Positions 1 through 64,000 of a DNA stretch of 64,000 nucleotides are shown one piece after another (within the stretch, counting starts at the first letter, position 1; each line of letters starts with the position of its first letter). This stretch comes from Methyloversatilis universalis EHg5 (GTDB lineage: Bacteria > Pseudomonadota > Gammaproteobacteria > Burkholderiales > Rhodocyclaceae): assembly GCF_000378945.1 (NCBI RefSeq), contig NZ_KB900539.1:2933234-2997233 (forward strand), given 5' to 3'. Both the position numbers and the translations under genes were made by a program. Under the pieces are notes generated by a model that made no database searches, was not told where the DNA came from, and saw only the letters and a list, made by a program, of their open reading frames with translations.

Positions 1-327
1 TTGTGTGAGCGGATCGCACCGACGCATCCGACGTACCTAAACGACATGCAACGTAGAATTGCGGCTCTTACTCTTCTTTGGAGAGAACAACTGGAAGCTG
101 CCTACGTTGCGGAACCAATCGATAAACTCATCACGTATCATCGCGATTGGCTAATTCAACATTGCCTCAAGGCTGGATATTCTGCGCCAACTGAATCTGA
201 TCTTGTAAAAATGGCATTTACGGGTGCATTTCCGCGAGAGCAAAAAATCAAGATGCTACTGAGAAATTTTCGTTACAAACTTAGAGCCGCACTAAATCGC
301 CGTTCTGGCCGCAGAAGCCAGCAATGA
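1..327 (+). CDS. hypothetical protein, probably 5'-truncated by the window edge
   Basis: The frame is open from the first base of the window, so the TTG there is probably not the true start and the protein is likely longer. The visible 108 residues are helical, rich in Leu, Arg and Lys, and end in a strongly basic tail (RNRRSGRRSQQ-like), which could bind nucleic acid. I recognise no family. Base composition is clearly more AT-rich than in the housekeeping genes further on, as in the other small + strand genes of the first 2.3 kb, which suggests acquired DNA. A 13-bp hairpin follows 28 bases after the stop codon. Confidence 0.5.
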   Translation: MCERIAPTHPTYLNDMQRRIAALTLLWREQLEAAYVAEPIDKLITYHRDWLIQHCLKAGYSAPTESDLVKMAFTGAFPREQKIKMLLRNFRYKLRAALNRRSGRRSQQ

Positions 328-355
328 TTCACACGTGCGACTCAACCCATCACTA

Positions 356-389
356 CACCGGACCTGCGCGAAAAGCCGCAGGTCCGGTG
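356..389. terminator. perfect 13-bp hairpin between two accessory genes
   Basis: The bases CACCGGACCTGCG at 356-368 are exactly complementary to CGCAGGTCCGGTG at 377-389, with an 8-base loop. There is no T-run on either side, so it is not a classical intrinsic terminator. It may still stop or stabilise the transcript of the gene that ends at 327. Confidence 0.45.
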
Positions 390-428
390 AGTTCAAGAAT
401 TAGGCATTAAACAGGTGAGAATATACAC

Positions 429-641
429 ATGATTGCAAATTACATCGATCAAATTATTATGTTTTTTGTTGGAACTTGGGCATCCGGCGTTGCTTACAAA
501 TTCATCCCAGCACCAGGCAAAGATCCTATTGCGAAATTACAGTGGAGAGAGAGGTATTCAAAGCTGCTCAAAACTGCTGGTCCTCTGCTAGTTTTTACAT
601 CCCTAGCGCTTGCGATTGCAAAGTATTTTGGCATTCAATAG
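429..641 (+). CDS. small membrane protein of unknown function
   Basis: The product has 70 residues with two predicted membrane segments, about residues 5-22 and 49-66. They are joined by a charged loop that contains Pro, Lys and Arg (KDPIAKLQWRERYSK). The upstream sequence has a GGTGAGAA-like ribosome site about 8 bases before ATG. The gene is AT-rich compared with the rest of the window. The two-helix layout with a cytoplasmic charged hairpin occurs in phage holins and in many orphan small proteins, but nothing here allows a choice between them. Confidence 0.5.
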   Translation: MIANYIDQIIMFFVGTWASGVAYKFIPAPGKDPIAKLQWRERYSKLLKTAGPLLVFTSLALAIAKYFGIQ

Positions 642-772
642 CAAAACACCTAACACGGCATATATGGACTCCCCCAAAAATCAAGACTGATCGATAGTCT
701 GGTTTTCCCGGGTAGATCACTTGCAGCCGTATATTCGGCATCCGTAGTGGGTTCTGAGCGACCCGTGCCAAC

Positions 773-1099
773 ATGGAATCTGCGCGGGACCGCCAATCGA
801 TAGAAACGACACGCGTGCTGCTGCCGGAAGGGTTATGGGCAACCTGTCTCGTGTTCCGCTGCAAGCAAGACCACACCGAATCGCACACAGAGCGAATGAA
901 GCGGCGCATCGATTCCACTAAGGGCAAACGGATAGTCGCCACGCTCACCACTGTCGAGCCGGTGTTCGACAACCTGCGGCACAACAAGCGGCTCACCCGC
1001 TTCACGTTGCTCGGGCGCACAGAAGTCGATGGGCAGTGGAAGCCGTACTGCCTGGTGCATAAGCTCGAAAAGCTCGGGCACCACGGACACGCGAATTAG
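773..1099 (+). pseudogene. C-terminal remnant of an IS1182-family (DDE) transposase
   Basis: The last 75 residues carry the block typical of the C-terminus of IS1182-type transposases: HTERMKRRIDS, then TVEPVFDNLRHNKRL, RFTLLGR, VDGQWKPYCLVHKLEKL. In complete members this block follows several hundred residues with the DDE catalytic core, which are missing here. The first 25 or so residues of the open frame do not resemble the family, so the true remnant begins near base 845. No matching upstream part and no terminal inverted repeats were seen. The copy is non-functional and marks past transposition next to the accessory genes. Confidence 0.75.
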
Positions 1100-1205
1100 G
1101 TAGGCTGACCGGCGGAATGGCGCCCTCAGCAACGGCGCCCGGCATTAGCCACGGCATAAATAAGTGAGGGGACAACGATGAAGCGAAGATCGGAAGGCTG
1201 AAACG

Positions 1206-1709
1206 ATGATGAACGACTTCGAGCCGGCGCGGGCCGGAAGCAATCGCTTGCCCCGGAACGGGATATTTACAGCGTCGATAGCCGTCATGACAGTATTCCG
1301 CAGTGTTAGGCCTCTAGTTCTTTTCATATCAGCAATCTTTGCCATTGCCGCAGTCGCGTGCACAAAACCTGGATGCCTCGCAATGAGTGCTATCCCCGCA
1401 GGCGCAGACACTGACCTTCGAGAGCATTTAGGCTACCCTCCGAAGAAGGAGGACTGGTCCTTCGACATTTCGCCGGGAGATGCCGGCTGGTCGTACAGAT
1501 TCATGATGTTCGAGGGCGCCGAGCAGTACCTTGGCACAGAGGTTTATGAGTCGCTGCCCGAGCGATTCGCAAAGATTCCGGGCGTTACCCAGGTAGAGCA
1601 AGAGGATCGGGAGTCATACCTAATAAACTCCACTCTGCCGGAGACAGAGCTTGAGGCCCAGCTCTGGACAGTCTTTCAAGCCGCCGCATCTGAAGCGCAT
1701 ACGAATTGA
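1206..1709 (+). CDS. hypothetical lipoprotein-like secreted protein
   Basis: The ATG at 1206 has a GGAAGG ribosome site 8 bases upstream. An in-frame ATG at 1287 would give a more standard signal peptide, so the start is uncertain. From residue 28 there is a basic segment, a hydrophobic stretch and a lipobox-like AVAC, so the product is probably a lipoprotein or is cleaved there. The mature part, about 120 residues, is acidic and soluble, with the motif YPPKKEDWSFDISPGDAGW. I recognise no family. It lies between the transposase remnant and the RusA-like gene, without close spacing to either. Confidence 0.5.
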   Translation: MMNDFEPARAGSNRLPRNGIFTASIAVMTVFRSVRPLVLFISAIFAIAAVACTKPGCLAMSAIPAGADTDLREHLGYPPKKEDWSFDISPGDAGWSYRFMMFEGAEQYLGTEVYESLPERFAKIPGVTQVEQEDRESYLINSTLPETELEAQLWTVFQAAASEAHTN

Positions 1710-1855
1710 CAGCTAAGAATTCAATCGAGAGTGCGGTGCCCGGCAAGCCAGTCAGCACCTCTCATGTCAAACGTCGAGGCTGTAGAAATACTCGCCGTTA
1801 AGGGGACCAGCCGGCGGCCAACCGTTGACATCAAACGATAGAGCGCATCAGACAC

Positions 1856-2266
1856 ATGTATGCATTTGACGATTTGAGCAAATTCATCAAGGTTCTTGAT
1901 CTGACGGTTCCGTGGGCACACTCCTACGCGGACATGCGACCGGGAAAGACAGACCTCGAGCGACGTGAGAACTATCGCGCAGCTGCGGTTCAGATCATTT
2001 GCGCCAAGCCGGATGTCGTGTTCTGGTGGGCGTTTCGCATCAGTGTCACCAAATCCGGTCGCCGTCTTGACGTCGACAACGTCGCGAAGACCATCATTGA
2101 CTCATTCAGCGCGAGCCAGCTCAAGCGAGACGGATCCAAGTACTCTGATCTGGCTCTCTACGCTGATGACACCTTTGACGAAGTCAGAATCCTGCAAGTC
2201 ATTGGAAATCCAAAAGTTAATGTGGATTCGACTCACATCGAGGTGTTCGCATGCATCCAGGAATGA
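1856..2266 (+). CDS. RusA-like Holliday junction resolvase candidate
   Basis: The 136-residue product contains RRLDVDNVAKTIIDSF at about residues 68-83 and, 30 residues after the second Asp, ADDTFDEV. This matches the RusA active-site layout D-x-D-N-x-x-K followed by a further Asp in a DD..V motif (D70, D72, K76 and D91 in the E. coli/phage 82 enzyme). The spacing to the last motif is about 11 residues longer than in RusA. RusA enzymes cut four-way junctions and usually come from lambdoid or other prophages. No other phage gene is visible, so this could be a prophage scrap or a standalone nuclease. The family call rests on motifs only. Confidence 0.55.
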   Translation: MYAFDDLSKFIKVLDLTVPWAHSYADMRPGKTDLERRENYRAAAVQIICAKPDVVFWWAFRISVTKSGRRLDVDNVAKTIIDSFSASQLKRDGSKYSDLALYADDTFDEVRILQVIGNPKVNVDSTHIEVFACIQE

Positions 2267-2363
2267 GTCCGAACCAGTCACTCGGCCAACTCCTGTCGGC
2301 AGGCGGCCGCTTACGGGCTCGGCGTCAATATTGAGTCGTACCCAAGTCACACCAAACCACTCA

Positions 2364-3698
2364 ATGAAACGCCTCCATCTCGCCTTCCTCGCCACCCTGC
2401 TGCTGCCGACCGCGCTCTGGCTCGCGGCCGATACGCTGCTGCCTGATCCATTCACCTATTTCTCGTTCCGCCCGGTGTTCATGCAGTACAGCGGGGTGAT
2501 CGCGATCGCGGTGATGAGTGTGGCCATGCTGCTGGCGCTGCGCCCGAAGTGGCCGGAGCCGTGGCTGGGTGGGCTGGACAAGATGTATCGGCTGCACAAG
2601 TGGCTGGGCATCGCGGCGCTGGTGGTGGCGGTGCTGCACTGGTGGTGGGCGACCGGCACCAAGTGGATGGTGGGCTGGGGCTGGCTGGTGAGGCCGGCGC
2701 GCAAGCCCGGTGGCGGCGAGACGCTGGGCACGGTAGAGGCCTGGCTGCGCAGCCAGCGCGGCGTGGCGGAGTCAGTCGGCGAGTGGGCGTTCTATGCTGC
2801 GGTGGCGCTGATCGTGCTGGCGCTGGTCAAGCGCTTTCCCTACCACTGGTTCGTCAGGACGCACCGATGGATCGCGGTCGCCTATCTGGCGCTGGCCTAT
2901 CACACGGTCGTGCTGACCAAGTGGGCCTACTGGTCGCAGCCGATAGGCTGGCTGCTGGCGGCGCTGCTGATCGGCGGCAGCGTGGCGGCGGTGCTCACGC
3001 TGAGCGGCCGGATAGGCACCGGCCGCAAGGTGCAGGGCCGCATCGTGTCGCTGACCGAATACCCGGCGCTGCAGGTGCTTGAAACCGCCATCGCTCTGGA
3101 CGAGGGCTGGCGCGGCCACGCCCCCGGTCAGTTCGCCTTCGTGACGTCGAACAGCCGGGAAGGCGCACACCCCTATACGATCGCGTCCGCCTGGAATCCG
3201 GCCGAACGCCAGCTGGTGTTCATCACCAAGGCGCTGGGTGACCATACGCGCCGGCTGCGCGAAACGCTGAAGATCGGCATGCCGGTGACGGTGGAAGGGC
3301 CCTACGGCTGTTTCGACTTCGAGGACGCCCAGCCGCGGCAGATCTGGGTGGGCGCGGGCATCGGCATCACGCCCTTCATCGCCCGCATGAAGCAGCGCGC
3401 CAGCGTGCCGGACGCCCGGGTGGTGGATCTGTTTCATCCGACGGCCGATTTCGACCAGACCGCGATCGACCGGCTCACCGCAGACGCGGCAGCGGCCGGC
3501 GTGCGCCTGCACCTGCTGGTCGATGCGCGCGACGGCCGCCTGAATGGCGAGCGCATCCGCGCCGCGGTGCCCGAATGGCAGACCGCCAGCGTCTGGTTCT
3601 GCGGCCCGCCGCGCTTCGGTCAGGCGCTGCGCGATGACTTCGTCGCCCACGGGCTGCCGCCGGATCGTTTCCATCAGGAACTGTTCGAAATGCGCTGA
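2364..3698 (+). CDS. ferric-reductase-like flavocytochrome (membrane heme, FAD and NAD(P)H domains)
   Basis: The start is the ATG at 2364; the longer open frame upstream is out-of-frame shadow of the previous gene. The 444-residue protein has about six membrane helices in residues 3-212. His78/His92 and His167/His180 face each other as likely ligands of two hemes, as in the ferric reductase/NADPH oxidase superfamily. An FAD-binding domain follows (HPYTIAS near residue 270), then a nucleotide-binding domain with WVGAGIGITPF near 328-338 and a C-terminal CGPP motif near residue 410. It should pass electrons from NAD(P)H through FAD and heme across the membrane. The acceptor (iron, oxygen or another protein) is not shown by the sequence. 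No operon partner is visible. Confidence 0.85.
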   Translation: MKRLHLAFLATLLLPTALWLAADTLLPDPFTYFSFRPVFMQYSGVIAIAVMSVAMLLALRPKWPEPWLGGLDKMYRLHKWLGIAALVVAVLHWWWATGTKWMVGWGWLVRPARKPGGGETLGTVEAWLRSQRGVAESVGEWAFYAAVALIVLALVKRFPYHWFVRTHRWIAVAYLALAYHTVVLTKWAYWSQPIGWLLAALLIGGSVAAVLTLSGRIGTGRKVQGRIVSLTEYPALQVLETAIALDEGWRGHAPGQFAFVTSNSREGAHPYTIASAWNPAERQLVFITKALGDHTRRLRETLKIGMPVTVEGPYGCFDFEDAQPRQIWVGAGIGITPFIARMKQRASVPDARVVDLFHPTADFDQTAIDRLTADAAAAGVRLHLLVDARDGRLNGERIRAAVPEWQTASVWFCGPPRFGQALRDDFVAHGLPPDRFHQELFEMR

Positions 3699-3820
3699 GG
3701 GCCGCGCGCCTTGCGGAGGCCGGCCCAGGGTGCGTACCCTCGGACGATCACATTCGCCCTCCCCATACATTTCCGCGCGCTTGCATTTGCAACACGCTGC
3801 AACGCCTCTCCCACAGATGA

Positions 3821-3849
3821 TTGACACACGGGCAGGATGATCCTGCAAT
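3821..3849 (+). promoter_or_regulatory. sigma-70-type promoter for the exported Tyr-rich protein
   Basis: TTGACA at 3821-3826 (perfect -35) lies 17 bases before TGCAAT at 3844-3849 (4 of 6 to the -10 consensus). Transcription would start near 3856. A hairpin (GCACCGT at 3850-3856 with ACGGTGC at 3865-3871) would then lie at the very 5' end of the leader, just before the GGAGAGG ribosome site. Confidence 0.65.
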
Positions 3850-3887
3850 GCACCGTACCGTCGCACGGTGCCGGAGAGGTGATCATC

Positions 3888-4316
3888 ATGAACGGGAAGA
3901 AGGCAGCGGTCGCCCTGGCGTTGGGGCTGGGGCTGCTTGCAACAGGCAGCAGCGCGTGGGCGGACCGGGGCTACCGGTATGGCCATGGCGGCTACCATCG
4001 CGGACATTCGCATGTCGATATCGGCGTGGGCTTCGTGTTCGGGTCGGGTTACCGCCCGTGGTACGGCCCCGGGCCCTATTACTATCCGCCGCCCTACTAC
4101 TACGGGCCGGCCTACTACCCGCCGGTGGTGATCGAGCGCTCGCCGCCGGTGTATGTCGAGCGCGACCCGCAACCGGTGGCGCCGGCGCCGTCGATGTCTC
4201 CCCCGCCGCAGCCGCCCAGCACCTGGTATTACTGCGCGTCCGCCCAGGGCTATTACCCCTATGTGCCGGAATGCCCGGAAGGCTGGCAGAGCGTGGCGGC
4301 GCAGCCGCCGCGATGA
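3888..4316 (+). CDS. exported Tyr/Pro/Gly-rich protein with C-terminal YYC...GW motif
   Basis: The chosen start at 3888 has GGAGAGG 7-8 bases upstream and gives a clean signal peptide cut after SSAWA (about residue 25). The mature protein is short and low in complexity: a Gly/His/Tyr stretch, then a Tyr-Pro-rich part (PYYYPPPYYYGP). The last 35 residues contain WYYCASAQGYYPYV, then Cys and GW. The same closing motif ends the next gene's product. This kind of protein is common in Proteobacteria as a periplasmic or outer-membrane small protein without a known role. A strong sigma-70-type promoter lies at 3821-3849, and the next gene starts 10 bases after the stop, so the two form an operon. Confidence 0.75.
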   Translation: MNGKKAAVALALGLGLLATGSSAWADRGYRYGHGGYHRGHSHVDIGVGFVFGSGYRPWYGPGPYYYPPPYYYGPAYYPPVVIERSPPVYVERDPQPVAPAPSMSPPPQPPSTWYYCASAQGYYPYVPECPEGWQSVAAQPPR

Positions 4317-4326
4317 GGTACGCATC

Positions 4327-5013
4327 ATGAACACCCGTACCACCGCGCTGGCGCTGCTGCCTATCCTGCTGCTGGCAGGCTGCGCCACGACACCCTCCGG
4401 CCCGAGCGTGATGGCGCTGCCGGGCAGCGGCAAGACGTTCGAACAGTTCCGTTACGACGACGCGCTGTGCCGCGACTATGCGCGCGACCAGACCGGCGGC
4501 ACCGACGCCGACGAGGCGGCCACGCGGTCCGGCGTGCGCAGCGCGGCGGTCGGTACCGCGGTCGGCGCCGCAGCCGGTGCGCTGATCGGCGGCCGCGAAG
4601 GTGCTGCCGTGGGCGCCGGCACCGGCCTGCTGGTCGGCGGAGCCGCCGGCAGTGATGCGGCACAGAGCTCGGCACGCGGCACGCAGCGGGGCTACGACCA
4701 GGCGTACATCCAGTGCATGTACGCGAAGGGCCAGCGGGTGCCGACCAACGGCCGCTTCGCCGACAGCACAGCCCGTGCCCCGGCTGCGGTGCCCGCCCAG
4801 GCACCGGCCCTGCCCGGACGGGCGCATGCGCCCTATCCCCCGCCGCCGCCGGGCCATCAGCCGCCGCCCGCCTCGGCACCGCCGGCCAGCGCCCAGTCCG
4901 CAGGCGGCACCTGGTACTACTGCGAATCGGCGCGGGAGTACTACCCCTATGTGCGGACCTGCCGCGATGGATGGCGTGCAGTCGAGGCCAGCCCGCCGCC
5001 GCCGGTGCGCTGA
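4327..5013 (+). CDS. glycine-zipper lipoprotein with C-terminal YYC...GW motif
   Basis: The start at 4327 gives a lipoprotein signal with lipobox LLAGC (Cys at residue 19). Residues about 70-115 hold a glycine-zipper hairpin (AVGTAVGAAAGALIGGREG ... GTGLLVGGAAG), which in related proteins inserts into or spans the outer membrane. A Pro-rich linker follows, then the C-terminal motif WYYCESAREYYPYV, Cys and GW shared with the gene upstream. It is the second gene of the two-gene operon from the promoter at 3821 and ends just before an intrinsic terminator. The function is unknown; envelope stability is the usual guess for glycine-zipper lipoproteins. Confidence 0.75.
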   Translation: MNTRTTALALLPILLLAGCATTPSGPSVMALPGSGKTFEQFRYDDALCRDYARDQTGGTDADEAATRSGVRSAAVGTAVGAAAGALIGGREGAAVGAGTGLLVGGAAGSDAAQSSARGTQRGYDQAYIQCMYAKGQRVPTNGRFADSTARAPAAVPAQAPALPGRAHAPYPPPPPGHQPPPASAPPASAQSAGGTWYYCESAREYYPYVRTCRDGWRAVEASPPPPVR

Positions 5014-5034
5014 AGGATGGCAGCGCGGTAAACG

Positions 5035-5063
5035 AAAAAAGCCGGCCCGAGGGCCGGCTTTTT
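5035..5063. terminator. bidirectional intrinsic terminator
   Basis: GCCGGCC at 5041-5047 pairs with GGCCGGC at 5052-5058 around a 4-base loop, with five T after it and six A before it. It can therefore end the + strand lipoprotein operon and the convergent PEP-CTERM gene on the minus strand. Confidence 0.85.
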
Positions 5064-5080
5064 AATGCTGCAGAGGCCTG

Positions 5081-5674
5081 TCAGCGACGGCGCGCCAGTG
5101 CGCCGACCAGGGCCAGACCGCCCAGCATCAGCGCCCAGGCTTCGGGTTCCGGCACCACGGCCACACCGCTGAAGCTCATTTCCGACACCGAGTAGGCGCC
5201 ATCACCGGCCACCGCGTAGATGCGCGCGTAACGCGCATTGACCGCCGGGAAGTCGATGGTGGACTGGTACTGGATGTGGCTGGCGTCGCTGGAAATGATT
5301 TCGCTGCCGAAATTCGACTGGCCTTCGAAAGCCAGATTGGTGAACAGCGTGTTCCAGCTGCTGCCGTTGGCCGACACCTGCACCTGGTAGAAATCATTGT
5401 GGTCCACGCCGAGCAGCACGTCGGTCAGCGTGTAGAGCTGGCCGAAGTCGAGCGTGAATACCGCGCCGGATGCGCCTTCCTGACCACTCCAGGACACCGA
5501 CTTGAAGGTGTAGGCCGTACCTTCGGGGGCAATGAAGCCATCGGCGAGGATGGACAGGTCGGTGCCGTCGATCGAGTAGCTGCCGGTAGCCGAAGCATTG
5601 ACCGCGGTGATCGGCGAAGCGGCCGACACGGCGCCGGCAAACAGCAGGGCACCTGCAAACATCAGTGATTTCAT
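5081..5674 (-). CDS. PEP-CTERM sorting domain protein with discoidin-like body
   Basis: The start was placed at 5674 (MKSLMFAG...), which gives a signal peptide ending in VSAA; the TTG at 5758 only lengthens it. The C-terminus has the full PEP-CTERM signal: VPEP, a hydrophobic helix (WALMLGGLALVGAL) and a final ARRR. Such proteins are recognised by EpsH-type exosortase and exported with exopolysaccharide or biofilm matrix; the exosortase is not in this window. The body of about 150 residues is beta-rich (VDHNDFYQVQVSANGSSWNTLF, NARYARIYAVAGDG), resembling F5/8-type C (discoidin) carbohydrate-binding folds. The 197-residue length is usual for the group. Confidence 0.85.
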   Translation of the reverse strand: MKSLMFAGALLFAGAVSAASPITAVNASATGSYSIDGTDLSILADGFIAPEGTAYTFKSVSWSGQEGASGAVFTLDFGQLYTLTDVLLGVDHNDFYQVQVSANGSSWNTLFTNLAFEGQSNFGSEIISSDASHIQYQSTIDFPAVNARYARIYAVAGDGAYSVSEMSFSGVAVVPEPEAWALMLGGLALVGALARRR

Positions 5675-5805
5675 CTGGGCATCCTTTGTGAGTGCGTGAT
5701 CCGGCACGACATGAGCAATCCCCGTACCACAAGTGCAAGTCATTGATATTTCGTGCAACGAGCCGAACGCATCATCGGCACTGTCAAGGCGTCCGACAGC
5801 CGTGC

Positions 5806-6327
5806 TCAGCCCATGGAGGCCTCGGGCGGCGCCAGCAGCATCGCCACCGCCTGCGCGGCGATGCCTTCGCCGCGGCCGGTGTAGCCCAGCTTTTCCGAGG
5901 TCTTGCCCTTCACATTGACCGCATGCGGCGGAATGCCGCAGTCGGCGGCGATGTTGGCCACCATCTGCGCCGCGTGCGGCGTGATTTTCGGGCGTTCGCA
6001 GATGACCGTGGCGTCGATGTTGCCGATGCGCCAGCCACCTGCCTGCACCTGCCTGACCGCCTCACGCAGCAGCACCCGGCTGTCGGCGCCGGCGTAGGCC
6101 GCATCGGTGTCCGGAAACAGGCGGCCGATGTCGCCCAGACCGGCGGCGCCAAGCAGCGCGTCGGTGATGGCGTGCAGCAGCACGTCGGCATCGGAGTGGC
6201 CGAGCAGACCTTTCTCGTGCGGAATGTCGACCCCGCCGATGATGCATTTACGGCCCTCGACCAGCTTGTGCACGTCGAAGCCCTGGCCGATGCGGAAAGG
6301 CAGCGGTGTGGCGAACAGCGGATTCAT
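5806..6327 (-). CDS. ispF: 2-C-methyl-D-erythritol 2,4-cyclodiphosphate synthase
   Basis: IspF converts CDP-methylerythritol 2-phosphate to the cyclic diphosphate and CMP in the MEP isoprenoid pathway, in the cytoplasm. The product has GQGFDVHKL near residues 14-22 (metal-binding Asp and His), then [18 protein letters not shown] and the C-terminal [19 protein letters not shown]. The 173 residues are slightly longer than the usual 158-160 because of an N-terminal extension of about 12. The start ATG overlaps the stop of ispD by 4 bases (6324-6327), so the two consecutive pathway enzymes are translationally coupled. Confidence 0.96.
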
Positions 6328-7019
6328 GCGTCGGTCCCCCGGGTCTGCAGGATCAGTTCGGCCAGTTTCATGTCTTCCGGCCAGGTCACTTTCAGATTGG
6401 CCGCACCGGCGGCCACCAGCCGCGGCCTGAGTCCGGCGGCCTCGATGGCGGAGGCTTCGTCGGTCACGTCGGGGCAGCGGTCCAGCGCGTCGGCCAGCCG
6501 GGCCAGCCGGAACATCTGCGGCGTCTGCGCCTGCCACATGGCGTCACGCGACACGGTCGCCTCGACCCGGTCGGCGCCGTCGGCGCGCTTCAGCGTGTCG
6601 GCCACCTTCTGCGCCAGCAGGCCGCCCACCGGATCGTCGGCAAGCGTGTCGATCAGGGTGTCCAGCATGGCGGCCGACAGACAGGGGCGCGCGGCGTCAT
6701 GCACCAGCACCCAGTCGTCCGGCCGCGCCCAGCCGGCGATTTCCCACAGGCCGTTGCGCACCGAGGCGGCCCGACTGGCGCCGCCGCAATGCACCGGCAT
6801 CAGCTTGGGGCCCAGCGTGGTCCAGTCGAAGCCCTGCCAGTACAGATCCTCAGGCGCCAGCGCGACCACCACCCGGTCGATGCGCGGGTGGCCGCACAGC
6901 GTGGCCAGCGCATGACGGATCAGCGGCTGGCCGGCCAGCGGCAGGTACTGCTTCGGCATCTGCGCACCGAAGCGGCTGCCGCTGCCGGCGGCCGGGACCA
7001 GGGCGATGTGGCGCGGCAT
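6324..7019 (-). CDS. ispD: 2-C-methyl-D-erythritol 4-phosphate cytidylyltransferase
   Basis: IspD couples CTP to methylerythritol 4-phosphate. The N-terminal nucleotide-binding signature [20 protein letters not shown] is at residues 9-28, [10 protein letters not shown] at about 104-113, and the DEASAIEA segment lies near 187. The length, 231 residues, is normal. It is the first gene of the ispD-ispF pair. No clear promoter was found in the 188 bases upstream, which also contain hairpins that may belong to the 3' end of metZ. Confidence 0.96.
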
Positions 7020-7117
7020 ACGGACTCAACTCCTGCAATGACGCGTTTCGAAGCCGCTCGCCGCCTGCTGGGGTGAGGCAGGGGTTTCGCAGCGCATGCG
7101 CTGCGCCTGGCGAACAG

Positions 7118-7137
7118 ACCGGCTGTGCAAAGCCGGT
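7118..7137 (-). terminator. hairpin downstream of metZ
   Basis: ACCGGCT at 7118-7124 pairs with AGCCGGT at 7131-7137. Just below it, at 7089-7104, is the perfect palindrome GCAGCGCATGCGCTGC. Neither has a T-run, so termination after metZ at this point is possible but not shown. The rest of the interval 7020-7207 contains no gene that I can support. Confidence 0.35.
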
Positions 7138-7207
7138 CCCCGTAAGACAAGCCTTGCAGCGCGATGCGCCGCACCTGACCCATGCAGACACGTTGAGCGT
7201 GGGGGCA

Positions 7208-8404
7208 TCACGCCAACCAGCGGCCGAGATCGCGCTTCATGTCTTCCACCGACTCCAGACCGATGGCCAGACGGATCAGGCTGTCGCGGATACCCGAGGC
7301 GTCGCGCGCTTCCTGAGAAATGCGGCCATGCGTGGTCGTCGCCGGGTGGGTGATGGTGGTCTTGGTGTCGCCAAGGTTGGCAGTGATCGACAGCATGCGG
7401 GTGGCGTCGATCAGCTTCCACGCCTCTTCGCGGCCGCCCTTCACCTCGAAAGCCACCACCGCGCCGCCGGTCTTCTGCTGGCGCATCGCGATTTCGTGCT
7501 GCGGATGCGACGGCAGGCCGGGGTAGAACACGCGCGCCACCCAGGGCTGCGCCTCCAGCCAGCGCGCCAGTTCCAGCGCGTTGGCCGACTGCGCCTGCAT
7601 GCGGATGGACAGCGTTTCCAGCCCCTTCAGGATGATCCAGGCGTTGAACGGCGACAGCGTCGGGCCGGCGGTGCGCAGGAAGCGCAGCACCTCGTCCATT
7701 TCCGCCTTGCGCCCGCACACCGCGCCGCCGAGCACGCGGCCCTGGCCGTCGAGGTACTTGGTGGCGGAATGAATGACGATGTCGGCCCCCAGCTCGATCG
7801 GCTTCTGCAGCGCCGGCGAGCAGAAGCAGTTGTCGACCGCCAGCAGCGCGCCGGCCGCGTGTGCGACCTCAGCCACCGCGGCGATGTCGATCACTTCGGT
7901 CAGCGGGTTGGACGGCGTTTCGATGAAGAAAAGTCTCGTGTTCGGCTGCACCGCGGCGCGGTAGGCCTCGATGTTGGTCGCCTCGACCAGCGTGGTGCTG
8001 ACGCCGAACTTCTCGAAATAGGTCGCGAACAGCTGCTGGGTCGAGCCGAAGATGCCGCGCGACGCGATGATGTGGTCGCCGCTCTTCAGCAGCGCCATCA
8101 GCGTCGACAGGATGGCCGACATGCCGGAACTGGTGGCGATGCAGGCCTCGGCACCTTCCAGTGCCGCCAGACGGTCCTGGAACATGGTGACCGTCGGGTT
8201 GGTGAAGCGGGCGTACACATTGCCCGGCGCGGCGCCCGAGAAGCGGGCGGCGGCTTCGGCCGCGGTGTTGAACACGAAGCTCGAGGTCAGGAACATCGCC
8301 TCGCCGTGTTCGCCGAACTGGCTGCGCTCTATGCCGGCGCGCACGGCGACGGTTTCGGGGTCGTACTGCGCGGGATCGAAGGGCGCGCGTTCAGTGCTGC
8401 TCAT
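7208..8404 (-). CDS. metZ: O-succinylhomoserine sulfhydrylase
   Basis: MetZ makes homocysteine directly from O-succinylhomoserine and sulfide, with pyridoxal phosphate. The 398-residue product shows the Cys/Met-metabolism enzyme pattern: FTNPTVTMFQDRLAALEG, the PLP-contacting ETPSNPLTEV, VDNCFCSPALQKP, and HSATKYLDGQGR with the Schiff-base lysine at the K of ATK. The C-terminal NLGDTKTTITHPATTTH is typical of MetZ rather than MetB or MetC. The ATG at 8404 has GGAG 7 bases upstream. The gene has its own promoter, SAM-II riboswitch and terminator between 8481 and 8657, so it should be turned off when S-adenosylmethionine is plentiful. Confidence 0.95.
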   Translation of the reverse strand: MSSTERAPFDPAQYDPETVAVRAGIERSQFGEHGEAMFLTSSFVFNTAAEAAARFSGAAPGNVYARFTNPTVTMFQDRLAALEGAEACIATSSGMSAILSTLMALLKSGDHIIASRGIFGSTQQLFATYFEKFGVSTTLVEATNIEAYRAAVQPNTRLFFIETPSNPLTEVIDIAAVAEVAHAAGALLAVDNCFCSPALQKPIELGADIVIHSATKYLDGQGRVLGGAVCGRKAEMDEVLRFLRTAGPTLSPFNAWIILKGLETLSIRMQAQSANALELARWLEAQPWVARVFYPGLPSHPQHEIAMRQQKTGGAVVAFEVKGGREEAWKLIDATRMLSITANLGDTKTTITHPATTTHGRISQEARDASGIRDSLIRLAIGLESVEDMKRDLGRWLA

Positions 8405-8480
8405 GATGTGCTCCATCCGGCCTCGCGGCCGGTCATGCGGAAGATCGAAAACAAAGCGCGAGGCGAAAACGGATAGCCCA

Positions 8481-8519
8481 AAACAAAAAACCCGTTCCGC
8501 CTCGGAGGCAAAACGGGTT
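8481..8519 (-). terminator. intrinsic terminator in the metZ leader (riboswitch expression platform)
   Basis: Read on the minus strand, AACCCGTT (8519-8512) pairs with AACGGGTT (8496-8489). An inner GCCT/AGGC stem lies in the loop, and TTTTTTGTTT follows directly (8490-8481). It lies 77 bases before the metZ ATG and about 20 bases after the aptamer. Its 5' arm overlaps CGTTTTGCC (8515-8507), which can instead pair with GGCGAAACG (8541-8533) at the 3' end of the aptamer. That gives a 9-bp antiterminator with one G-U pair, so terminator and antiterminator exclude each other. Confidence 0.8.
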
Positions 8520-8532
8520 CCGCAGATACGTT

Positions 8533-8621
8533 CGTTTCGCCGCTTTAGCCGTATTTGTCCGGGACCGCTCTCTTTCGATGACGGCCCCGCGCGCCCGCAA
8601 GCTGGATTCAAATCGGCGCGT
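8533..8621 (-). ncRNA. SAM-II-type riboswitch with an inserted hairpin, upstream of metZ
   Basis: On the minus strand the conserved SAM-II blocks occur in order. The P1 arm CGCGCC (8620-8615) is followed at once by GATTTG, then GCTTGC, then the closing P1 arm GGCGCG, and later ACAAATACGGCTAAAGCGG with the diagnostic GCTAAA (8549-8544). Between the closing P1 arm and the 3' strand is an extra hairpin: CGGGGCCG pairs with CGGTCCCG, 8 bp with one G-U, around a 14-base loop. Compact SAM-II aptamers lack it. The family is known mainly from Alphaproteobacteria, in front of met genes, where it binds S-adenosylmethionine through a pseudoknot. The loop sequence CCAGC can pair with GCGG after GCTAAA as that pseudoknot. 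Confidence 0.8.
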
Positions 8622-8627
8622 AGCCGG

Positions 8628-8657
8628 ACATTAGCGCCCGGCCGCAGCAGACGTCAA
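8628..8657 (-). promoter_or_regulatory. sigma-70-type promoter of metZ
   Basis: On the minus strand TTGACG (8657-8652) lies 18 bases before TAATGT (8633-8628). Transcription would start close to 8621, which is the first base of the P1 helix of the riboswitch. The exact fit supports both calls. Confidence 0.75.
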
Positions 8658-8670
8658 GCGCCCGCAGCCA

Positions 8671-10200
8671 TCAGGCGTTCTCTTCCGACGCCACCAGATT
8701 CAGGTCGAGCTGGCCGCCGTCGTCGTCACTCTGCTTGGGCGCGCCCTTGCGCTGGTTTTCAACACCGTCGAGATAGGCGGCGGTCACGTCACCGGTGATG
8801 TAGCAGCCGTCGAAGCAGGACGTTTCGAACTGGTCGATCGACGGATTGCAGGCGGTGATCGAGGCCTTGAGCATGTCCAGCGTCTGGTAGATCAGCGCGT
8901 CGGCGCCGATGGCGGCGCGGATTTCGTCGTCGGTGCGGTTGGACGCGATCAGTTCGTCGCGGGTGGGCATGTCGATGCCGTACACGTTGGCGTAGCGCAC
9001 CGGGGGTGCGGCCGAGGCGAAATACACCTTGTTCGCGCCGGCTTCGCGCGCCATTGCGACGATTTCCTGGCTGGTGGTGCCGCGCACGATGGAATCATCG
9101 ACCAGCAGCACGTTCTTGCCCTTGAACTCCTGGGTGATCGCATTGAGCTTCTGGCGCACCGACTTACGACGCACCGCCTGCCCCGGCATGATGAAGGTGC
9201 GGCCGATGTAGCGGTTCTTCACGAAACCTTCGCGGTAGGGCACGTCCAGCACACGCGCCAGTTCCATCGCCGACGGGCGGCTGGAATCGGGAATCGGGAT
9301 CACCGCGTCGATCTGCAGGTCGGCGTGGTCGCGCTGTATCTTCTGCGCGAGGAATTCACCCATCTTGACCCGCGACTCGTAGACCGACACGCCGTCCATC
9401 AGCGAATCGGGGCGGGCCAGATACACGTATTCGAACAGACAGGGCGCGTAGTTCGGGCGCTCGGCGCACTGCTGCGACTTGATCGCGCCTTCCGGCGAAA
9501 TGAGCACCGCTTCGCCCGGCGCGATGTCGCGCAGCAGCTTGAAGCCCAGCGTATCGAGCGCGACGCTTTCCGACGCGACCAGCCACTCGGTGCCGTTGGC
9601 GGTTTCGTTGTTGCCGATCACCAGCGGACGGATGCCGAAGGGGTCGCGGAAGGCCAGCAGACCGAAGCCGGCAATCATGGCCACCACCGCGTAGGCACCG
9701 CGGCAGCGGCGATGCACGCCGGCCACCGCACGGAAGATGGTTTCGTGGTCGAAGGTCGGCCGCTCGCGCAGCGCCTGCATGATTTCGTGCGCCAGCACAT
9801 TGAGCAGCACTTCGGAATCGCTGGTGGTGTTGATGTGCCGCAGGTCGGTGCGGAACATGTCCAGCTTCAGCTCTTCAGAATTGGTCAGGTTGCCGTTGTG
9901 CGCCAGCATGATGCCGAACGGCGAATTGACATAGAAGGGCTGCGCCTCGGCCGCGTTGTAGGCGGAACCGGCGGTCGGGTAGCGCACATGGGCGATGCCC
10001 CAGTTACCCTGCAGATTGCGCATGTTGCGCGTGCGGAAGGCGTCGCGCACCAGGCCCGAGCCCTTGTGCATCAGGAACTTCTGCCCCTGCGCGGTGGCGA
10101 TGCCCGCCGCGTCCTGGCCGCGGTGCTGGAGCACCAGCAAGCCATCGTACAGAAGCTGGTTGACGGGAGAGGTGGCAACGACGCCGAGTATTCCGCACAT
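8671..10200 (-). CDS. purF: amidophosphoribosyltransferase (purine synthesis, first step)
   Basis: PurF transfers ammonia from glutamine to PRPP to give phosphoribosylamine. The N-terminus MCGILGVV exposes the catalytic Cys after removal of Met, and the glutaminase domain continues with [10 protein letters not shown] and AHNGNL. The C-terminal phosphoribosyltransferase half has the PRPP loop [14 protein letters not shown] near residues 363-376. The 509-residue length fits the Gram-negative type without an N-terminal propeptide. The start is 5 bases after the cvpA stop, the same cvpA-purF pairing as in E. coli, so both are on one transcript. The 3' end overlaps the upstream edge of the metZ promoter region. 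Confidence 0.97.
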
Positions 10201-10205
10201 GATGG

Positions 10206-10700
10206 TCAGGCCTTAAAACGAATCTTTTTCGCCACGGATTCCGGCAGCCAGGGCTTGAGCGCGATGGCGGCCGTTTCGAGTGGTGGCGTCAGCGCAGCCG
10301 ACTTCCACCACGGCTGCTCCGGTGCCGGGGTGTAGGCCGCGCCGACGACGAGGAGCATCAGTATAAGTCCGGCGCGCGCCAGCCCGAACAGCCCGCCGAG
10401 CACGCGGTCCGGAATGTCCAGCCCAGTGGCATGGATGAGCGATCGCATGAGCCAGCGCAGCACGCCACACAGCAGCAGCACGACTATGAAGGTAAGGGCG
10501 AAACCGGCGACTGCAAGCAGGCCGGGATCGGCGATGGTGCCGGTGAGCAGCCGGGCGGCGTCGCCGCCGAACTGGCGGGCGGCGATGAAGGCGAGCACCC
10601 AGGCCGCCAGCGCGATCACTTCGCTCACCAGACCCCGCATCAGCCCGATCGCCGTGGAGAACACCACGATGGCGAGCAGGCCGTAATCCAGAACTGTCAT
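10206..10700 (-). CDS. cvpA: CvpA family inner-membrane protein
   Basis: The 164-residue protein has four predicted membrane helices, at about residues 5-22, 26-44, 62-84 and 102-122, with the family's [16 protein letters not shown] in the second. CvpA was found in E. coli as needed for colicin V production; its biochemical role is still unclear. The gene is between the SPOR gene, whose stop it overlaps by 4 bases (10697-10700), and purF (5 bases downstream), the usual order in Proteobacteria. Confidence 0.92.
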
Positions 10701-11410
10701 TGACGCGGCGCGACCATGGACCGCATGCCGGCCGCTTCCAGCTTGCGCTGGGCCGCCTCCGCCGCCTGCCGGCTGGAGAAGGGGCCGACCTTGACCCGGG
10801 TACGGGTCTGGCCGTCCGCCAGTTTCACTTCTTCGGTGAAACTGGCCAGACCGAGTTCCTTGGCACGGGCACGCAGCTTGGCCACATTGGCCGCATCGCC
10901 GAACACCCCGAGCTGCAGCGCGAAACTGCTCTTGCCGTCGAGCACGGCAGCGGCACGCGCAGCTTCGGCTGGCGACACCTCGGGCTTGGCCGCCGGCTTG
11001 GGCGGTTCGGGCTTCGGTTCAGGTTTGGGTGCGGGCTTAGGTTCCGGCTTAGGTTCCGGCTTCGGCTCGGGTTTCGGTTCGGGCTTCACTTCGGGTCGGG
11101 CCGCGACCTGAGGCGACACGGGCGCCTGGGCGGCCGGCCTGGCCGGCGTCTGCGGTACGGGCTCGGAATCGGGCGGCGGCTGCAGCGTGTCCTCCGATTC
11201 GACCGCAGCGCGGGCCGGCGAAGCCAGCGGAGCAGCACCTTCGCGCGGCGGAATGCGCACCGCGATGTCCTGCGCCGGCGGGCGCGGTTCGTGGTCCATC
11301 ACCACCGGCAGCACGATGGCGGCGGTCAGTGCCAGGGCAACCGCACCCAGCAGGCGGCGACGGGCACGCTTACGGAGATCGGTCTGCAGATCGGAATCGG
11401 TGGAAGCCAC
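10697..11410 (-). CDS. SPOR domain-containing inner-membrane protein (DedD/FtsN-like)
   Basis: The 237-residue product has a short basic cytoplasmic N-terminus, one membrane helix at about residues 20-38 and a long Pro/Lys/Glu linker at about residues 100-150 with a repeated PKPE unit. A SPOR domain follows at about 158-235 (FALQLGVFGDAANVAKLRARA ... TRVKVGPFSSRQAAEAAQRKL). SPOR domains bind septal peptidoglycan stripped of its stem peptides, and such proteins help cell division. The position folC-SPOR-cvpA-purF corresponds to dedD in E. coli, so a DedD-like role is likely. Confidence 0.88.
   Translation of the reverse strand: MASTDSDLQTDLRKRARRRLLGAVALALTAAIVLPVVMDHEPRPPAQDIAVRIPPREGAAPLASPARAAVESEDTLQPPPDSEPVPQTPARPAAQAPVSPQVAARPEVKPEPKPEPKPEPKPEPKPAPKPEPKPEPPKPAAKPEVSPAEAARAAAVLDGKSSFALQLGVFGDAANVAKLRARAKELGLASFTEEVKLADGQTRTRVKVGPFSSRQAAEAAQRKLEAAGMRSMVAPRQ
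10990..11094 (-). repeat. short tandem repeat coding for the PKPE linker of the SPOR protein
   Basis: Roughly 12-base units of the form GGTTCGGGCTTC, with third-position changes, repeat about eight times. They encode Lys-Pro-Glu-Pro steps. The repeat is in frame, so gain or loss of a unit would only change linker length. Confidence 0.6.
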
Positions 11411-11436
11411 TTCGGGGGCGTGTCCTGCGGGTGGGA

Positions 11437-12774
11437 TCAGCCCTGAGCGGGCGGAGGCGTTGCGGGGCCCGATACCGGAGGCCGCGGCGACTGCGCGTAT
11501 TCGCGCATCACTTCGGCCACGGTCAGGAAGGAACCGAACACAATAATTCTATCATCCGCCCCCACCCTCGCCTGCGTGGCCTGCCAGGCCTCGACCGGCG
11601 ATGCGAAGGTATGCACCGCACCCGGAATGCCCTGTTCGGCAATCATGGCAGCGATGTCAGCCGCCGGCGTACCGCGCGGGCCGCCGAGGTCGCACAGCAT
11701 CCAGTGGTCGATGCGGCCCTTCAGGCGGTCGAGCACGCCGGCGATGTCCTTGTCGCGCAACATGCCCATGACGGCCCAGGTTTCCGGGAAGAAACCCATG
11801 CTGGACAGATTTTCGTTCAGCACCGCGGCAGCATGCGGATTGTGCGCGACGTCGAAAATGACGGCGGGCCGCCCCGGCATGACCTGGAAGCGGCCGGGCA
11901 GTTCGACCGTGGCCATACCGAGCCGGATGTCGCCCAGGCTGACCGGCACACGGTCGGCCATCGCGTCGAGCGCGGTGATCACGCTGGACGCGTTCAGCAG
12001 CTGGTTGGCGCCACGCAGCGCCGGATAGCCGAGGCCGCCGCGCTTGACCAGACGCTCCGGGTCACGCCGCCAGTAACCCCACTGCTGGCGGTCGCCACCG
12101 AAGCCGAAGTCACGGCCGGAAATCTTCAGTACCGCGCCGATCGCCTGCGCGTGGTCGACCACGCTCTGCGGCGGCACCGGGTCGCCGACGATGGCCGGGC
12201 GACCGGGACGGAAAATGCCGGCCTTCTCGCGACCGATCAGTTCGCGCGTGTCGCCGAGGTAGTCCATGTGGTCCAGATCGACGCTGGTCACGATGGCGCA
12301 GTCGGCATCGAAGGCGTTGACCGCGTCCAGCCGGCCGCCGAGGCCGACCTCCATCACGATCACGTCGAGATTGGCGTGTTCGAACACCTGCCAGGCGCCC
12401 AGCGTGCCGAATTCGAAATAGGTCAGCGCGGTGTCACCGCGCGCCGCCTCGACTTCGGCGAAACCGCGGCAGATCGCCTCGTCGCTGGCCGGTTCGCCAT
12501 TGATGCGGACGCGTTCGTTGTAGGCCAGCAGATGGGGCGAGGTATAGGTACCGACGCGGTAGCCGGCGCAGCGCAGGATGCGCTCCAGCATGGCGCAGGT
12601 CGAACCCTTGCCATTGGTGCCACCGACGATGAACAGCGGCACCTTCTGGACGACACCGAGCGCCTGCTTGACGCTGAGCACGCGGTCCAGCCCGAGCTGG
12701 ATCGCCTTCGGATGCAGACTTTCGAGATGCTGCAGCCACTCGGGCAGAGTTGAATACATGGGCTGGCCGGACAA
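11437..12774 (-). CDS. folC: folylpolyglutamate synthase / dihydrofolate synthase
   Basis: FolC adds glutamate to dihydropteroate and to folates, using ATP. The N-terminal Mur-ligase-type domain has the P-loop VGGTNGKGSTCAMLE near residues 50-64, TSPHLLAYNERVRING and MEVGLGGRLDAVN. The C-terminal domain begins near residue 300 with VIFDVAHNPHAAAVL. The length of 445 is usual. Two starts are close together (residue 1 and the Met at residue 6); the first was kept. It lies in the accD-folC-SPOR-cvpA order shared by many Proteobacteria, 26 bases before the SPOR gene. Confidence 0.95.
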   Translation of the reverse strand: MSGQPMYSTLPEWLQHLESLHPKAIQLGLDRVLSVKQALGVVQKVPLFIVGGTNGKGSTCAMLERILRCAGYRVGTYTSPHLLAYNERVRINGEPASDEAICRGFAEVEAARGDTALTYFEFGTLGAWQVFEHANLDVIVMEVGLGGRLDAVNAFDADCAIVTSVDLDHMDYLGDTRELIGREKAGIFRPGRPAIVGDPVPPQSVVDHAQAIGAVLKISGRDFGFGGDRQQWGYWRRDPERLVKRGGLGYPALRGANQLLNASSVITALDAMADRVPVSLGDIRLGMATVELPGRFQVMPGRPAVIFDVAHNPHAAAVLNENLSSMGFFPETWAVMGMLRDKDIAGVLDRLKGRIDHWMLCDLGGPRGTPAADIAAMIAEQGIPGAVHTFASPVEAWQATQARVGADDRIIVFGSFLTVAEVMREYAQSPRPPVSGPATPPPAQG

Positions 12775-12814
12775 GCCGAATTCAGTGCGGACGCGGATAT
12801 TAGGCGAAGCCGGC

Positions 12815-13684
12815 TCAGCTCGCCAGCGCCGGCATGCGCTGCAGCGCTGCCAGCAGCCCGGCGATGCGCTCCGGCATCTCGCGGCGATCGACGATCATGT
12901 CGACCGCACCCTTCTCCAGCAGGAATTCAGCGCGCTGGAATCCTTCCGGCAGCTTTTCGCGCACCGTCTGTTCGATCACGCGCGGGCCGGCGAAGCCGAT
13001 CAACGCGCCAGGCTCGGCGATCACCACGTCGCCCATGAAGGCGAAGCTGGCGGACACACCGCCCATGGTCGGGTCGGTCAGCACCGAAATGAAGGGCAGG
13101 CGGTTCTGCGAAAGCTGGGTCAGCGCGGCCGTGGTCTTGGCCATCTGCATCAGCGAGAACAGGCCTTCCTGCATGCGGGCACCGCCGCTGGCGGCGAAGC
13201 AGACGAAGGGCAGGCGCTGCTCCACCGCAAGGCGGACACCGCGCACGAAACGCTCACCGACCACCGAACCCATAGAGCCGCCGAGGAATTCGAATTCGAA
13301 GCAGGCGACCACCACCGGCACGGTCTTGATCGCGCCCTGCATGACCACCAGCGCATCGCCCTCGCCGGTGTCGTCAGCCGCCGCATTCAGGCGGTCGGCG
13401 TAGCGCTTGCTGTCGCGGAACTTGAGCGGATCGACCGGCATCACTTCGTTGCCGATCTCGAACCGGCCTTCGCGGTCGAGCAGGCCGTCCAGCCGGGCAC
13501 GGGCGCGCATGCGCGAGTGGTGGCTGCACTTCGGGCACACATTCTGATTGGCCGCCAGATCGGCGGTGTAGAGCACCGCCTCGCAGGACGGGCACTTCGA
13601 CCACAGGCCTTCCGGCACCGACTTGCGGCCGGCTGCCTCGCTGCGGTTGATCTTCGGCGGAAGGAGTTTCTGCAACCAGCTCAT
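12815..13684 (-). CDS. accD: acetyl-CoA carboxylase carboxyltransferase subunit beta
   Basis: AccD, together with AccA elsewhere, transfers the carboxyl group from carboxybiotin to acetyl-CoA, giving malonyl-CoA for fatty acid synthesis. An N-terminal four-Cys zinc ribbon is visible (C31, C34, C49, C52), followed by the crotonase-like core with [19 protein letters not shown] and the glycine-rich [13 protein letters not shown]. The 289-residue length is normal. The ATG overlaps the trpA stop by 4 bases (13681-13684), a coupling common in Proteobacteria. Confidence 0.97.
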
Positions 13685-14493
13685 GCGGTGACCTCCTGGC
13701 TGTCCATGGCCTGACGGATGCTGCCGACCAGCGCCTTCACGCGCGGAATGACCTGATCGGCCGGGCTGTTCTCGATTTCCTCGATGATGCGGCTGCCGAT
13801 CACCACGCCGTCGGCCACGGCCGAAAGCGCCTTGGCCGACGCGCCGTCACGAATGCCGAAGCCCACGCCCACCGGCATGCCCACGGCTTCGCGAATGGCC
13901 GGAATGCGGCGCGACACTTCGCTCACGTCGAGGTGACCAGCACCGGTCACGCCCTTCAGCGACACGTAGTAGATGTAGCCGCTGCCGATCTCGCCGACTG
14001 CACGAATGCGCTTTTCGGTCGAGGTGGGCGCAATCAGGAAAATCACGTCCAGACCGACCGCCCTCACCTTGGCGGCAAAGTCGTGCGACTCTTCCGGCGG
14101 GTAATCGACCACCAGCACGCCGTCGGCACCGGCCTTCGACGCGGCGTCGGCAAACGCATCCACGCCCATCGCCTCGATCGGATTGGCATAGCCCATCAGC
14201 ACCACCGGCGTGCGGGCGTCGGTCTTGCGGAATTCGGCCACCACCTGGATCACGTTGCGCAGCGACACCTTCTTCACCAGCGCACGCTCGGACGAGCGCT
14301 GTATGGTCGGGCCGTCGGCCATCGGGTCGGAAAAGGGCACGCCCAGTTCGATGATGTCGACGCCGGACTCGACCAGCGCATGCATGAGCGGAACGGTGAC
14401 CGACAGATCGGGGTCGCCCGCGGTGATGAAAGGAATCAGCGCCTTGCGGCCGGCCGATTCCAGTGCGGACAGGGTGGAAGCGATTCGGGACAT
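13681..14493 (-). CDS. trpA: tryptophan synthase alpha subunit
   Basis: TrpA splits indole-3-glycerol phosphate and passes indole to TrpB through a tunnel. The start at 14493 gives [19 protein letters not shown], the usual beginning; the longer open frame upstream is not conserved in kind. Visible motifs are [12 protein letters not shown] with the catalytic Glu-containing [19 protein letters not shown] (Glu near residue 50), and the phosphate-binding GVGFGIRDG. The length of 270 is normal. The gene lies 64 bases after trpB and overlaps accD by 4 bases. Confidence 0.97.
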
Positions 14494-14557
14494 GTATTGA
14501 AACCGCCGGCCGGATCGCTTGCGCGTCCCGACCGGCAAAAGGTTGATCGGGAACGCG

Positions 14558-15790
14558 TCAGAACTGGATGCCGGATTTTTCGGCCACGGTGTGCATGTCC
14601 TTGTCGCCACGACCGGACAGGTTCACCAGGATGGCCGCGTCCTTCGGCATATCGGCCGCCAGCTTCATCGCGTAGGCCACCGCGTGCGAGGACTCCAGCG
14701 CCGGAATGATGCCTTCGGTACGGCACATGCGATGGAAGGCGGCGAGCGCCTCGTCATCGTTGATGGTGACGTACTCGGCACGGCCGGTGTCCTTCAGCCA
14801 CGCGTGTTCCGGACCCACACCCGGGTAGTCCAGACCGGCGGACACCGAATGCGTCTCGATGATCTGGCCGTTCTCGTCCTGCAGCAGATAGGTGCGGTTG
14901 CCGTGCAGCACGCCCGGACGACCGGCGGTGAGCGAGGCGGAGTGCTGGCCGGTGGCCACGCCGTGACCGCCGGCTTCGACACCGATCAGACGCACGTTCG
15001 GGTAGGGAATGTAGGGGTAGAAGATGCCCATGGCGTTGGAGCCGCCACCGACACAGGCCACCACGGCATCCGGCTGACGCTGGATCATTTCCGGCATCTG
15101 CCACAGGCATTCCTCGCCGATGATCTTCTGGAAATCGCGCACCATCATCGGGTAGGGATGCGGGCCCGCCACGGTGCCGATGATGTAGAAGGTGTTGGCG
15201 ACATTGGTCACCCAGTCGCGCATCGCCTCGTTCAGCGCATCCTTCAGCGTCTTCGAGCCGCACTCGACCGGCACCACGGTGGCGCCGAGCAGCTTCATGC
15301 GATAGACGTTGGCGGCCTGACGCTTCACGTCTTCGCTGCCCATGTAGACCACGCATTCCATGCCCAGACGTGCGGCAATGGTGGCGGTCGCCACACCGTG
15401 CTGACCGGCACCGGTTTCCGCGATCACGCGCGGCTTGCCCATGTGCTTGGCCACCATGGCCTGGCCGATCACGTTGTTGATCTTGTGCGCGCCGGTGTGA
15501 TTCAGATCTTCGCGCTTCAGGTAGATCTGCGCGCCGCCGCAGTGCTCGGACAGCCGACGGGCGTGATAGACCGGGCTCGGGCGGCCCACGTAGTGCTTCA
15601 GTTCGTATGCGTACTCGGCGCGGAAGGCCGGATCGTCCTTCAGCGAGTCGTAGGCTTCGCGCAGTTCGTCCAGCGCCGCGATCAGGGTTTCGGCAACGAA
15701 CACACCGCCATAAGGACCGAAATGACCCAGAGCGTCCGGATAGTTGTAGGCCGAGGCGGATACCTCAGCCGGCAGATCTTGCTTCCCCAT
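14558..15790 (-). CDS. trpB: tryptophan synthase beta subunit
   Basis: TrpB condenses indole with serine to tryptophan, using pyridoxal phosphate. The ATG at 15790 follows AGGAGTGGAGC. The product (410 residues) has [17 protein letters not shown] with the Schiff-base lysine of HKIN, then [10 protein letters not shown] and the PLP phosphate loop [10 protein letters not shown]. The first 26 bases overlap the end of trpF, so trpF and trpB are translated in a coupled way. The trp genes are part of the long minus-strand run from truA to folC. Confidence 0.97.
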
Positions 15791-16418
15791 GCTCCACTCC
15801 TGATATGAAGGCCGCCACCCGGGCGACGTCCTTGATGCCCTTGCCTGATTCCACGCCACTGCTCACGTCGACCGCCACCGGCCGGATGTTCGCGACCGCG
15901 TCGGCCACATTATCCGGGTCGAGGCCGCCGGACAGAATCAGCGGCAGTCCGAGCCCGGCCGGAATCAGCGTCCAGTCGAAGCGCTTGCCGGAACCACCCC
16001 AGGCTTCCGACCACGCGTCGAGCAGCAGACCCCGCGCGCCACGATAAAGGCGCGCACATTCTAGCAAATCCGTTTCCGGCCTCACCCGGACCGCTTTGAT
16101 CCAGGGTCGGCCGAAGCGTTCGCAGTACTCCGGGCTTTCGTCGCCGTGAAACTGCAGCAGGTCGAGATCGGCTTCCCGGGCCGCCTGTTCCACCACTTCG
16201 GGCGCCTCGTTGACGAACAGCCCCACCCGGCTGACGAAGGGCGGCACCCGGCGCGCCAGTTCGGCGGCGCGGGCAATGCTCACCGCGCGCGGACTGGGCG
16301 GGTAGAGCACGAAGCCGACCGCGTCCACGCCCAGCGCCAGCGCGCCGTCCAGATCGGCTTCACGGGTGAAGCCGCATACCTTGATGCGAGTTCTGCGCAC
16401 GTCGATTCCTGTATTCAA
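15765..16418 (-). CDS. trpF: phosphoribosylanthranilate isomerase
   Basis: TrpF opens and rearranges phosphoribosylanthranilate (an Amadori reaction) in tryptophan synthesis. The N-terminal [17 protein letters not shown] carries the catalytic Cys, and [18 protein letters not shown] contains the general-acid Asp (the D of LLDA). The phosphate site [10 protein letters not shown] is near residue 165. The 217-residue length is close to the family's 205-210. It overlaps trpB by 26 bases downstream and truA by 4 bases upstream (16415-16418). Confidence 0.96.
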
Positions 16419-17215
16419 TCCAGCATCGGGCCGACCGGCGGCAGGCGGTGCAGCGCCGCCTGCGGCAGCCCCCAGTGTGCATCGTAGCCGACGCCGACCA
16501 GATAGAGGCCGCAGGGCGAAAAGGTGGGCGCGGCCAGACGGCGATCGCGCTGCGCCAGCAGCTCGCCGGTCCAGGCCGGTGGGCGGCGGCCGCAGCCGAT
16601 ATCGACCAGCGCGCCCACGATGTTGCGCACCATGTGGTGCAGAAAGGCATTGGCGCCCAGATCGAAGGCGATCCAGTCACCGCGCCGCCTCACGTCGAGC
16701 CGGTGCAGCGTGCGCACCGGGCTTTTCGCCTGGCATTCGGACGAACGGAAGGCGGAAAAATCGTGCTCACCGCACAGCGCCTGCGCCGCCTCGGCCATGA
16801 GATCGACGTCCAGCGGCCGGTGAAACCAGCCGGCCAGGGTGGCACCGATGGCCGGGCGCACCGGGCTGTTGAACAGCAGATAGCGATAGCTGCGGCTGTG
16901 CGCCGAGAAGCGGGCATTGAACGCGTCGCTCACCGGCTGCGCCCAGCGCACCGCGACCGAGGGCGGCAGCAGCGCGTTGCAGCCGCGCACCCAGGCGCTG
17001 TCCGGCCGGACCGCCTCGGTGTCGAAATGCACCACCTGCACGGTGGCGTGCACGCCGGTATCGGTGCGACCGGAGGCCTGTACCCGCACCGGGTGGGCGG
17101 CGATGGCGGACAAGGCGGCTTCGAGCGCGTCCTGCACGGTCGGGCCGACCGGCTGCGACTGCCAGCCGCGGAAGGCGGATCCGTCGTACTCGACGCCCAG
17201 CGCGATGCGGCTCAC
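16415..17215 (-). CDS. truA: tRNA pseudouridine(38-40) synthase
   Basis: TruA isomerises uridines 38-40 of the anticodon arm in many tRNAs. The 266-residue product has the family start [19 protein letters not shown] and the catalytic Asp in [11 protein letters not shown] near residue 53. The C-terminal half has [17 protein letters not shown]. The stop of the CbiQ-like gene overlaps its start by 4 bases (17212-17215). truA next to fimV and trpF is the normal order in Betaproteobacteria. Confidence 0.96.
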
Positions 17216-17856
17216 GCGAAACTCCAGACCGCCAGTGCGCCGGCGCCGGCCGCCAGCGCCAGCAGATCGGCCCGGCCCAGCGCCGGACAGACATCAACCG
17301 TGATCGTGTCGTCGGCCTTCCCGTCCGACGCGAGCCAGTCGCGCCAGTCGGCGAAAGCCGGCGTATGTTCGAGGTCGCGCAACACCAGCAGCAGGCGCAA
17401 TGCGAGGCTGCCGGGACCGGGCGGCGCGGCGTCGGACGGATGCAGCAGGCGATGCAGCGCCCCTGCCAGCGCACGCAGAGGCAGCAGGCGGAACAGCAGC
17501 GCCACGCAGGCGGCCATCGCGGCCAGCCGGATAGCCGCATGCAGGGCGGCAATCAAGCCCTCGACCGTAGGCCCGGCAAGCAGATCCGGAACAAGCAGGC
17601 GCCCGGGCGTGCCGAAGGCGAAGGTGATCAGCACCGCGCCGAACAGCCAGCGCAGCCGCCGCAACAGACGCCACAGGTGGGCCGGCGCCGCCAGCAGCGC
17701 TCCGCCCAGACTGAGTGCCAGCCACACGTCATCGCGCCAGGCGGTAACGCCCTGCCCGGCCAGCAGCCACATCAGCCACAGCGCGAGCAGCGTCGCGCCA
17801 TGCATGGACGGGCGACGGGAGATCACGGGCGGATCGACGGCAAACGGGGAAGGCAT
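17212..17856 (-). CDS. CbiQ/EcfT-like integral membrane protein of unknown role
   Basis: The start at 17856 (MPSPFAV) was chosen over a much longer open frame that runs back into the fimV terminator; a Met at 17805 is an alternative. The product has four to five hydrophobic segments. The pattern [39 protein letters not shown] and [16 protein letters not shown] resembles the transmembrane T component (CbiQ/EcfT) of ECF vitamin transporters. No ECF ATPase or substrate subunit is nearby, and the region of the usual ATPase-contacting Ala-Arg motifs is not clear. The link is a family-level resemblance only. It overlaps truA by 4 bases and is probably co-transcribed with it. Confidence 0.6.
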
Positions 17857-17972
17857 GGCTGGAGCGGCGCGCAGGGATGAGGCGGGTGGGCGAGCATACC
17901 GCGCAATCGACGTCCGGGCGTTCTGCGCATACGATGTGCGGCCAGCCGCCACGCGACAGGCTGAATCGCCAT

Positions 17973-18025
17973 GAAAAAAGCCGGCACCAGGCCGGCTTCC
18001 CGAAGGACGGGCCGTATGGCCCGTC
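17973..18025 (-). terminator. double hairpin and T-run terminating fimV
   Basis: Read on the minus strand after the fimV stop, GACGGGCC (18025-18018) pairs with GGCCCGTC (18013-18006). A second hairpin GCCGGC/GCCGGC (17996-17991 with 17985-17980) follows, and then six T (17979-17974). The second hairpin with its T-run is a standard intrinsic terminator. Confidence 0.85.
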
Positions 18026-18043
18026 CGCACGCGTCACACAGGA

Positions 18044-20929
18044 TCAACCGAGACGGGACAGCATGTCAGTGGCCTGGCTCTGCTGTTCCGGCGTACCTTC
18101 ACGCACCACTTCCTGCAGCAGTTCGCGCGCACCTTCCTTGTCGCCCATTTCCTCGTAAGCACGTGCCAGTTCCAGCTTGGTTTCGGCTTCCTCGGCGGCG
18201 GACTGCGGCGGCTCTTCACCCCCCAGCATGTCTTCCGGATTGATGACGGTGGACACCGCAGACGGCGGCATGTCCTCCTCCGCTGCCGGCAACGCCTCTT
18301 CCAGCGCCTTCGCCACATCGCCAACCACGTCGGTTTCCAGCGTCGAAGGATCCGACCCCAGATCGAGATTGATGTCCGACAGGTCGATCACCGGCTCCGC
18401 CTGGGCGACCGGCGCTGCCGGTGCATCAGATGCGTCGAAGTTGAAGTCGATCAGATTGCCGATGTCGGTGCGTTCGAGGTCCACCACCGCTGCCGGATCG
18501 ACCGCCTCGCCCTCGGCCGGCAGCGACAGATCGAGATCGAAAGCCGGCGCCCCTTCCTGACTCAGTGCCTCGGCGGCATCGGCCACATTGCGCTCGAGCA
18601 CCAGCGTGCTCACGTCGGCCGGCTCTTCAGGCTTGGTGAAATCGAGGCCCAGATCGAAATCGAGAGACGATTCGCCCTCCGACTCTTCGCCCGGCTTGGT
18701 CAGCGTCGTGGCCACTCCCACGACAGGCGCGACCGGCACATCGTCGGCCGGCGGCACATCGAGATCGAAATCGAGGCCGATGTCAGCAGACGGTGCCGGT
18801 GCTTCTTCCTCCAGCTGCGGCACCTGATGCGGATCGAGCGTGACCGTGCTCTGGTTGTCGTCGGCCACATCGCCTGACACCAGCTGACCGATGTCGCCGG
18901 GCAGCGTCCAGGTATCGCGCAGCTTGTCGGCGCCGCTGACCACCACCGTGGCCGCCATCGCCGCCTGCACGTCCGGTTCCGGTTCGGGCTCGGGTGCACC
19001 ACCGCCGTACAGCGGATTGCCCGGATCGACCGACCGACCCAGCTGGGCAGCCTTTTCCCAGTCCGCCCCCTTGCCGCCGGTCTGCGCATACAGCTCGGTC
19101 GCCAGGGTTTCGAACTGCTTCACCGATTTGCGCTGGGCATAGATTTCCAGCAGCTTCAGGTGGATGGCATGACGGCTGGGTTCGCTCTTGAGCGCTTCGA
19201 GCAGGATTTCCTCAGCCTGCGCATCGCGGCCATATGCCATGTAGACATCGGCTTCCGCCACCGGATCGACCCCTTCGTCGGCGTCGATGGAAGACAGCGA
19301 GGACTGGCTGAAATCGGTCTGGATGGAGCTGGCGCTGGTGTCCACGCTCTGGCCACCGCCGGTGGCACCAATGACCGAAGTCGATGCGGCAACCGGTTCC
19401 ATGCCGGCCGTGGTCGAGGGCGGCGCCAGATCGGCCACCGGTTCGCTCGCCTTGCGGCGGCGCCAGCCGAAATAGCCGAGCAGCAGTGCGAGCACGGCAC
19501 CCAGACCGCCCAGCGTGGCCGGATCGGACAGCATGCCGGGCTCTTCCACGGCGGCCTCCGGTTCGACATCCGGTGCCGGCGCGGGCGCCGGCTTGGGCGG
19601 TTCGACCGGAACCGGTTTCGGCGCTTCGGCCGCAGGCGTTTCTGCCGGCTTCTTTTCGTCGGCCAGCGCAATCAGGTCGGGCACCGGTTTGTCGGCCGGC
19701 TTGCCTGCCGCCTTTTCCACCGGCTTTTCCGCCGCTGCGATCAGATCGGGCACCGGTTTGTCCTCAGCCTTAGGCGCAGGTGCAGGAGCCGGAGCCGGTT
19801 TGGCTGCGGGCTGCGGCGCGGCAGCAGGGGCCGGCGCCGGTGCAGCCGCCTTCTGCGCATCGGCCATCGGCGTGTTCTTCAGCTCGACCAGCTTCTGCAG
19901 ATCGCGCACATTGCGTTCGAGCTCGGCCAGCCGGCTGTTCGCGTCCTTCAGCGCACGGTCCTTGGCAACGACCTCTTCTTCCAGCGCATTGATCTTGCCG
20001 CCGTCTGCGGAAGCAGACTTGGACACGCGCACCTGATCGGCCGCGGGCGCGGCAGCAGGCGCCTTGTCCTCGACCCGTGCCGCAATCTTGCCGCCAGAGC
20101 TGCGGCCGGTCGATTCGGCCGCGACCGGCTGGCTGGCGACGCTGCCCGCAAGGCGGGAACGATAGGCCGCGAAATCGGCGGTCTGGGCCGACACGATCTG
20201 GCGCGCCTCCTGCGGCGACACCGATTCCGCGGTGGCCTGATCAGGAATGGTCAGGATGCGGCCGGCACGCAGGCGGTTCATGTTGCCGCCGTCGAACGCT
20301 TCCGGATTGGCGCGCACCAGTGCAACCAGCATCTGGTCAAGGCTGACGCCGGACGGCGCGGTTTCGGTGGCGATGCGGCGCAGCGTTTCGCCGCGCTGAA
20401 CTTCGCGAGTGCTGCCGCCGGCCGGTGCAGCTTCACGTGCAGCCGGTGCAGGCACGGTACGTGTCGCCGCAGGGCGACTGCTGTCGCCACCGGGCACCGC
20501 CACCGGTTCGACCGGTGCCGGACGCGGCATGTCGGCCGGATCAAGCAGGAAGGTGTATTCACGTACGAGCCGGCCGGAGGACCAGTTCAGCTCGATCAGC
20601 ATGTCGAGATAGGGCTCGCTGACCGCACGGTCGCTGGTCACCACAAGCACCGGACGGCCACGCCGCTTGTCGACCGAGATGCGTACGCCGGCCAGACTGG
20701 ACGCGAATTCAACGCCGGCCTGCTTGAATGAGGCGGCGGACGCGAGCTTGGCCGACATCGACGCAAGTTCTTCGGCACTGGCCGACAGTTCGACTTCGGC
20801 CCGCAGCGGCTGGCCAATGGCGGACTGCACGGTGAGCTTGCCGAGACCGGCAGCGCCTACGGTGAGCGGGAGTGCCGACAGCAGCGCAGTCAGCAGGCGG
20901 ATCGAATGTTTTTTATCGCTATGACGCAC
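18044..20929 (-). CDS. fimV: FimV/HubP family polar peptidoglycan-binding protein
   Basis: The start is a GTG (20929) with GAGGAAA 7-8 bases upstream. The 961-residue protein has a signal peptide, the FimV N-terminal beta domain (GKLTVQSAIGQPLRAEVEL), a LysM-like region near residues 180-235 (VQRGETLRRIATETA ... LRAGRILTIPDQ) and a coiled coil near 325-345. A Pro/Ala-rich linker follows, then one membrane helix (GGLGAVLALLLGYFGWRRRK). A long acidic cytoplasmic part with a TPR-like stretch near 590-650 comes next, and the FimV C-terminal domain ends it (ETKLELARAYEEMGDKEGARELLQEVV). FimV/HubP proteins mark the cell pole and organise type IV pili, flagella and chemoreceptors, which fits the polar-type flagellar genes here. 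Confidence 0.93.
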   Translation of the reverse strand: MRHSDKKHSIRLLTALLSALPLTVGAAGLGKLTVQSAIGQPLRAEVELSASAEELASMSAKLASAASFKQAGVEFASSLAGVRISVDKRRGRPVLVVTSDRAVSEPYLDMLIELNWSSGRLVREYTFLLDPADMPRPAPVEPVAVPGGDSSRPAATRTVPAPAAREAAPAGGSTREVQRGETLRRIATETAPSGVSLDQMLVALVRANPEAFDGGNMNRLRAGRILTIPDQATAESVSPQEARQIVSAQTADFAAYRSRLAGSVASQPVAAESTGRSSGGKIAARVEDKAPAAAPAADQVRVSKSASADGGKINALEEEVVAKDRALKDANSRLAELERNVRDLQKLVELKNTPMADAQKAAAPAPAPAAAPQPAAKPAPAPAPAPKAEDKPVPDLIAAAEKPVEKAAGKPADKPVPDLIALADEKKPAETPAAEAPKPVPVEPPKPAPAPAPDVEPEAAVEEPGMLSDPATLGGLGAVLALLLGYFGWRRRKASEPVADLAPPSTTAGMEPVAASTSVIGATGGGQSVDTSASSIQTDFSQSSLSSIDADEGVDPVAEADVYMAYGRDAQAEEILLEALKSEPSRHAIHLKLLEIYAQRKSVKQFETLATELYAQTGGKGADWEKAAQLGRSVDPGNPLYGGGAPEPEPEPDVQAAMAATVVVSGADKLRDTWTLPGDIGQLVSGDVADDNQSTVTLDPHQVPQLEEEAPAPSADIGLDFDLDVPPADDVPVAPVVGVATTLTKPGEESEGESSLDFDLGLDFTKPEEPADVSTLVLERNVADAAEALSQEGAPAFDLDLSLPAEGEAVDPAAVVDLERTDIGNLIDFNFDASDAPAAPVAQAEPVIDLSDINLDLGSDPSTLETDVVGDVAKALEEALPAAEEDMPPSAVSTVINPEDMLGGEEPPQSAAEEAETKLELARAYEEMGDKEGARELLQEVVREGTPEQQSQATDMLSRLG

Positions 20930-20962
20930 CGCGTTTTCCTCGCGCGCTAAAACCCAATTCTC

Positions 20963-20991
20963 AAAATAACATCATGGTCTTAGCCCTGCAA
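20963..20991 (-). promoter_or_regulatory. possible sigma-70-type promoter of fimV
   Basis: On the minus strand TTGCAG (20991-20986) lies 17 bases before TATTTT (20968-20963). The matches to the -35 and -10 consensus are moderate. It is the best candidate in the 140-base gap between asd and fimV. Confidence 0.4.
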
Positions 20992-21029
20992 GCTCAGTCG
21001 TCGCTTTATGTTGCGAAACTGTCTGTTAC

Positions 21030-21059
21030 GACACGCTGCTCGCGGTAAAGCAGCGTGTC
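21030..21059 (-). terminator. 11-bp hairpin just after asd
   Basis: GACACGCTGCT at 21030-21040 is fully complementary to AGCAGCGTGTC at 21049-21059, with an 8-base loop. No T-run follows on the minus strand, so termination after asd may be partial. Confidence 0.5.
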
Positions 21060-21069
21060 GGGTGCTGGA

Positions 21070-22185
21070 TCAGGCTTCGACCAGGATACGCAGCATGCGG
21101 CGAAGCGGCTCGGCCGCCCCCCACAGCAGTTGGTCGCCGCAGGTGAAGGCTCCGAGGTAGTCCGGCCCCATGTTGAGCTTGCGTACGCGACCGACCGGAA
21201 TGGTCAGCGAACCGCTGACCGCCGCCGGCGTCAGGTCGCGCATGCTGTCTTCGCGATGGTTGGGCACGAACTTCACCCAGGCGTTGGCTTCGCGGATCAT
21301 GCTTTCGATCTCGTCCAACGGCACGTCGCGCTTCAACTTGATGGTGAGCGCCTGCGAATGACAGCGCATCGCGCCGATCCGCACGCAGATGCCGTCGATC
21401 GGCGTGATGTCGGCGCCGCTGCGGCCCAGGATCTTGTTGGTTTCGACCAGCCCCTTCCACTCTTCCTTGCTCTGGCCGCTCTCCAGTTCTTTGTCGATGT
21501 AGGGGATGAGCGAGCCGGCCAGCGGCGCACCGAAGCTCTTCTTCGGGAAATCGGCGCTGCGCAGGCTGTCGGTGACCGCGCGGTCGATGTCCAGGATGGC
21601 CGAGGCGCTGTCGCGCAGGCCGGACGCGGCCACGCTGTGCAGCGTGCCCATCTGGCTCAGCAGTTCGCGCATGTTCTGCGCGCCGGCGCCGGAGGCAGCC
21701 TGGTAGGTCATGGCGCTCATCCACTCGACCAGACCGGCCGAGAACAGCGCGCCCACGCCCATCAGCATCAGGCTGACCGTGCAGTTGCCGCCGATGTAGT
21801 CCTTCACGCCGCGCGCCAGACCGTCCTTGATCACGCCCATGTTGACCGGGTCGAGGATGATGATGGCGTCGTCCTTCATGCGCAGCGCGGAGGCGGCGTC
21901 GATCCAGTAGCCCTTCCAGCCGGCGGCGCGCAGCTTCGGATACACCTCGTTGGTGTAGTCGCCGCCCTGGCAGGTGATGATGGCGTCCATCTTCGCGAGC
22001 GATGCGACGTCGGTCGCGTCCAGCAGCGGCGCGCTGCCCTGGCCCACGTCCGGGCCGGCGGCACCGACGCTGGAGGTGGTGAAGAACACCGGCTCCACCA
22101 GTGCGAAATCGTTTTCCTCGCGCATGCGCTGCATGAGCACAGAGCCCACCATGCCGCGCCAACCCACCATACCGAGCTTCAACAT
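21070..22185 (-). CDS. asd: aspartate-semialdehyde dehydrogenase
   Basis: Asd reduces aspartyl phosphate with NADPH to the semialdehyde used for Lys, Met, Thr and diaminopimelate. The N-terminal nucleotide site [19 protein letters not shown] is at residues 3-21, and the active-site Cys lies in [13 protein letters not shown] near residue 135. The C-terminal [15 protein letters not shown] is also typical. The 371-residue length matches the Gram-negative type. It sits 21 bases after leuB, the usual leuCDB-asd arrangement in Beta- and Gammaproteobacteria. Confidence 0.97.
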
Positions 22186-22206
22186 GTCCGTTTCCTCGTC
22201 CGTCTC

Positions 22207-23280
22207 TTACAGGGCCGCCAGTACGGCGTCGCCCATCTGCTTCGTACCGACCCGGGTCGTGCCCGGCTCGAAGATGTCACCGGTGCGGTAGCCCTGGGCC
22301 AGCACCTTGCGCACCGCGTTCTCGATGCGCACCGCGGCGGCTTCGTTGCCGAAGCTGTAGCGCAGCATCATCGCCGCCGACAGGATGGTCGCCAGCGGAT
22401 TGGCCACGCCCTGGCCGGCGATGTCGGGTGCCGAGCCGTGGCTGGGTTCGTACAGACCCTTGTTGTTCGCGTCCAGCGAAGCCGACGGCAGCATGCCGAT
22501 CGAGCCGGTGAGCATCGATGCTTCATCGGACAGGATGTCGCCGAACATGTTTCCGGTCACCACCACGTCGAACTGCTTGGGTGCCTTCACCAGCTGCATC
22601 GCCGCGTTGTCGACCAGCATGTGGCTCAGTTCGACATCCGGGTAGTCCTTGGACAGGTCGATCATGACCTCGCGCCACAGCTGGGTGCACTCCAGCACGT
22701 TCATCTTGTCGACCGAGCACAGCTTCTTGCCGCGCTTGCGGGCGGCCTCGAAGGCGACCCGGCCGATGCGGCGGATCTCTTCCTCGGCGTAGATCATGGT
22801 GTTCCAGCCCACGCGCTGTTCGCCCCACTGCGTGTCGCGCACCTCGATGCCACGCGGCTGGCCGAAGTAGATGTCGCCGGTCAGTTCACGCACGATCAGG
22901 ATGTCCAGGCCGGACACGATTTCCGGCTTCAGCGACGAGGCGTTGGCCAGTTCCGGATACAGGATGGCCGGGCGCAGATTGGCGAACACGCCCAGTTCCG
23001 AGCGGATGCGCAGCAAGCCGCGCTCCGGGCGCTGTTCGCGCGGCAGGGTGTCCCACTTCGGGCCGCCTACTGCACCGAGCAGGATGGCGTCGGCTTCGCG
23101 CGCCAGCTTGGAGGTCGCTTCCGGGTAGGGGTCACCGGTGGCATCGACCGCGCAGCCGCCGAGCAGCGCGTGCTCGAATTCGATCTTCAGGCCGTCGGTA
23201 CGCAGCGCTTCCAGCACGCGCAGTGCTTCGGCGGTGATTTCGGGTCCGATGCCGTCGCCGGCGAGAACACAGACTTTCAC
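22207..23280 (-). CDS. leuB: 3-isopropylmalate dehydrogenase
   Basis: LeuB oxidises and decarboxylates 3-isopropylmalate with NAD+ in leucine synthesis. I chose the GTG at 23280, preceded by GGAG at 6-9 bases, because it yields [16 protein letters not shown], the standard N-terminus; the ATG at 23307 would add nine non-conserved residues and overlap leuD. Substrate-binding Arg residues are in [14 protein letters not shown] and the metal and NAD site in [15 protein letters not shown]. With 357 residues the length is normal. Confidence 0.96.
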
Positions 23281-23299
23281 GGATTGCTCCAGTAGAGGG

Positions 23300-23938
23300 T
23301 CAGGCAAAGAGCCAGGGCTGTTCGATGCGGCGACGCGCTTCGAATTCGCGGATCTTGTCGGCCTGGCGCAGGGTCAGGCCGATGTCGTCGAAACCGTTGA
23401 TCAGACAGTACTTGCGGAAGGCATCGACATCGAACCCGATGGCGTGGCCGTCCGGGCGCACCACCACCTGCCGGTCCAGATCGATGTGCAGGCGGTAGCC
23501 CGGCGTGCCGGCGCACTGCAGGAACAGCTGCTCGACTTCCTTCTCCGGCAGGCGGATCGGCAGCAGGCCGTTCTTGAAACAGTTGCTGTAGAAGATGTCG
23601 GCGAAGGTGGTACCGATGATGGCGCGGAAACCGTAGTCCTCGATCGCCCACGGCGCGTGTTCGCGCGACGAACCGCAGCCGAAGTTCTCGCGCACCAGCA
23701 GCACGCTGGCGCCCTGGAAACGCGGCTGGTTCAGCACGAAGTCCGGGTTCTGCGGGCGCTTCGAGTGATCCTGACCCGGCTCGCCGACGTCGAGATAGCG
23801 CCACTCGTCGAACAGGGTCGGGCCGAAGCCCGAGCGCTTGATCGACTTCAGGTACTGCTTCGGAATGATGGCGTCGGTATCGACGTTGGCGCGATCCAGC
23901 GGTGCGACCAGGCCGTCGAGCGTGGTGAATGCTTTCAT
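23300..23938 (-). CDS. leuD: 3-isopropylmalate dehydratase small subunit
   Basis: LeuD pairs with LeuC to move the hydroxyl group of isopropylmalate. The 212-residue length is typical. Visible motifs are [15 protein letters not shown] near residues 20-34 and the small-subunit signature [24 protein letters not shown]. The entericidin gene separates it from leuC by about 180 bases, and leuB starts 19 bases after its stop, all in one direction. Confidence 0.97.
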
Positions 23939-23959
23939 GAGAGACCCTTATGTCGCCGC

Positions 23960-24082
23960 TTACTTCGCGGATTTCTCGATGGCTTCGCCACCCTTCTTGA
24001 TGTCCTTGCCCAGGCCCTCGACCGTATTGCAACCGGCCAGCATCAGGGTCATCGCGCTCATGATCACGGCAATCAGCTTCAT
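23960..24082 (-). CDS. entericidin A/B family small lipoprotein
   Basis: This short gene between leuC and leuD encodes 40 residues: a signal MKLIAVIMSAMTLMLAGC with the lipobox LAGC (Cys18), then NTVEGLGKDIKKGGEAIEKSAK. The tail with GLGKDIKKGGEAIE is the entericidin signature. In E. coli the entericidin A/B pair acts as antidote and toxin lipoproteins in stationary phase. A single copy inside the leu operon is common in Betaproteobacteria and its role there is not known. The ATG has an AGGAAGAGC ribosome site close upstream. Confidence 0.88.
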   Translation of the reverse strand: MKLIAVIMSAMTLMLAGCNTVEGLGKDIKKGGEAIEKSAK

Positions 24083-24123
24083 GCTCTGCTCTTCCTCAAA
24101 CGGAATGTCGGTGGCTTACCGAC

Positions 24124-25530
24124 TCAGACGATTTCACGCACATCGGCGAAACGGCCGGCGATCGCCGCCGCCGCTGCCATCTGCGGACTGACCAGATGGG
24201 TGCGTCCGCCCGCACCCTGGCGACCTTCGAAGTTGCGGTTCGAGGTCGAGGCGCAACGCTCGCCCGGCTCCAGCCGGTCGGCGTTCATCGCCAGACACAT
24301 CGAACAGCCCGGCTCGCGCCATTCGAAACCGGCCGCCTTGAACACCTTGTCCAGACCTTCGGCCTCGGCCTGCGCCTTGACCAGACCGGAACCCGGCACC
24401 ACCAGCGCCAGCTTCACGTTGTCGGCCACGCGACGGCCTTCGACCACGCGGGCGGCGGCACGCAGATCCTCGATGCGCGAATTGGTACAGGAGCCGATGA
24501 ACACCTTGTCGATGCGGATCTGGTCGATCGGCGTGCGCGGGGTGAGCCCCATGTACTGCAGCGCACGGGCCACGCCCTCGCGCTTGACCGGATCGGCGAA
24601 ATCTTCCGGCGCAGGCACCTGGCCGCGCACGTCGGTCACCATTTCCGGCGAAGTACCCCAGGTCACCTGCGGCAGGATGCGGCGGGCGTCGATGTCGACC
24701 ACGCGGTCGAACTGCGCGCCCTCGTCCGACTTCAGCGTTCGCCAGTACTCGACCGCGCGGTCCCACTGGTCGGCGCGCGGCGAGAAGGGGCGGCCGCGCA
24801 GGTATTCGATCGTGGTGTTGTCGACCGCCACCATGCCGGCGCGGGCACCGCCCTCGATCGCCATATTGCACAGGGTCATGCGGCCTTCCATCGACAGGCC
24901 GCGGATGGCCGAACCACCGAATTCGATCGCATAGCCTGTGCCGCCGGCAGTGCCGATGACGCCGATGAAGTAGAGCGCGATGTCCTTGGCGCTGACGCCC
25001 TTGCCCAGTTCGCCCTCGACGCGGATGAGCATGGACTTCGACTTCTTCTGCAGCAGGCACTGGGTCGCCATCACGTGCTCGACCTCGGAGGTGCCGATGC
25101 CGTGCGCCAGACAGCCGAAGGCGCCGTGGGTCGAGGTGTGCGAGTCGCCGCAGACGACAGTCATGCCGGGCAGCGTGGCGCCGTTTTCCGGGCCGATCAC
25201 ATGCACGATGCCCTGACGCTTGTCGCGGAACGGGAAATAGGCCAGTGCGCCGAAGGCACGGATGTTGGCATCCAGGGTTTCGACCTGGGCACGCGAGGTC
25301 GGGTCAGCAATGCCCTGTTCCGCGCGGTCGGTCGGCACGTTGTGGTCGGCCGTGGCGACGATGGAGTCCACGCGCCAGGGCGTGCGGTTGGCCATGCGCA
25401 GGCCTTCGAAGGCCTGCGGGCTGGTCACTTCATGTACCAGGTGGCGGTCGATGTAGAGCAGTGCGGTACCGTCTTCTTCGGTATGCACCACGTGACTTGA
25501 CCACAGCTTGTCGTAAAGCGTCTGCGCCAT
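24124..25530 (-). CDS. leuC: 3-isopropylmalate dehydratase large subunit
   Basis: LeuC is the iron-sulfur large subunit of isopropylmalate isomerase. Its cluster cysteines are visible in [13 protein letters not shown] near residues 345-357 and in CSMCLAMN near 408-415. The N-terminal [15 protein letters not shown] and [14 protein letters not shown] are also typical. The 468-residue length is standard. It is the first gene of leuC-entericidin-leuD-leuB-asd, with a promoter just upstream at about 25564. Confidence 0.97.
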
Positions 25531-25563
25531 TGCAACGATTCCGGCTGATCAGCGAAACCGGGG

Positions 25564-25569
25564 ATTATA
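25564..25569 (-). promoter_or_regulatory. -10 box of the leuC promoter
   Basis: TATAAT (perfect) is read on the minus strand at 25569-25564, giving a start near 25557 and a 27-base leader before the leuC ATG. No good -35 hexamer was found at the usual distance, so an activator may help. The leader is too short for a leucine attenuator. Confidence 0.55.
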
Positions 25570-25599
25570 ACCTTGCGGCGCAGCATCCGGCCGCCCTGC

Positions 25600-26757
25600 T
25601 CAGCCGGCGCGGACCACCTCGTCCGGGTGCCACAGCCGCGCCAGCAGCACACAGCCGGCCAGCGCAAACACCGAACTGAGCGCGAACGCCCAGCCACCGC
25701 CGAACGGTGCCCACAGCCAGCCGCTGATCAGCCCGCCCACCATGCCGCCGGCGCCGAAGGACACGCTGCCGTACAGCGCCTGCGCCCGACCCTGCTGACG
25801 GGCATCGAACCACTGGTTCAGCGCCGCCACCGAACTGGCGTGGAAGGCGCCGAAGGTGAGGCCGTGCAGCAGCTGAGCGGCCAGCAGCCAGGGCAGCGAG
25901 CCGACCATGAAACCGATCACCGCGAAGCGCAGCACCGCGGCACACAGCGCGGCCAGCAGCATGGTGCGCAGCGAGAAGCGCCGCATCAGCGAAGGCATCC
26001 ACAGGAAAACCGCGATCTCGGCCAGCACGCCCAGCGTCCATAAGGCGCCGATCAGGCTCTTGCTGTAGCCGTGCTCGTCCAGATGGATGGAATAGAAGAC
26101 ATAGAGCGCGCCGTGCGCACAGCTCATGAAAAAGGCCGCGCCGAACAGCCCGGCCACCGGCCGCCGGCGCAGGATGTCGCGCAGGCCTTCGGTGGCGCGC
26201 GGCCGGTCGGCGTGCTCCGGCGCCTCCGGCAGACTGAAGGCGAACAGGCAGATGCCGCCCAGGATCAGGCTGCACGCCCACAGCACCGCGCGCAGACCGG
26301 TGCGGTCCAGCATTTCGCCGAGCAGCAGCACGGTGATGACGAAGCCGATCGAACCCCAGACGCGGATCGCGCCGTAGCGGGCCACCTTCGATTTCAGATG
26401 TTCCAGCGTCAGTGCCTCGACCAGCGGCAGCGAGGCGCTCCAGAAGAAAGACATGAGCGCCATCGCGATGAACACGCCGACGAACTGTTCGGTGCTGAAG
26501 AAGATGAGGAAACCGGCCAGGCTGGCCATGCCCGCGCCACGGATGATGGGCGTGCGGGCGCCGATCCGGTCTGCCAACCAGCCCCACAGGCTGGGCGCCA
26601 GAATGCGCATCACCTGCATCAGCGACATGACGATGGCGATGTCGGCCGCGGAGAAGCCGATCGACGACAGGTAGAGCCCGAAGTACGGAGAAAATGCGCC
26701 GACGAAGGCGAAATAGAAAAGGTAGTAGGCGGACAGTCGCCAGTAGGGGAGCGGCAT
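25600..26757 (-). CDS. MFS transporter of the MFS_1-like (HcaT/LacY-related) type
   Basis: The start at 26757 gives MPLPYWRLSAYYLFYFAFVGAFSPYF, the usual beginning of this group; the upstream ATG adds 18 non-conserved residues. The 385-residue product has twelve predicted helices, with GWLADRIGARTP as the loop 2-3 motif of the major facilitator superfamily. E. coli HcaT (3-phenylpropionate) is the best-known relative, but the substrate cannot be told from the sequence. The gene lies 59 bases after the flgL-linked lipoprotein and ends before the leuC promoter; no flagellar role is implied. Confidence 0.8.
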   Translation of the reverse strand: MPLPYWRLSAYYLFYFAFVGAFSPYFGLYLSSIGFSAADIAIVMSLMQVMRILAPSLWGWLADRIGARTPIIRGAGMASLAGFLIFFSTEQFVGVFIAMALMSFFWSASLPLVEALTLEHLKSKVARYGAIRVWGSIGFVITVLLLGEMLDRTGLRAVLWACSLILGGICLFAFSLPEAPEHADRPRATEGLRDILRRRPVAGLFGAAFFMSCAHGALYVFYSIHLDEHGYSKSLIGALWTLGVLAEIAVFLWMPSLMRRFSLRTMLLAALCAAVLRFAVIGFMVGSLPWLLAAQLLHGLTFGAFHASSVAALNQWFDARQQGRAQALYGSVSFGAGGMVGGLISGWLWAPFGGGWAFALSSVFALAGCVLLARLWHPDEVVRAG

Positions 26758-26816
26758 CGGCGGCAGTGTACCGCAGCACCGGGCCTCGGCGCCCTGCACC
26801 GGCCCGGTCACTGAAC

Positions 26817-27272
26817 TTACTGCATGCCTCGACGCAGCTGTACCACGCCCTCGCCGACGCGCTGCGCGATCAGGTCGGACTGTATGCCTTCGCTGTAGCT
26901 CACGATGTCGTAGCCGGCAAAGCCGCCGGCGCGCGCCAGCTGTTCGGCGCGGCGCCGGAACACCATGCGCGCCTCGCCCTCGCCGCCGGCGCGGGTGCGC
27001 ATCTTCTTCATGCCGAGGAAGTAGGTGTCGTCGGACAGTTTAGCTTCCTCGATCTCCCAGTTCGGCGCCATCGGGTCCAGCACCAGATAGGCGATGTAGG
27101 CGGCGCCGGCGAAGTAGATGAGCTTTTCCGGCGTCGTGGTGTAGCCGGGCGTCAGCCGCAGCTGGGTGTTCGGAATGAAGCTGGAGGTGCTGCTGGGCAG
27201 CGAACGGTCCAGCGTCGAACAGCCCGCCGCTGCGAAAGTCAGCATGCAGGCAGCGATCAGTGGCGCTTTCAT
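26817..27272 (-). CDS. lipoprotein of unknown function, third gene of the flgKL operon
   Basis: The N-terminus MKAPLIAACMLTFAAAGC is a lipoprotein signal with Cys18. The remaining 133 residues contain a hydrophobic stretch near 50-66 (KLIYFAGAAYIAYLVLDPMAPNWEIE), a basic helix (GEARMVFRRRAEQLARAGGF) and YDIVSYSEGIQSD. I recognise no named family, though it has the look of a conserved proteobacterial lipoprotein. The ATG lies only 2 bases after the flgL stop, so it should be translated from the flgK-flgL message; any ribosome site lies inside flgL. An envelope role linked to the flagellum is an inference from this spacing alone. Confidence 0.7.
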   Translation of the reverse strand: MKAPLIAACMLTFAAAGCSTLDRSLPSSTSSFIPNTQLRLTPGYTTTPEKLIYFAGAAYIAYLVLDPMAPNWEIEEAKLSDDTYFLGMKKMRTRAGGEGEARMVFRRRAEQLARAGGFAGYDIVSYSEGIQSDLIAQRVGEGVVQLRRGMQ

Positions 27273-27274
27273 GC

Positions 27275-28567
27275 TCAGGCCCCGATGTAGTTGAACAGCG
27301 ACAGGCCGGACACTTTCATGAAGGACTGCTGGGCGGCCTGGAAGTAGGACAGGTTCTGCGTGAGCTTGCTGATCGCTTCGGTGTAATTCAGGTCGCGCAG
27401 ATTCGACAGCGATGTTTCGAACTGCAGATTCACGTCCTCGCCCAGCGAGTCGAGTGCCGACACTTCGGTGGTGCGCGAGCCGATGCGCGCGCGCGCGGTG
27501 AGCAGGTTGTCGGTCGACTGATCGATGTTGGACATGGCCGAGCCGATGGCATTGCTCACCTTGGCCAGCGCATTGGCGTCTCCGGACGCCGGCTGTTCCA
27601 GCGCCAGAATGACGTCGCCTATCGTGTCGAACACGCTCTGTGCGCTGCTGATGTTCATCGACACCCGGTCACCGTTGGCCGGCGCACCGGTCATCGAGAA
27701 GCGGGCACCGAAATCGAACGGCGGCTCCGATCCGCCATTGGATCGCAGCGTGATGGTGTCACCCTTCTGGAACACGCGCGGCAGCGGTGCGCCGCCGGGT
27801 GCTGCACCGGTGAGCAGCGAATTGCCGCTGCTGTTGTCGATGATGTCGTAGGTGGTCACGCCGCCTGACACCGCGAACACGATGTCGAAATCGCCCGGGT
27901 TGTTCGGGTCGCTCCACTTGCTCATGTCGCTCACACCACCGCTGTCCAGCACGGCGGTGCCACGGTTGGCCGGGTCCGGGGTCAGCGAGAAATTGCCGTT
28001 GCCGGAGGGCACCCGCATGAACACGCTGCTGCCCGAATCACTGATCGGCAGCCGGCGGTTGCTGGCCACCTGCGCCTCGCGCTGGCCGTCGTCGCCGGCA
28101 TAGCTCACGCCCGCCTCGACGCTGCCCGAGAACGGCTGCGTGGTGCTCTTGTAGCCGCTGAACAGGTAGTCGCCGAAGGCATCGCGCGAATTCGCGATGC
28201 CCATCATTTCCGAAAACATGGCGCGGATGTCGATAGCGATCGCCTTGCGATCGGAATCGGCCAGACCGGCACTGCGCGCCTGCACCAGCCGCTCCCGTAT
28301 CGTGCCCAGCAGCTCGCCTGCGGTCGCCAGCTGCGACTCGGCGAAACCGAGCGCGCTGGTAGCGTCGCGCCGGTTCAGCGCGTACTGGTCGTTCATCGAC
28401 TTGGACTGGTCGATCTCGAGCGCACGGGCTGAAGCCACCGGATCGTCCGACGGAGCCAGCACGCGACGACCGGTAGACAGCTGCTGCTGCAGCCTGAACA
28501 GATCCGTGCTCTGACGCAGCAGCCCGGAGGTGCCGCTCTCGTAAAGGGTATTGGTCGAAATGCGCAT
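27275..28567 (-). CDS. flgL: flagellar hook-associated protein 3 (HAP3)
   Basis: FlgL forms the second hook-filament junction layer. The start at the second Met (28567) gives MRISTNTLYESGTSGLLRQS, the typical flagellin-like D0 helix, and the C-terminal D0 helix is NYTEAISKLTQNLSYFQAAQQSFMKVSGLSLFNYIGA. At 430 residues it is longer than the 317 of Salmonella because of an inserted outer domain between about residues 130 and 320. It is 11 bases after flgK. Confidence 0.95.
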   Translation of the reverse strand: MRISTNTLYESGTSGLLRQSTDLFRLQQQLSTGRRVLAPSDDPVASARALEIDQSKSMNDQYALNRRDATSALGFAESQLATAGELLGTIRERLVQARSAGLADSDRKAIAIDIRAMFSEMMGIANSRDAFGDYLFSGYKSTTQPFSGSVEAGVSYAGDDGQREAQVASNRRLPISDSGSSVFMRVPSGNGNFSLTPDPANRGTAVLDSGGVSDMSKWSDPNNPGDFDIVFAVSGGVTTYDIIDNSSGNSLLTGAAPGGAPLPRVFQKGDTITLRSNGGSEPPFDFGARFSMTGAPANGDRVSMNISSAQSVFDTIGDVILALEQPASGDANALAKVSNAIGSAMSNIDQSTDNLLTARARIGSRTTEVSALDSLGEDVNLQFETSLSNLRDLNYTEAISKLTQNLSYFQAAQQSFMKVSGLSLFNYIGA

Positions 28568-28578
28568 CACGCTTCTCC

Positions 28579-30522
28579 TCAGCCGCCGAGTTGCAGCACG
28601 GTGTCGAACAGCCGGCTGGCCAGTTCGATCATCTTGCCGGCGGCCTGGTAGGCCTGCTGATAACGGAGCAGATTGGCGGCTTCTTCATCGAGATTGACGC
28701 CGGACAAGGACTGCTGCGACTCGGTCACCCGGTTCAGCAGCACGGTCTGTGCCGCCTGATTCACCTTGACTTCACGCGCCTGCGAACCGATGTCGGCCAC
28801 CATCTGCGCATAGGCGCCCTGGAAGCCGGTGGTGCCCGAGGCCAGCGTCTTGCTGCCCTGCAGGGCAGCCATCGCGAGCAGGTTGCGGTTGTCGCCCTGA
28901 CCACTGGCATTGGCCTGGATGGTGAAGGTGTCGCCGTTGCGCGGCGTGCCGGACAGTTCGAAGGTGAATCCGCCCTGCCCGGCAAAGGTGAAGGTCTTGC
29001 CGGCCGAATCGGTGGTCGGGTCGTACGCCAGCGTGCCACCCGGGCCGCCCACCACGTTGAAACTGTTGGTGGTGGCGTCGTAGGTCAGCGTGATCGCGCC
29101 GCCCAGCGGCAGGCCGGTGGTCGAGGTGACGGTGCCGGCGCTGATGCGGCCGCTGCCGGTATTGGCCAGCGCCGCCGAGGTGCTGACCGGCATCGCCACC
29201 GCCAGCATGCGCGGATCGGACAGCACGGTGCGGATGTCGCTCGCGCCATTGCGGGTCGGCTGGATCAGGAAGCTGTCGCCGGCCGCCATCGTGGTGGCGC
29301 CGGAATCCAGCGTGAAGCCCTGCGGGCTGCCGGCCGGCGGAAGCCCGCCCAGCGTGGCCGCAGTCCAGCTGGTGTTGTCCGACAGCCGGGTCAGGGTGTA
29401 ATTGCTGCCGTCGAAGCGCAGCCGGTAGTCGCTGGTGGTCAGGTCCGACGAGGCGCTGATGGTGACGTTGATCTGTGCCCCGGCCACCGTGCTGTTGGTG
29501 CTCGCCGGCAGTGCAGAGCCGATCATCGTGTTGAAGAACTGGGTGCCGAGCGCGCCATTCAGATCCTGCCCGAGCTGATGCTGTGCGTTGAACTGTTCGG
29601 CCATGCCGAGCGCAACGCGGCCAAGCGCATTCTGCGCGGCGTCCAGCGTATTGCGGCGGAAGGACAGCAGGCCACCCAGCTTGCCGCCGCTCAGCGTGTC
29701 TTCCTGCAGTCGCAGCACAGTGCCGCCCGGCGCGGTGTAAGTGACTTCGGAGCGGCTGGCATCCTCGACCGAGGGCGAGGCGGTCAAGGTGAAAGCGCTG
29801 CCGCCCACCACCACCGGCTGACCGTTGCCGATGAACAGATTGATCGAACCGTCGGACTGCTGAAGCTGGGTGACGCGCACGATGTCGTTCAGCTCGCTGA
29901 TCAGCCGTTCGCGCGCGTCGAGCATGTCGTTGGCCAGACGATTCGTACCGGTGACCGACTGGGCCACCGAAATCTGGTCGTTGTAGCGGGCGATCTGGGT
30001 GACCAGCTGATTGATTTCACCGACTGCACCGGAAATTTCGCCGTTCAGCTGGTCGCGGACCTGGTCCATGCGCAGATCCAGCGAATTGAAGCGCGCGGTC
30101 ATCGCCTGGGCGGCGGAAATGACCGACTGGCGGGCCGCCAGCGAAGACGGTGATGCGGTCACGCTCTGGATGGCGTTGAAGAAGTCCGACATCGCCGGCG
30201 ACATGCCGGCCTGAGCGTCCGCCAGCAGATTGTCGAGCGCGCCGATCTGATCGCCAAAAGCGGTGTATTCAGCACTCTGGGTGCGCGCCTCCATCACCTG
30301 GGCGGTGAGGAACTGGCTGTAGATGCGACGCACGGTCTCGACCCGGGCGCCCTGGCCGAGATAGCCGCCACCGGTCAGTTGCGGGTCGTTGGTGCCGAGA
30401 ATGACCTGCTGGCGCGTATAGCCAGCGGTCGAGGCATTCGAAATGTTGTGACCGGTCGTGACCAGCGCGGCCTGGGCCGCGTTAAGTCCGGTGATACCGA
30501 TGTTGTAGAGCTGGGTTCCCAT
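28579..30522 (-). CDS. flgK: flagellar hook-associated protein 1 (HAP1)
   Basis: FlgK forms the first junction layer between hook and filament. The start at 30522 gives MGTQLYNIGITGLNAAQAALVTTGHNISNASTAGYTRQ, the canonical flagellar rod/hook N-terminal motif; the C-terminus has NLLRYQQAYQAAGKMIELASRLFDTVLQL. The length is 647 residues, larger than the 547 of Salmonella because of longer outer domains. It starts its own operon from a sigma-54-type promoter at 30560-30575. Confidence 0.96.
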   Translation of the reverse strand: MGTQLYNIGITGLNAAQAALVTTGHNISNASTAGYTRQQVILGTNDPQLTGGGYLGQGARVETVRRIYSQFLTAQVMEARTQSAEYTAFGDQIGALDNLLADAQAGMSPAMSDFFNAIQSVTASPSSLAARQSVISAAQAMTARFNSLDLRMDQVRDQLNGEISGAVGEINQLVTQIARYNDQISVAQSVTGTNRLANDMLDARERLISELNDIVRVTQLQQSDGSINLFIGNGQPVVVGGSAFTLTASPSVEDASRSEVTYTAPGGTVLRLQEDTLSGGKLGGLLSFRRNTLDAAQNALGRVALGMAEQFNAQHQLGQDLNGALGTQFFNTMIGSALPASTNSTVAGAQINVTISASSDLTTSDYRLRFDGSNYTLTRLSDNTSWTAATLGGLPPAGSPQGFTLDSGATTMAAGDSFLIQPTRNGASDIRTVLSDPRMLAVAMPVSTSAALANTGSGRISAGTVTSTTGLPLGGAITLTYDATTNSFNVVGGPGGTLAYDPTTDSAGKTFTFAGQGGFTFELSGTPRNGDTFTIQANASGQGDNRNLLAMAALQGSKTLASGTTGFQGAYAQMVADIGSQAREVKVNQAAQTVLLNRVTESQQSLSGVNLDEEAANLLRYQQAYQAAGKMIELASRLFDTVLQLGG

Positions 30523-30559
30523 GATGTGACGTCTCGTCAGCACTGTCCGAACCCATCAA

Positions 30560-30575
30560 AGCAAGAGTTTTGCCA
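30560..30575 (-). promoter_or_regulatory. sigma-54 promoter of flgK-flgL-lipoprotein
   Basis: The minus strand reads TGGCAAAACTCTTGCT, with GG and GC separated by exactly 10 bases, matching the consensus TGGCAC-N5-TTGC. Transcription would begin near 30550, leaving a 28-base leader before the flgK ATG. An activator of the FleQ type would be expected, but none is encoded in the window. Confidence 0.75.
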
Positions 30576-30618
30576 GCTCCTTTTTATTGTCGTCACAGTG
30601 CGCGCGGACAATCGCCGC

Positions 30619-31122
30619 ATGCTTGTTCCGGAATTGCGAATTTCCGCCACCGACGTGGCTTTCAAGACCGCCGAAGGACGCGTCGAAATGGTGGCGCGCA
30701 AGCACGGACTCGGTCCGCTGGAGCGCGCACTGCTCATCGTCGCCGACGGGCGGCAGGATTTTGCCGCCCTGCTTGCCGCCCTGGGCCGGCCGGCATCCGG
30801 CGATGCCGAAAGTCGTACCGCCCTGCGCCGCTTGATCGAACTGGAGCTGCTCGCGCTGACACCGGCCACCGATGCCCCGGCGCCGGCCGAACGCAAGTCG
30901 CTGGCGCTGGCCCGGCTCTATCTGATGGAAAGCGTGGAGCGCGCGCTGCGCGGCAAGACCGATGCGCTCAAACCGCTGCTGCGTGACGCCACCGACGAAG
31001 CCGGTCTGCGACGTGCCCTGCTGGCCTGCGAAAAGGCGCTGCTCGACGCCGGCGCGGTCAGCCAGGCCAGCGCCATCCGCGCCCGCTGTCTGGCGCTGCT
31101 GCCGGGCGCGCGCTCAGCCTGA
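30619..31122 (+). CDS. hypothetical protein encoded opposite to the flagellar genes
   Basis: Start 30619 (MLVPELRISATDVAFKTAEGR) was chosen because the longer frame upstream runs through the flgK promoter. The 167-residue product has an N-terminal part RKHGLGPLERALLIVADGRQDFAALLAALG that resembles the pattern (L..LL..iDGr.s...La..l) found at the start of many unnamed betaproteobacterial proteins. An Ala/Leu-rich helical C-terminus follows. No membrane segment or signal is seen and no good ribosome site precedes the ATG. It is divergent from flgK and convergent with flgJ, with a 9-base tail overlap, so it splits the flgB-L cluster into two transcription units. Confidence 0.6.
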   Translation: MLVPELRISATDVAFKTAEGRVEMVARKHGLGPLERALLIVADGRQDFAALLAALGRPASGDAESRTALRRLIELELLALTPATDAPAPAERKSLALARLYLMESVERALRGKTDALKPLLRDATDEAGLRRALLACEKALLDAGAVSQASAIRARCLALLPGARSA

Positions 31123-32079
31123 CAGCGCAGCCCGCAGCAAGGGGCCGTTGATGATGCGCTGCAGCTTGTCGGCGTAGGCCGGATCGGTTGCATAGCCGGC
31201 CTGCTGCAGGCCGCGCGCAAAACTGCCGGCATCCTGCGCCCCCAGCACCGGGGCGTAGCGCGGCTGGCTCTTCAGCAGCCGCGCGTAGTCGGCGAAGCTC
31301 TCTTCATACGAGGCGTAGCGGCGGAAGGCGTCCGGCTGCTTCACCCAGCGGCCGTCGATGTATTCGCTGGCCGACACCGTCACCGTGTCGCCCTGCCAGC
31401 TGCTGCCAGCCTTGATATTGAACAGGTTGTGACTGGGCGAGCCGTCAGCCGCGCTCAGTTCGGCGCGCCCCCAGCCGGTTTCCAGCGCCGCCTGAGCCAC
31501 CAGGAACTGCGCCGGAATGCCGGTGGCGCGACTGGCCGACAGCGCGGCCGGCCACACCCGCTCGACAAAGGCGCGCGCGTGCTCCGGCACGTCGCGCCCG
31601 CGCGCCGGCGCCAGTTCGGCAATGGCCGCCTCGACGTCCTCCACGCTGGCGGTGCCCGCCTGCAGACTCTGCCGTAGAGCGGCAGACCTTGCCGCTGCCG
31701 GCATCTGCGGCAGCCCCTGGAACAGCCCGGATTCGGACAGCGGCTTGAGCGGCGGCGTAATCGAGGTATCGGCGCTGCGTGAATTGGCCGACAGCTGGCG
31801 CTCCAGCACCCGGGCCAGCCCGGTGCCGCCGCCCTCGGTCATGACCTGGGCCCACTGCTGGTCCAGCATGTCCTGGAACATCTTGCCTTCCTGCCCGCCG
31901 AACAGCTCGTCGCCGTAGGACGCCTCGCGCATCGACTTGATCACCACCTGCAGGAACATGGCCTCGAACTGCTTGGCCGCGGCTTTCAGCGCCTCCGGCG
32001 AATTGTCGCGTGCGGCGCGACGCAGCGTGTCCAGCCCGCGTACGTCGGAGGCCAGCGAATTGAGCGCCGGATTGTCCAT
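31114..32079 (-). CDS. flgJ: peptidoglycan hydrolase and rod-cap protein FlgJ
   Basis: FlgJ caps the growing rod and opens peptidoglycan. The start is MDNPALNSLAS (32079). The N-terminal rod-scaffold part has AKQFEAMFLQVVIKSMREA near residues 35-53. The C-terminal part from about residue 165 is a glucosaminidase-type muramidase domain (IPAQFLVAQAALETGWGRAEL, NLFNIKAGSSW), with the catalytic Glu of ALETGWG. The 321-residue length matches the two-domain form of Beta- and Gammaproteobacteria. It is the last gene of the flgB operon and follows flgI by one base. Confidence 0.95.
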   Translation of the reverse strand: MDNPALNSLASDVRGLDTLRRAARDNSPEALKAAAKQFEAMFLQVVIKSMREASYGDELFGGQEGKMFQDMLDQQWAQVMTEGGGTGLARVLERQLSANSRSADTSITPPLKPLSESGLFQGLPQMPAAARSAALRQSLQAGTASVEDVEAAIAELAPARGRDVPEHARAFVERVWPAALSASRATGIPAQFLVAQAALETGWGRAELSAADGSPSHNLFNIKAGSSWQGDTVTVSASEYIDGRWVKQPDAFRRYASYEESFADYARLLKSQPRYAPVLGAQDAGSFARGLQQAGYATDPAYADKLQRIINGPLLRAALSG

Positions 32080-32080
32080 C

Positions 32081-33178
32081 TCAGATGATTTCCAGCTCGG
32101 CGCGCAGCGCACCGGCCGCCTTCATCGCCTGCAGGATGATGATGAGGTCCTGCGGATTGGCGCCCAGCGCGTTCAGCGCCTTCACCACCTCGGCAAGGTT
32201 GGCGCCCTTCTTCACATTCATCAGCGCGCCGCCGTCCTGCTTGATGTCGATCTGGTTGCGCTCGGCCACGACGGTCTGGCCACCGGACAGCGGCGCCGGC
32301 TGGCTGATGACCGGATCGGAACTGACCGTGACCGAAAGATTGCCGTGGGCCACCGCGCAGGTGTCCAGCGTCACCGCCTGATTCATCACCACCGACCCGG
32401 TGCGCGAATTGACGATCACCTTGGCCGCCTGCTGCGCCGGCGTCACGTCCAGATTCTCGATGCGGCTCATGAAGGCCACGCGCTGGCTCGGGTCGGTCGG
32501 CGCGCGCAGCTGTATGCGCCGTGCGTCCACCGCCACCGCAGTGCCCTGGCCGGCGCTGGCGTTGATCGCATCGACCATGCGCTGGGTGGTACCGAAATCG
32601 GTGGTATGCGTTTCCAGATGAACGAAATCGCCCTCGCCCACCGCCGACGGCACCGCACGTTCGACCGTGGCGCCACCGGCAATGCGGCCGACCGACAGAT
32701 GGTTGATGGTGACCGAAGAGCCGCCGGCCGACGCGCCGGCACCGCCCACCACCACATTGCCCTGCGCGATGCCATAGACCTGGCCGTCAGCGCCCTTCAG
32801 CGGGGTCATGACCAGCGTGCCGCCGCGCAGGCTCTTGGCATTGCCCATCGACGATACGGTCACATCCATGCCCTGACCCGGGCGCGCGAACGGCGGCAGG
32901 CTGGCGGTCACCATGACTGCGGCCACGTTCTTCAGCTGCAGGTTCTGACCGGGTGGCAGCGTCACGCCCATATTGCCCAGCATGTTGATCACGCTCTGCA
33001 CCGTGAACGGCGTCTGCGTGGTCTGGTCACCTGAGCCGTCCAGGCCGACCACCAGACCGTAGCCGACCAGCTGGTTGTTGCGCACGCCGGAAATCGACGC
33101 CAGGTCCTTGATGCGCTCGGCCTGCGCGACCGGGCTGACCAGCAGGACCAGCAACAGGAGTGAAAGGATGCGCTTCAT
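32081..33178 (-). CDS. flgI: flagellar P-ring protein precursor
   Basis: FlgI assembles into the P-ring around the rod in the peptidoglycan layer. A Sec signal peptide is present ([20 protein letters not shown]), and the mature protein begins with [26 protein letters not shown], the family signature. The 365-residue length is normal. The gap of 90 bases to flgH upstream holds no promoter that I can support. Confidence 0.97.
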
Positions 33179-33268
33179 GTCGATACGCCCTCGGGGCCGG
33201 TATGCACTGCCTCCGTTATACGTGGCGGCGGCACCCGGCGATGGCCGGAAAAGAGGCCCGAATACCTG

Positions 33269-33967
33269 TTACAGCGGCAGGAAGCTCAGGAAGAAGCGGC
33301 CCAGCCAGCCCATCACCTGAGCGTCGTCGATGTAGCCGCTGGCGCGGTACTCGATGCGCGCATCGGCCACCTGGGTCGACGACACCGTGTTCGAAGCGGT
33401 GACCTGGGTCGGATTCACGACGCCGGAAAAGCGGATGAACTCGTCGCCCTGATTGATCGCCACCTTCTTCTCGCCGGACACCAGCAGATTGCCGTTCGGC
33501 AGCACTTCGATCACGGTGACCGTGATGGTGCCGGTGAAGTTGTTGTCAGCCGACGACGCACCCTTGCCAGCAAACTTGTTCTCGCCCTTGGCCGAAATGT
33601 CGATGCCCTGGGCGCTCTTGAACGGCAGGCCGCTGATCGTGGGCACGCCGGTCGTGATCTCCTGCGTGCGGTCGGCCGAGCTGGAGGCCTTCTTCGCGGC
33701 CTGGGTACGCTCGCTGATATTGATCACGAGCGTGTCACCGATCATGCGGGCGCGGCGGTCCTCGAACAGCGGGCGAACGGCACCCGGCTGATAGATGGCG
33801 CCGGCATTGGTCTGATACTGCGGGCGCGGCTCGGGGCGGATCGTCATCGGCTGATGAACCGCAGTTGGCGGCGTGGTCGTGACGCAGCCGGCAAGCATTG
33901 CCGCAGCGATCAGCACCGCGGCAAAACCTGCGCAGCGGGCGGCAAGATGGAGGTGACGTGAGTTCAT
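33269..33967 (-). CDS. flgH: flagellar L-ring lipoprotein
   Basis: FlgH forms the outer-membrane L-ring. The signal ends in a lipobox LAGC (Cys near residue 28). The body has SLFEDRRARMIGDTLVINISERTQA-type sequence near residues 65-90 and the C-terminal YIDDAQVMGWLGRFFLSFLPL. The 232-residue length is usual. It is in the operon between flgG (20 bases before) and flgI. Confidence 0.97.
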   Translation of the reverse strand: MNSRHLHLAARCAGFAAVLIAAAMLAGCVTTTPPTAVHQPMTIRPEPRPQYQTNAGAIYQPGAVRPLFEDRRARMIGDTLVINISERTQAAKKASSSADRTQEITTGVPTISGLPFKSAQGIDISAKGENKFAGKGASSADNNFTGTITVTVIEVLPNGNLLVSGEKKVAINQGDEFIRFSGVVNPTQVTASNTVSSTQVADARIEYRASGYIDDAQVMGWLGRFFLSFLPL

Positions 33968-33987
33968 GTCGGTCTCCGCAGTTGCGA

Positions 33988-34770
33988 TCAGAGCTGGGTC
34001 AGGCGGGCCAGCATCTGGTCCGAGGTCTGGATCGCGCGCGAGTTGATTTCGTAGGCACGCTGGGTCTGGATCATGCTCACCAGCTCTTCCACCACATTCA
34101 CGTTCGACGTTTCGACGAAGCCCTGGTTGAGCAGGCCGGCACCGTTGGTGCCCGGGGTGTTCGGCGTCGGAGTGCCGCTGGAAGCGGTCTCGACGAACAG
34201 GTTCTCGCCCATGCTCTGCAGACCGCCAGCATTGACGAAAGTCGCGAGCTGCAGCTGGCCGATCTGGGTCGGCGCAGCCTGACCCGGCTGCAGCACGCTC
34301 ACCACGCCATCACGGCCGATGGTGACCGACTGCGCATCAGCCGGAATGGTGATCTGCGGCTGAACCGGAAAGCCGCTGGACGTCACCATCACACCCTGCG
34401 CGTCCTTCTGGAAGGCGCCGTCACGGGTGTAGGACAGCGTGCCGTCCGGCATCTGGATCTGGAAAAAGCCTTCACCCTGGATGGCCACATCCAGCGTGCC
34501 GCCGGTCTGCTGGATATTGCCCTGGGTGTGGATGCGCTCGGTGGCCACCGGTCGTACGCCGGTACCGATCTGCAGGCCGGACGGAATCGTGTTCTGCTGC
34601 GTATTCAGCGCGCCCGGCTGGCGCATGGTCTGGTACAGCATGTCTTCGAACACGGCGCGGGCGCGCTTGAAACCGTTGGTGCTGACGTTCGCCAGGTTGT
34701 TGGTGATGACATCGAGCTGAGTCTGATGTGCATCCATGCCGGTGCGGGCAATCCACAGCGAGCGAATCAT
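33988..34770 (-). CDS. flgG: flagellar distal rod protein
   Basis: FlgG forms the distal rod. The N-terminal [20 protein letters not shown] with [19 protein letters not shown] and the C-terminal [32 protein letters not shown] are the standard rod/hook D0 motifs. The length of exactly 260 residues is the same as in enteric bacteria. It lies 18 bases after flgF. Confidence 0.97.
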
Positions 34771-34788
34771 GATCGGTTACTCCGGTTG

Positions 34789-35529
34789 TCAGTTGTTGCC
34801 CAGAACCTGGGATGCAGCCTGGTCGTTACGTTCCGCGGTCTGCAGCATCTTGGTCTGCATTTCGAACTGGCGGGCCAGCGAAATCATCGCCACCACCTGA
34901 TCGACCACATTCACGTTGCTGCCTTCGAGAAAGCCACCCACCACACGCACGTTCTGTGCCTGCGGTGCAGGGCCTGGCGTCGTGACGCGGAACAGGCCGT
35001 CGTCACCCCGCTTGAGCGTGTTCTCGGACGGATCGACCAGCTTGAGCCGGCCGACCGGATTGACCTGATTCACGCCACCGGTGCGCTGTACGGTCGACAG
35101 CGTGCCGTCGGAACCCAGCGTGACTTCGGTATCCGGCGGAATCGTGATCGGGCCGGTTTCGCCCTGCACCGTCAGCCCGTTGGCGTTCTGAAGAACGCCG
35201 GTCGGGCTGATCTGGAAATGACCGTTGCGGGTGTAGGCCTCGCTGCCATCGGGCATGGCCAGCGCGAACCAGCCCTTGCCCTGAACGGCCATGTCGTAGG
35301 TGCGGCCGGTCTGCTGCAGCACGCCCGGCGTGTAGTCGTTCTTGACGCTGGCATCGACCACGAAGGCCCGAGACGGCATGGCTTCGCTTTTTACCGGTAC
35401 CGCACGCAACCGATGTTCCTCTGCGCGATAGCCGGTGGTCGACGCGTTGGCGAGATTGTGGGCAACGGATGCCTGACGCTCCATCGTCCATTTCGCGCCG
35501 GCCATCGCTGTATAGATCACGCGGTCCAT
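34789..35529 (-). CDS. flgF: flagellar proximal rod protein FlgF
   Basis: FlgF is a proximal rod subunit. It starts MDRVIYTAMAGAKWTMERQASVAHNLANASTTGYR and ends with VVAMISLARQFEMQTKMLQTAERNDQAASQVLGNN. The 246-residue length is normal. Adjacent genes flgE (19 bases before) and flgG (18 bases after) follow the canonical order. Confidence 0.96.
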   Translation of the reverse strand: MDRVIYTAMAGAKWTMERQASVAHNLANASTTGYRAEEHRLRAVPVKSEAMPSRAFVVDASVKNDYTPGVLQQTGRTYDMAVQGKGWFALAMPDGSEAYTRNGHFQISPTGVLQNANGLTVQGETGPITIPPDTEVTLGSDGTLSTVQRTGGVNQVNPVGRLKLVDPSENTLKRGDDGLFRVTTPGPAPQAQNVRVVGGFLEGSNVNVVDQVVAMISLARQFEMQTKMLQTAERNDQAASQVLGNN

Positions 35530-35548
35530 GGCAGTTCCTCAGTGCGCG

Positions 35549-36766
35549 TCAGCGCAGGTTGACCAGCGTCTGCAGGATCTGGTCCTGGGTCTTGATCGAT
35601 TGCGCGTTGGCCTGGTAGGCGCGCTGCTGCGTGATCATGTTCACCAGTTCGGCGGTCAGGTCGACGTTGGAATCTTCCACGGCGCCCGGCTGCAGTCCAC
35701 CGCGGTTGCCAGTGCCCGGTGCACCGACTGCCGGCGGACCGGAGAAGGAGGTTTCGGCCCAGGCATTGCTGCCGAGCTGGACCATGCCATCCGGGTTCTG
35801 GAAGCTGGCCAGCACCACCTGACCCAGATTGCGGGACTGACCATTGGTGTAGCGCCCCTGGATGATGCCTTCCGGCGATACGGTCAGACCGGACAGACGA
35901 CCCGAGGTGTAACCGTCCTGCGCCACCGAATTCACGCTGAAGGTGGTGCCGTACTGAGTGGAACCGGTCAGGTCCAGATTGAACGCAAGCGGCGTGGTGG
36001 CGCCGGTGCCCACGGCGAAGGACTGGGCCACCGAGGTCGGCCCGACCAGACCGCCGTTGGAATTGAAAGTGAGCGTGGTCGCGGCAGTCGCGGCACCGCC
36101 ATCCAGAGAAGTGTGTACATCCCACTGGTTGGCGGTTGCCGACTTCACGAAATACATCGACATCACATGCGGATTGCCGAGCGAATCGTAGGCAGTCAGC
36201 GAAGTCGAGTACGAAAAGCTCGACGTGTCGGCGGTCGAGAACGGCGTGGTCGCCGGTGGCGACAGACGGGAATCGAGATTGACCGCCAGGTTGGCCTGCG
36301 TGGTGGAGCTCGGGCTGGCACCGGTCAGCGCGGTATCGATGCGCAGATCGATCGGCGAGGTCACCACGATGTTGGCGTTGGCATCGGTGCCGTAGCCGGT
36401 CAGGCGATAGCCGGAGCCATTGACGATATAGCCGTTCTTGTCGACGTTGAACTGGCCGTTGCGCGAGTACAGCACATCGCCGTTATTGCTCATCCGGAAG
36501 AAGCCTTCACCGTTGATGGCAATGTCCAGCGGGTTGCTGGTCACGGTGATGTTGCCCTGGGAGAACTGCTGGGCCACGCCGTTGACGCGGGCACCGATAC
36601 CGATCTGGGACGACGTGCCGCCACCCAGCGTGGTCGCGTAGATGTCGGCAAATTGTGCCTGCGACTGCTTGAAGCCCACGGTGGTCGAGTTCGCGACGTT
36701 GTTGCTGATCGCGTCGAGCGCCTTGGAGGCAATGTTCAGTCCGGAAAGTCCTTGCTGGAAGGCCAT
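35549..36766 (-). CDS. flgE: flagellar hook protein
   Basis: FlgE builds the hook. The N-terminus MAFQQGLSGLNIASKALDAISNNVANSTTVGFKQSQ and the C-terminus ELVNMITQQRAYQANAQSIKTQDQILQTLVNLR are the family D0 helices. The middle, about residues 150-310, is the variable Ser/Thr-rich surface domain. The length is 405 residues, close to enteric FlgE (402). Confidence 0.97.
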   Translation of the reverse strand: MAFQQGLSGLNIASKALDAISNNVANSTTVGFKQSQAQFADIYATTLGGGTSSQIGIGARVNGVAQQFSQGNITVTSNPLDIAINGEGFFRMSNNGDVLYSRNGQFNVDKNGYIVNGSGYRLTGYGTDANANIVVTSPIDLRIDTALTGASPSSTTQANLAVNLDSRLSPPATTPFSTADTSSFSYSTSLTAYDSLGNPHVMSMYFVKSATANQWDVHTSLDGGAATAATTLTFNSNGGLVGPTSVAQSFAVGTGATTPLAFNLDLTGSTQYGTTFSVNSVAQDGYTSGRLSGLTVSPEGIIQGRYTNGQSRNLGQVVLASFQNPDGMVQLGSNAWAETSFSGPPAVGAPGTGNRGGLQPGAVEDSNVDLTAELVNMITQQRAYQANAQSIKTQDQILQTLVNLR

Positions 36767-36780
36767 GATTCAACTCCCGA

Positions 36781-37458
36781 TCAGTAGATCTGCTTGATGT
36801 CGTCGATCGCGACCAGCCCCTGCTGGCCGACGTTCAGGCGGACGTTGCCGCCACTGCGTTCCACACTGCTGACCACCGCCAGTTCGAGTGGCGTGCTGGT
36901 CACCGTCTTGCCCTTCTGCACCGCCTTCACGGTGAAGGAGTACGAACCATCCTGAGCAACCGGCGTGCCAGCGTTGTCCTTGCCGTCCCATGCGAACTGC
37001 ACGACACCGCCGTCCTGATCTCCAAGGTTGACCTCGCGTACCACCACGCCGTTGGCGCCCTTGATCGTGACCGTCACCTGATCGGCCGGACCGGCCAGCT
37101 CGACGCCGCCCATGGACTGGCCCTCGACCAGCTTCAGTGCCGAGCCTTCGATCAGCACCGCATGGCCGACCAGCGCCGCCGCCTGCAGCTGCTGAGCCCC
37201 GGTCGAACTGGCCATCATCTGTTCCAGCGTACCGTTGAGCTTGGTGATGCCATCGACCGTACTGATCTGGGCCAGCTGGGACGTGACCTGCGCGTTGTCC
37301 ATCGGGCTGAGCGGATCCTGCATTTTCAGCTGGGTGGTCAGCAGCATCAGGAAGCGGTTCTGCGCCGCATCCAGTTCCGAGGTCTTGTCGGTCTTGCTGC
37401 CGTTGAGCGAGCTGTAGGGGTCCGTGCTGGACGAGCCATTGACGGGATTGACGGCCAT
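36781..37458 (-). CDS. flgD: flagellar hook assembly scaffold protein
   Basis: FlgD caps the hook during assembly and is lost afterwards. The N-terminal part has the signature QNRFLMLLTTQLKMQDPLSPMDNAQVTSQLAQIS near residues 33-66, and the C-terminal part is the FlgD Ig-like and Tudor-like beta region (VVQFAWDGKDNAGTPVAQDGSYSFTVKA). The 225-residue length is normal. It is between flgC and flgE in the canonical order. Confidence 0.96.
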   Translation of the reverse strand: MAVNPVNGSSSTDPYSSLNGSKTDKTSELDAAQNRFLMLLTTQLKMQDPLSPMDNAQVTSQLAQISTVDGITKLNGTLEQMMASSTGAQQLQAAALVGHAVLIEGSALKLVEGQSMGGVELAGPADQVTVTIKGANGVVVREVNLGDQDGGVVQFAWDGKDNAGTPVAQDGSYSFTVKAVQKGKTVTSTPLELAVVSSVERSGGNVRLNVGQQGLVAIDDIKQIY

Positions 37459-37468
37459 GGCGATCTCC

Positions 37469-37882
37469 TTACTGTCCGATGGTGAGGGTCTTGAGCATCA
37501 GCTGCTTCGCGGTATTCATCATTTCCGCGTTGGTCTGGTAGGAGCGGGACGCTGAAATCATGTTCACCATCTCCTCCACCACATTGACGTTGGGCATCTG
37601 TACATAGCCCTGCGCGTCGGCAGCCGGATTGTTGGGGTCGAACGTCGTGCGCATCGGTGCCGCGCTCTCGACGATCTGGGTCACGCGTACGCCCTGCGCT
37701 TCGCCGCCTTCGGCGAAAGGCTTCACTTCGAACACCACCTGCTTGGCGCGATAGGGCCGTCCGTCGGCGGAAGCGACCGAATCGGCGTTGGCCAGATTGC
37801 TCGACGTGGTGTTCAGGCGCACCGACTGCGCGGTCAGCGCAGAGCCGGCGATGCCGAAAACGTTGAACATATTGCCTGCCAT
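37469..37882 (-). CDS. flgC: flagellar proximal rod protein FlgC
   Basis: FlgC is a proximal rod subunit. It has [32 protein letters not shown] near the N-terminus and [35 protein letters not shown] at the C-terminus. The 137-residue length is typical. The gene is 11 bases after flgB. Confidence 0.97.
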
Positions 37883-37893
37883 GATCAGTCTCC

Positions 37894-38310
37894 TTACTGG
37901 CCCTGGACGGCCTGCTGCATGGTGCGCAGCCGGCCGCTGATGAAGGTGAGCAGCGCTTCGTACTGCACCGAGTTCTCGGCGAAGGCGGAGCGCTCGACGT
38001 CCATGTCCACGGTGTTGCCATCGACGCTGGACTGGGTTTCGGTGCGGTACTTCATCGACTGTTCAAAGGCGCCGCCCGTGCCCTTCGCATCAAGATGGCG
38101 GCCGGAGGTGCGGGCCAGTTCCACCGGACCACCCGCGCCGGCCTTGCCGCCCATCGCGCTTTCCAGCGCGCTCTTGAAATCGAGATCGCGCGCCTTGTAG
38201 TGCGGCGTGTCGGCGTTGGCGATGTTCGACGCCAGCTGCTGCTGGCGCGCGGCACGCACGCCAAGAGCGGCTTGCGGAAGATCGAGAAGGCGGTCGAGCG
38301 GAGTCGGCAT
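37894..38310 (-). CDS. flgB: flagellar proximal rod protein FlgB
   Basis: FlgB forms the rod base. It begins [45 protein letters not shown], the standard FlgB N-terminus, so the ATG at 38310 is secure. The 138-residue length is normal. It is the first gene of the flgBCDEFGHIJ operon, and a sigma-54-like element lies only 15 bases upstream. Confidence 0.97.
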
Positions 38311-38633
38311 GATGGGCCATCCATTGCAGCTATCGTGCCAGGGACTTTAAGCGGGAAGCGGCAGCCGGAAACGGCAAAAAAGGACGACCGCTACCCCTTC
38401 TTTCCGCCGCTTCTGCCGTCTTTCGCCGGCAAGCTTTGCCGCGGCAAACATGTGTCTGCTGTTCAAACCGGCTGCTGGAAAGGGTTTGCCGCCAAGGCAA
38501 TGAACCGGACCGGCAGCCTGCCGGCAACCGGCCGGAACAAGGCCGGGCTTGGATGGCTATTCCGGGTACCGCGCACTGGCGATCCGTGCTGCAATGAATG
38601 CAACCCTGTCCGACCGTTCGACGAGATCCGCCC
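38311..38633. other. 323-base intergenic region between divergent flgB and flgA
   Basis: No gene is supported here. The flgB end holds the sigma-54-like element at 38325-38340 and, overlapping it on the same strand, TAAAGTCC-N11-GCTGCAAT, a weak sigma-28-like fit. The flgA half contains several GCCGGC/TGCCGGC inverted pairs (about 38511-38555) and TGGC-N11-TGC at 38585-38601, which misses the sigma-54 spacing by one base. Confidence 0.6.
38325..38340 (-). promoter_or_regulatory. sigma-54-like promoter of the flgB operon
   Basis: The minus strand reads TGGCACGATAGCTGCA. The -24 part TGGCACG is perfect, GG and GC are 10 bases apart, and only one base of TTGC differs. The predicted start at about 38315 leaves a leader of only some 5 bases before the flgB ATG, with the GGATGG ribosome-like site upstream of the start. 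Either the message is nearly leaderless or the element is partly fortuitous. Confidence 0.5.
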
Positions 38634-39314
38634 ATGCTCCGCTGGCTTGCCGCCCTCCTCCTCTCCTTCGTGTGCACGGCTGCGTCCGCGCAACTGAGCG
38701 CCGACACACTGCGCGCCAGCGTCAGCCGCTTCCTGATCGCACAGACCGCCGGCGTGCCGGGCAAGGCGGTCATCGAGGTCGGCCAGCCGGATGCACGTCT
38801 GGCGCTCGGCGCCTGCAGTGCGCACGAAACCTTCCTGCCGCCCGGCAGCCGTGCCTGGGGACGCATCAATGTGGGCGTGCGCTGTACCCAGGGCGCGAAC
38901 TGGACCATCTATATTCCATCGCGGGTCAGGGTCGAAGGCGAATACCTGGTGGCCGCACGGGCTCTGGGGCGCGGGCAGGTGATCGCGGACGGCGACTACG
39001 CCTTCATGCGTGGCGACCTGACCGAGCTGCCGCCCAACATGATCATCGATGCCCAGCAGGCGGTCGGCCAGTCAGTCCAGGTGGCCATCGGTGCCGGTCA
39101 GCCGCTGCGTGCCGACTGGCTGCGCGCGCCGCCGGCGGTACAGCAGGGGCAAGTCGTGAAGCTGATCGCGCGCGGCAGCGGCTTTGCCGTGAGCCACGAT
39201 GGCAAGGCGCTGGGCACCGCCCAGGCAGGGCAGACGGTTCAGGTCCGCACCGGCAGCGGTCAGGTGGTCAGCGGCATAGCACGACCGGGCGGCATCGTCG
39301 AGGTGATGTACTGA
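38634..39314 (+). CDS. flgA: flagellar basal body P-ring formation chaperone
   Basis: FlgA is a periplasmic chaperone for FlgI. The start at 38634 gives the signal MLRWLAALLLSFVCTAASA. The C-terminal SAF-like domain has LGRGQVIADGDYAFMRGDLTELPPNMI near residues 115-141 and ends in GQVVSGIARPGGIVEVMY, the usual closing motif. At 226 residues it matches the family. It is divergent from flgB and 155 bases before flgM. Confidence 0.93.
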   Translation: MLRWLAALLLSFVCTAASAQLSADTLRASVSRFLIAQTAGVPGKAVIEVGQPDARLALGACSAHETFLPPGSRAWGRINVGVRCTQGANWTIYIPSRVRVEGEYLVAARALGRGQVIADGDYAFMRGDLTELPPNMIIDAQQAVGQSVQVAIGAGQPLRADWLRAPPAVQQGQVVKLIARGSGFAVSHDGKALGTAQAGQTVQVRTGSGQVVSGIARPGGIVEVMY

Positions 39315-39410
39315 GCCCGGGACCGGCAAGTAATTCCTCGTGGAGCCGCGCCAACGCTTGATATAGTCACGATGAAGCATCGATGTAAGACGACTCCCTA
39401 CAAAAAGTTC

Positions 39411-39438
39411 TAAAGTTTTTTCAGGGCCAGGTCGTAAT
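39411..39438 (+). promoter_or_regulatory. sigma-28 (FliA) promoter of flgM-flgN
   Basis: TAAAGTTT at 39411-39418 (perfect -35 for sigma-28) lies 12 bases before GTCGTAAT at 39431-39438 (consensus GCCGATAA, partial match). Late transcription of flgM by FliA is the rule in Proteobacteria. The same 12-base spacing and GTCG form occur at 55147-55174. Confidence 0.55.
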
Positions 39439-39469
39439 ACGATTCGAACGTATTCAGAAAGGGTTCATC

Positions 39470-39784
39470 GTGAAAATCGACGGAACTGGAAAACCGCTGG
39501 GCCCCGCGCCGTCTTCGGCCGCGCGCAGCAGCTCCAGCAGCAGCTCGACCTCCGCTACGTCGGCCGCTTCGGCCTCCGGCGCGCAGATCGACATTTCGGG
39601 CACCTCTTCCCGTCTGCGGGAACTGGAAGCCACCATCTCCAATGTGCCGGTGGTCGACAGCGCACGCGTGGATGAAATCAAGCAGGCCATCTCCGACGGA
39701 CGCTTCAAAGTGAACGCGGATCGCGTGGCCGACAGCCTGATCGAAAGCGTGCGCCAGATGCTGAACGCCCGCCCGGCGACCTGA
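39470..39784 (+). CDS. flgM: negative regulator of flagellin synthesis (anti-sigma-28 factor)
   Basis: FlgM binds FliA until the hook is complete and is then exported through the flagellum. A GTG start (39470) gives MKIDGTGKPLGP. The N-terminal half is Ser/Ala-rich and disordered. The C-terminal sigma-binding part is VPVVDSARVDEIKQAISDGRFKVNADRVADSLIESVRQML near residues 59-98. The 104-residue length is normal. The stop overlaps the flgN start by one base (TGATG). Confidence 0.95.
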   Translation: MKIDGTGKPLGPAPSSAARSSSSSSSTSATSAASASGAQIDISGTSSRLRELEATISNVPVVDSARVDEIKQAISDGRFKVNADRVADSLIESVRQMLNARPAT

Positions 39785-40278
39785 TGCTGTCTGCAGAACT
39801 GGCCGCGCAGATCGCCGCGCGGCTGTCCGCCCTGATGACCGAGGAAGCCGCGACACTGCGCGTGGCCCTCGGTCATTTGCGTGCCGAGCGTGCAGCGCTC
39901 GAGAGCGGTGACATCGACGTTCTGCCGATGCTTGCAGCACGTAAATCGGAAGCCTATGCCCGCCTGGCCCAGCTGGGTGACGCGCGTGGCGCGCTGATAG
40001 CACGTGCCGGTGCGCAGCCGGCCAAGGCGGAAATCGACACGCTGTTCGCAAGCGGGCCTGAGTGGGCCGCCTGCCGTCAGCCTTTCGCCGACCTCCTGAC
40101 GCTCGCACGCGAAGCGCACGACGCCAATCAGGCGAATGGCGAAATGATCCGCGCACAGATGACATCCAGCCAGCAGGCTCTGGCGGTGCTGATGTCTGCT
40201 GCCGAACAGGCCTCGACCTACGGCCCGGACGGGCAGTCCAGCACGCTCACCAGCCGACGTTCCTTCGGCAGCGCCTGA
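39784..40278 (+). CDS. flgN: flagellar export chaperone FlgN
   Basis: FlgN keeps FlgK and FlgL soluble and brings them to the export gate. The 164-residue product is nearly all helical, with two coiled-coil stretches (about 5-60 and 105-145). NQANGEMIRAQMTSSQQALAVLMSAAEQASTYGPDGQ near the C-terminus is the typical FlgN substrate-binding end. It is translationally coupled to flgM, and the pair is the standard flgMN operon. Confidence 0.92.
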   Translation: MLSAELAAQIAARLSALMTEEAATLRVALGHLRAERAALESGDIDVLPMLAARKSEAYARLAQLGDARGALIARAGAQPAKAEIDTLFASGPEWAACRQPFADLLTLAREAHDANQANGEMIRAQMTSSQQALAVLMSAAEQASTYGPDGQSSTLTSRRSFGSA

Positions 40279-40389
40279 CGCGCGCCCGAAACCACCGCTT
40301 GAATTTCCGAAGCCGGGCTTGACGCGGCGACACACCGTGTTCGCCGCAGCGCTGCATCGTGCGCATTTCGCCATGACGCGGACATTCCG

Positions 40390-40935
40390 ATGTACCCACC
40401 CCGCCTTGCCGCACTGCCGGTACTCGCACTGATTCTTGCCGCCTGCGCCGCAAGCCCCCCCTGAAGGCGAAGAAGGTCGCCGGGGTCCGTCAGCCGAACG
40501 ACCGGCACGCGGTCTGCGGGGCGAACTGCGGGGTAGCGATGGCCCGGGCGGCGTACGGGACGATCTGCAGGCCCAGCTGTCGGAGGTCGAACAGCGCCTG
40601 TCGCTCACACCTTTCCAGCAGGTGCGCGGGGAGCGCTACCGCGAGGCCACGGGTGCGCTGATGGCCGACCGGCCTGGAATGGACCCGCGACCGACCGTCC
40701 GTCTGGATGCGATGCAGCAGATACAGCGCCGGGTAGACGTCGTACGCAACCGGCTGGTCGCAATGGAAAATATCACCGAAACGGCGGGCCAGCTGTACGA
40801 ATCTCTGGACGACCCTCAGAAGCTTATTGCCGACCGGCTGCTGCCGGGCACGGTACCGGCGTTGTATTCGGGTCTGGCTTCGCAGCATGGCCGCCCGGCG
40901 CGACTGACGCACGACGGCACGCAGCGGCGAATCAG
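40390..40935 (+). pseudogene. frameshifted LTXXQ/Spy-like lipoprotein
   Basis: From the ATG at 40390 the frame encodes a lipoprotein signal MYPPRLAALPVLALILAAC and then stops after AASPP at a run of seven C (about 40456-40462). In the +1 frame the message continues with EGEEGRRGP and a helical domain, QLSEVEQRLSLTPFQQ ... QIQRRVDVVRNRLVAMENITETAGQLYESLDDPQKLIADRLLPG. That ending has the Leu-x-x-x-Gln pattern of Spy/CpxP-type periplasmic chaperones. Removing one C would join the two parts. The second frame has no stop of its own before it runs into the convergent motD, so the C-terminus may be damaged too. The end given is where family-like sequence stops. Confidence 0.6.
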
Positions 40936-41762
40936 AGTCTGGGGAAGCTGGAACCGAGCGCGCCTTCCGGCACATCGACCGGCCCGTTCGCCGGCTTGCC
41001 ATTCAGCGCAGCACGATCGTTCGAATAGGTTTCGATACGTATCGACACGCGACGGTTCTTCGCCCGCCCCTGTTCGCTGTCGTTGCCGGCAATCGGCCGC
41101 TGATCGGCAAGACCTGCCGCAGTCAGCCTTGCCGGTATCACGCCCTGTTCCTCGAACACCTGGGTCACCGCTGCAGCACGCAGCGCCGAAATGGCCCAGT
41201 TGGACAGCGCACCCGGCGCCGGCTGCAGATTGTCGGTATGTCCTTCGATCACCAGCGGATAGTCGGTGTAGAGCAGCACACCCGCGATGGCCGCGATGAT
41301 GTCGCGCGCCGCCGGTTCAAGCGCGGTCTGGCCGCGACCGAACAGGAAAGTGGCGTCAAGATCCACCGTGATGCCGAGCGCGCCGTCGGTCACCGTGGCC
41401 TGACCTTCGCGGGTCAGCGCCGACAGGGCCTCGGTCAGTTCGCTCATTGTGCGCTGCGCACGTTCCCGTCGCTCCTTGTCCTTCTGCGCGGCGCGCGCCT
41501 GACGCAGCTGTTCCAGTTCCACCTGCAGAGCGCTGCGCGGTGCCGCTACGGTCGGCAGTTCGATCAGCTGTACGCCGTCCTTGGCGGCGAAGGCACTGTT
41601 CAGCGAGGCGCTCAGCACCCGGTACTTGCCTTCATTGACCTGGGAAATCGCGTACATGACGACGAAGAAGGCGAACAGCAACGTCACCAGATCGGCGTAG
41701 GACACCAGCCAGCGGTCGTGATTCTCGTCCGAGTCCGGAACGTAGCGGCGCTTGCGACGCAT
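40932..41762 (-). CDS. motD: flagellar motor stator protein MotD (MotB homologue)
   Basis: The protein has one membrane helix (about residues 20-41) with the proton-carrying Asp24 in SYADLVTLLFAFFVVMYA. An OmpA-like peptidoglycan-binding domain follows near residues 130-255 (VIEGHTDNLQPAPGALSNWAISALRAAAV). The length is 276. Pairing with MotC beside fliA, as in Pseudomonas, marks it as the second stator set rather than MotAB. It is 5 bases after motC and faces the broken lipoprotein gene. Confidence 0.9.
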   Translation of the reverse strand: MRRKRRYVPDSDENHDRWLVSYADLVTLLFAFFVVMYAISQVNEGKYRVLSASLNSAFAAKDGVQLIELPTVAAPRSALQVELEQLRQARAAQKDKERRERAQRTMSELTEALSALTREGQATVTDGALGITVDLDATFLFGRGQTALEPAARDIIAAIAGVLLYTDYPLVIEGHTDNLQPAPGALSNWAISALRAAAVTQVFEEQGVIPARLTAAGLADQRPIAGNDSEQGRAKNRRVSIRIETYSNDRAALNGKPANGPVDVPEGALGSSFPRL

Positions 41763-41767
41763 CGCGC

Positions 41768-42526
41768 TCAGTCCGGAATCTTCGCCACGTAGCCGAGCAG
41801 GCGGCTTTCGACGATACGCGGGTTGTCGCCGTTGGCGATGGACGCCAGGCCGTCGATGAACAGTTCGCGCATCATGATGAGCTGCGACACATGGGTCTGC
41901 AGCTTGCGGCCTATCGGCAGGAAAATCAGATTGGCGCTGCCCACGCCATAGATGGTGGCGACGAAGGCGGTGGCGATGCCGGCACCCAGACGGGTCGGAT
42001 CACCGAGGTTTTCCATCACGTGGATCAGGCCCAGCACCGCACCCATGATGCCCACGGTCGGCGCGTAGCCCGCGGCCGAATCCCATACCCGGGCGGCCTG
42101 ACGCAGCGTGTTCTCGTAGGTGGTCAGTTCGACTTCCATCACATCGCGCAGCCGATTGGCATCCGCGCCATCGATCAGCAACTGCACCGCTTTCTGGAAG
42201 AACGGATCGGTTTCACTCCCCATCTGCCTTTCCAGCGCCAGCACGCCGTCGCGGCGAGCCAGATGCGACCAGGCCACCAGCTTGCGGATCAAGCTTTCCG
42301 GCGACACCCCTGGCGCGGCAAAGGCCCAGCTGCCCATGCGCATGCCGCGGATGAAGATCGGGTAGCGGGTCTGCAGCATGGTCGCGCCCAGGGTGCCACC
42401 GATCACGATGACGAAGGCTGCCGGCTGGAACAGGGACGACAGGCTGCCGCCCTCCAGCACCTGGCCCACCATGATGGCGGCCAGCCCGAGCAGAAGGCCG
42501 GCAATGCTGATGCGGTCCGCGCGCAC
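41768..42526 (-). CDS. motC: flagellar motor stator protein MotC (MotA homologue)
   Basis: The 252-residue product has four membrane helices. IAGLLLGLAAIMVGQVLEGG and the GGTLGATMLQ segment form the N-terminal pair, and AGYAPTVGIMGAVLGLIHVMENL is the conserved third helix with the essential Pro. The long cytoplasmic loop (about residues 60-145) holds charged residues that contact FliG. With MotD it forms a proton-driven stator, judging by the motD Asp. It follows fliA by 10 bases. Confidence 0.92.
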   Translation of the reverse strand: MRADRISIAGLLLGLAAIMVGQVLEGGSLSSLFQPAAFVIVIGGTLGATMLQTRYPIFIRGMRMGSWAFAAPGVSPESLIRKLVAWSHLARRDGVLALERQMGSETDPFFQKAVQLLIDGADANRLRDVMEVELTTYENTLRQAARVWDSAAGYAPTVGIMGAVLGLIHVMENLGDPTRLGAGIATAFVATIYGVGSANLIFLPIGRKLQTHVSQLIMMRELFIDGLASIANGDNPRIVESRLLGYVAKIPD

Positions 42527-42536
42527 GGGTGAGCGC

Positions 42537-43253
42537 TCAGCCGCGGGCGGCGATGCGGCTGCGCAGGCGGGCGATGGCCTGGCTGTGCAGCTGGCAGACG
42601 CGCGATTCGGACACGCCGAGGATTTCGCCGATTTCGCGCAGGTTCAGGTCTTCCTCGTAGTACAGGCCCATCACCGTCTTTTCGCGCTCCGGCAGATCAC
42701 CGATCGCCTTCACCAGCACGTCGCGCATGTTCTTGTCGAGCAGGCGCTCCAGCGGATCGAGGTCTTCGGTGCCCACGCTGTGGCGGTCGAGGTAATCGTC
42801 GTCGTCACCGTCGGTGAAGTCTTCGAAATACACCAGCTGGTAGCCGCGCGCCTCCTGCAGCATCTTCTGGTATTCGCCCAGCGGCATGCCCAGCGACTCG
42901 GCCAGTTCGCCTTCAGTCGGCTGCCGGCCCTTCTGCTGTTCCAGCGTATGAATGGCGGATTCGATGCGGCGCATGTCGCGGCGCAGACTGCGCGGCAGCC
43001 AGTCGTTCTCGCGCAGGCCATCCAGCATGGCGCCGCGGATGCGCTGCACGGCATAGGTTTCGAACTGCGCGCCCAGCCCTTCCTCGTAGCGGCTCATCGC
43101 GTCGAGCAGGCCCAGCATGCCGTTCTGGATGATGTCCTCGACCTGCACGCTGGCCGGCAGCTTGGCCATCAGGTGATAGGCGATGCGCTTGACCAGTGGC
43201 GCGTAGTGTTTGGCGAGCTGGTCGCGGTCCAGTGTTCCGGATGCGGTGTACAT
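42537..43253 (-). CDS. fliA: RNA polymerase sigma-28 factor for flagellar operons
   Basis: FliA directs late flagellar and chemotaxis transcription. The 238-residue product has region 2 (LVKRIAYHLMAKLPASVQVEDIIQNGMLGLLDAMSRYE), region 3 (LRRDMRRIESAIHTLEQQKGRQPTEGELAESLGM) and region 4 (LPEREKTVMGLYYEEDLNLREIGEILGVSESRVCQLHSQAIARLR). Its likely targets are visible in this window: candidate sigma-28 promoters precede flgM, two chemoreceptor genes, the cheV operon and a small unknown gene. It lies in the run flhA-flhF-flhG-fliA-motC-motD. Confidence 0.97.
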   Translation of the reverse strand: MYTASGTLDRDQLAKHYAPLVKRIAYHLMAKLPASVQVEDIIQNGMLGLLDAMSRYEEGLGAQFETYAVQRIRGAMLDGLRENDWLPRSLRRDMRRIESAIHTLEQQKGRQPTEGELAESLGMPLGEYQKMLQEARGYQLVYFEDFTDGDDDDYLDRHSVGTEDLDPLERLLDKNMRDVLVKAIGDLPEREKTVMGLYYEEDLNLREIGEILGVSESRVCQLHSQAIARLRSRIAARG

Positions 43254-43285
43254 GATTCTGTCCTCTGCTGCGGGTCGCCGTGCAG

Positions 43286-44173
43286 TCAGGCCACGCGGGC
43301 CGGAAGCTCGCCTGCACGCCCTCCCCGGTCGCTGCGGTGATCCGCGCGCGGTTCGTTCAGGGCCGACAACATACCGGTTTTGTCCGCTTCGCGGGTCACG
43401 AAGAGCTTTTCGGCAAGATCGCGGCCGATCTTGAGCGCATCGTCGCCAGCCACCGAGAACACCGGTCGCTGATAGCCGACCGGCAGGCAGCCCAGCCAGT
43501 GCAACGCGGAACCCAGGTGTTCGCTCACCACGCCGTTCAGGCTGGCGAAGGCCTGACGGGCATCGGCCACCGAGCGTGCGCGGCTCACGCCGACGTGCAC
43601 CGGGCAGACATGGCCGGCACCGACCGGCGTGGCCCCGGCCAGATGCCGCTTGATCAGCGCATAGGCCGCGGTAATGCTGGCGCCGGAGGCGGCGGTCACC
43701 ACTGCCAACCGGTCGGCGCGACGCGCCAGCGCCGACAGCAGTCCTTCTTCCACCGCGCAGTCGATCACCAGCAGTTCGGTATCTCGGGTCAGTTCGATCA
43801 GCGCATCGTCCAGCGCCTCGGTCTGCAGCCGGTTCAGCTGGCGCGACGACGACGCCAGCCGGGCCGCCGGCACCACTGCCACGCCATGCTGGGAGGCGAT
43901 GCGCACCGCCGACAGCGGCGCGTCGCGGTTCAGCGCCTGCAGCAGATCGATACGCGAAGTCAGACCGAGCCGGGCAATGGCCGAACCGGCGCCCTGGTGC
44001 TCGTCGATCAGCGTCACCCGCAGGCCGTTGCGGGCAGCTTCGATGGCGGTGGCCACTGCCAGAGAGGTGCTGCCTGCGCCCGGCATGGCACCGGCAAAGG
44101 CAACCCGCTGGGTCGGGAAACGGCGGAACAGCGCGCGCAGGCCGGCAGCCTGATCATGCATCAGATCAGCCAC
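43286..44173 (-). CDS. flhG: FlhG/FleN-like MinD-type protein with a degenerate P-loop
   Basis: FlhG normally limits flagellar number as a membrane-bound MinD-type ATPase and stimulates the FlhF GTPase. The N-terminal helix MHDQAAGLRALFRR carries the DQAxxLR motif that activates FlhF. The deviant Walker A should read like GKGGVGKT but is FAGAMPGAGSTSLAV, without either lysine, so ATP hydrolysis is doubtful. The later LLVIDCAVEEGLL keeps the Walker B-like Asp. The 295-residue length is normal. The start overlaps the end of flhF by 8 bases; a second Met four codons later would remove the overlap. Confidence 0.85.
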   Translation of the reverse strand: MADLMHDQAAGLRALFRRFPTQRVAFAGAMPGAGSTSLAVATAIEAARNGLRVTLIDEHQGAGSAIARLGLTSRIDLLQALNRDAPLSAVRIASQHGVAVVPAARLASSSRQLNRLQTEALDDALIELTRDTELLVIDCAVEEGLLSALARRADRLAVVTAASGASITAAYALIKRHLAGATPVGAGHVCPVHVGVSRARSVADARQAFASLNGVVSEHLGSALHWLGCLPVGYQRPVFSVAGDDALKIGRDLAEKLFVTREADKTGMLSALNEPRADHRSDRGGRAGELPARVA

Positions 44174-45668
44174 GGCTCACCTCGCTGCGCAGATCGCGAC
44201 GGGATGCTGCCATCAGCAGGCCGGCGTCCTGCGGGCTCAGATGCTGCGACGACTCTTCGCCAGCGGCACGCAGCGCACGGTGCATCAGATATGCGCGGTT
44301 GGGCAGGTGCAGGTCTTCCGGCACACGCTGGCCGTTGGCCACGTAGTACAGCGGCAGCTGGTGGCGCATCAGCACGTCCAGCACCGGGCCCAGCGTGACC
44401 GACTCGTCCACCTTGCTGATGATGGCGCCGGCCAGGTCGGCACCGCCATTCGGTGCCGAGTAGGCACGTACCACGTCGTCCAGCGCATCGGCGCGGGCGA
44501 CCGAATTGAGCAGCAGCAGGCGACGCACATCGCCGCTGGAGGACAGCATGGCGATCTGTTCGGCCACCGCACGGTCACGCTGGCTCATGCCGACGGTGTC
44601 GATCAGCACCATGTGCTTGTCGCGCAGTTCGACCAGCATGCGGCGCAGATCGGAGGCATCGCGCACTGCATGCACCGGCACGCCGAGGATGCGGCCGTAG
44701 ATGCGCAGCTGTTCGTGCGCGCCGATCCGGTAGCCGTCGGTGGTAAGCAGCGCCACCTTGTCGGCACCGTGGCGCACCACGCAGCGGGCGGCCAGCTTGG
44801 CGGTGCTGGTGGTCTTGCCGACGCCGGTCGGGCCGACCAGTGCATAGACGCCACCGCGGTCGATGATGTCAGCGTCGGAATTGAGCGTGATCAGGTCGCG
44901 GCCGATCAGCGTGCGCAGTTCGTTGCGCGCGGCGGCCAGCGAATCGGACGTGGCGAGCTGGTCGAGCAGGCGATAGGTGGTGACCGCACTGAAGCCGGAT
45001 TCGAGCATTTCGGCAGCCAGCGAAGTCTTGATCGGCGAGGTGCGCGACATTTCGCCCCAGGCGAAGCCAGCCAGCTGCTGCTCGAGCATGCGGCGGATGC
45101 TGCCCAGTTCCTCGCGCAGTGCGGGATCCAGATCGGGCGCACGCCCTGCCGGCTGCACCGCAGCGGCCGGCGGCGCGGCGCGGCGCGGCGCCGGCTCGGG
45201 TTCAACCGCCGGACGACGCATCGGCACGTCGGCATGGACTTCGAGCTGTTCGTTGGCCGGCGCCTCCTGCTGGCGCGAACGCGCCATGTCACGCAGTTCG
45301 GCCGGCGTCGCCGGACGCGGGCGGTAGGGCTGCCAGGGCTTGGGCGCACGCACGTCCTCGCGCAGCTCCGGAGCGGGCGCTGCGCGACGCGATGCCAGGC
45401 TGCTGGACAGCGTGACCTCGAAATCATCGTCGGCATCGGGCATCGGCTGCATCGCGCGCACCGGAGACGGTGCTGCCACCGGCGGCGGCGCGGCCGGCTT
45501 CTTCGCCGGTGCGGTCATCGCCTCGAGCGCATTGGCCGGCAGCGCGAGTATTTCCACGCCACCCTCGACCGGGCGGTTCGACAGCACGATGGCGTCGGGG
45601 CCGAGATCTTCCTTGATGCGGCGCAGGGCGTCGCGAGCGGTGGCAGCCAGATATTTGCGAGGCGTCAT
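44166..45668 (-). CDS. flhF: flagellar placement GTPase FlhF
   Basis: FlhF is an SRP-type GTPase that fixes the polar site of the flagellum. The N-terminus MTPRKYLAATARDALRRIKEDLGPDAIVLSNRPV is the FlhF B domain. A Pro/Ala/Arg-rich linker follows, then the NG domain with P-loop LVGPTGVGKTTSTAKLAAR near residues 280-300 and the G3-type IDTVGMSQRDRAVAEQ. The 500-residue length fits. The start overlaps the flhA stop by 4 bases (45665-45668). Confidence 0.95.
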   Translation of the reverse strand: MTPRKYLAATARDALRRIKEDLGPDAIVLSNRPVEGGVEILALPANALEAMTAPAKKPAAPPPVAAPSPVRAMQPMPDADDDFEVTLSSSLASRRAAPAPELREDVRAPKPWQPYRPRPATPAELRDMARSRQQEAPANEQLEVHADVPMRRPAVEPEPAPRRAAPPAAAVQPAGRAPDLDPALREELGSIRRMLEQQLAGFAWGEMSRTSPIKTSLAAEMLESGFSAVTTYRLLDQLATSDSLAAARNELRTLIGRDLITLNSDADIIDRGGVYALVGPTGVGKTTSTAKLAARCVVRHGADKVALLTTDGYRIGAHEQLRIYGRILGVPVHAVRDASDLRRMLVELRDKHMVLIDTVGMSQRDRAVAEQIAMLSSSGDVRRLLLLNSVARADALDDVVRAYSAPNGGADLAGAIISKVDESVTLGPVLDVLMRHQLPLYYVANGQRVPEDLHLPNRAYLMHRALRAAGEESSQHLSPQDAGLLMAASRRDLRSEVSRG

Positions 45669-47776
45669 GATTTGACTCCGATGACAGCAGTGACCTTGAT
45701 GGTCCGGGATTCAGGAACTTCGGAATTGGCCAGCACCTTGAGGCTGGGTACCGCACGGCGCAGGAAGCGCGACAGCAGCCAGCGCAGCGGCGCCGGCACC
45801 AGCAGTACCGCCGGCAGCCCCATCTCTTCCTGGTTCTGCGCGCTGCGGGCGACTTCGTTCATCAGCGTGTCGGCCAGACCGGGTTCGATCACCGAACCGT
45901 CGCCGCCACCGCCCAGTGCCTGGCCGAGCAGACGCTCCAGGCTCGGATCGAGCACCATGACCTGCACGTCGCTGCTGCCCGGGAACAGCTGCTGCACGAT
46001 GGCACGGCCCAGCGCCATGCGAACGCGGGTGGTGAGTTCCAGCGGATCCTGGGTACGCGGTGCGAATTCGGCCAGCGTTTCGATGATGGAGCGCATGTCG
46101 CGGATGGCCACGCTCTCTTCCAGCAGACTTTGCAGCACGCGCTGCACCACCGACAGCGGCAGCGCCTTGGGTACCAGATCCTCGACCAGCTTGGGCTGAT
46201 CCTTGCTCAGATGTTCCAGCAGCGACTGCGCTTCCTGGCGGCCGAACAGTTCCGAGGCATGGGTCAGGATGAGGTGGTTCAGATGAGTGGCGATGACGGT
46301 AGAGGCATCGACCACGGTATAGCCCAGTGCATGCGCCTGTTCGCGCAGGCCCTGCTCGATCCATACCGCAGGCAGTCCGAAGGCCGGATCGCGCGCTTCG
46401 CGCCCTGGCAGAGCTCCGGCCACACGGCCCGGGTTGATCGCCATCAGGCTGCCCGGGTAGGCCTCGCCGCTGCCCACCTCCACGCCCTTCAGCGTGATGC
46501 GGTAGCCGTTGGGCTTCAGTTCGAGGTTGTCGCGGATGTGCACCGGCGCGGTCAGGAAGCCGACCTCGGCCGCGAATTTCTTGCGCAGGCCACGGATGCG
46601 CTTCAGCAGTTCGCCGTCCTGGCCGCGATCAACCAGCGGAATCAGCCGGTAGCCCACTTCCAGACCCAGCGTGTCGACCGGCACCACATCGCTCCACGCT
46701 GCTTCCTGCTGCTCCGGCGGCACCACCGCCTGCGCGGCTGCCGCCTTTTCCGCAGCCGCTCGATCAACCGCCTCGCGTGCCTTCGGCGCTGCCTGCTGCT
46801 GCACACCGCGCCAGGCCAGATAGCCCAGGCCGCCCGCCATCAGCAGGAACACGAAGTTGGGCATGCCCGGAATCATGCCCATCATCGCCAGAATGCCGCC
46901 GGAAATGGCCAGCACCCGCGGATTGCCGAACAGCTGGCTGATTACCTGACCGCCCACGTCGCCTTCGCTGCCGACGCGCGACACCACCAGACCGGCGGCG
47001 ATGGAAATGACCAGCGCCGGAATCTGCGCCACCAGGCCGTCGCCGATGGTCAGCATCACGTAGGACTTGGCGGCCTGACCGGCGCTCATGTCGTGTTCCA
47101 TGATGCCGATCAGCATGCCGCCGATCATATTGATCAGCAGGATGAGGATGCCGGCCACCGCATCGCCGCGCACGAACTTGGACGCACCGTCCATCGAACC
47201 GTAGAAATCGGCTTCGTCGGCGATTTCGCGGCGGCGGCGGCGCGCCTCGTCCTCACCGATCAGGCCGGCGTTCAGATCGGCGTCGATCGCCATCTGCTTG
47301 CCGGGCATGGCGTCCAGCGTGAAGCGCGCGCCCACTTCAGCGATCCGGCCAGCACCCTTGGTCACCACCACGAAGTTGATGACGGTCAGGATGACGAACA
47401 CGATGATGCCGACCGCGTAGTTGCCGCCGACCAGGAAGTGGCCGAACGCCTCGATCACCTTGCCGGCCGCGTCCGGGCCGGTATGTCCTTCCAGCAGCAC
47501 CACCCGGGTGGACGCCACGTTGAGCGACAGGCGCAGCAGCGTGGTTACCAGAAGAACCGTCGGAAACACCGAGAAATCGAGCGCCCTCGTCGTGTACAGC
47601 GCCACCAGCATCACCATCACCGACATCGCGATGTTGAACGTGAAGAACACGTCCAGCACGAAGGTCGGCAGCGGCAGCACCATCATCGACAGGATGAGGA
47701 CGATGAGCAGCGGCGCGGCCATCTGCCGGATGTTCGGTGAGCCGATTGCCTGACGGAGCGAAAGGGACGAAGCCAT
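45665..47776 (-). CDS. flhA: flagellar type III export gate protein FlhA
   Basis: FlhA is the nonameric export gate. The N-terminal half (about residues 15-330) has eight predicted membrane helices and the FHIPEP-type signature RVSLLRLSLNVASTR-like sequence at TTLLRLSLNVASTRVVLLEGH and AGRIAEVGARFTLDAMPGKQMAID. The C-terminal cytoplasmic domain from about 360 binds export substrates and chaperones. The 703-residue length is standard. It is the first gene of the flhA-flhF-flhG-fliA-motCD run, with a hairpin in its leader. Confidence 0.97.
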   Translation of the reverse strand: MASSLSLRQAIGSPNIRQMAAPLLIVLILSMMVLPLPTFVLDVFFTFNIAMSVMVMLVALYTTRALDFSVFPTVLLVTTLLRLSLNVASTRVVLLEGHTGPDAAGKVIEAFGHFLVGGNYAVGIIVFVILTVINFVVVTKGAGRIAEVGARFTLDAMPGKQMAIDADLNAGLIGEDEARRRRREIADEADFYGSMDGASKFVRGDAVAGILILLINMIGGMLIGIMEHDMSAGQAAKSYVMLTIGDGLVAQIPALVISIAAGLVVSRVGSEGDVGGQVISQLFGNPRVLAISGGILAMMGMIPGMPNFVFLLMAGGLGYLAWRGVQQQAAPKAREAVDRAAAEKAAAAQAVVPPEQQEAAWSDVVPVDTLGLEVGYRLIPLVDRGQDGELLKRIRGLRKKFAAEVGFLTAPVHIRDNLELKPNGYRITLKGVEVGSGEAYPGSLMAINPGRVAGALPGREARDPAFGLPAVWIEQGLREQAHALGYTVVDASTVIATHLNHLILTHASELFGRQEAQSLLEHLSKDQPKLVEDLVPKALPLSVVQRVLQSLLEESVAIRDMRSIIETLAEFAPRTQDPLELTTRVRMALGRAIVQQLFPGSSDVQVMVLDPSLERLLGQALGGGGDGSVIEPGLADTLMNEVARSAQNQEEMGLPAVLLVPAPLRWLLSRFLRRAVPSLKVLANSEVPESRTIKVTAVIGVKS

Positions 47777-47806
47777 GACGACATTTCAGCGCAGGCGACG
47801 TCAATC

Positions 47807-47830
47807 AAACCCCGAAAAGAAGCGGGGTTT
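47807..47830 (-). promoter_or_regulatory. hairpin in the flhA leader region
   Basis: AAACCCCG at 47807-47814 is fully complementary to CGGGGTTT at 47823-47830, with an 8-base loop. It is some 31-54 bases before the flhA ATG and lacks a long T-run. It could affect translation or message stability of flhA, or be a weak terminator. No convincing sigma-54 or sigma-28 promoter was found in the rest of 47777-48003. Confidence 0.35.
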
Positions 47831-48003
47831 TACCCGGCTATTGGACGCATCGGAGCGGTGCGCCAGCCGCCTCCACCCGCACTCACGCTGTTACGAAGCG
47901 CAAAACGGCCTTACAAAAGGCGGTCGGATTCCGGCCTCCGGACATGCGTTACTGTCAGGCGACCGCCCTGGAAGGACGGCGCTCACCCCGTGAGGAGAAA
48001 CAG

Positions 48004-48804
48004 ATGAATACCCAGGCCAGCACCGTACCCACCCGTTCGCTTCACCCCGCTCTGTGGGTGGCCGCGGTATCGGTGACCGCCTTCAGCGCGGTCGGCATCG
48101 CGAAACTGACCGGCGCCTTCGACACGCGGCCGGCCGAACCGGCCGTGGTCGCCACCGCCGCCGCGCCGCTCGCGACACCAGCCGCCCCGGCGGCACCGGT
48201 CGCCGCAGCCACACCGGCGCCGGAAACCGCCCCGGTCGCAACCGCCCCGGACAGCGCACCCCGCAAACCCGCCACGGAAAAGCGCGTGCATAGCAAACCG
48301 GCGGTGCATCACTCGGACACGGTCACCCGTAGCGAAGAAACGCCTCAAACCATCAAGGTGGCTGACCGACGCTACGACCCGGGCATTGACGTGATTCCCG
48401 CCCCGGCGCCGGGCGCTGCCATGCCGCCGCCGCCACCGGTAGCCGAGCGTGCGCCGGCGCCGCTGTGTGCCGACTGCGGTCAGATCGAATCGGTACGCGA
48501 AGTGAAGGCGCCGGCCGACCCCAGCGGTCTGGGCGCGGCTGCCGGCGGCGTGGTCGGTGGCCTGCTCGGCAACCAGGTGGGCAAGGGCAGTGGCCGCACC
48601 ATCGCCACGCTGATCGGCATCGCTGGTGGCGCCTACGCCGGCCACCAGGTCGAAAAGACCCAGCGCACCGTGTCACGCTGGGAAGTGGGCGTACGGATGG
48701 AAAACGGCGAGTACCGTACGGTGGCGATGGACAGTGCGCCGTCGTGGCGCACCGGCGACCGGGTGCGGCTGCAGGGCGGCAGTCTGGTAGCGGCGGGCTA
48801 CTGA
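48004..48804 (+). CDS. glycine-zipper 2TM domain envelope protein
   Basis: The ATG at 48004 follows GAGGAGA at 6-7 bases. The 266-residue product has one N-terminal hydrophobic helix (ALWVAAVSVTAFSAVGIAKL, about residues 16-35), an Ala/Pro/Thr-rich linker, and a CxxC pair (CADCG) near residue 157. A glycine-zipper hairpin follows (LGAAAGGVVGGLLGNQVGKG and IAGGAYAGHQVEK, about 177-220), with a C-terminal beta segment. Glycine-zipper 2TM proteins such as SlyB are found in the envelope and are thought to stabilise it. It stands alone on the plus strand between flhA and a chemoreceptor, with its own terminator. Confidence 0.75.
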   Translation: MNTQASTVPTRSLHPALWVAAVSVTAFSAVGIAKLTGAFDTRPAEPAVVATAAAPLATPAAPAAPVAAATPAPETAPVATAPDSAPRKPATEKRVHSKPAVHHSDTVTRSEETPQTIKVADRRYDPGIDVIPAPAPGAAMPPPPPVAERAPAPLCADCGQIESVREVKAPADPSGLGAAAGGVVGGLLGNQVGKGSGRTIATLIGIAGGAYAGHQVEKTQRTVSRWEVGVRMENGEYRTVAMDSAPSWRTGDRVRLQGGSLVAAGY

Positions 48805-48841
48805 CACCGCTTTCTTGCCGCCCCTTTCGGAAGAAGCGCCT

Positions 48842-48868
48842 CGGGCACCGGGCGGTGCCCGTTTTTTT
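48842..48868 (+). terminator. intrinsic terminator after the glycine-zipper gene
   Basis: CGGGCACC at 48842-48849 pairs with GGTGCCCG at 48854-48861 around a 4-base loop and is followed by seven T. This is a textbook rho-independent terminator 37 bases after the stop codon. Confidence 0.92.
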
Positions 48869-48886
48869 GACGCTCGGAAATGAACA

Positions 48887-48917
48887 GGCCGCAGCACCGG
48901 CTTCCCGGGCTGCGGCC
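48887..48917 (-). terminator. hairpin after the chemoreceptor gene
   Basis: GGCCGCAGC at 48887-48895 pairs with GCTGCGGCC at 48909-48917. It lies about 40 bases beyond the stop of the minus-strand chemoreceptor. There is no T-run, so the terminator call is tentative. Confidence 0.45.
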
Positions 48918-48958
48918 TCTCCCTGATACAACGGTCAGGCTCGAGCGCCCTGCTGGCC

Positions 48959-50599
48959 TCAGCCGGCGACGCGGAAGCGGCTCACCTGGTCACCCAGCTG
49001 GCCGGACAGAGCGGCCAGCTCGTTGGCCGATTCGGCCACCGACGCGGCTGCGCCGGCGTTCTCTTCCACGATCTGCACGATCTGCTCGACCCGCTGCGCC
49101 AGATCCTGACTGGCGATCGCCTGTTCCTTCAGTCCGCCGGACACCTCGGTGATGGTGTGCACCACGCGCTGAGAATGAACGTCGATGTCGAGTACCTTCA
49201 CCCGTCCCTGTTCCGCGGTCTGCAAACCTTCATGCACCCGCTGCACCGTGGCCTGCATCTGGCTGGCCACGTCGCTGGCACCGGACTGGATGCGCCCCAC
49301 CATTTCAGCGATTTCCTTCGCCGAGCGGCCGGACTGTTCGGCCAGCTTGCGCACCTCGTCGGCCACCACCGCGAAGCCACGACCCATTTCACCGGCGCGG
49401 GCGGCTTCGATGGCGGCGTTGAGCGCGAGCAGATTGGTCTGATCGGCCACGTCGCGGATCACATGCACGATGCTGGTGATGTGGGCCACTTCGCTGCCCA
49501 GCGCCTCGGCACGCTGCGCGCCCTGTTCGATGCGCTCGGTCACTTCGCGGATCTGCTCGACCATGCGCCCGATGTCGTTTGCGCCATTCGAGGCATGGCG
49601 GCCGGCGACGCCGGATTCGGAACTCGCTTCAGCGCTCAGTTCGCTGACATGAGTGATCGAGGTCGACATTTCTTCCAGCGAAGCCGCCATAGAAGCGGCC
49701 AGTTCAGCCTGGCTGTCGGCCGACGCACGCACCTGCTGGGTCGCGCCGGACAGGTGCTGGGCAGACTGCCCCAGCTTGCCGGTCGCCTCCCCGATTGCGC
49801 GCACCATGTTGCGCAGCGCGTTCTGCATGGACTGCACTTCGCGCAGCAACTGAGCCAGTTCGCTGTTGCCCTCGGCACGCACATCCTGGGTCAGGTCGCC
49901 GGCAGAGATCCGCTTCACCGCGGCCAGCGCCTGGGCCAGCTGACTGCCCACGCTGCGGGTGATGGCGAACCACACGCCGAAAGCGATGGCGATCACCAGC
50001 CCGCCCGCCACGATGACCACCTGCTTCAGGCTGGCGGTGTCGTTCTTCATCGCCTCGAGCGCCGTGCTGTTGCGGGCACGGGTCAGCTCCCTCATTTCAC
50101 GGGTCGAAGCGTTGATGGCCGCCGCCGCCGGCGCGTGCGCCGTGTGCAGCAGCACATTGGCGTCCTGATTCCGGTTTGAGAAGGCGTGGTCGGCAACCTG
50201 ATCGGAAATGCGGCGGAAGGTGACCAGGCTTTCGGTCAGACGGGCCATGGCCTTGGTTTCTTCGCCATCGGTGCCGGCACCATTGGCAACCAGTGCCGCC
50301 AGTCTGGTGTTCGCGGCGTCCAGCTCGGCGTAGCTTTCCTTGAGCAGGGTACGCACCTTGTCGATTTCGGCATCGCCGGTTTCGATGATGCCGCTGCGCA
50401 GGTCGACCCGCACGCGCTGAACGGCGGCATTGAGGTCGGCGATCGCCTCGACTTCAGGCTGGGTGCGCTCATCGATGTCACGCGCCAGTTCGGCCATGCC
50501 GGACGCGCGCACCGCGATGAAAGCGGCTACGAGTGTAAAGATGACCGCAATCAGGCCGAAACCGATGGCCAGACGCGTCGAGATACTGAGGTTCTTCAT
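48959..50599 (-). CDS. methyl-accepting chemotaxis protein, four-helix-bundle type
   Basis: The 546-residue receptor has membrane helix 1 at about residues 9-30, a periplasmic helical sensor of some 160 residues of the 4HB type, helix 2 near 190-212 ([20 protein letters not shown]), a HAMP domain and the signalling hairpin. The tip sequence [36 protein letters not shown] is the CheA/CheW contact region. The ligand is unknown. There is no C-terminal NWETF-like pentapeptide for CheR binding. A candidate sigma-28 promoter at 50656-50682 gives it separate late expression although it follows flhB. Confidence 0.95.
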
Positions 50600-50655
50600 A
50601 ATTTCTCCGGGAAGTAACCTTCATGCAGCCAACGAGGTACAGCAGCTGGTAGTAC

Positions 50656-50682
50656 TGAACGGCTCGCACGTCCAGGACTTGA
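50656..50682 (-). promoter_or_regulatory. sigma-28 (FliA) promoter of the chemoreceptor gene
   Basis: The minus strand reads TCAAGTCC (50682-50675), 11 bases, then GCCGTTCA (50663-50656), against the consensus TAAAGTTT-N11-GCCGATAA. The spacing is exact and the -10 matches in 6 of 8 positions. Confidence 0.68.
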
Positions 50683-50755
50683 GCGCGCTGCAGCAAAAAA
50701 CTGAAACTCAGACAGCGTCCGGGCTTACTCGCAGAGCCAGATGGGCCGGTCCGCC

Positions 50756-51922
50756 TCAGGTTTGCGCCGCAGCATCGTCCCCGGCCGCATCGGGGCCCGG
50801 ATCGAGATCGGGCGGCACCGGCAGATCGCCCGGCGCCCGCGGCACCTCGACACCCCGGGCAAAGGCCTCGTTCAGCTGGTAGACATAGGCCAGCACCTCG
50901 GCCACTGCGCGGAACAGCCGCGCAGGCACTTCCTGCTCGAGCTCGCAGTGCTTGTGCAGCGCACGCGCCAGCGGTGGCGCCTCGACCAGCGGTACGCCGT
51001 GCTCGGCGGCCAGTGTGCGGATGCGCAGGGCAACCTCGCCCGCGCCCTTGGCCACCACCCGGGGCGCACCGCCCCTGGCCGCCTCGTAGCGCAGCGCCAC
51101 CGAATAATGAGTCGGGTTGGTCACCACCACATCGGCCTTGGGCACGTTGGCCATCATCCGGCTGCGCGCCATTTCACGCTGCTGCTGGCGGATGCGCCCC
51201 TTCACGTGCGGGTCACCCTCCTGCTCCTTGAATTCCTGGCGCGCCTCCTCCTTGGTCATCTTCAGTTCGGAGTGGTAGTGCCAGAGCTGGAACGGCACGT
51301 CGATGGCGACGATGAGGCCCATGCCGGCCACCAGCATCAGGGTGGCCGTGATGATCAGGTCGCCGGTGGCGCCGAGTGCGATGTCTATCGGTGCGCCGAA
51401 CAGCGCGAACAGCTTTTCGTGGTCGCGCATGACCACCCATACCGCCACGCTGCCAACCAAGGTGGCCTTGCCCACGCCCTTGGCCAATTCCACCGCGGCG
51501 CTGGACGAGAACATGCGCTTGAGTCCGGCCGCCGGATTCAGCTTGGAGAACTTCGGTTCGAGCGCCTTGGGCGCGAAATTCCAGCCCGCCATCAGGAAGG
51601 GGGAAATGAATGCAGCCACCAGCAGCGCGAGGAACAGCGGCGCCAGCAGCACCAGCGCGTCGATGGCCCGTTCGATCAGCAGCCCGAACATGGCGGCGGG
51701 ATCGAAGATCGCGCGCCGGTCCACCACCAGTCCGTCACGCAGCAGCTGGGCGCTGCGTGGCCACATCCAGCCGGCCAGCGCGTACATGCCGGCCACGCCG
51801 GTCATGGTGACGAGAAAGGTTGCCAGCTCGCGCGAATTGGGCACCTGCCCTTCTTCGCGCGCCTGTTCCAGTCGTCGCTGCGACGCTGGTTCGGTTTTTT
51901 CGAGATCGCTTTCTTCTGCCAC
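50756..51922 (-). CDS. flhB: flagellar type III export switch protein FlhB
   Basis: FlhB sets substrate specificity of the export apparatus. I chose the GTG at 51922 (VAEESDLEKTEPASQRRLEQAREEGQ), which is the standard N-terminus; the upstream ATG adds 23 residues. Four membrane helices follow in residues 35-215. The self-cleavage motif is VVTNPTHYSVALRY near residue 270 (cut between Asn and Pro). The 388-residue length is usual, with an acidic Pro-rich tail. It is separate from flhA here and divergent from the GGDEF-EAL gene. Confidence 0.95.
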   Translation of the reverse strand: MAEESDLEKTEPASQRRLEQAREEGQVPNSRELATFLVTMTGVAGMYALAGWMWPRSAQLLRDGLVVDRRAIFDPAAMFGLLIERAIDALVLLAPLFLALLVAAFISPFLMAGWNFAPKALEPKFSKLNPAAGLKRMFSSSAAVELAKGVGKATLVGSVAVWVVMRDHEKLFALFGAPIDIALGATGDLIITATLMLVAGMGLIVAIDVPFQLWHYHSELKMTKEEARQEFKEQEGDPHVKGRIRQQQREMARSRMMANVPKADVVVTNPTHYSVALRYEAARGGAPRVVAKGAGEVALRIRTLAAEHGVPLVEAPPLARALHKHCELEQEVPARLFRAVAEVLAYVYQLNEAFARGVEVPRAPGDLPVPPDLDPGPDAAGDDAAAQT

Positions 51923-52049
51923 GTGCGCAGATCCGGAGGGGGCAACGGTCGCATGATGCCGGCTGCCGTGCCGCCGCAATCCACGAAACAACGGGCCAAG
52001 GCGCCCTCATCTGTCGTCGGCCGGATATCCGGTCGACACCGAAATTTTC

Positions 52050-52077
52050 TCAATCCGGAACCGCTACATGGCGTAAA
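52050..52077 (+). promoter_or_regulatory. weak sigma-28-like element before the GGDEF-EAL gene
   Basis: TCAATCCG at 52050-52057, 12 bases, then GGCGTAAA at 52070-52077 resembles the sigma-28 pattern (5 of 8 in the -10). It lies about 60 bases before the ATG. The match is marginal, but late expression of this gene with the motility regulon would fit its place. Confidence 0.3.
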
Positions 52078-52135
52078 TGAGGAAATGAGGTAAAACACCC
52101 AACGCGCGGGAAACCATCCCGCCCCAAGGAAGGCC

Positions 52136-54301
52136 ATGCACGAATCGAAGACCGGTCATGCCGGATCTGCACACCGCCCCGAAACCGCGGTGTGCCCGGC
52201 GGAAGCGTTTGTTCCGCCCAATATTGCCAGCGCCCCCGAGCATTTTCTTGCCATCGTGGAGTCATCGGACGACGCCATCGTGAGCAAGACGCTGGACGGG
52301 CGCATCAGCAGCTGGAACGCCGGGGCGACCCGCATTTTCGGCTACAGCGAACAGGACATGCTGGGCCAGCCCATGCTGAAGCTGTTTCCGCCCGAGCGCG
52401 TGGCGGAAGAAGACTTCATCCTCGACAAGATCCGCCACGGCGAGAAGGTCGATCACTACGAGACCGAGCGGGTGCGCTGCGACGGCAAACGCATCCATGT
52501 ATCGGTTTCTGTATCGCCGGTGCGCGATGCCGGCGGCCGCATCATCGGCGCCTCCAAGATCGCGCGCGACATCACCGCCCAGAAGGAAGCCAGCGCACGG
52601 CTGCGGCTGACCGCCAGCGTGTTCAGCCACAGCAGCGAAGGCATCGTCATCGTCGATCCGCACGGCCGCATCGTCGAAGTGAATGATGCGTTCTGCCTGA
52701 TCACCGGCTATGCCCGGCACGAAGCCGTCGGTCGCACACCGGACATGTTCGCGTCCAGCCGGCAGGGGCCGGCGGAATTCGCGCTGATACTGGACGCCCT
52801 GGCGCAGACCGGTCACTGGCAGGGCGAAGCGTGGAGCCGCCGGCAGGACGGCGAAAGTTTTGCCAGCCTGGTCAAGATCAGCGCGGTACGCAACGAACAG
52901 GGTCAGACGCAGAACTATGTGGTGCTGGTGAGCGACGTGACACCGCTTCGGCGTCATCAGGAAACGCTCGAACACCTGGCGCATTTTGATGCGCTGACCG
53001 ACCTGCCCAACCGCCTGCTGCTGTCGGACCGTCTGGTGCAGGCGATCAATGCCAGCCGCCGCAGCGACGAGTGGGTGGCAGTGCTGTATCTCGACCTGGA
53101 CGGCTTCAAGGCGGTGAATGACCGACTCGGTCACGATGCCGGCGACGAACTGCTGGTGCTGCTGGCTCGTCGCATCAGCGCCCAGCTGCGCGACACCGAC
53201 ACGCTGGCCCGCATGGGGGGTGACGAGTTCGTCGCAGTGCTGGTCGGGCTGCGCAACCACAATGAATGCGTACAGCTGATCGACCGCGTGCTGAGGGTAT
53301 GCACCGAACCCTTCTTCGTGAAGGATGAAACCGTGCAGGTATCCGCCAGCATCGGCGTCGCGCTCTACCCGCAGGACAATGTGGATGCGGAACAGCTGAT
53401 CCGTCATGCCGACCGCGCGATGTACGAAGCCAAACAGGCGGGCAAGAACCGTTTCCATCTGTTCGATCCGGATCTGCACGAACGTGCGCGCTCGCGCAGC
53501 GAACAGCTGGAAGACATCGCGCGCGGCCTGCGCGGCAACGAATTCGAACTGTTCTACCAGCCCAAGGTGAACATGCGCAGCGGGCGCATTACCGGCGTGG
53601 AGGCGCTGATACGCTGGCGCCACCCGCTGCGGGGTCTGCTCGCGCCGGCCGCCTTCCTGCCACAGACGGAAGGCCATCCGCTGGCCGCCGATCTGGACCG
53701 ATGGGTACTCGACCGGGCGCTTGCCCAGCTGGCGCGGTGGCATGCCCGGGGTCTGACGCAGCTGACCGTAAGTGTCAATCTCAACGGACGCAACCTGCAG
53801 CAGCGCGGTTTCGTCGAAACGCTGGCCGCGGCGCTGGCCAGTCACCCGGATGCGCCCCCCGCCCTGCTGGAACTGGAACTGCTGGAAACCAGCGCGCTGG
53901 ACGACATCAACGACGTCGCGGTGGTGATGCAGGACTGCCACCGACTCGGCGTGCGCTTTGCGGTCGACGACTTCGGCACCGGCTATTCATCGCTGGTCTA
54001 TCTGAAACGCCTGCCGGCGGAAACGATCAAGATCGATCGCAGCTTCGTACGCGACATGCTGGTCGATCGCGACGACCGGGCCATCGTGCAGGGCATCATC
54101 GGCCTGGCCCACGCCTTCGGCCGCGAACTGATCGCTGAAGGCGTGGAAACGATAGAGCACGGTGAGGCGCTGCTGGCGATGGGCTGCGAACTGGGCCAGG
54201 GCTTCGGCATCGCGCGGCCAATGCCGGCCAACGAGCTGGAAAGCTGGCTGCAGCTCTGGCAGCCACCGGAAGAATGGCGCCGGTCGGCGATGGCGGAGTA
54301 A
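52136..54301 (+). CDS. PAS-PAS-GGDEF-EAL cyclic-di-GMP signalling protein
   Basis: The 721-residue soluble protein has two PAS domains (about 35-150 and 155-275), a GGDEF domain (about 280-445) with intact GGDEF at 361-365 and an RxxD inhibitory site at 352-355, and an EAL domain (about 455-710). EAL is at 489-491, with DDFGTGYSSL, IKIDRS and AEGVETIE downstream. Both halves therefore look able to make and to break cyclic-di-GMP; which dominates cannot be told. No membrane segment is seen, so the PAS pair should sense a cytoplasmic signal. Its place between flhB and che genes suggests control of motility versus attachment. Confidence 0.92.
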   Translation: MHESKTGHAGSAHRPETAVCPAEAFVPPNIASAPEHFLAIVESSDDAIVSKTLDGRISSWNAGATRIFGYSEQDMLGQPMLKLFPPERVAEEDFILDKIRHGEKVDHYETERVRCDGKRIHVSVSVSPVRDAGGRIIGASKIARDITAQKEASARLRLTASVFSHSSEGIVIVDPHGRIVEVNDAFCLITGYARHEAVGRTPDMFASSRQGPAEFALILDALAQTGHWQGEAWSRRQDGESFASLVKISAVRNEQGQTQNYVVLVSDVTPLRRHQETLEHLAHFDALTDLPNRLLLSDRLVQAINASRRSDEWVAVLYLDLDGFKAVNDRLGHDAGDELLVLLARRISAQLRDTDTLARMGGDEFVAVLVGLRNHNECVQLIDRVLRVCTEPFFVKDETVQVSASIGVALYPQDNVDAEQLIRHADRAMYEAKQAGKNRFHLFDPDLHERARSRSEQLEDIARGLRGNEFELFYQPKVNMRSGRITGVEALIRWRHPLRGLLAPAAFLPQTEGHPLAADLDRWVLDRALAQLARWHARGLTQLTVSVNLNGRNLQQRGFVETLAAALASHPDAPPALLELELLETSALDDINDVAVVMQDCHRLGVRFAVDDFGTGYSSLVYLKRLPAETIKIDRSFVRDMLVDRDDRAIVQGIIGLAHAFGRELIAEGVETIEHGEALLAMGCELGQGFGIARPMPANELESWLQLWQPPEEWRRSAMAE

Positions 54302-54307
54302 ACGGGA

Positions 54308-54329
54308 AACGGCCCTGAAACGGGCCGTT
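54308..54329. terminator. hairpin between convergent genes
   Basis: AACGGCCC at 54308-54315 pairs with GGGCCGTT at 54322-54329 around six bases. It begins 7 bases after the GGDEF-EAL stop and is 32 bases beyond the DUF3135 stop on the other strand, so it may serve both. T-runs are short. Confidence 0.6.
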
Positions 54330-54360
54330 CCTGAGAGGACGGATTGCGTGCGAACCGGCT

Positions 54361-54690
54361 TCAGTTCGAGCCGCGCAAGCCCTGTCTCAGCGAGGTCTGC
54401 AGCGACGATGTTTCCCGGTGCAATGCCATCAGGCGCTCGGACAGCGCCAGCAGATAGTCTTCCATCATGCGCGACAGTTCGCGCAGCGATTGATTGGGCG
54501 ACCCGGCCATGGCGCGGCTGGCGTCGATGCGCACCTGCAGGTCGCGCAGCACCGCCTGCTTGTCTGGCGGGCAGGTATTGATGAATTGTTCGATCACGCG
54601 CCGTCGCTCCGCGAAATAGGTCTGGGGGTCGGAATGAGCCAGCTCTTTCCAGACGTCAAAATCGAAGTCCTGCTCAGGGTTTTTCGACAC
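54361..54690 (-). CDS. DUF3135 family protein
   Basis: The 109-residue soluble protein has FDVWKELAHSDPQTYFAERRRVIEQFI near residues 11-37 and LRDLQVRIDASRAMAGSPNQSLRELSRMMEDYLLALSERL, which follow the DUF3135 pattern (aspartate and proline in DPxxFExxR, then LQwriD..R). The role of the family is unknown. It lies 58 bases after the unknown 116-residue gene, which has a sigma-28-type promoter, so it is probably part of the motility regulon. Confidence 0.75.
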   Translation of the reverse strand: MSKNPEQDFDFDVWKELAHSDPQTYFAERRRVIEQFINTCPPDKQAVLRDLQVRIDASRAMAGSPNQSLRELSRMMEDYLLALSERLMALHRETSSLQTSLRQGLRGSN

Positions 54691-54748
54691 TCGGTGCCCT
54701 CTGCCGCATCTTTGGTGCTACGGCGATTGGAACAGACAGTCGACCCTT

Positions 54749-55099
54749 TCAGCGCGGCAGGGTTTCACGTGCGGCGACCAGTCGGGCCGCCTGTTCGACG
54801 CCCTGGTAGGCGAGCTGGCCGGCGAGGTCGGGGCACAGCGCATCGGTATGCACCATGTCCAGCGTGGTCTGTACCCAGGCGCGCACGTCCTGGGCGCGCA
54901 TGAACAGTCCGCGAGCCTCTTCGTCAGCGGCCGCGCCTGCGAGATTCATCGCCGTCAGCATGGCTTCGCTGCCCAACGTTTCGATGGCGTCCATCAGACG
55001 CATGATTTCGGCGTGGTGCGCCTGCACGCTGGCAGCCGGCAACATGGCCGCAGCGGGAAACGGAGACGAGATCGGCTGGATCAGGGTTGCTTCGGCCAT
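54749..55099 (-). CDS. hypothetical protein with sigma-28-type promoter
   Basis: The 116-residue product is helical after a Pro/Ala-rich first 25 residues, with no signal or membrane segment. Visible elements are HHAEIMRLMDAIETLGSEAMLTAMNLAGAA near residues 28-57 and VRAWVQTTLDMVHTDALCPDLAGQLAYQGVEQAARLVAAR at the end. I recognise no family. The interest is in its control: TAAAGAAG-N12-GTCGATAA at 55147-55174 is a strong FliA-type promoter reading into it. It is therefore expected to be made late with chemotaxis proteins. Confidence 0.65.
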   Translation of the reverse strand: MAEATLIQPISSPFPAAAMLPAASVQAHHAEIMRLMDAIETLGSEAMLTAMNLAGAAADEEARGLFMRAQDVRAWVQTTLDMVHTDALCPDLAGQLAYQGVEQAARLVAARETLPR

Positions 55100-55146
55100 G
55101 ATGGGACTCCCTCTGGATCGATCGGCAAAGTGCCGGTTATGTCTTC

Positions 55147-55174
55147 TTATCGACGGCCCCGCAGGACTTCTTTA
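55147..55174 (-). promoter_or_regulatory. sigma-28 (FliA) promoter of the 116-residue unknown protein
   Basis: The minus strand reads TAAAGAAG (55174-55167), 12 bases, then GTCGATAA (55154-55147). The -10 differs from GCCGATAA in one base and the -35 core TAAAG is perfect. The start would be about 45 bases before the ATG. Confidence 0.7.
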
Positions 55175-55223
55175 GGGGCAGAGAGATTGCGAGGCGGACT
55201 TCCCGAAAACCCAGTCTGCAAAA

Positions 55224-55259
55224 GGAAAAAGCCCGCCCGGCTTGCGCCTGGACGGGCTT
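55224..55259 (-). terminator. intrinsic terminator of the cheV-cheY-cheZ-cheA operon
   Basis: On the minus strand AAGCCCGTCCAGGC (55259-55246) pairs, with two mismatches, with GCCGGGCGGGCTT (55241-55229), and the T-run at 55230-55226 follows. It is 28 bases after the cheA stop. Confidence 0.85.
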
Positions 55260-55286
55260 GCTGAAACGCGTCTGAAACAGTGTCGA

Positions 55287-57185
55287 TCAGGCGGCGCGGG
55301 CCACGTTGCCGAGCAGGCTGGAGCGGGACACGCCGCGGGTGTCGCCCATCGAACCGAGCAGCTCCTTCATGTCGAGGATGAGCACGATCTGGCCGTTGGA
55401 CAGCGTGGTCACGCCGGCCACGCCCTTCGGACGGAAATCGTCCAGGCTCTTGATCACCGCGTCCTCGCGACCGGCGAAATTGTCGATCGCCAGGATGAAG
55501 GACGACTCGGCCGACTGCATCAGCACACCGTACTGCGGATGATTCTTCTGCGGCCAGCCCAGCAGGCGGGCCAGCGGCAGCACCGGCATCACCTCACCGC
55601 GCACCACCATGGTGGCGCGACCGCCGACTTCCTGGATGTCTTCCTGCTGGATCGGCAGGATTTCGCGCACCATCGACAGCGGCACCGCGAAGTGCTGTTC
55701 GGCCAGACGCACCAGCAGCACCGGCAGGATGGCCAGCGTGAGCGGCAACGAGATGACGAAGGTGGTGCCCTTACCCTGGACCGAGCGGATTTCGATCGAG
55801 CCGTTCAGCTTCTGGATATTGGTCTTCACCACGTCCATGCCGACGCCTCGGCCGGACACGTCGGACACCGTGGCGGCGGTCGAGAAGCCGGGCAGGAACA
55901 CCAGGTTCAGGCTCGCGCGCTCGTCCAGCGTGTTCGCTTCCTCATCGGTAATGAGGCCCTTCTCCAGCGCCTTGGCACGCAGACGTTCGGCATTCATGCC
56001 GCGGCCGTCATCGGCCACCATGATGACGATGTGATCGCCTTCCTGGCGCGCTTCGAGGCGCACGACCGACTTGCCGGACTTGCCCTGGGCCATGCGCTCG
56101 TCCGGCGTTTCCACGCCGTGATCGACCGCGTTGCGGATCAGGTGGATGATCGGGTCCGACAGGTCCTCGATCATGGTCTTGTCGATCTCGGTCTCTTCAC
56201 CGACCAGCGCCAGTTCGACGTCCTTGCCCAGATTGCGGGCGAGATCGCGGGCGATGCGGGGGTACTTCTGGAACAGGCGGCCGATCGGCTGCATGCGGGT
56301 TTTCATCACCGCGTTCTGCAGATCGGACACCAGCAGATCGAGCTGGCTCACCGCCGCGTCCAGCGCGTGCAGCGTGTCGCTGTCGCTCTTGCCGGCCAGG
56401 ATGTCGGCGCGCAGTGAGGTGAGGCGGTTCTTGGTCAGGCCGATTTCGCCGGACAGGTTCAGCACCTGGTCCAGACGCGAGGTATCGACGCGGATCGAGT
56501 TGTCGCGGCCCTTTTCGGCATCGCGGCGACCGGTCGGCGCCGGAGTACCCGGACGATCGCCGGCGCGGCGGCCGAAGGCGGCATTGACCACCGCAGCCAC
56601 TTCACCATCGTTGGCCGAACGTGCGGCGGCCGGCTCGGGCACGGCCTGCGGGGCGGACGGCACGACACCGGTCACCGCCTGATGCAGCGAAACCCAGTCG
56701 GGCTCGGCGCCCACCGGGGCTGAAGCAGCAGTCGCGACCGGCTTGGCCACCGGTGCAGCCGGTGCGGCAACCTTGGCCGGCTCGGCGGTCAGCTCACCGG
56801 CCAGCGCAGCGCGCAGCCGGGCCATCACGCCGGGGTCGGCTGCGCTCGGCTGCATGCCGCGCTCCAGGGCGCCGAACATGTCGCGCACGATGCCGGTGGC
56901 GTCGAGAATGACGTCCATCAGCACCGGCGTCACATTCATTTCGCCATTACGCAGCTTGTCGAAGAGGTTCTCGGTCAGGTGGCAGAGTGCGACCAGTTCG
57001 GCAGCGTTCAGAAAGCCCGCCCCGCCCTTGATGGTGTGGAAACCACGGAAGATTTCGTTCAGCAGCCCGCGGTCACCCGGCGTCTTTTCCAGGTCGACCA
57101 GCTTGTTGTCCACGCCGGACAGCAGGTCGGTGGCTTCGACCAGAAAGTCCTGCAGCAGATCTTCCATTCCCTGAAAATCACTCAT
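55287..57185 (-). CDS. cheA: chemotaxis histidine kinase CheA
   Basis: CheA autophosphorylates on the HPt histidine and passes phosphate to CheY and CheV. The start at 57185 (MSDFQGMEDLLQDFLVEATDLL) is the usual one. HPt: FHTIKGGAGFL with His50. The dimerisation helices follow near residue 230 (VDTSRLDQVLNLSGEIGLTKNRL). The ATP site has HLIRNAVDHGVETPDER (N box), VADDGRGM (G1) and GRGVGMDVV (G2). A CheW-like domain closes the protein. The linker between HPt and dimerisation domain is Ala/Pro-rich, and I see no clear CheY-binding P2 domain. Last gene of the che operon, 632 residues. Confidence 0.96.
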   Translation of the reverse strand: MSDFQGMEDLLQDFLVEATDLLSGVDNKLVDLEKTPGDRGLLNEIFRGFHTIKGGAGFLNAAELVALCHLTENLFDKLRNGEMNVTPVLMDVILDATGIVRDMFGALERGMQPSAADPGVMARLRAALAGELTAEPAKVAAPAAPVAKPVATAASAPVGAEPDWVSLHQAVTGVVPSAPQAVPEPAAARSANDGEVAAVVNAAFGRRAGDRPGTPAPTGRRDAEKGRDNSIRVDTSRLDQVLNLSGEIGLTKNRLTSLRADILAGKSDSDTLHALDAAVSQLDLLVSDLQNAVMKTRMQPIGRLFQKYPRIARDLARNLGKDVELALVGEETEIDKTMIEDLSDPIIHLIRNAVDHGVETPDERMAQGKSGKSVVRLEARQEGDHIVIMVADDGRGMNAERLRAKALEKGLITDEEANTLDERASLNLVFLPGFSTAATVSDVSGRGVGMDVVKTNIQKLNGSIEIRSVQGKGTTFVISLPLTLAILPVLLVRLAEQHFAVPLSMVREILPIQQEDIQEVGGRATMVVRGEVMPVLPLARLLGWPQKNHPQYGVLMQSAESSFILAIDNFAGREDAVIKSLDDFRPKGVAGVTTLSNGQIVLILDMKELLGSMGDTRGVSRSSLLGNVARAA

Positions 57186-57302
57186 GTTTCGCTCCTGTGG
57201 CAGCAGCCGCTTCCGGCCCCTGCCCGACTGCACCTGTTGTCACGGTTACGGCGTCCATCGGATACGCCGGCCGTCCCCTTCTCGTGCTTGTGCGCGTTCC
57301 GC

Positions 57303-58127
57303 TCAGAAACCGAGGCTTTCGAGCAGATCGTCGACCTGTTCCTGGCTGGTGACCACGTCGTTGCGCCCTTCGGAATTGATCACCGGCCCGTTGAGCAGTC
57401 CTTCCGGCGCCGCCGCGCGCTTCTCGGCCGGCATGGCCTCGATCAGCACCTGCAGCAGACCGCTCTCCAGCTTTTGCGACATCTCGACGATTTTCTTGAT
57501 GACCTGACCGGTCAGATCCTGAAAATCCTGCGCCATCATGATTTCGTTCAACTGCGCACGGGTGTCGCGGGCAAAGCCCGGCACATCACCCAGGAAGCCA
57601 CGGGTTTCGGTGGCCAGCGCCTTGAACTCATCGACCGACAGTTCGTTGCGGTACAGCTTTTCCCAGCGGTCGTGCAGGGTGCTGGACCGCTTCTCGATGT
57701 CGTCCTGCATCGGGATGGCCACATCGGTCGCGTTCAGCACCCGGCTGGCGGCGTTCTCGGTCATCTGCGCGACGTAGTTCAGGCGGCTGCGCGCGTCCGG
57801 CATCTGCTGTGCGACGTCTTCAAGCGCGTGGTCGTAGCCCAGTTCGCGCAAGGTGTCGTGCAGCTGGCGGGCCAGATGACCCACTTTGTTGAACACCATT
57901 TCGCAGCTGTGATCGCTTTCATCGTGCGACACGACATGGGTCGCGGCGTATTCGCCGGCCATGGTGTCAAACAGCGCTTCCAGATCCGGGCTGTCGCCAC
58001 CTGCGGCAACGACCGGCTCCGGCACCACTTCGAGCCTTACCTTCTGCGGCGTCTCGCTGGCGATGCTGTCGAACAGCGCCTGCAGATCGTCGGAATCGCC
58101 GGTCTCGTCAAGCTTGAGCTTCTTCAC
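57303..58127 (-). CDS. cheZ: CheY-P phosphatase CheZ
   Basis: CheZ removes phosphate from CheY. The active-site helix has MMAQDFQDLTGQVIKKIVEM near residues 196-215, with the catalytic Gln of DFQDLTGQ. The C-terminal CheY-binding peptide QEQVDDLLESLGF ends the protein. At 274 residues it is longer than enteric CheZ (214) because of an N-terminal extension with two similar short segments, DDLQALFDSIASE and PDLEALFDTMAGE. It follows cheY by 22 bases. Confidence 0.94.
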   Translation of the reverse strand: MKKLKLDETGDSDDLQALFDSIASETPQKVRLEVVPEPVVAAGGDSPDLEALFDTMAGEYAATHVVSHDESDHSCEMVFNKVGHLARQLHDTLRELGYDHALEDVAQQMPDARSRLNYVAQMTENAASRVLNATDVAIPMQDDIEKRSSTLHDRWEKLYRNELSVDEFKALATETRGFLGDVPGFARDTRAQLNEIMMAQDFQDLTGQVIKKIVEMSQKLESGLLQVLIEAMPAEKRAAAPEGLLNGPVINSEGRNDVVTSQEQVDDLLESLGF

Positions 58128-58149
58128 GGTTCGTTCTCCCGATTCAGCC

Positions 58150-58548
58150 TCAGGCGGCTTTCTGGTTCATCTTCTCGAAAATCTTGTTCAGCTTTTCGCT
58201 CATGGTGCCGGCGGTGAAAGGCTTCACGATGTAGCCGGAAGCACCCGCCTGGGCGGCTTCGATGATGTTTTCCTTCTTGGCCTCGGCGGTGATCATGAGC
58301 ACCGGCAGTGCCTTCAGCGCGGCATCGGCTCGGATGGCCCGCAGCAACTCGATGCCGGTCATGTTCGGCATGTTCCAGTCGGTCACCACGAAGTCGAATT
58401 CGCTGGACTTGAGCTTCTGCAGCGCAATCACGCCGTCCTCGGCTTCATCGACGTTGGTGAATCCGAGTTCCTTCAGCAGATTGCGCACGATGCGGCGCAT
58501 GGTCGAGAAGTCGTCGACGACGAGGAATTTCATCTTGGGATCAGACAT
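58150..58548 (-). CDS. cheY: chemotaxis response regulator CheY
   Basis: CheY-P binds FliM and FliN to switch the motor. The 132-residue receiver shows the acid pair Asp12-Asp13, phospho-acceptor Asp57 ([11 protein letters not shown]), Thr87, Tyr106 and Lys109, the same numbers as in E. coli CheY. It lies between cheV and cheZ in one operon. Confidence 0.97.
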
Positions 58549-58563
58549 GGGTGACTACCTCTC

Positions 58564-59508
58564 TCAGGCTTTATGTGTTGCCAGCAGCGGACGCAGCGTG
58601 TCGGCGAGCACTTCGGCGTCGAACTTCGCCACATACGCATCCACACCGACGCTCTTGCCCATCGCCCGGTTGGCTTCCGAAGACAGCGATGAGTGCATCA
58701 CTACCGGAATGTCGGCAAACCGCGGGTCGTTCTTGATGTTACGGGTGAGCACATAGCCGTCCATCTCCGGCATTTCGGCGTCAACCAGGATGAGGTCGAT
58801 TTCATCGGTCAGCGGGTTGCCAGTGGCCGACGAGTGCGCGGCCATGCCCTGCAGTCGGGTCCAGGCTTCTGCGCCGTTGGTGGCGTGCTTGTGGCGGATG
58901 CTGAGCTTGTCCAGCACTTCAGCGATCTTCTTGCGGGCGACCGCCGAGTCATCGACGAAGAACACGTTGGGCTGGTAATTGCCGCCCAGCGGCGGAATGT
59001 CGGTAATGGCGGCTTCACCGAAGGTGCCAGCCATGATGCTTTCGACGTCCAGGATGGACACCAGACGGCCGTCGTCCAGTTCGGTGATGGCGGTGATGTA
59101 CAGCTGTTCGCTGGTCACCACGGATTCGGGCGCACGCACGCGGTCCCAGTCGACACGGATGATGCGGTCCACCTCGTGCACCAGGAAGCCCAGCGTGCGC
59201 TTGCTGTACTCGGTCACCATCATGGCGCCGCCCATGCCTTCGGGCGCACCGTCCAGATTCATGATGCGGGCCAGCGACAGCACCGGAATCACGTTGCCAC
59301 GCAGCGAAATCAGGCCTTCGACACCGCCCGGCATATTGGGCGTCGGGGTGACGGTCGGAGTGCGGCTGACTTCACGCACCTTGAAAACGTTGATGCCGAA
59401 CAGCTCGTGCGTGCCGAGCGAGAACAGCAGGATTTCCATCTTGTTCGAGCCCGCCAGCTTGGTACGGGCATCGACCTGTTCGAGCAGGTTCTGATCGGTT
59501 CTGTCCAT
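58564..59508 (-). CDS. cheV: CheV coupling protein with receiver domain (first downstream copy)
   Basis: CheV is a CheW-like coupling domain fused to a receiver, used for signal adaptation. The start at 59508 gives MDRTDQNLLEQVDARTKLAGSNKMEILLFSLG. The CheW-like part (about 25-175) has FGINVFKVREVSRTPTVTPTPNMPGGVEGLISLRG. The receiver (about 190-310) has VFFVDDSAVARKKI and phospho-acceptor DLILVDAEMPEMDG. The 314-residue length is usual. The ATG is 15 bases before cheY's upstream neighbour boundary, and a related cheV lies directly before it. Confidence 0.95.
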   Translation of the reverse strand: MDRTDQNLLEQVDARTKLAGSNKMEILLFSLGTHELFGINVFKVREVSRTPTVTPTPNMPGGVEGLISLRGNVIPVLSLARIMNLDGAPEGMGGAMMVTEYSKRTLGFLVHEVDRIIRVDWDRVRAPESVVTSEQLYITAITELDDGRLVSILDVESIMAGTFGEAAITDIPPLGGNYQPNVFFVDDSAVARKKIAEVLDKLSIRHKHATNGAEAWTRLQGMAAHSSATGNPLTDEIDLILVDAEMPEMDGYVLTRNIKNDPRFADIPVVMHSSLSSEANRAMGKSVGVDAYVAKFDAEVLADTLRPLLATHKA

Positions 59509-59527
59509 CGTCTGTCTCCAGTCTCGT

Positions 59528-60499
59528 TCAGGCGGCGGCACGGCTGCCACCGTTGCCACGGCGGATCAGACGGCTGATCGTTTCCGCCAGCCGCTGCGCC
59601 TCGAATTTCGAAACGTACTCATCGACACCGACCGAGCGGCCCAGCTGCTGGTTGGAGCCGGACGACAGCGATGAGTGCATCACCACCGGAATGCCGGCAA
59701 AGCGCGGGTCGTTCTTGATGTGCTTGGTCAGGATGTAGCCGTCCATTTCCGGCATCTCGACATCGGTCAGAATCATGCTGACCAGATCGCCCACCTTGCG
59801 GCCACTGGATTCGGCGTAGGCGGCGACCTTCTTCAGTTCGGTCCACATCTGGGCACCGTTGATCGCGCTCACGTAACGCACTGCCATCAGGTCCAGCGTG
59901 CGGGTGATCTGGTTGCGCGCCACCGGCGAATCGTCACAGAAGAACACGGTCGCCCCTTCGATGCCCAGCGGCTCGATGTCCTTGAACGCGAGATCGTTGT
60001 CGATGTCCGCGGTTTCCGAGAGGATTTTCTCGACGTCCAGCATCATCACCAGACGACCGTCGGCCAGTTCTGTGACCGCGGTGACCAGCCCGCCCAGATT
60101 GGCGGTGAGCATGGCGGGCGGCACACGCATCTGCGACCAGTCCAGGCGCAGGATGGTATCGACCGACTCGACCAGAAAGCCCTGGGTGTGGCCGTTGTAC
60201 TCGGTCACGATCATCACGTCGCGCGGCGTTTCGCTCGGAAACTGCGCGAATTTCGCCAGATCGACCACCGGCACCAGCGCGCCGCGCAGGCTCACCATGC
60301 CTTCCACGGCCGGCGGCATTTCAGGCGCCGCGGTCACGGCCGGGGTGCGCATGACTTCGCGCACCTTGAACACATTGATGCCGAAGGTCTCGCGCTTGCC
60401 GGTACGGGAGTCCACGCCCAGCGAGAACATCAGGATTTCGAGCTTGTTGGTGCCCGCAAGCTTGGTGCGGGCATCGATATTCTTCAGCAACTCTGACAT
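59528..60499 (-). CDS. cheV: CheV coupling protein with receiver domain (second copy, operon start)
   Basis: Same architecture as the next gene: a CheW-like domain (IDARTKLAGTNKLEILMFSLGVD ... FGINVFKVREVMRTPAVTAAPEMPPAVEGMVSLRG) and a receiver with VFFCDDSPVARNQI and SMILTDVEMPEMDG as phospho-acceptor site. It carries a short insertion DSRTGKRET after the first beta strand that the other copy lacks. The 323-residue gene starts the operon cheV-cheV-cheY-cheZ-cheA under a strong sigma-28 promoter. The two proteins clearly arose by duplication and have diverged. Confidence 0.95.
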   Translation of the reverse strand: MSELLKNIDARTKLAGTNKLEILMFSLGVDSRTGKRETFGINVFKVREVMRTPAVTAAPEMPPAVEGMVSLRGALVPVVDLAKFAQFPSETPRDVMIVTEYNGHTQGFLVESVDTILRLDWSQMRVPPAMLTANLGGLVTAVTELADGRLVMMLDVEKILSETADIDNDLAFKDIEPLGIEGATVFFCDDSPVARNQITRTLDLMAVRYVSAINGAQMWTELKKVAAYAESSGRKVGDLVSMILTDVEMPEMDGYILTKHIKNDPRFAGIPVVMHSSLSSGSNQQLGRSVGVDEYVSKFEAQRLAETISRLIRRGNGGSRAAA

Positions 60500-60553
60500 G
60501 TCGGCCTCGTCTGTCTGGTCAGTGGCACGAAAACAACGTGGTGATGTGCTGAG

Positions 60554-60580
60554 TTAACGGCAGCGCCTGAACAGTCTTGA
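60554..60580 (-). promoter_or_regulatory. sigma-28 (FliA) promoter of the che operon
   Basis: The minus strand reads TCAAGACT (60580-60573), 11 bases, then GCCGTTAA (60561-60554), matching TAAAGTTT-N11-GCCGATAA with 7 of 8 in the -10. It lies about 55 bases before the first cheV ATG. The rest of 60500-60785 shows no gene. Confidence 0.8.
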
Positions 60581-60785
60581 ACCCCCTGAACGAAATTCCG
60601 GATGACGCATTCCACCCGCCGGATCAATGGCTTGGAAGATCGTGAAGGGGCGGTATGCCACCCCGGAACGCACTGCTGAAAGCGGAGGTCAGCCCACAAA
60701 AAGACAAGGGAAATCAATGCTGATTTCCCTTGATCATGAAGTAACGCCTGAGGAAGCCGGAGCGCCCTTCGGCACACCGCCCCGA

Positions 60786-62807
60786 TCAGACGCGGAAGCG
60801 GGCACCCGCTTCTTCCAGCCCCATCGCCAGCGCACGCAGGTGCTGCGCTTCACCGGCCATGGCCGAAATGGCGCTGCTGTTCTCCTCGCTCATCTGGGCG
60901 ATCTGCTCGACGGAACGCGCCACGTCGTGGCTGGCCGTCGTCTGTTCGCTGACCGATTCCGCGATGCCGGCAATGCCGTTAGAGGTCGATGCCGCCGCAT
61001 CGGCAGCGCGGCCAAGCGCCCCCACCACCTGCGACAGCTCGTTACGCGAATTGGAGATGGCCGACACGCCGCGCTGCACCACGGCTTCGACGCTGCCGGC
61101 ACGGGCATCGAGCGAGCGGGTCACTTCCTCGATCTGCTGTGCCGACACTGCGGACTTCTCGGCCAGCTTGCGCACTTCGTCCGCCACCACGGCGAAACCG
61201 CGCCCCTGCTCGCCGGCACGGGCCGCCTCGATGGCCGCATTCAGGGCCAGCAGATTGGTCTGTTCGGCGATGTCCTTGACCTGCTGGGTCATGTTGCCGA
61301 TCGCCCGGGTGCTTTCGATGAATGCACCGGCCGCCTGCGAAATCTCTCCCACCACCTGGCCGACCGCATCGAGTTCGCTGCTCACCGCATCGATCGCTCG
61401 ATGCCCCTGTGCGGCCTCGTCCCGGCTGGCGTCGGCATGCCGGCGCATCTCGGCGGCGCTGTCAGATACGCTGTTGATGGACACGGACAACTGTTCGATG
61501 GTGGCTGCCATCGCCGAAGCGGACTGGCTCTGGCTGGACGAAGCTTCGCTGATCTGCTGCGTGGCGCTGGCCAGCGCCAGCGTGACCTGGCCGACTTCGC
61601 CAGCCGAGGACTTGACCCGGGTGATCAAGGCGGCAAGACCGTCGGCCATGCCGTTGAAGCTGCGCGCGATATCACCGAGTTCATCCTGGCTATCCACGTT
61701 GATGCGCGCGCTCAGGTCGCCGTCGGCCAGCTTCTTGCCGCCTTCTATCATGCGTCCGATGCTGTCTTCCAGCGACGCATACAGGCCCAGCGCGAGATAG
61801 GCCGACACCACCAGCCCGAGCACCAGCGCAGCAATGGTGAGCGACAGTTCGGTGGTCATATGCTGGCTGTGCGCATTCATGCTGGCGTCTATCGTGTCGA
61901 GCAGCGTGCTCGACACCTTGAGTGCGGCATCGACCGGCTTGCTGGCTTGGGCAAACACTTCGGTCGGCGCCAGATCGAACTGCTGGCGGATCACGATGTT
62001 GTCGAGCATGGCCGACACCGAACCGTAGCTTTCGCGCAGGCGATCCACATCGGCCGAGACGGCAGCCGCATAGGCCGGCGAACGCACCTTGACGCGCTCG
62101 ACCACGCGGTCCATCTCGACGATACGGCTGCGCACCAGCTGCATCAGCGCGCCCAGCTCCACCGACTCTTCCAGCGTGGCGCTCTTGCGGGCGCTGACGG
62201 TGGCCGCGCGGCCACGCAGTTGCGCCAGATATTCGATCGTGTGCGGCGCGACATTCACCGCCGCATCGTTCAGCGTGTAGGTGTCTTCATACGGGTCGAA
62301 CGTCATGCCAGCCTGGTCCGACACGACACGGAAATCGTTCAGCAGATTCTCGATCAGGGCGCTGTGCCGCTTGAAGTTGTCGCCACTGCTGCTGCCCTGC
62401 ACCTGCTGCCGGAGCGTTCCCCATTCCTGCTCGATGCGGTCAAGCCCCGCCCCCTGCTGCAGCAGGGCGGCATCGGCGCTGTCCAGCGCGCGCAGCCGGG
62501 CCAGGCCTTCCTTCACCTCGGCGGCCTTGGCCTCCACCTTGGGGGCCAGACTGGCGTCGCCATTGAGCATCGCGGACGACAGGCCACGGTGCTGCTGCAA
62601 CGTGCCCATGACCTGCAGCAACGAGCGCAGATAGGTCGCACCGACCCGCTCGTTCTTCATCAGGGTCAGCGTTTCCACCCGGGTCAGCGTGAGCATCGTG
62701 GCCAGCGCAACCGACAGCACGAGGAGGATGCCCATGACCAGGGCCATCTTGGGCGCGAAGCGCATGCGCGACATCAGCGCACGGGCGGGATACAGCAGGG
62801 CATTCAT
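60786..62807 (-). CDS. methyl-accepting chemotaxis protein with large periplasmic sensor
   Basis: The start at 62807 gives [41 protein letters not shown], a short cytoplasmic lead and helix 1 (about 18-40). The periplasmic helical sensor spans about 45-320, with [12 protein letters not shown] near residue 66, a motif seen in NIT-type (nitrate-sensor-like) helical domains. Helix 2 is near 325-348, then HAMP and signalling domain with the tip [38 protein letters not shown]. The length is 673. The ligand is unknown. A candidate sigma-28 promoter lies at 62959-62985. Confidence 0.94.
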
Positions 62808-62958
62808 AACAGTCTCCTGACGGACGGGCATCGTGTGCCCGCTGCACTTGCCGGGTGCATCGGATTGAATATCCGGAACGCGCAGCAGATCACCGCGTCC
62901 GCACAAACGTTCGGGCGACCTGGCAATGCACCGGCCACACCATGAACATCCGATAGAA

Positions 62959-62985
62959 ATTACGGCCGGTCGTCGAGGAAATTGA
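62959..62985 (-). promoter_or_regulatory. sigma-28-like promoter of the large-sensor chemoreceptor
   Basis: The minus strand reads TCAATTTC (62985-62978), 11 bases, then GCCGTAAT (62966-62959). The spacing is exact and the -10 begins with the conserved GCCG. The start would be about 145 bases before the ATG. Confidence 0.5.
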
Positions 62986-63001
62986 ATGCGGAAAGTGCTT
63001 G

Positions 63002-63039
63002 GCGCGCGGCGGATTGATCTGCATCAATCCGCCGCGCGC
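63002..63039 (-). terminator. perfect 17-bp hairpin after the last chemoreceptor gene
   Basis: GCGCGCGGCGGATTGAT at 63002-63018 is fully complementary to ATCAATCCGCCGCGCGC at 63023-63039 with a 4-base loop. It starts 15 bases after the stop at 63054. There is no T-run directly after it, but the length and GC content make it very stable. Confidence 0.65.
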
Positions 63040-63053
63040 TGTCGGGTCAGGCC

Positions 63054-64000
63054 TCAGGCGGCGTAACCGATGCGGAAGCCGCCCCACTGCCTGCCCGACA
63101 CGAAGATCGGCGCCGAAATGTCGTGCACCACCTCGCCGGTATCGCGGCGATAGGTCTGGATCAGGAAAGGCTGGCTGTGGGCGCCGCAGCGCCGGCCGAC
63201 CGGATCGTCGAAAATGCGCTTGGTGCGGTTGCCGGCGATGTCCTTCTTCTCGTCGCCGGTCAGCGGCTGGCAGAAACGCTTGTTATGGGTCGGGAAATAG
63301 CCCTTGCGGTCGACCGCGCCGGCGTAGATGAGACCCGGATTACGATCGAGGATGCCTTCCTGCACCGCCGGGAACAGCCGGTCGGTCAGCCCGTCGAACT
63401 TGGTGTGGAACTTGGTCGGCTTGGTGCCGGGAATGGGCTGGTAGTTCTCGTCGAACAGCGCATCCAGCGTGATTTCACCGCGCTTGACCGCGGCTTCGAG
63501 GCAGGCGCCGATCTGGGCGGCGGCGCTGGCGACGATGTCGGGCATGCGGGCATGCATGGCGACCGCCTGCTCGCCGTAGCCGCCCAGACGGAACACCTGG
63601 GCGAGCTCGGCCAGATTGCTGGACAGCACATCCAGCCGTGCGGCGCCGGTCGCGGTTTCACCCGATACGTCCAGATTGGATTCAGCCATCGCGAAAATGC
63701 GCTGCACGTGCTGTTCGACCTGTTCGCCCAGCGCATGGTTGTGGCGCATCGCGTCCACCGTGCCGCCCACGCGCTCCAGGGTTGCATCGGCGCAGGCACG
63801 GATGTTTTCCAGCGTCGCCACCGCCTCGCCGGTCAGGTCAGCACCTCGACGCGCCTCGACTGCACTGGTGCGTATCGCCGAAGCCGCTTCGCCGGTTTCG
63901 CGCTGTACGGTGGAAATCATCGAGTGGATCTGCCCGGTGGAGGCCGCTGTGCGCTCGGCCAGCTTGCGCACCTCGTCAGCCACCACCGCGAAGCCGCGAC
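63054..64000 (-). CDS. methyl-accepting chemotaxis protein with C-terminal sensor-like domain (5' end outside window)
   Basis: The gene enters from beyond base 64000; the first visible residues, [17 protein letters not shown], are the second half of the receptor tip, so the N-terminus is missing. After the descending signalling helix (up to about 120 visible residues) there is an unusual soluble domain of some 190 residues: TLDALFDENYQPIPGTKPTKFHTKFD, then RNPGLIYAGAVDRKGYFPTHNKRFCQPL and the end DISAPIFVSGRQWGGFRIGYAA. The alternation and the last motif look like a Cache/PAS-type sensor placed at the C-terminus in the cytoplasm. Receptors of this order exist in Betaproteobacteria; the ligand is unknown. 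Confidence 0.85.
   Translation of the reverse strand, partial: RGFAVVADEVRKLAERTAASTGQIHSMISTVQRETGEAASAIRTSAVEARRGADLTGEAVATLENIRACADATLERVGGTVDAMRHNHALGEQVEQHVQRIFAMAESNLDVSGETATGAARLDVLSSNLAELAQVFRLGGYGEQAVAMHARMPDIVASAAAQIGACLEAAVKRGEITLDALFDENYQPIPGTKPTKFHTKFDGLTDRLFPAVQEGILDRNPGLIYAGAVDRKGYFPTHNKRFCQPLTGDEKKDIAGNRTKRIFDDPVGRRCGAHSQPFLIQTYRRDTGEVVHDISAPIFVSGRQWGGFRIGYAA

Follow-up and report, generated by a model that had tools for sequence, protein, structure and literature searches.

The question raised by this locus is how metZ is controlled from the leader that separates it from its upstream neighbour purF. Within the window, i.e. the whole stretch of 64,000 nucleotides that was analysed, the minus strand between positions 8485 and 8657 carries a promoter-like site, a SAM-II-type pseudoknot aptamer, a hairpin in loop L3, a 9-bp antiterminator and an intrinsic terminator (Table 1; P1 and P2 are the stems, L1 and L3 the loops of SAM-II RNAs), and every block of this order, as claimed in an earlier sequence-only reading, was found at its position. 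The metZ ATG at 8404, preceded by GGAG at 8414-8411, lies 135 bases past the aptamer, and the closest named metZ relatives are those of a M. discipulorum MAG (97% identity) and of M. thermotolerans (93%), which places the host in Methyloversatilis or in its immediate vicinity. Anatomy, conservation and gene context together make it very likely that the metZ leader is a SAM-II riboswitch which attenuates transcription of metZ.

Table 1. Positions of the metZ leader elements and flanking genes in the window, and of the related RNA before metK in the same genome
Feature	Position	Strand	Basis or remark
-35-like hexamer TTGACG	8652..8657	-	5/6 consensus bases
-10-like hexamer TAATGT	8628..8633	-	3/6 consensus bases only
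P1 helix, 5' strand CGCGCC	8615..8620	-	paired in 12/12 sequences
SAM-II loop L1 block GATTTG	8609..8614	-	Rfam match and insert-free covariance model
Pseudoknot P2, 5' strand CCAGCTTGC	8597..8605	-	congener and order-wide alignments
P1 helix, 3' strand GGCGCG	8590..8595	-	12-leader alignment
L3-inserted hairpin, flush with P1	8560..8589	-	covariation, fold, absence in some metX orthologues
L3 conserved 3' part ACAAATACG	8550..8558	-	consensus common to short-L3 and long-L3 copies
Pseudoknot P2, 3' strand GCTAAAGCGG	8540..8549	-	alignments and insert-free covariance model
Antiterminator, 5' strand GGCGAAACG	8533..8541	-	invariant 12/12; G8541 and G8540 common to P2
Antiterminator, 3' strand CGTTTTGCC, also terminator 5' arm	8507..8515	-	
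Intrinsic terminator stem-loop	8488..8520	-	T-run 8490-8485 (six T); -22.1 kcal/mol
metZ (O-succinylhomoserine sulfhydrylase)	7208..8404	-	NF006003 706.7 bits, cut-off 522
purF, upstream neighbour, ends ahead of the leader promoter	8671..10200	-	TIGR01134 517 bits, cut-off 350
Own-genome altered-core RNA	L274:979-1034 (G000:C1:3826378-3826433)	+	GAGTTAA...ACAACTTGC...GCTAAAGCG, 66 bases before metK

The promoter-like site consists of two hexamers (TTGACG-N18-TAATGT), scored in Table 1 against the -35 and -10 consensus. Of the promoter claimed for this site, the hexamers themselves stand, and TTGAC and TAnnGT recur, by eye, in eight named Methyloversatilis-type metZ leaders (L011-L018); the claim is weakened by a promoter scan of the metZ leader, which returned no sigma-70-like site at its threshold, and by the 3/6 match of TAATGT. 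Transcription would start at P1 or just upstream of it, and the original SAM-II report likewise describes promoters a few bases ahead of P1, along with terminators (PMC1273637).

As in that description of SAM-II, the metZ leader combines P1, the blocks GAUUUG, GCUUGC and GCUAAA (all present), an H-type pseudoknot, a terminator and a methionine gene, metZ, directly downstream; P1 closes loop L1 with 6 bp, paired in all 12 distinct Methyloversatilis metZ leaders, and eight P2 pairs are possible. What sets the leader apart is a hairpin of 30 bases at the start of L3 and a score below the Rfam cut-off. With RF00521, the metZ copy stayed under threshold, matching with its P1 half only, at 18.6 bits (E 0.2) against a gathering score of 36, which is an operational cut-off and no biological definition; the match is split by the L3 insert. 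This partial match came from a 1.3-kb search, smaller than the search of insert-bearing loci in which none of 13 matched RF00521 at E≤1. The metH copy of the same genome, with the same core and no insert, passes with 43.3 bits. We then relied on a covariance model, R1, trained on 34 non-redundant insert-free leaders including this metH leader (L002). R1 finds the two halves of the metZ leader in the 64-kb window with E 1.1e-8 and 2.5e-5, the next best match having E 0.098 (values that are rough by the tool's own statement), and in the whole genome, where 150 of 3883 first-look candidates were scored, only the leaders of metH (74.7 bits, as a training member), metK (39.1), metZ (37.3) and metX (36.8) reach E <1e-6, followed by a match at 0.36. 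NCBIfam confirms the four genes and purF, the MetH fragment being partial (838 bits, cut-off 1497). R1 likewise matches all of the 45 loci searched among those of 55 insert-bearing leaders, the weakest at E 0.005. The proposed SAM-II-type aptamer is thus supported by its core blocks and by R1. The long-loop SAM-II family RF01726, which by its published name is a SAM-II form with enlarged loops and was described from Bacteroidetes and marine samples (PMC2864571), had also been proposed as a search model; it gave no match at E≤10 anywhere in the genome, and this identity was rejected. Rfam matches to RybB, Pseudomon-groES and anti-hemB were far under their cut-offs and resemble terminator likeness or chance.

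An element in the same setting has been in print since 2014: Leyn et al. described 'metXZ' as new, located it before metX or metZ in betaproteobacteria, and treated it as separate from SAM_alpha with its ligand unknown (PMC4239095). Clade, genes, a following terminator, a proposed antiterminator and a pseudoknot between four of six conserved regions all agree with the metZ leader, while metXZ was reported once per genome and three SAM-II copies plus a metK-linked relative are found here. Leaders of the metZ type are probably this element, a likeness drawn from gene context, clade and the fold as described, and the surprise value first attached to the metZ leader is lowered by that publication. 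The separation from SAM_alpha would also suit a look-alike pseudoknot sensing homocysteine, methionine or SAH in place of SAM. We consider such a ligand improbable, given that the core blocks of the metZ leader are those of the RF00521 alignment, that the RF00521 threshold is exceeded by insert-free copies from this and related genomes (14 of 61 genomes), and that Bordetella bronchiseptica is among the organisms in the original SAM-II figure (PMC1273637). We infer that SAM is the ligand of the metZ leader.

Relatives were collected with an exact pattern, which fixes the conserved blocks in advance and leads to an undercount of elements in which these blocks are altered. After dropping eight of 184 parsed leaders as chance matches, double parses or for an altered tail (L092, L132, L134, L136, L141, L142, the second parse of L084 and, with the altered tail, L188), 176 were retained, 150 of which precede metZ (86), metX (47) or metH (17), the other 26 downstream genes matching none of the three references. 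Among 80 metZ loci, 61 have a SAM-II leader behind purF, with a gap of at least 118 bases (over 1.4 kb in three), and 15 have no such leader and a purF gap of 14-85 bases; one further locus with the leader and three without it show no purF in the stretch examined. Pairing could be assessed in 116 non-redundant relatives. The outer P1 pair 6 forms in 78 of them, against 44% (maximum 56%) after shuffling, and the variable P2 pair x16-81 in 94, against 58% (maximum 66%), while P2 pair 19-79 fails in 22; across the order, compensatory variation is seen at P1 pairs 5 and 6. Pairs 1-4 of P1 are no test, since leaders were chosen for at least four P1 pairs, and the same holds for the inner P2 pairs, which the search pattern fixes. 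As a side observation, SAM-II cores in which L3 is as short as 6-7 bases (L143-L145, L221 and L223) lie ahead of ABC transporter genes, which we take to be metN-like; one ABC transporter fragment downstream of a canonical SAM-II was confirmed as ABC_tran.

The inserted hairpin, in which CGGGGCCG pairs with CGGUCCCG (8 bp and one U-G), had been proposed as an 8-bp helix and proves to be real. Across the 12 distinct Methyloversatilis metZ leaders, 89% of the cells of the insert are paired and double-sided changes occur at seven of 11 pairs. Counted over the complete structure, such changes amount to 25 cells, all within the hairpin; shuffled alignments give 11.1, none of 500 reaching 25, and slid controls give 4-12. 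Counted as pairs alone, the contrast is smaller (7 against 5.2, with 45 of 500 shuffles as high). The covariation called for by the sequence-only reading was hence found in the hairpin and not in P1, the pseudoknot or the antiterminator, where no compensation is visible within the genus because the columns are (nearly) invariant; for P1 and P2, support comes from other families instead. The L3 of the metZ leader as a whole folds with z -4.8.

In the wider collection the length of L3 is bimodal, with 6-17 bases in 121 and 23-55 bases in 55 of the 176 leaders, and the consensus of its end, A-N-AAAU-N-C, is identical in both groups. The predicted hairpin begins at most one base from P1 in 46 of the 55 long copies, 43 of which fold with z < -1 (mean -2.2 for the long copies), while some fold no better than shuffles, e.g. 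L140 (+1.2) and L183 (+0.3). Long copies span 11 families of the order, 12 of the 55 being metZ leaders of a single genus. Among 398 genomes sampled from the phylum the long pattern occurs in 51; its matches outside the order, judged by eye among those listed, are without the P1 strand GGGCG and resemble chance matches. Within the genus, the insert is present at metZ in 13 of 13 genomes, and at metX it is present in five and absent in eight of the same number, with near-identical flanks. The L3 hairpin is thus modular, being present or absent at one site in metX orthologues. A 14-row metX tree, with a single distant outgroup, requires one state change for the five carriers, with weak support (56/98; 55% of bootstrap trees). 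The hairpin replaces roughly the first two bases of the usual 11-base L3, and it is kept as a helix and is dispensable for the class.

A covarying helix that is kept in the genus, and long L3 inserts that recur in 11 families, could also mean that the hairpin is itself regulatory, by way of a protein, a second ligand or a time window for folding. This we regard as rather unlikely, considering that sequence, loop and length (L3 of 23-55 nt) differ between families and that metX orthologues exist with and without the insert (both assumed functional). The hairpin would rather be a passive module, perhaps stacking on P1. These data indicate that so small a pseudoknot as SAM-II can accommodate a whole helix in L3, next to the binding site, and has gained one there more than once. 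The curated SAM-II model makes no room for such a helix; metX in sister species offers a natural pair, with and without the helix, for measuring its effect. The open-licence PMC literature yielded no published report of an L3 insert in SAM-II. In most of the leaders L029-L090, which mostly precede metZ in Methylophilales, it is L1 rather than L3 that is enlarged, with 14-37 bases between GATTTG and GCTTGC (5-9 in L031, L042, L043, L049, L057 and L066), and the two loops therefore vary independently between lineages.

How would such an aptamer act on metZ? The sequence-only reading held that SAM-II usually acts on translation, and this is not supported by the literature: in alpha- and betaproteobacteria, no other aptamer is associated with terminators as often as SAM-II (PMC2258182; see also PMC1273637). 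Neither termination control nor a SAM-II member from a betaproteobacterium is new to print (PMC2258182, PMC1273637). With the start codon 135 bases off and a strong terminator intervening, the idea that the aptamer governs metZ solely at translation was rejected, though it may act there in addition. In Sinorhizobium meliloti, an alphaproteobacterium, a SAM-II likewise lies ahead of metZ and termination upon SAM binding is predicted; a ~100-nt sRNA was detected by a riboswitch probe and, according to the authors, the read-through mRNA is stabilised as well, the passages on this leader making no mention of an insert (PMC9373788).

A terminator follows within 170 nt, by our rule, in 157 of the 176 leaders and is lacking in 19; with these 19 and 18 near-duplicates left out, 139 leaders remained for energy calculations. 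Downstream of GCTAAA, the most favourable pairing with the 5' arm of the terminator averages -12.7 kcal/mol, compared with -11.5 kcal/mol (sd 0.15) for swapped terminators and -11.8 for the best of 100 permutations. For the nine-base P2 strand alone, pairing with the 5' arm yields -7.4 kcal/mol, whereas shuffled arms give -3.4 and the 3' arm -4.4. In 83 of 139 leaders the antiterminator starts with base 1 of GCUAAAGCG; its start falls within the first three bases of that strand in 89 and within all nine in 129. This overlap is partly forced, as the terminator starts a median of 10 bases after the P2 strand, and it is therefore the energy controls which carry the argument. The claimed switch between antiterminator and terminator is borne out by complementarity above both the swapped and the shuffled controls. 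In what seems to be the general design, GCUAAAGCG has two alternative partners, one in the pseudoknot and the other, resembling CGUUUUAGC, in an antiterminator.

In the window the register is shifted. The antiterminator formed by GGCGAAACG and CGTTTTGCC (9 bp, one G-U) has a predicted stability of -12.5 kcal/mol, or -6.2 kcal/mol without the two G needed by P2, and these two, G8541 and G8540, are the only bases it shares with the pseudoknot, so that a 7-bp remnant could persist. The proposed competition between pseudoknot and antiterminator stands in that shared bases exist, but the overlap is confined to two G; in the 83 relatives mentioned above, the antiterminator begins with the P2 strand itself. 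Neither antiterminator strand varies among the 12 congeners, while the only substitutions in the 3' arm of the terminator along the shared stretch are between A and G opposite U, as is expected if the shared 5' arm serves two helices.

The terminator is predicted to be more stable than the antiterminator (-22.1 versus -12.5 kcal/mol), and complementarity that does not vary in the genus could be inherited by chance. Both facts would be compatible with a constitutive terminator, or with a leader that yields a short RNA of its own, the antiterminator then being incidental. The excess of complementarity over the swapped and shuffled controls in 139 leaders, and the finding that the frozen strand is the one common to both helices, make this a poor prospect in our judgement. 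With attenuation by a SAM-II riboswitch as the preferred reading, GGCGAAACG would pair with CGTTTTGCC at low SAM, no terminator would form and metZ would be transcribed. With SAM bound, the pseudoknot of CCAGCTTGC and GCTAAAGCGG would capture two G of the antiterminator and roughly halve its predicted stability, whereupon the terminator could form and transcription would halt upstream of metZ. The OFF logic of the sequence-only reading is consistent with these results, the direction of the switch being the part that is deduced.

When folded without constraints, the metZ leader shows neither P1 nor the pseudoknot; instead, GCGCCGATTTG pairs with CAAATACGGC. Within 8620-8541, the P1 5' strand and GATTTG are complementary to the conserved end of L3, CAAATACGGC. 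It is possible that this pairing is an alternative, ligand-free helix. Leyn et al. proposed a second conformation (PMC4239095), to which the pairing between GCGCCGATTTG and CAAATACGGC may correspond. In the metX leader of the same genome (L107:1576-1625), the start codon immediately follows the T-run of the terminator (TTTTTTCATG) and no Shine-Dalgarno sequence is evident, both by eye.

The same stretch of DNA also matches, on the plus strand, the Rfam family RF02424 (Bp2_287), an sRNA whose source paper places it upstream of methionine genes and obtained cDNA with oligo(dT) (PMC3521395). The match is full length (8485-8654) with 23.8 bits and E 0.006 in a 1.3-kb search, which would accord with an sRNA antisense to the metZ leader. 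We hold this to be the most remote of the alternatives: the score is far from the cut-off of 70, the promoter-like site, the U-tract terminator and the gene order all fit the minus strand, and the published RT-PCR, being oligo(dT)-primed, did not fix the strand. When 20 sources were searched, RF02424 scored 204, 157 and 108 bits on three loci of one family (f31) and less on four others, and in 7 of 7 matched loci its strand is opposite to that of the SAM-II reading; examples are L148:1460-1632 (-), L150:1411-1587 (+) and L117:1465-1667 (-). Strand and score led us to reject the antisense reading. RF02424 covers the same leaders in the f31 genomes, modelled on the opposite strand and as an sRNA rather than a riboswitch; it would thus be the reverse complement of the SAM-II leader RNA, entered in Rfam on the wrong strand, and SAM-II leader, 'metXZ' and RF02424 would be a single RNA. 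Two loose entries are in this way linked to a known riboswitch class. What is new is the modular L3 helix and, likely, the unification of names, the principle being already known.

A search of 200 genomes of the order detected a related RNA with the core GA[G/T]UUAA ... CAACUUGC ... GCUAAAGCG in 42 of them, and the reversed control pattern in none. This RNA lies 58-124 bases ahead of metK in 30 of 45 distinct copies, including that of the present genome (Table 1), and most other copies precede a small M[Y/F]DC protein, two of which were tested and gave no Pfam hit. Its P1 covaries: pair 5 is CG in 17, TA in 14, GC in 12 and AT in one of the 45 copies, with one unpaired. Rfam 15 gave no match on these copies at E≤1 (15 loci) or at E≤5 (13 loci, nine with a pattern copy); R1 reaches some of them (L274, L282 and L264). 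In the own metK leader no T-run is seen, by eye, between the RNA and metK, and the RNA therefore probably acts on translation. Control of metY, metK and metNIQ in betaproteobacteria was left unexplained by Leyn et al. (PMC4239095).

It is thus tempting to read betaproteobacterial methionine and SAM supply as governed by one branch of a SAM-II superfamily in three forms, a joint proposal for which we see the case as evenly balanced. A canonical form would serve metH, metX, metZ and metN-like genes; in a second form, a modular L3 helix adjoining the ligand pocket would have been repeatedly gained or lost; and a third, with the altered core GAGUUAA / ACAACUUGC before metK, would be translational and may have another SAM affinity or ligand. 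If true, 'metXZ' and the wrongly stranded RF02424 would be united with SAM-II, and the question of what controls metK and metNIQ, as posed by PMC4239095, would be answered.

Canonical and altered-core RNAs also occur together, 12 of the 45 altered-core copies being located downstream of a canonical SAM-II. In the tandems L209, L211, L214-L218, L220 and L222 (e.g. L217:496-760), a canonical SAM-II with its terminator is followed by the altered-core element and then by a small MYDC/MFDC protein, in several cases with a MATE-like transporter thereafter; 44 examples of tandem SAM-II riboswitches are on record in PMC9481103. Finally, in L232 (genome G141), the gene behind a canonical SAM-II core and its terminator is metK-like, as judged from its sequence.
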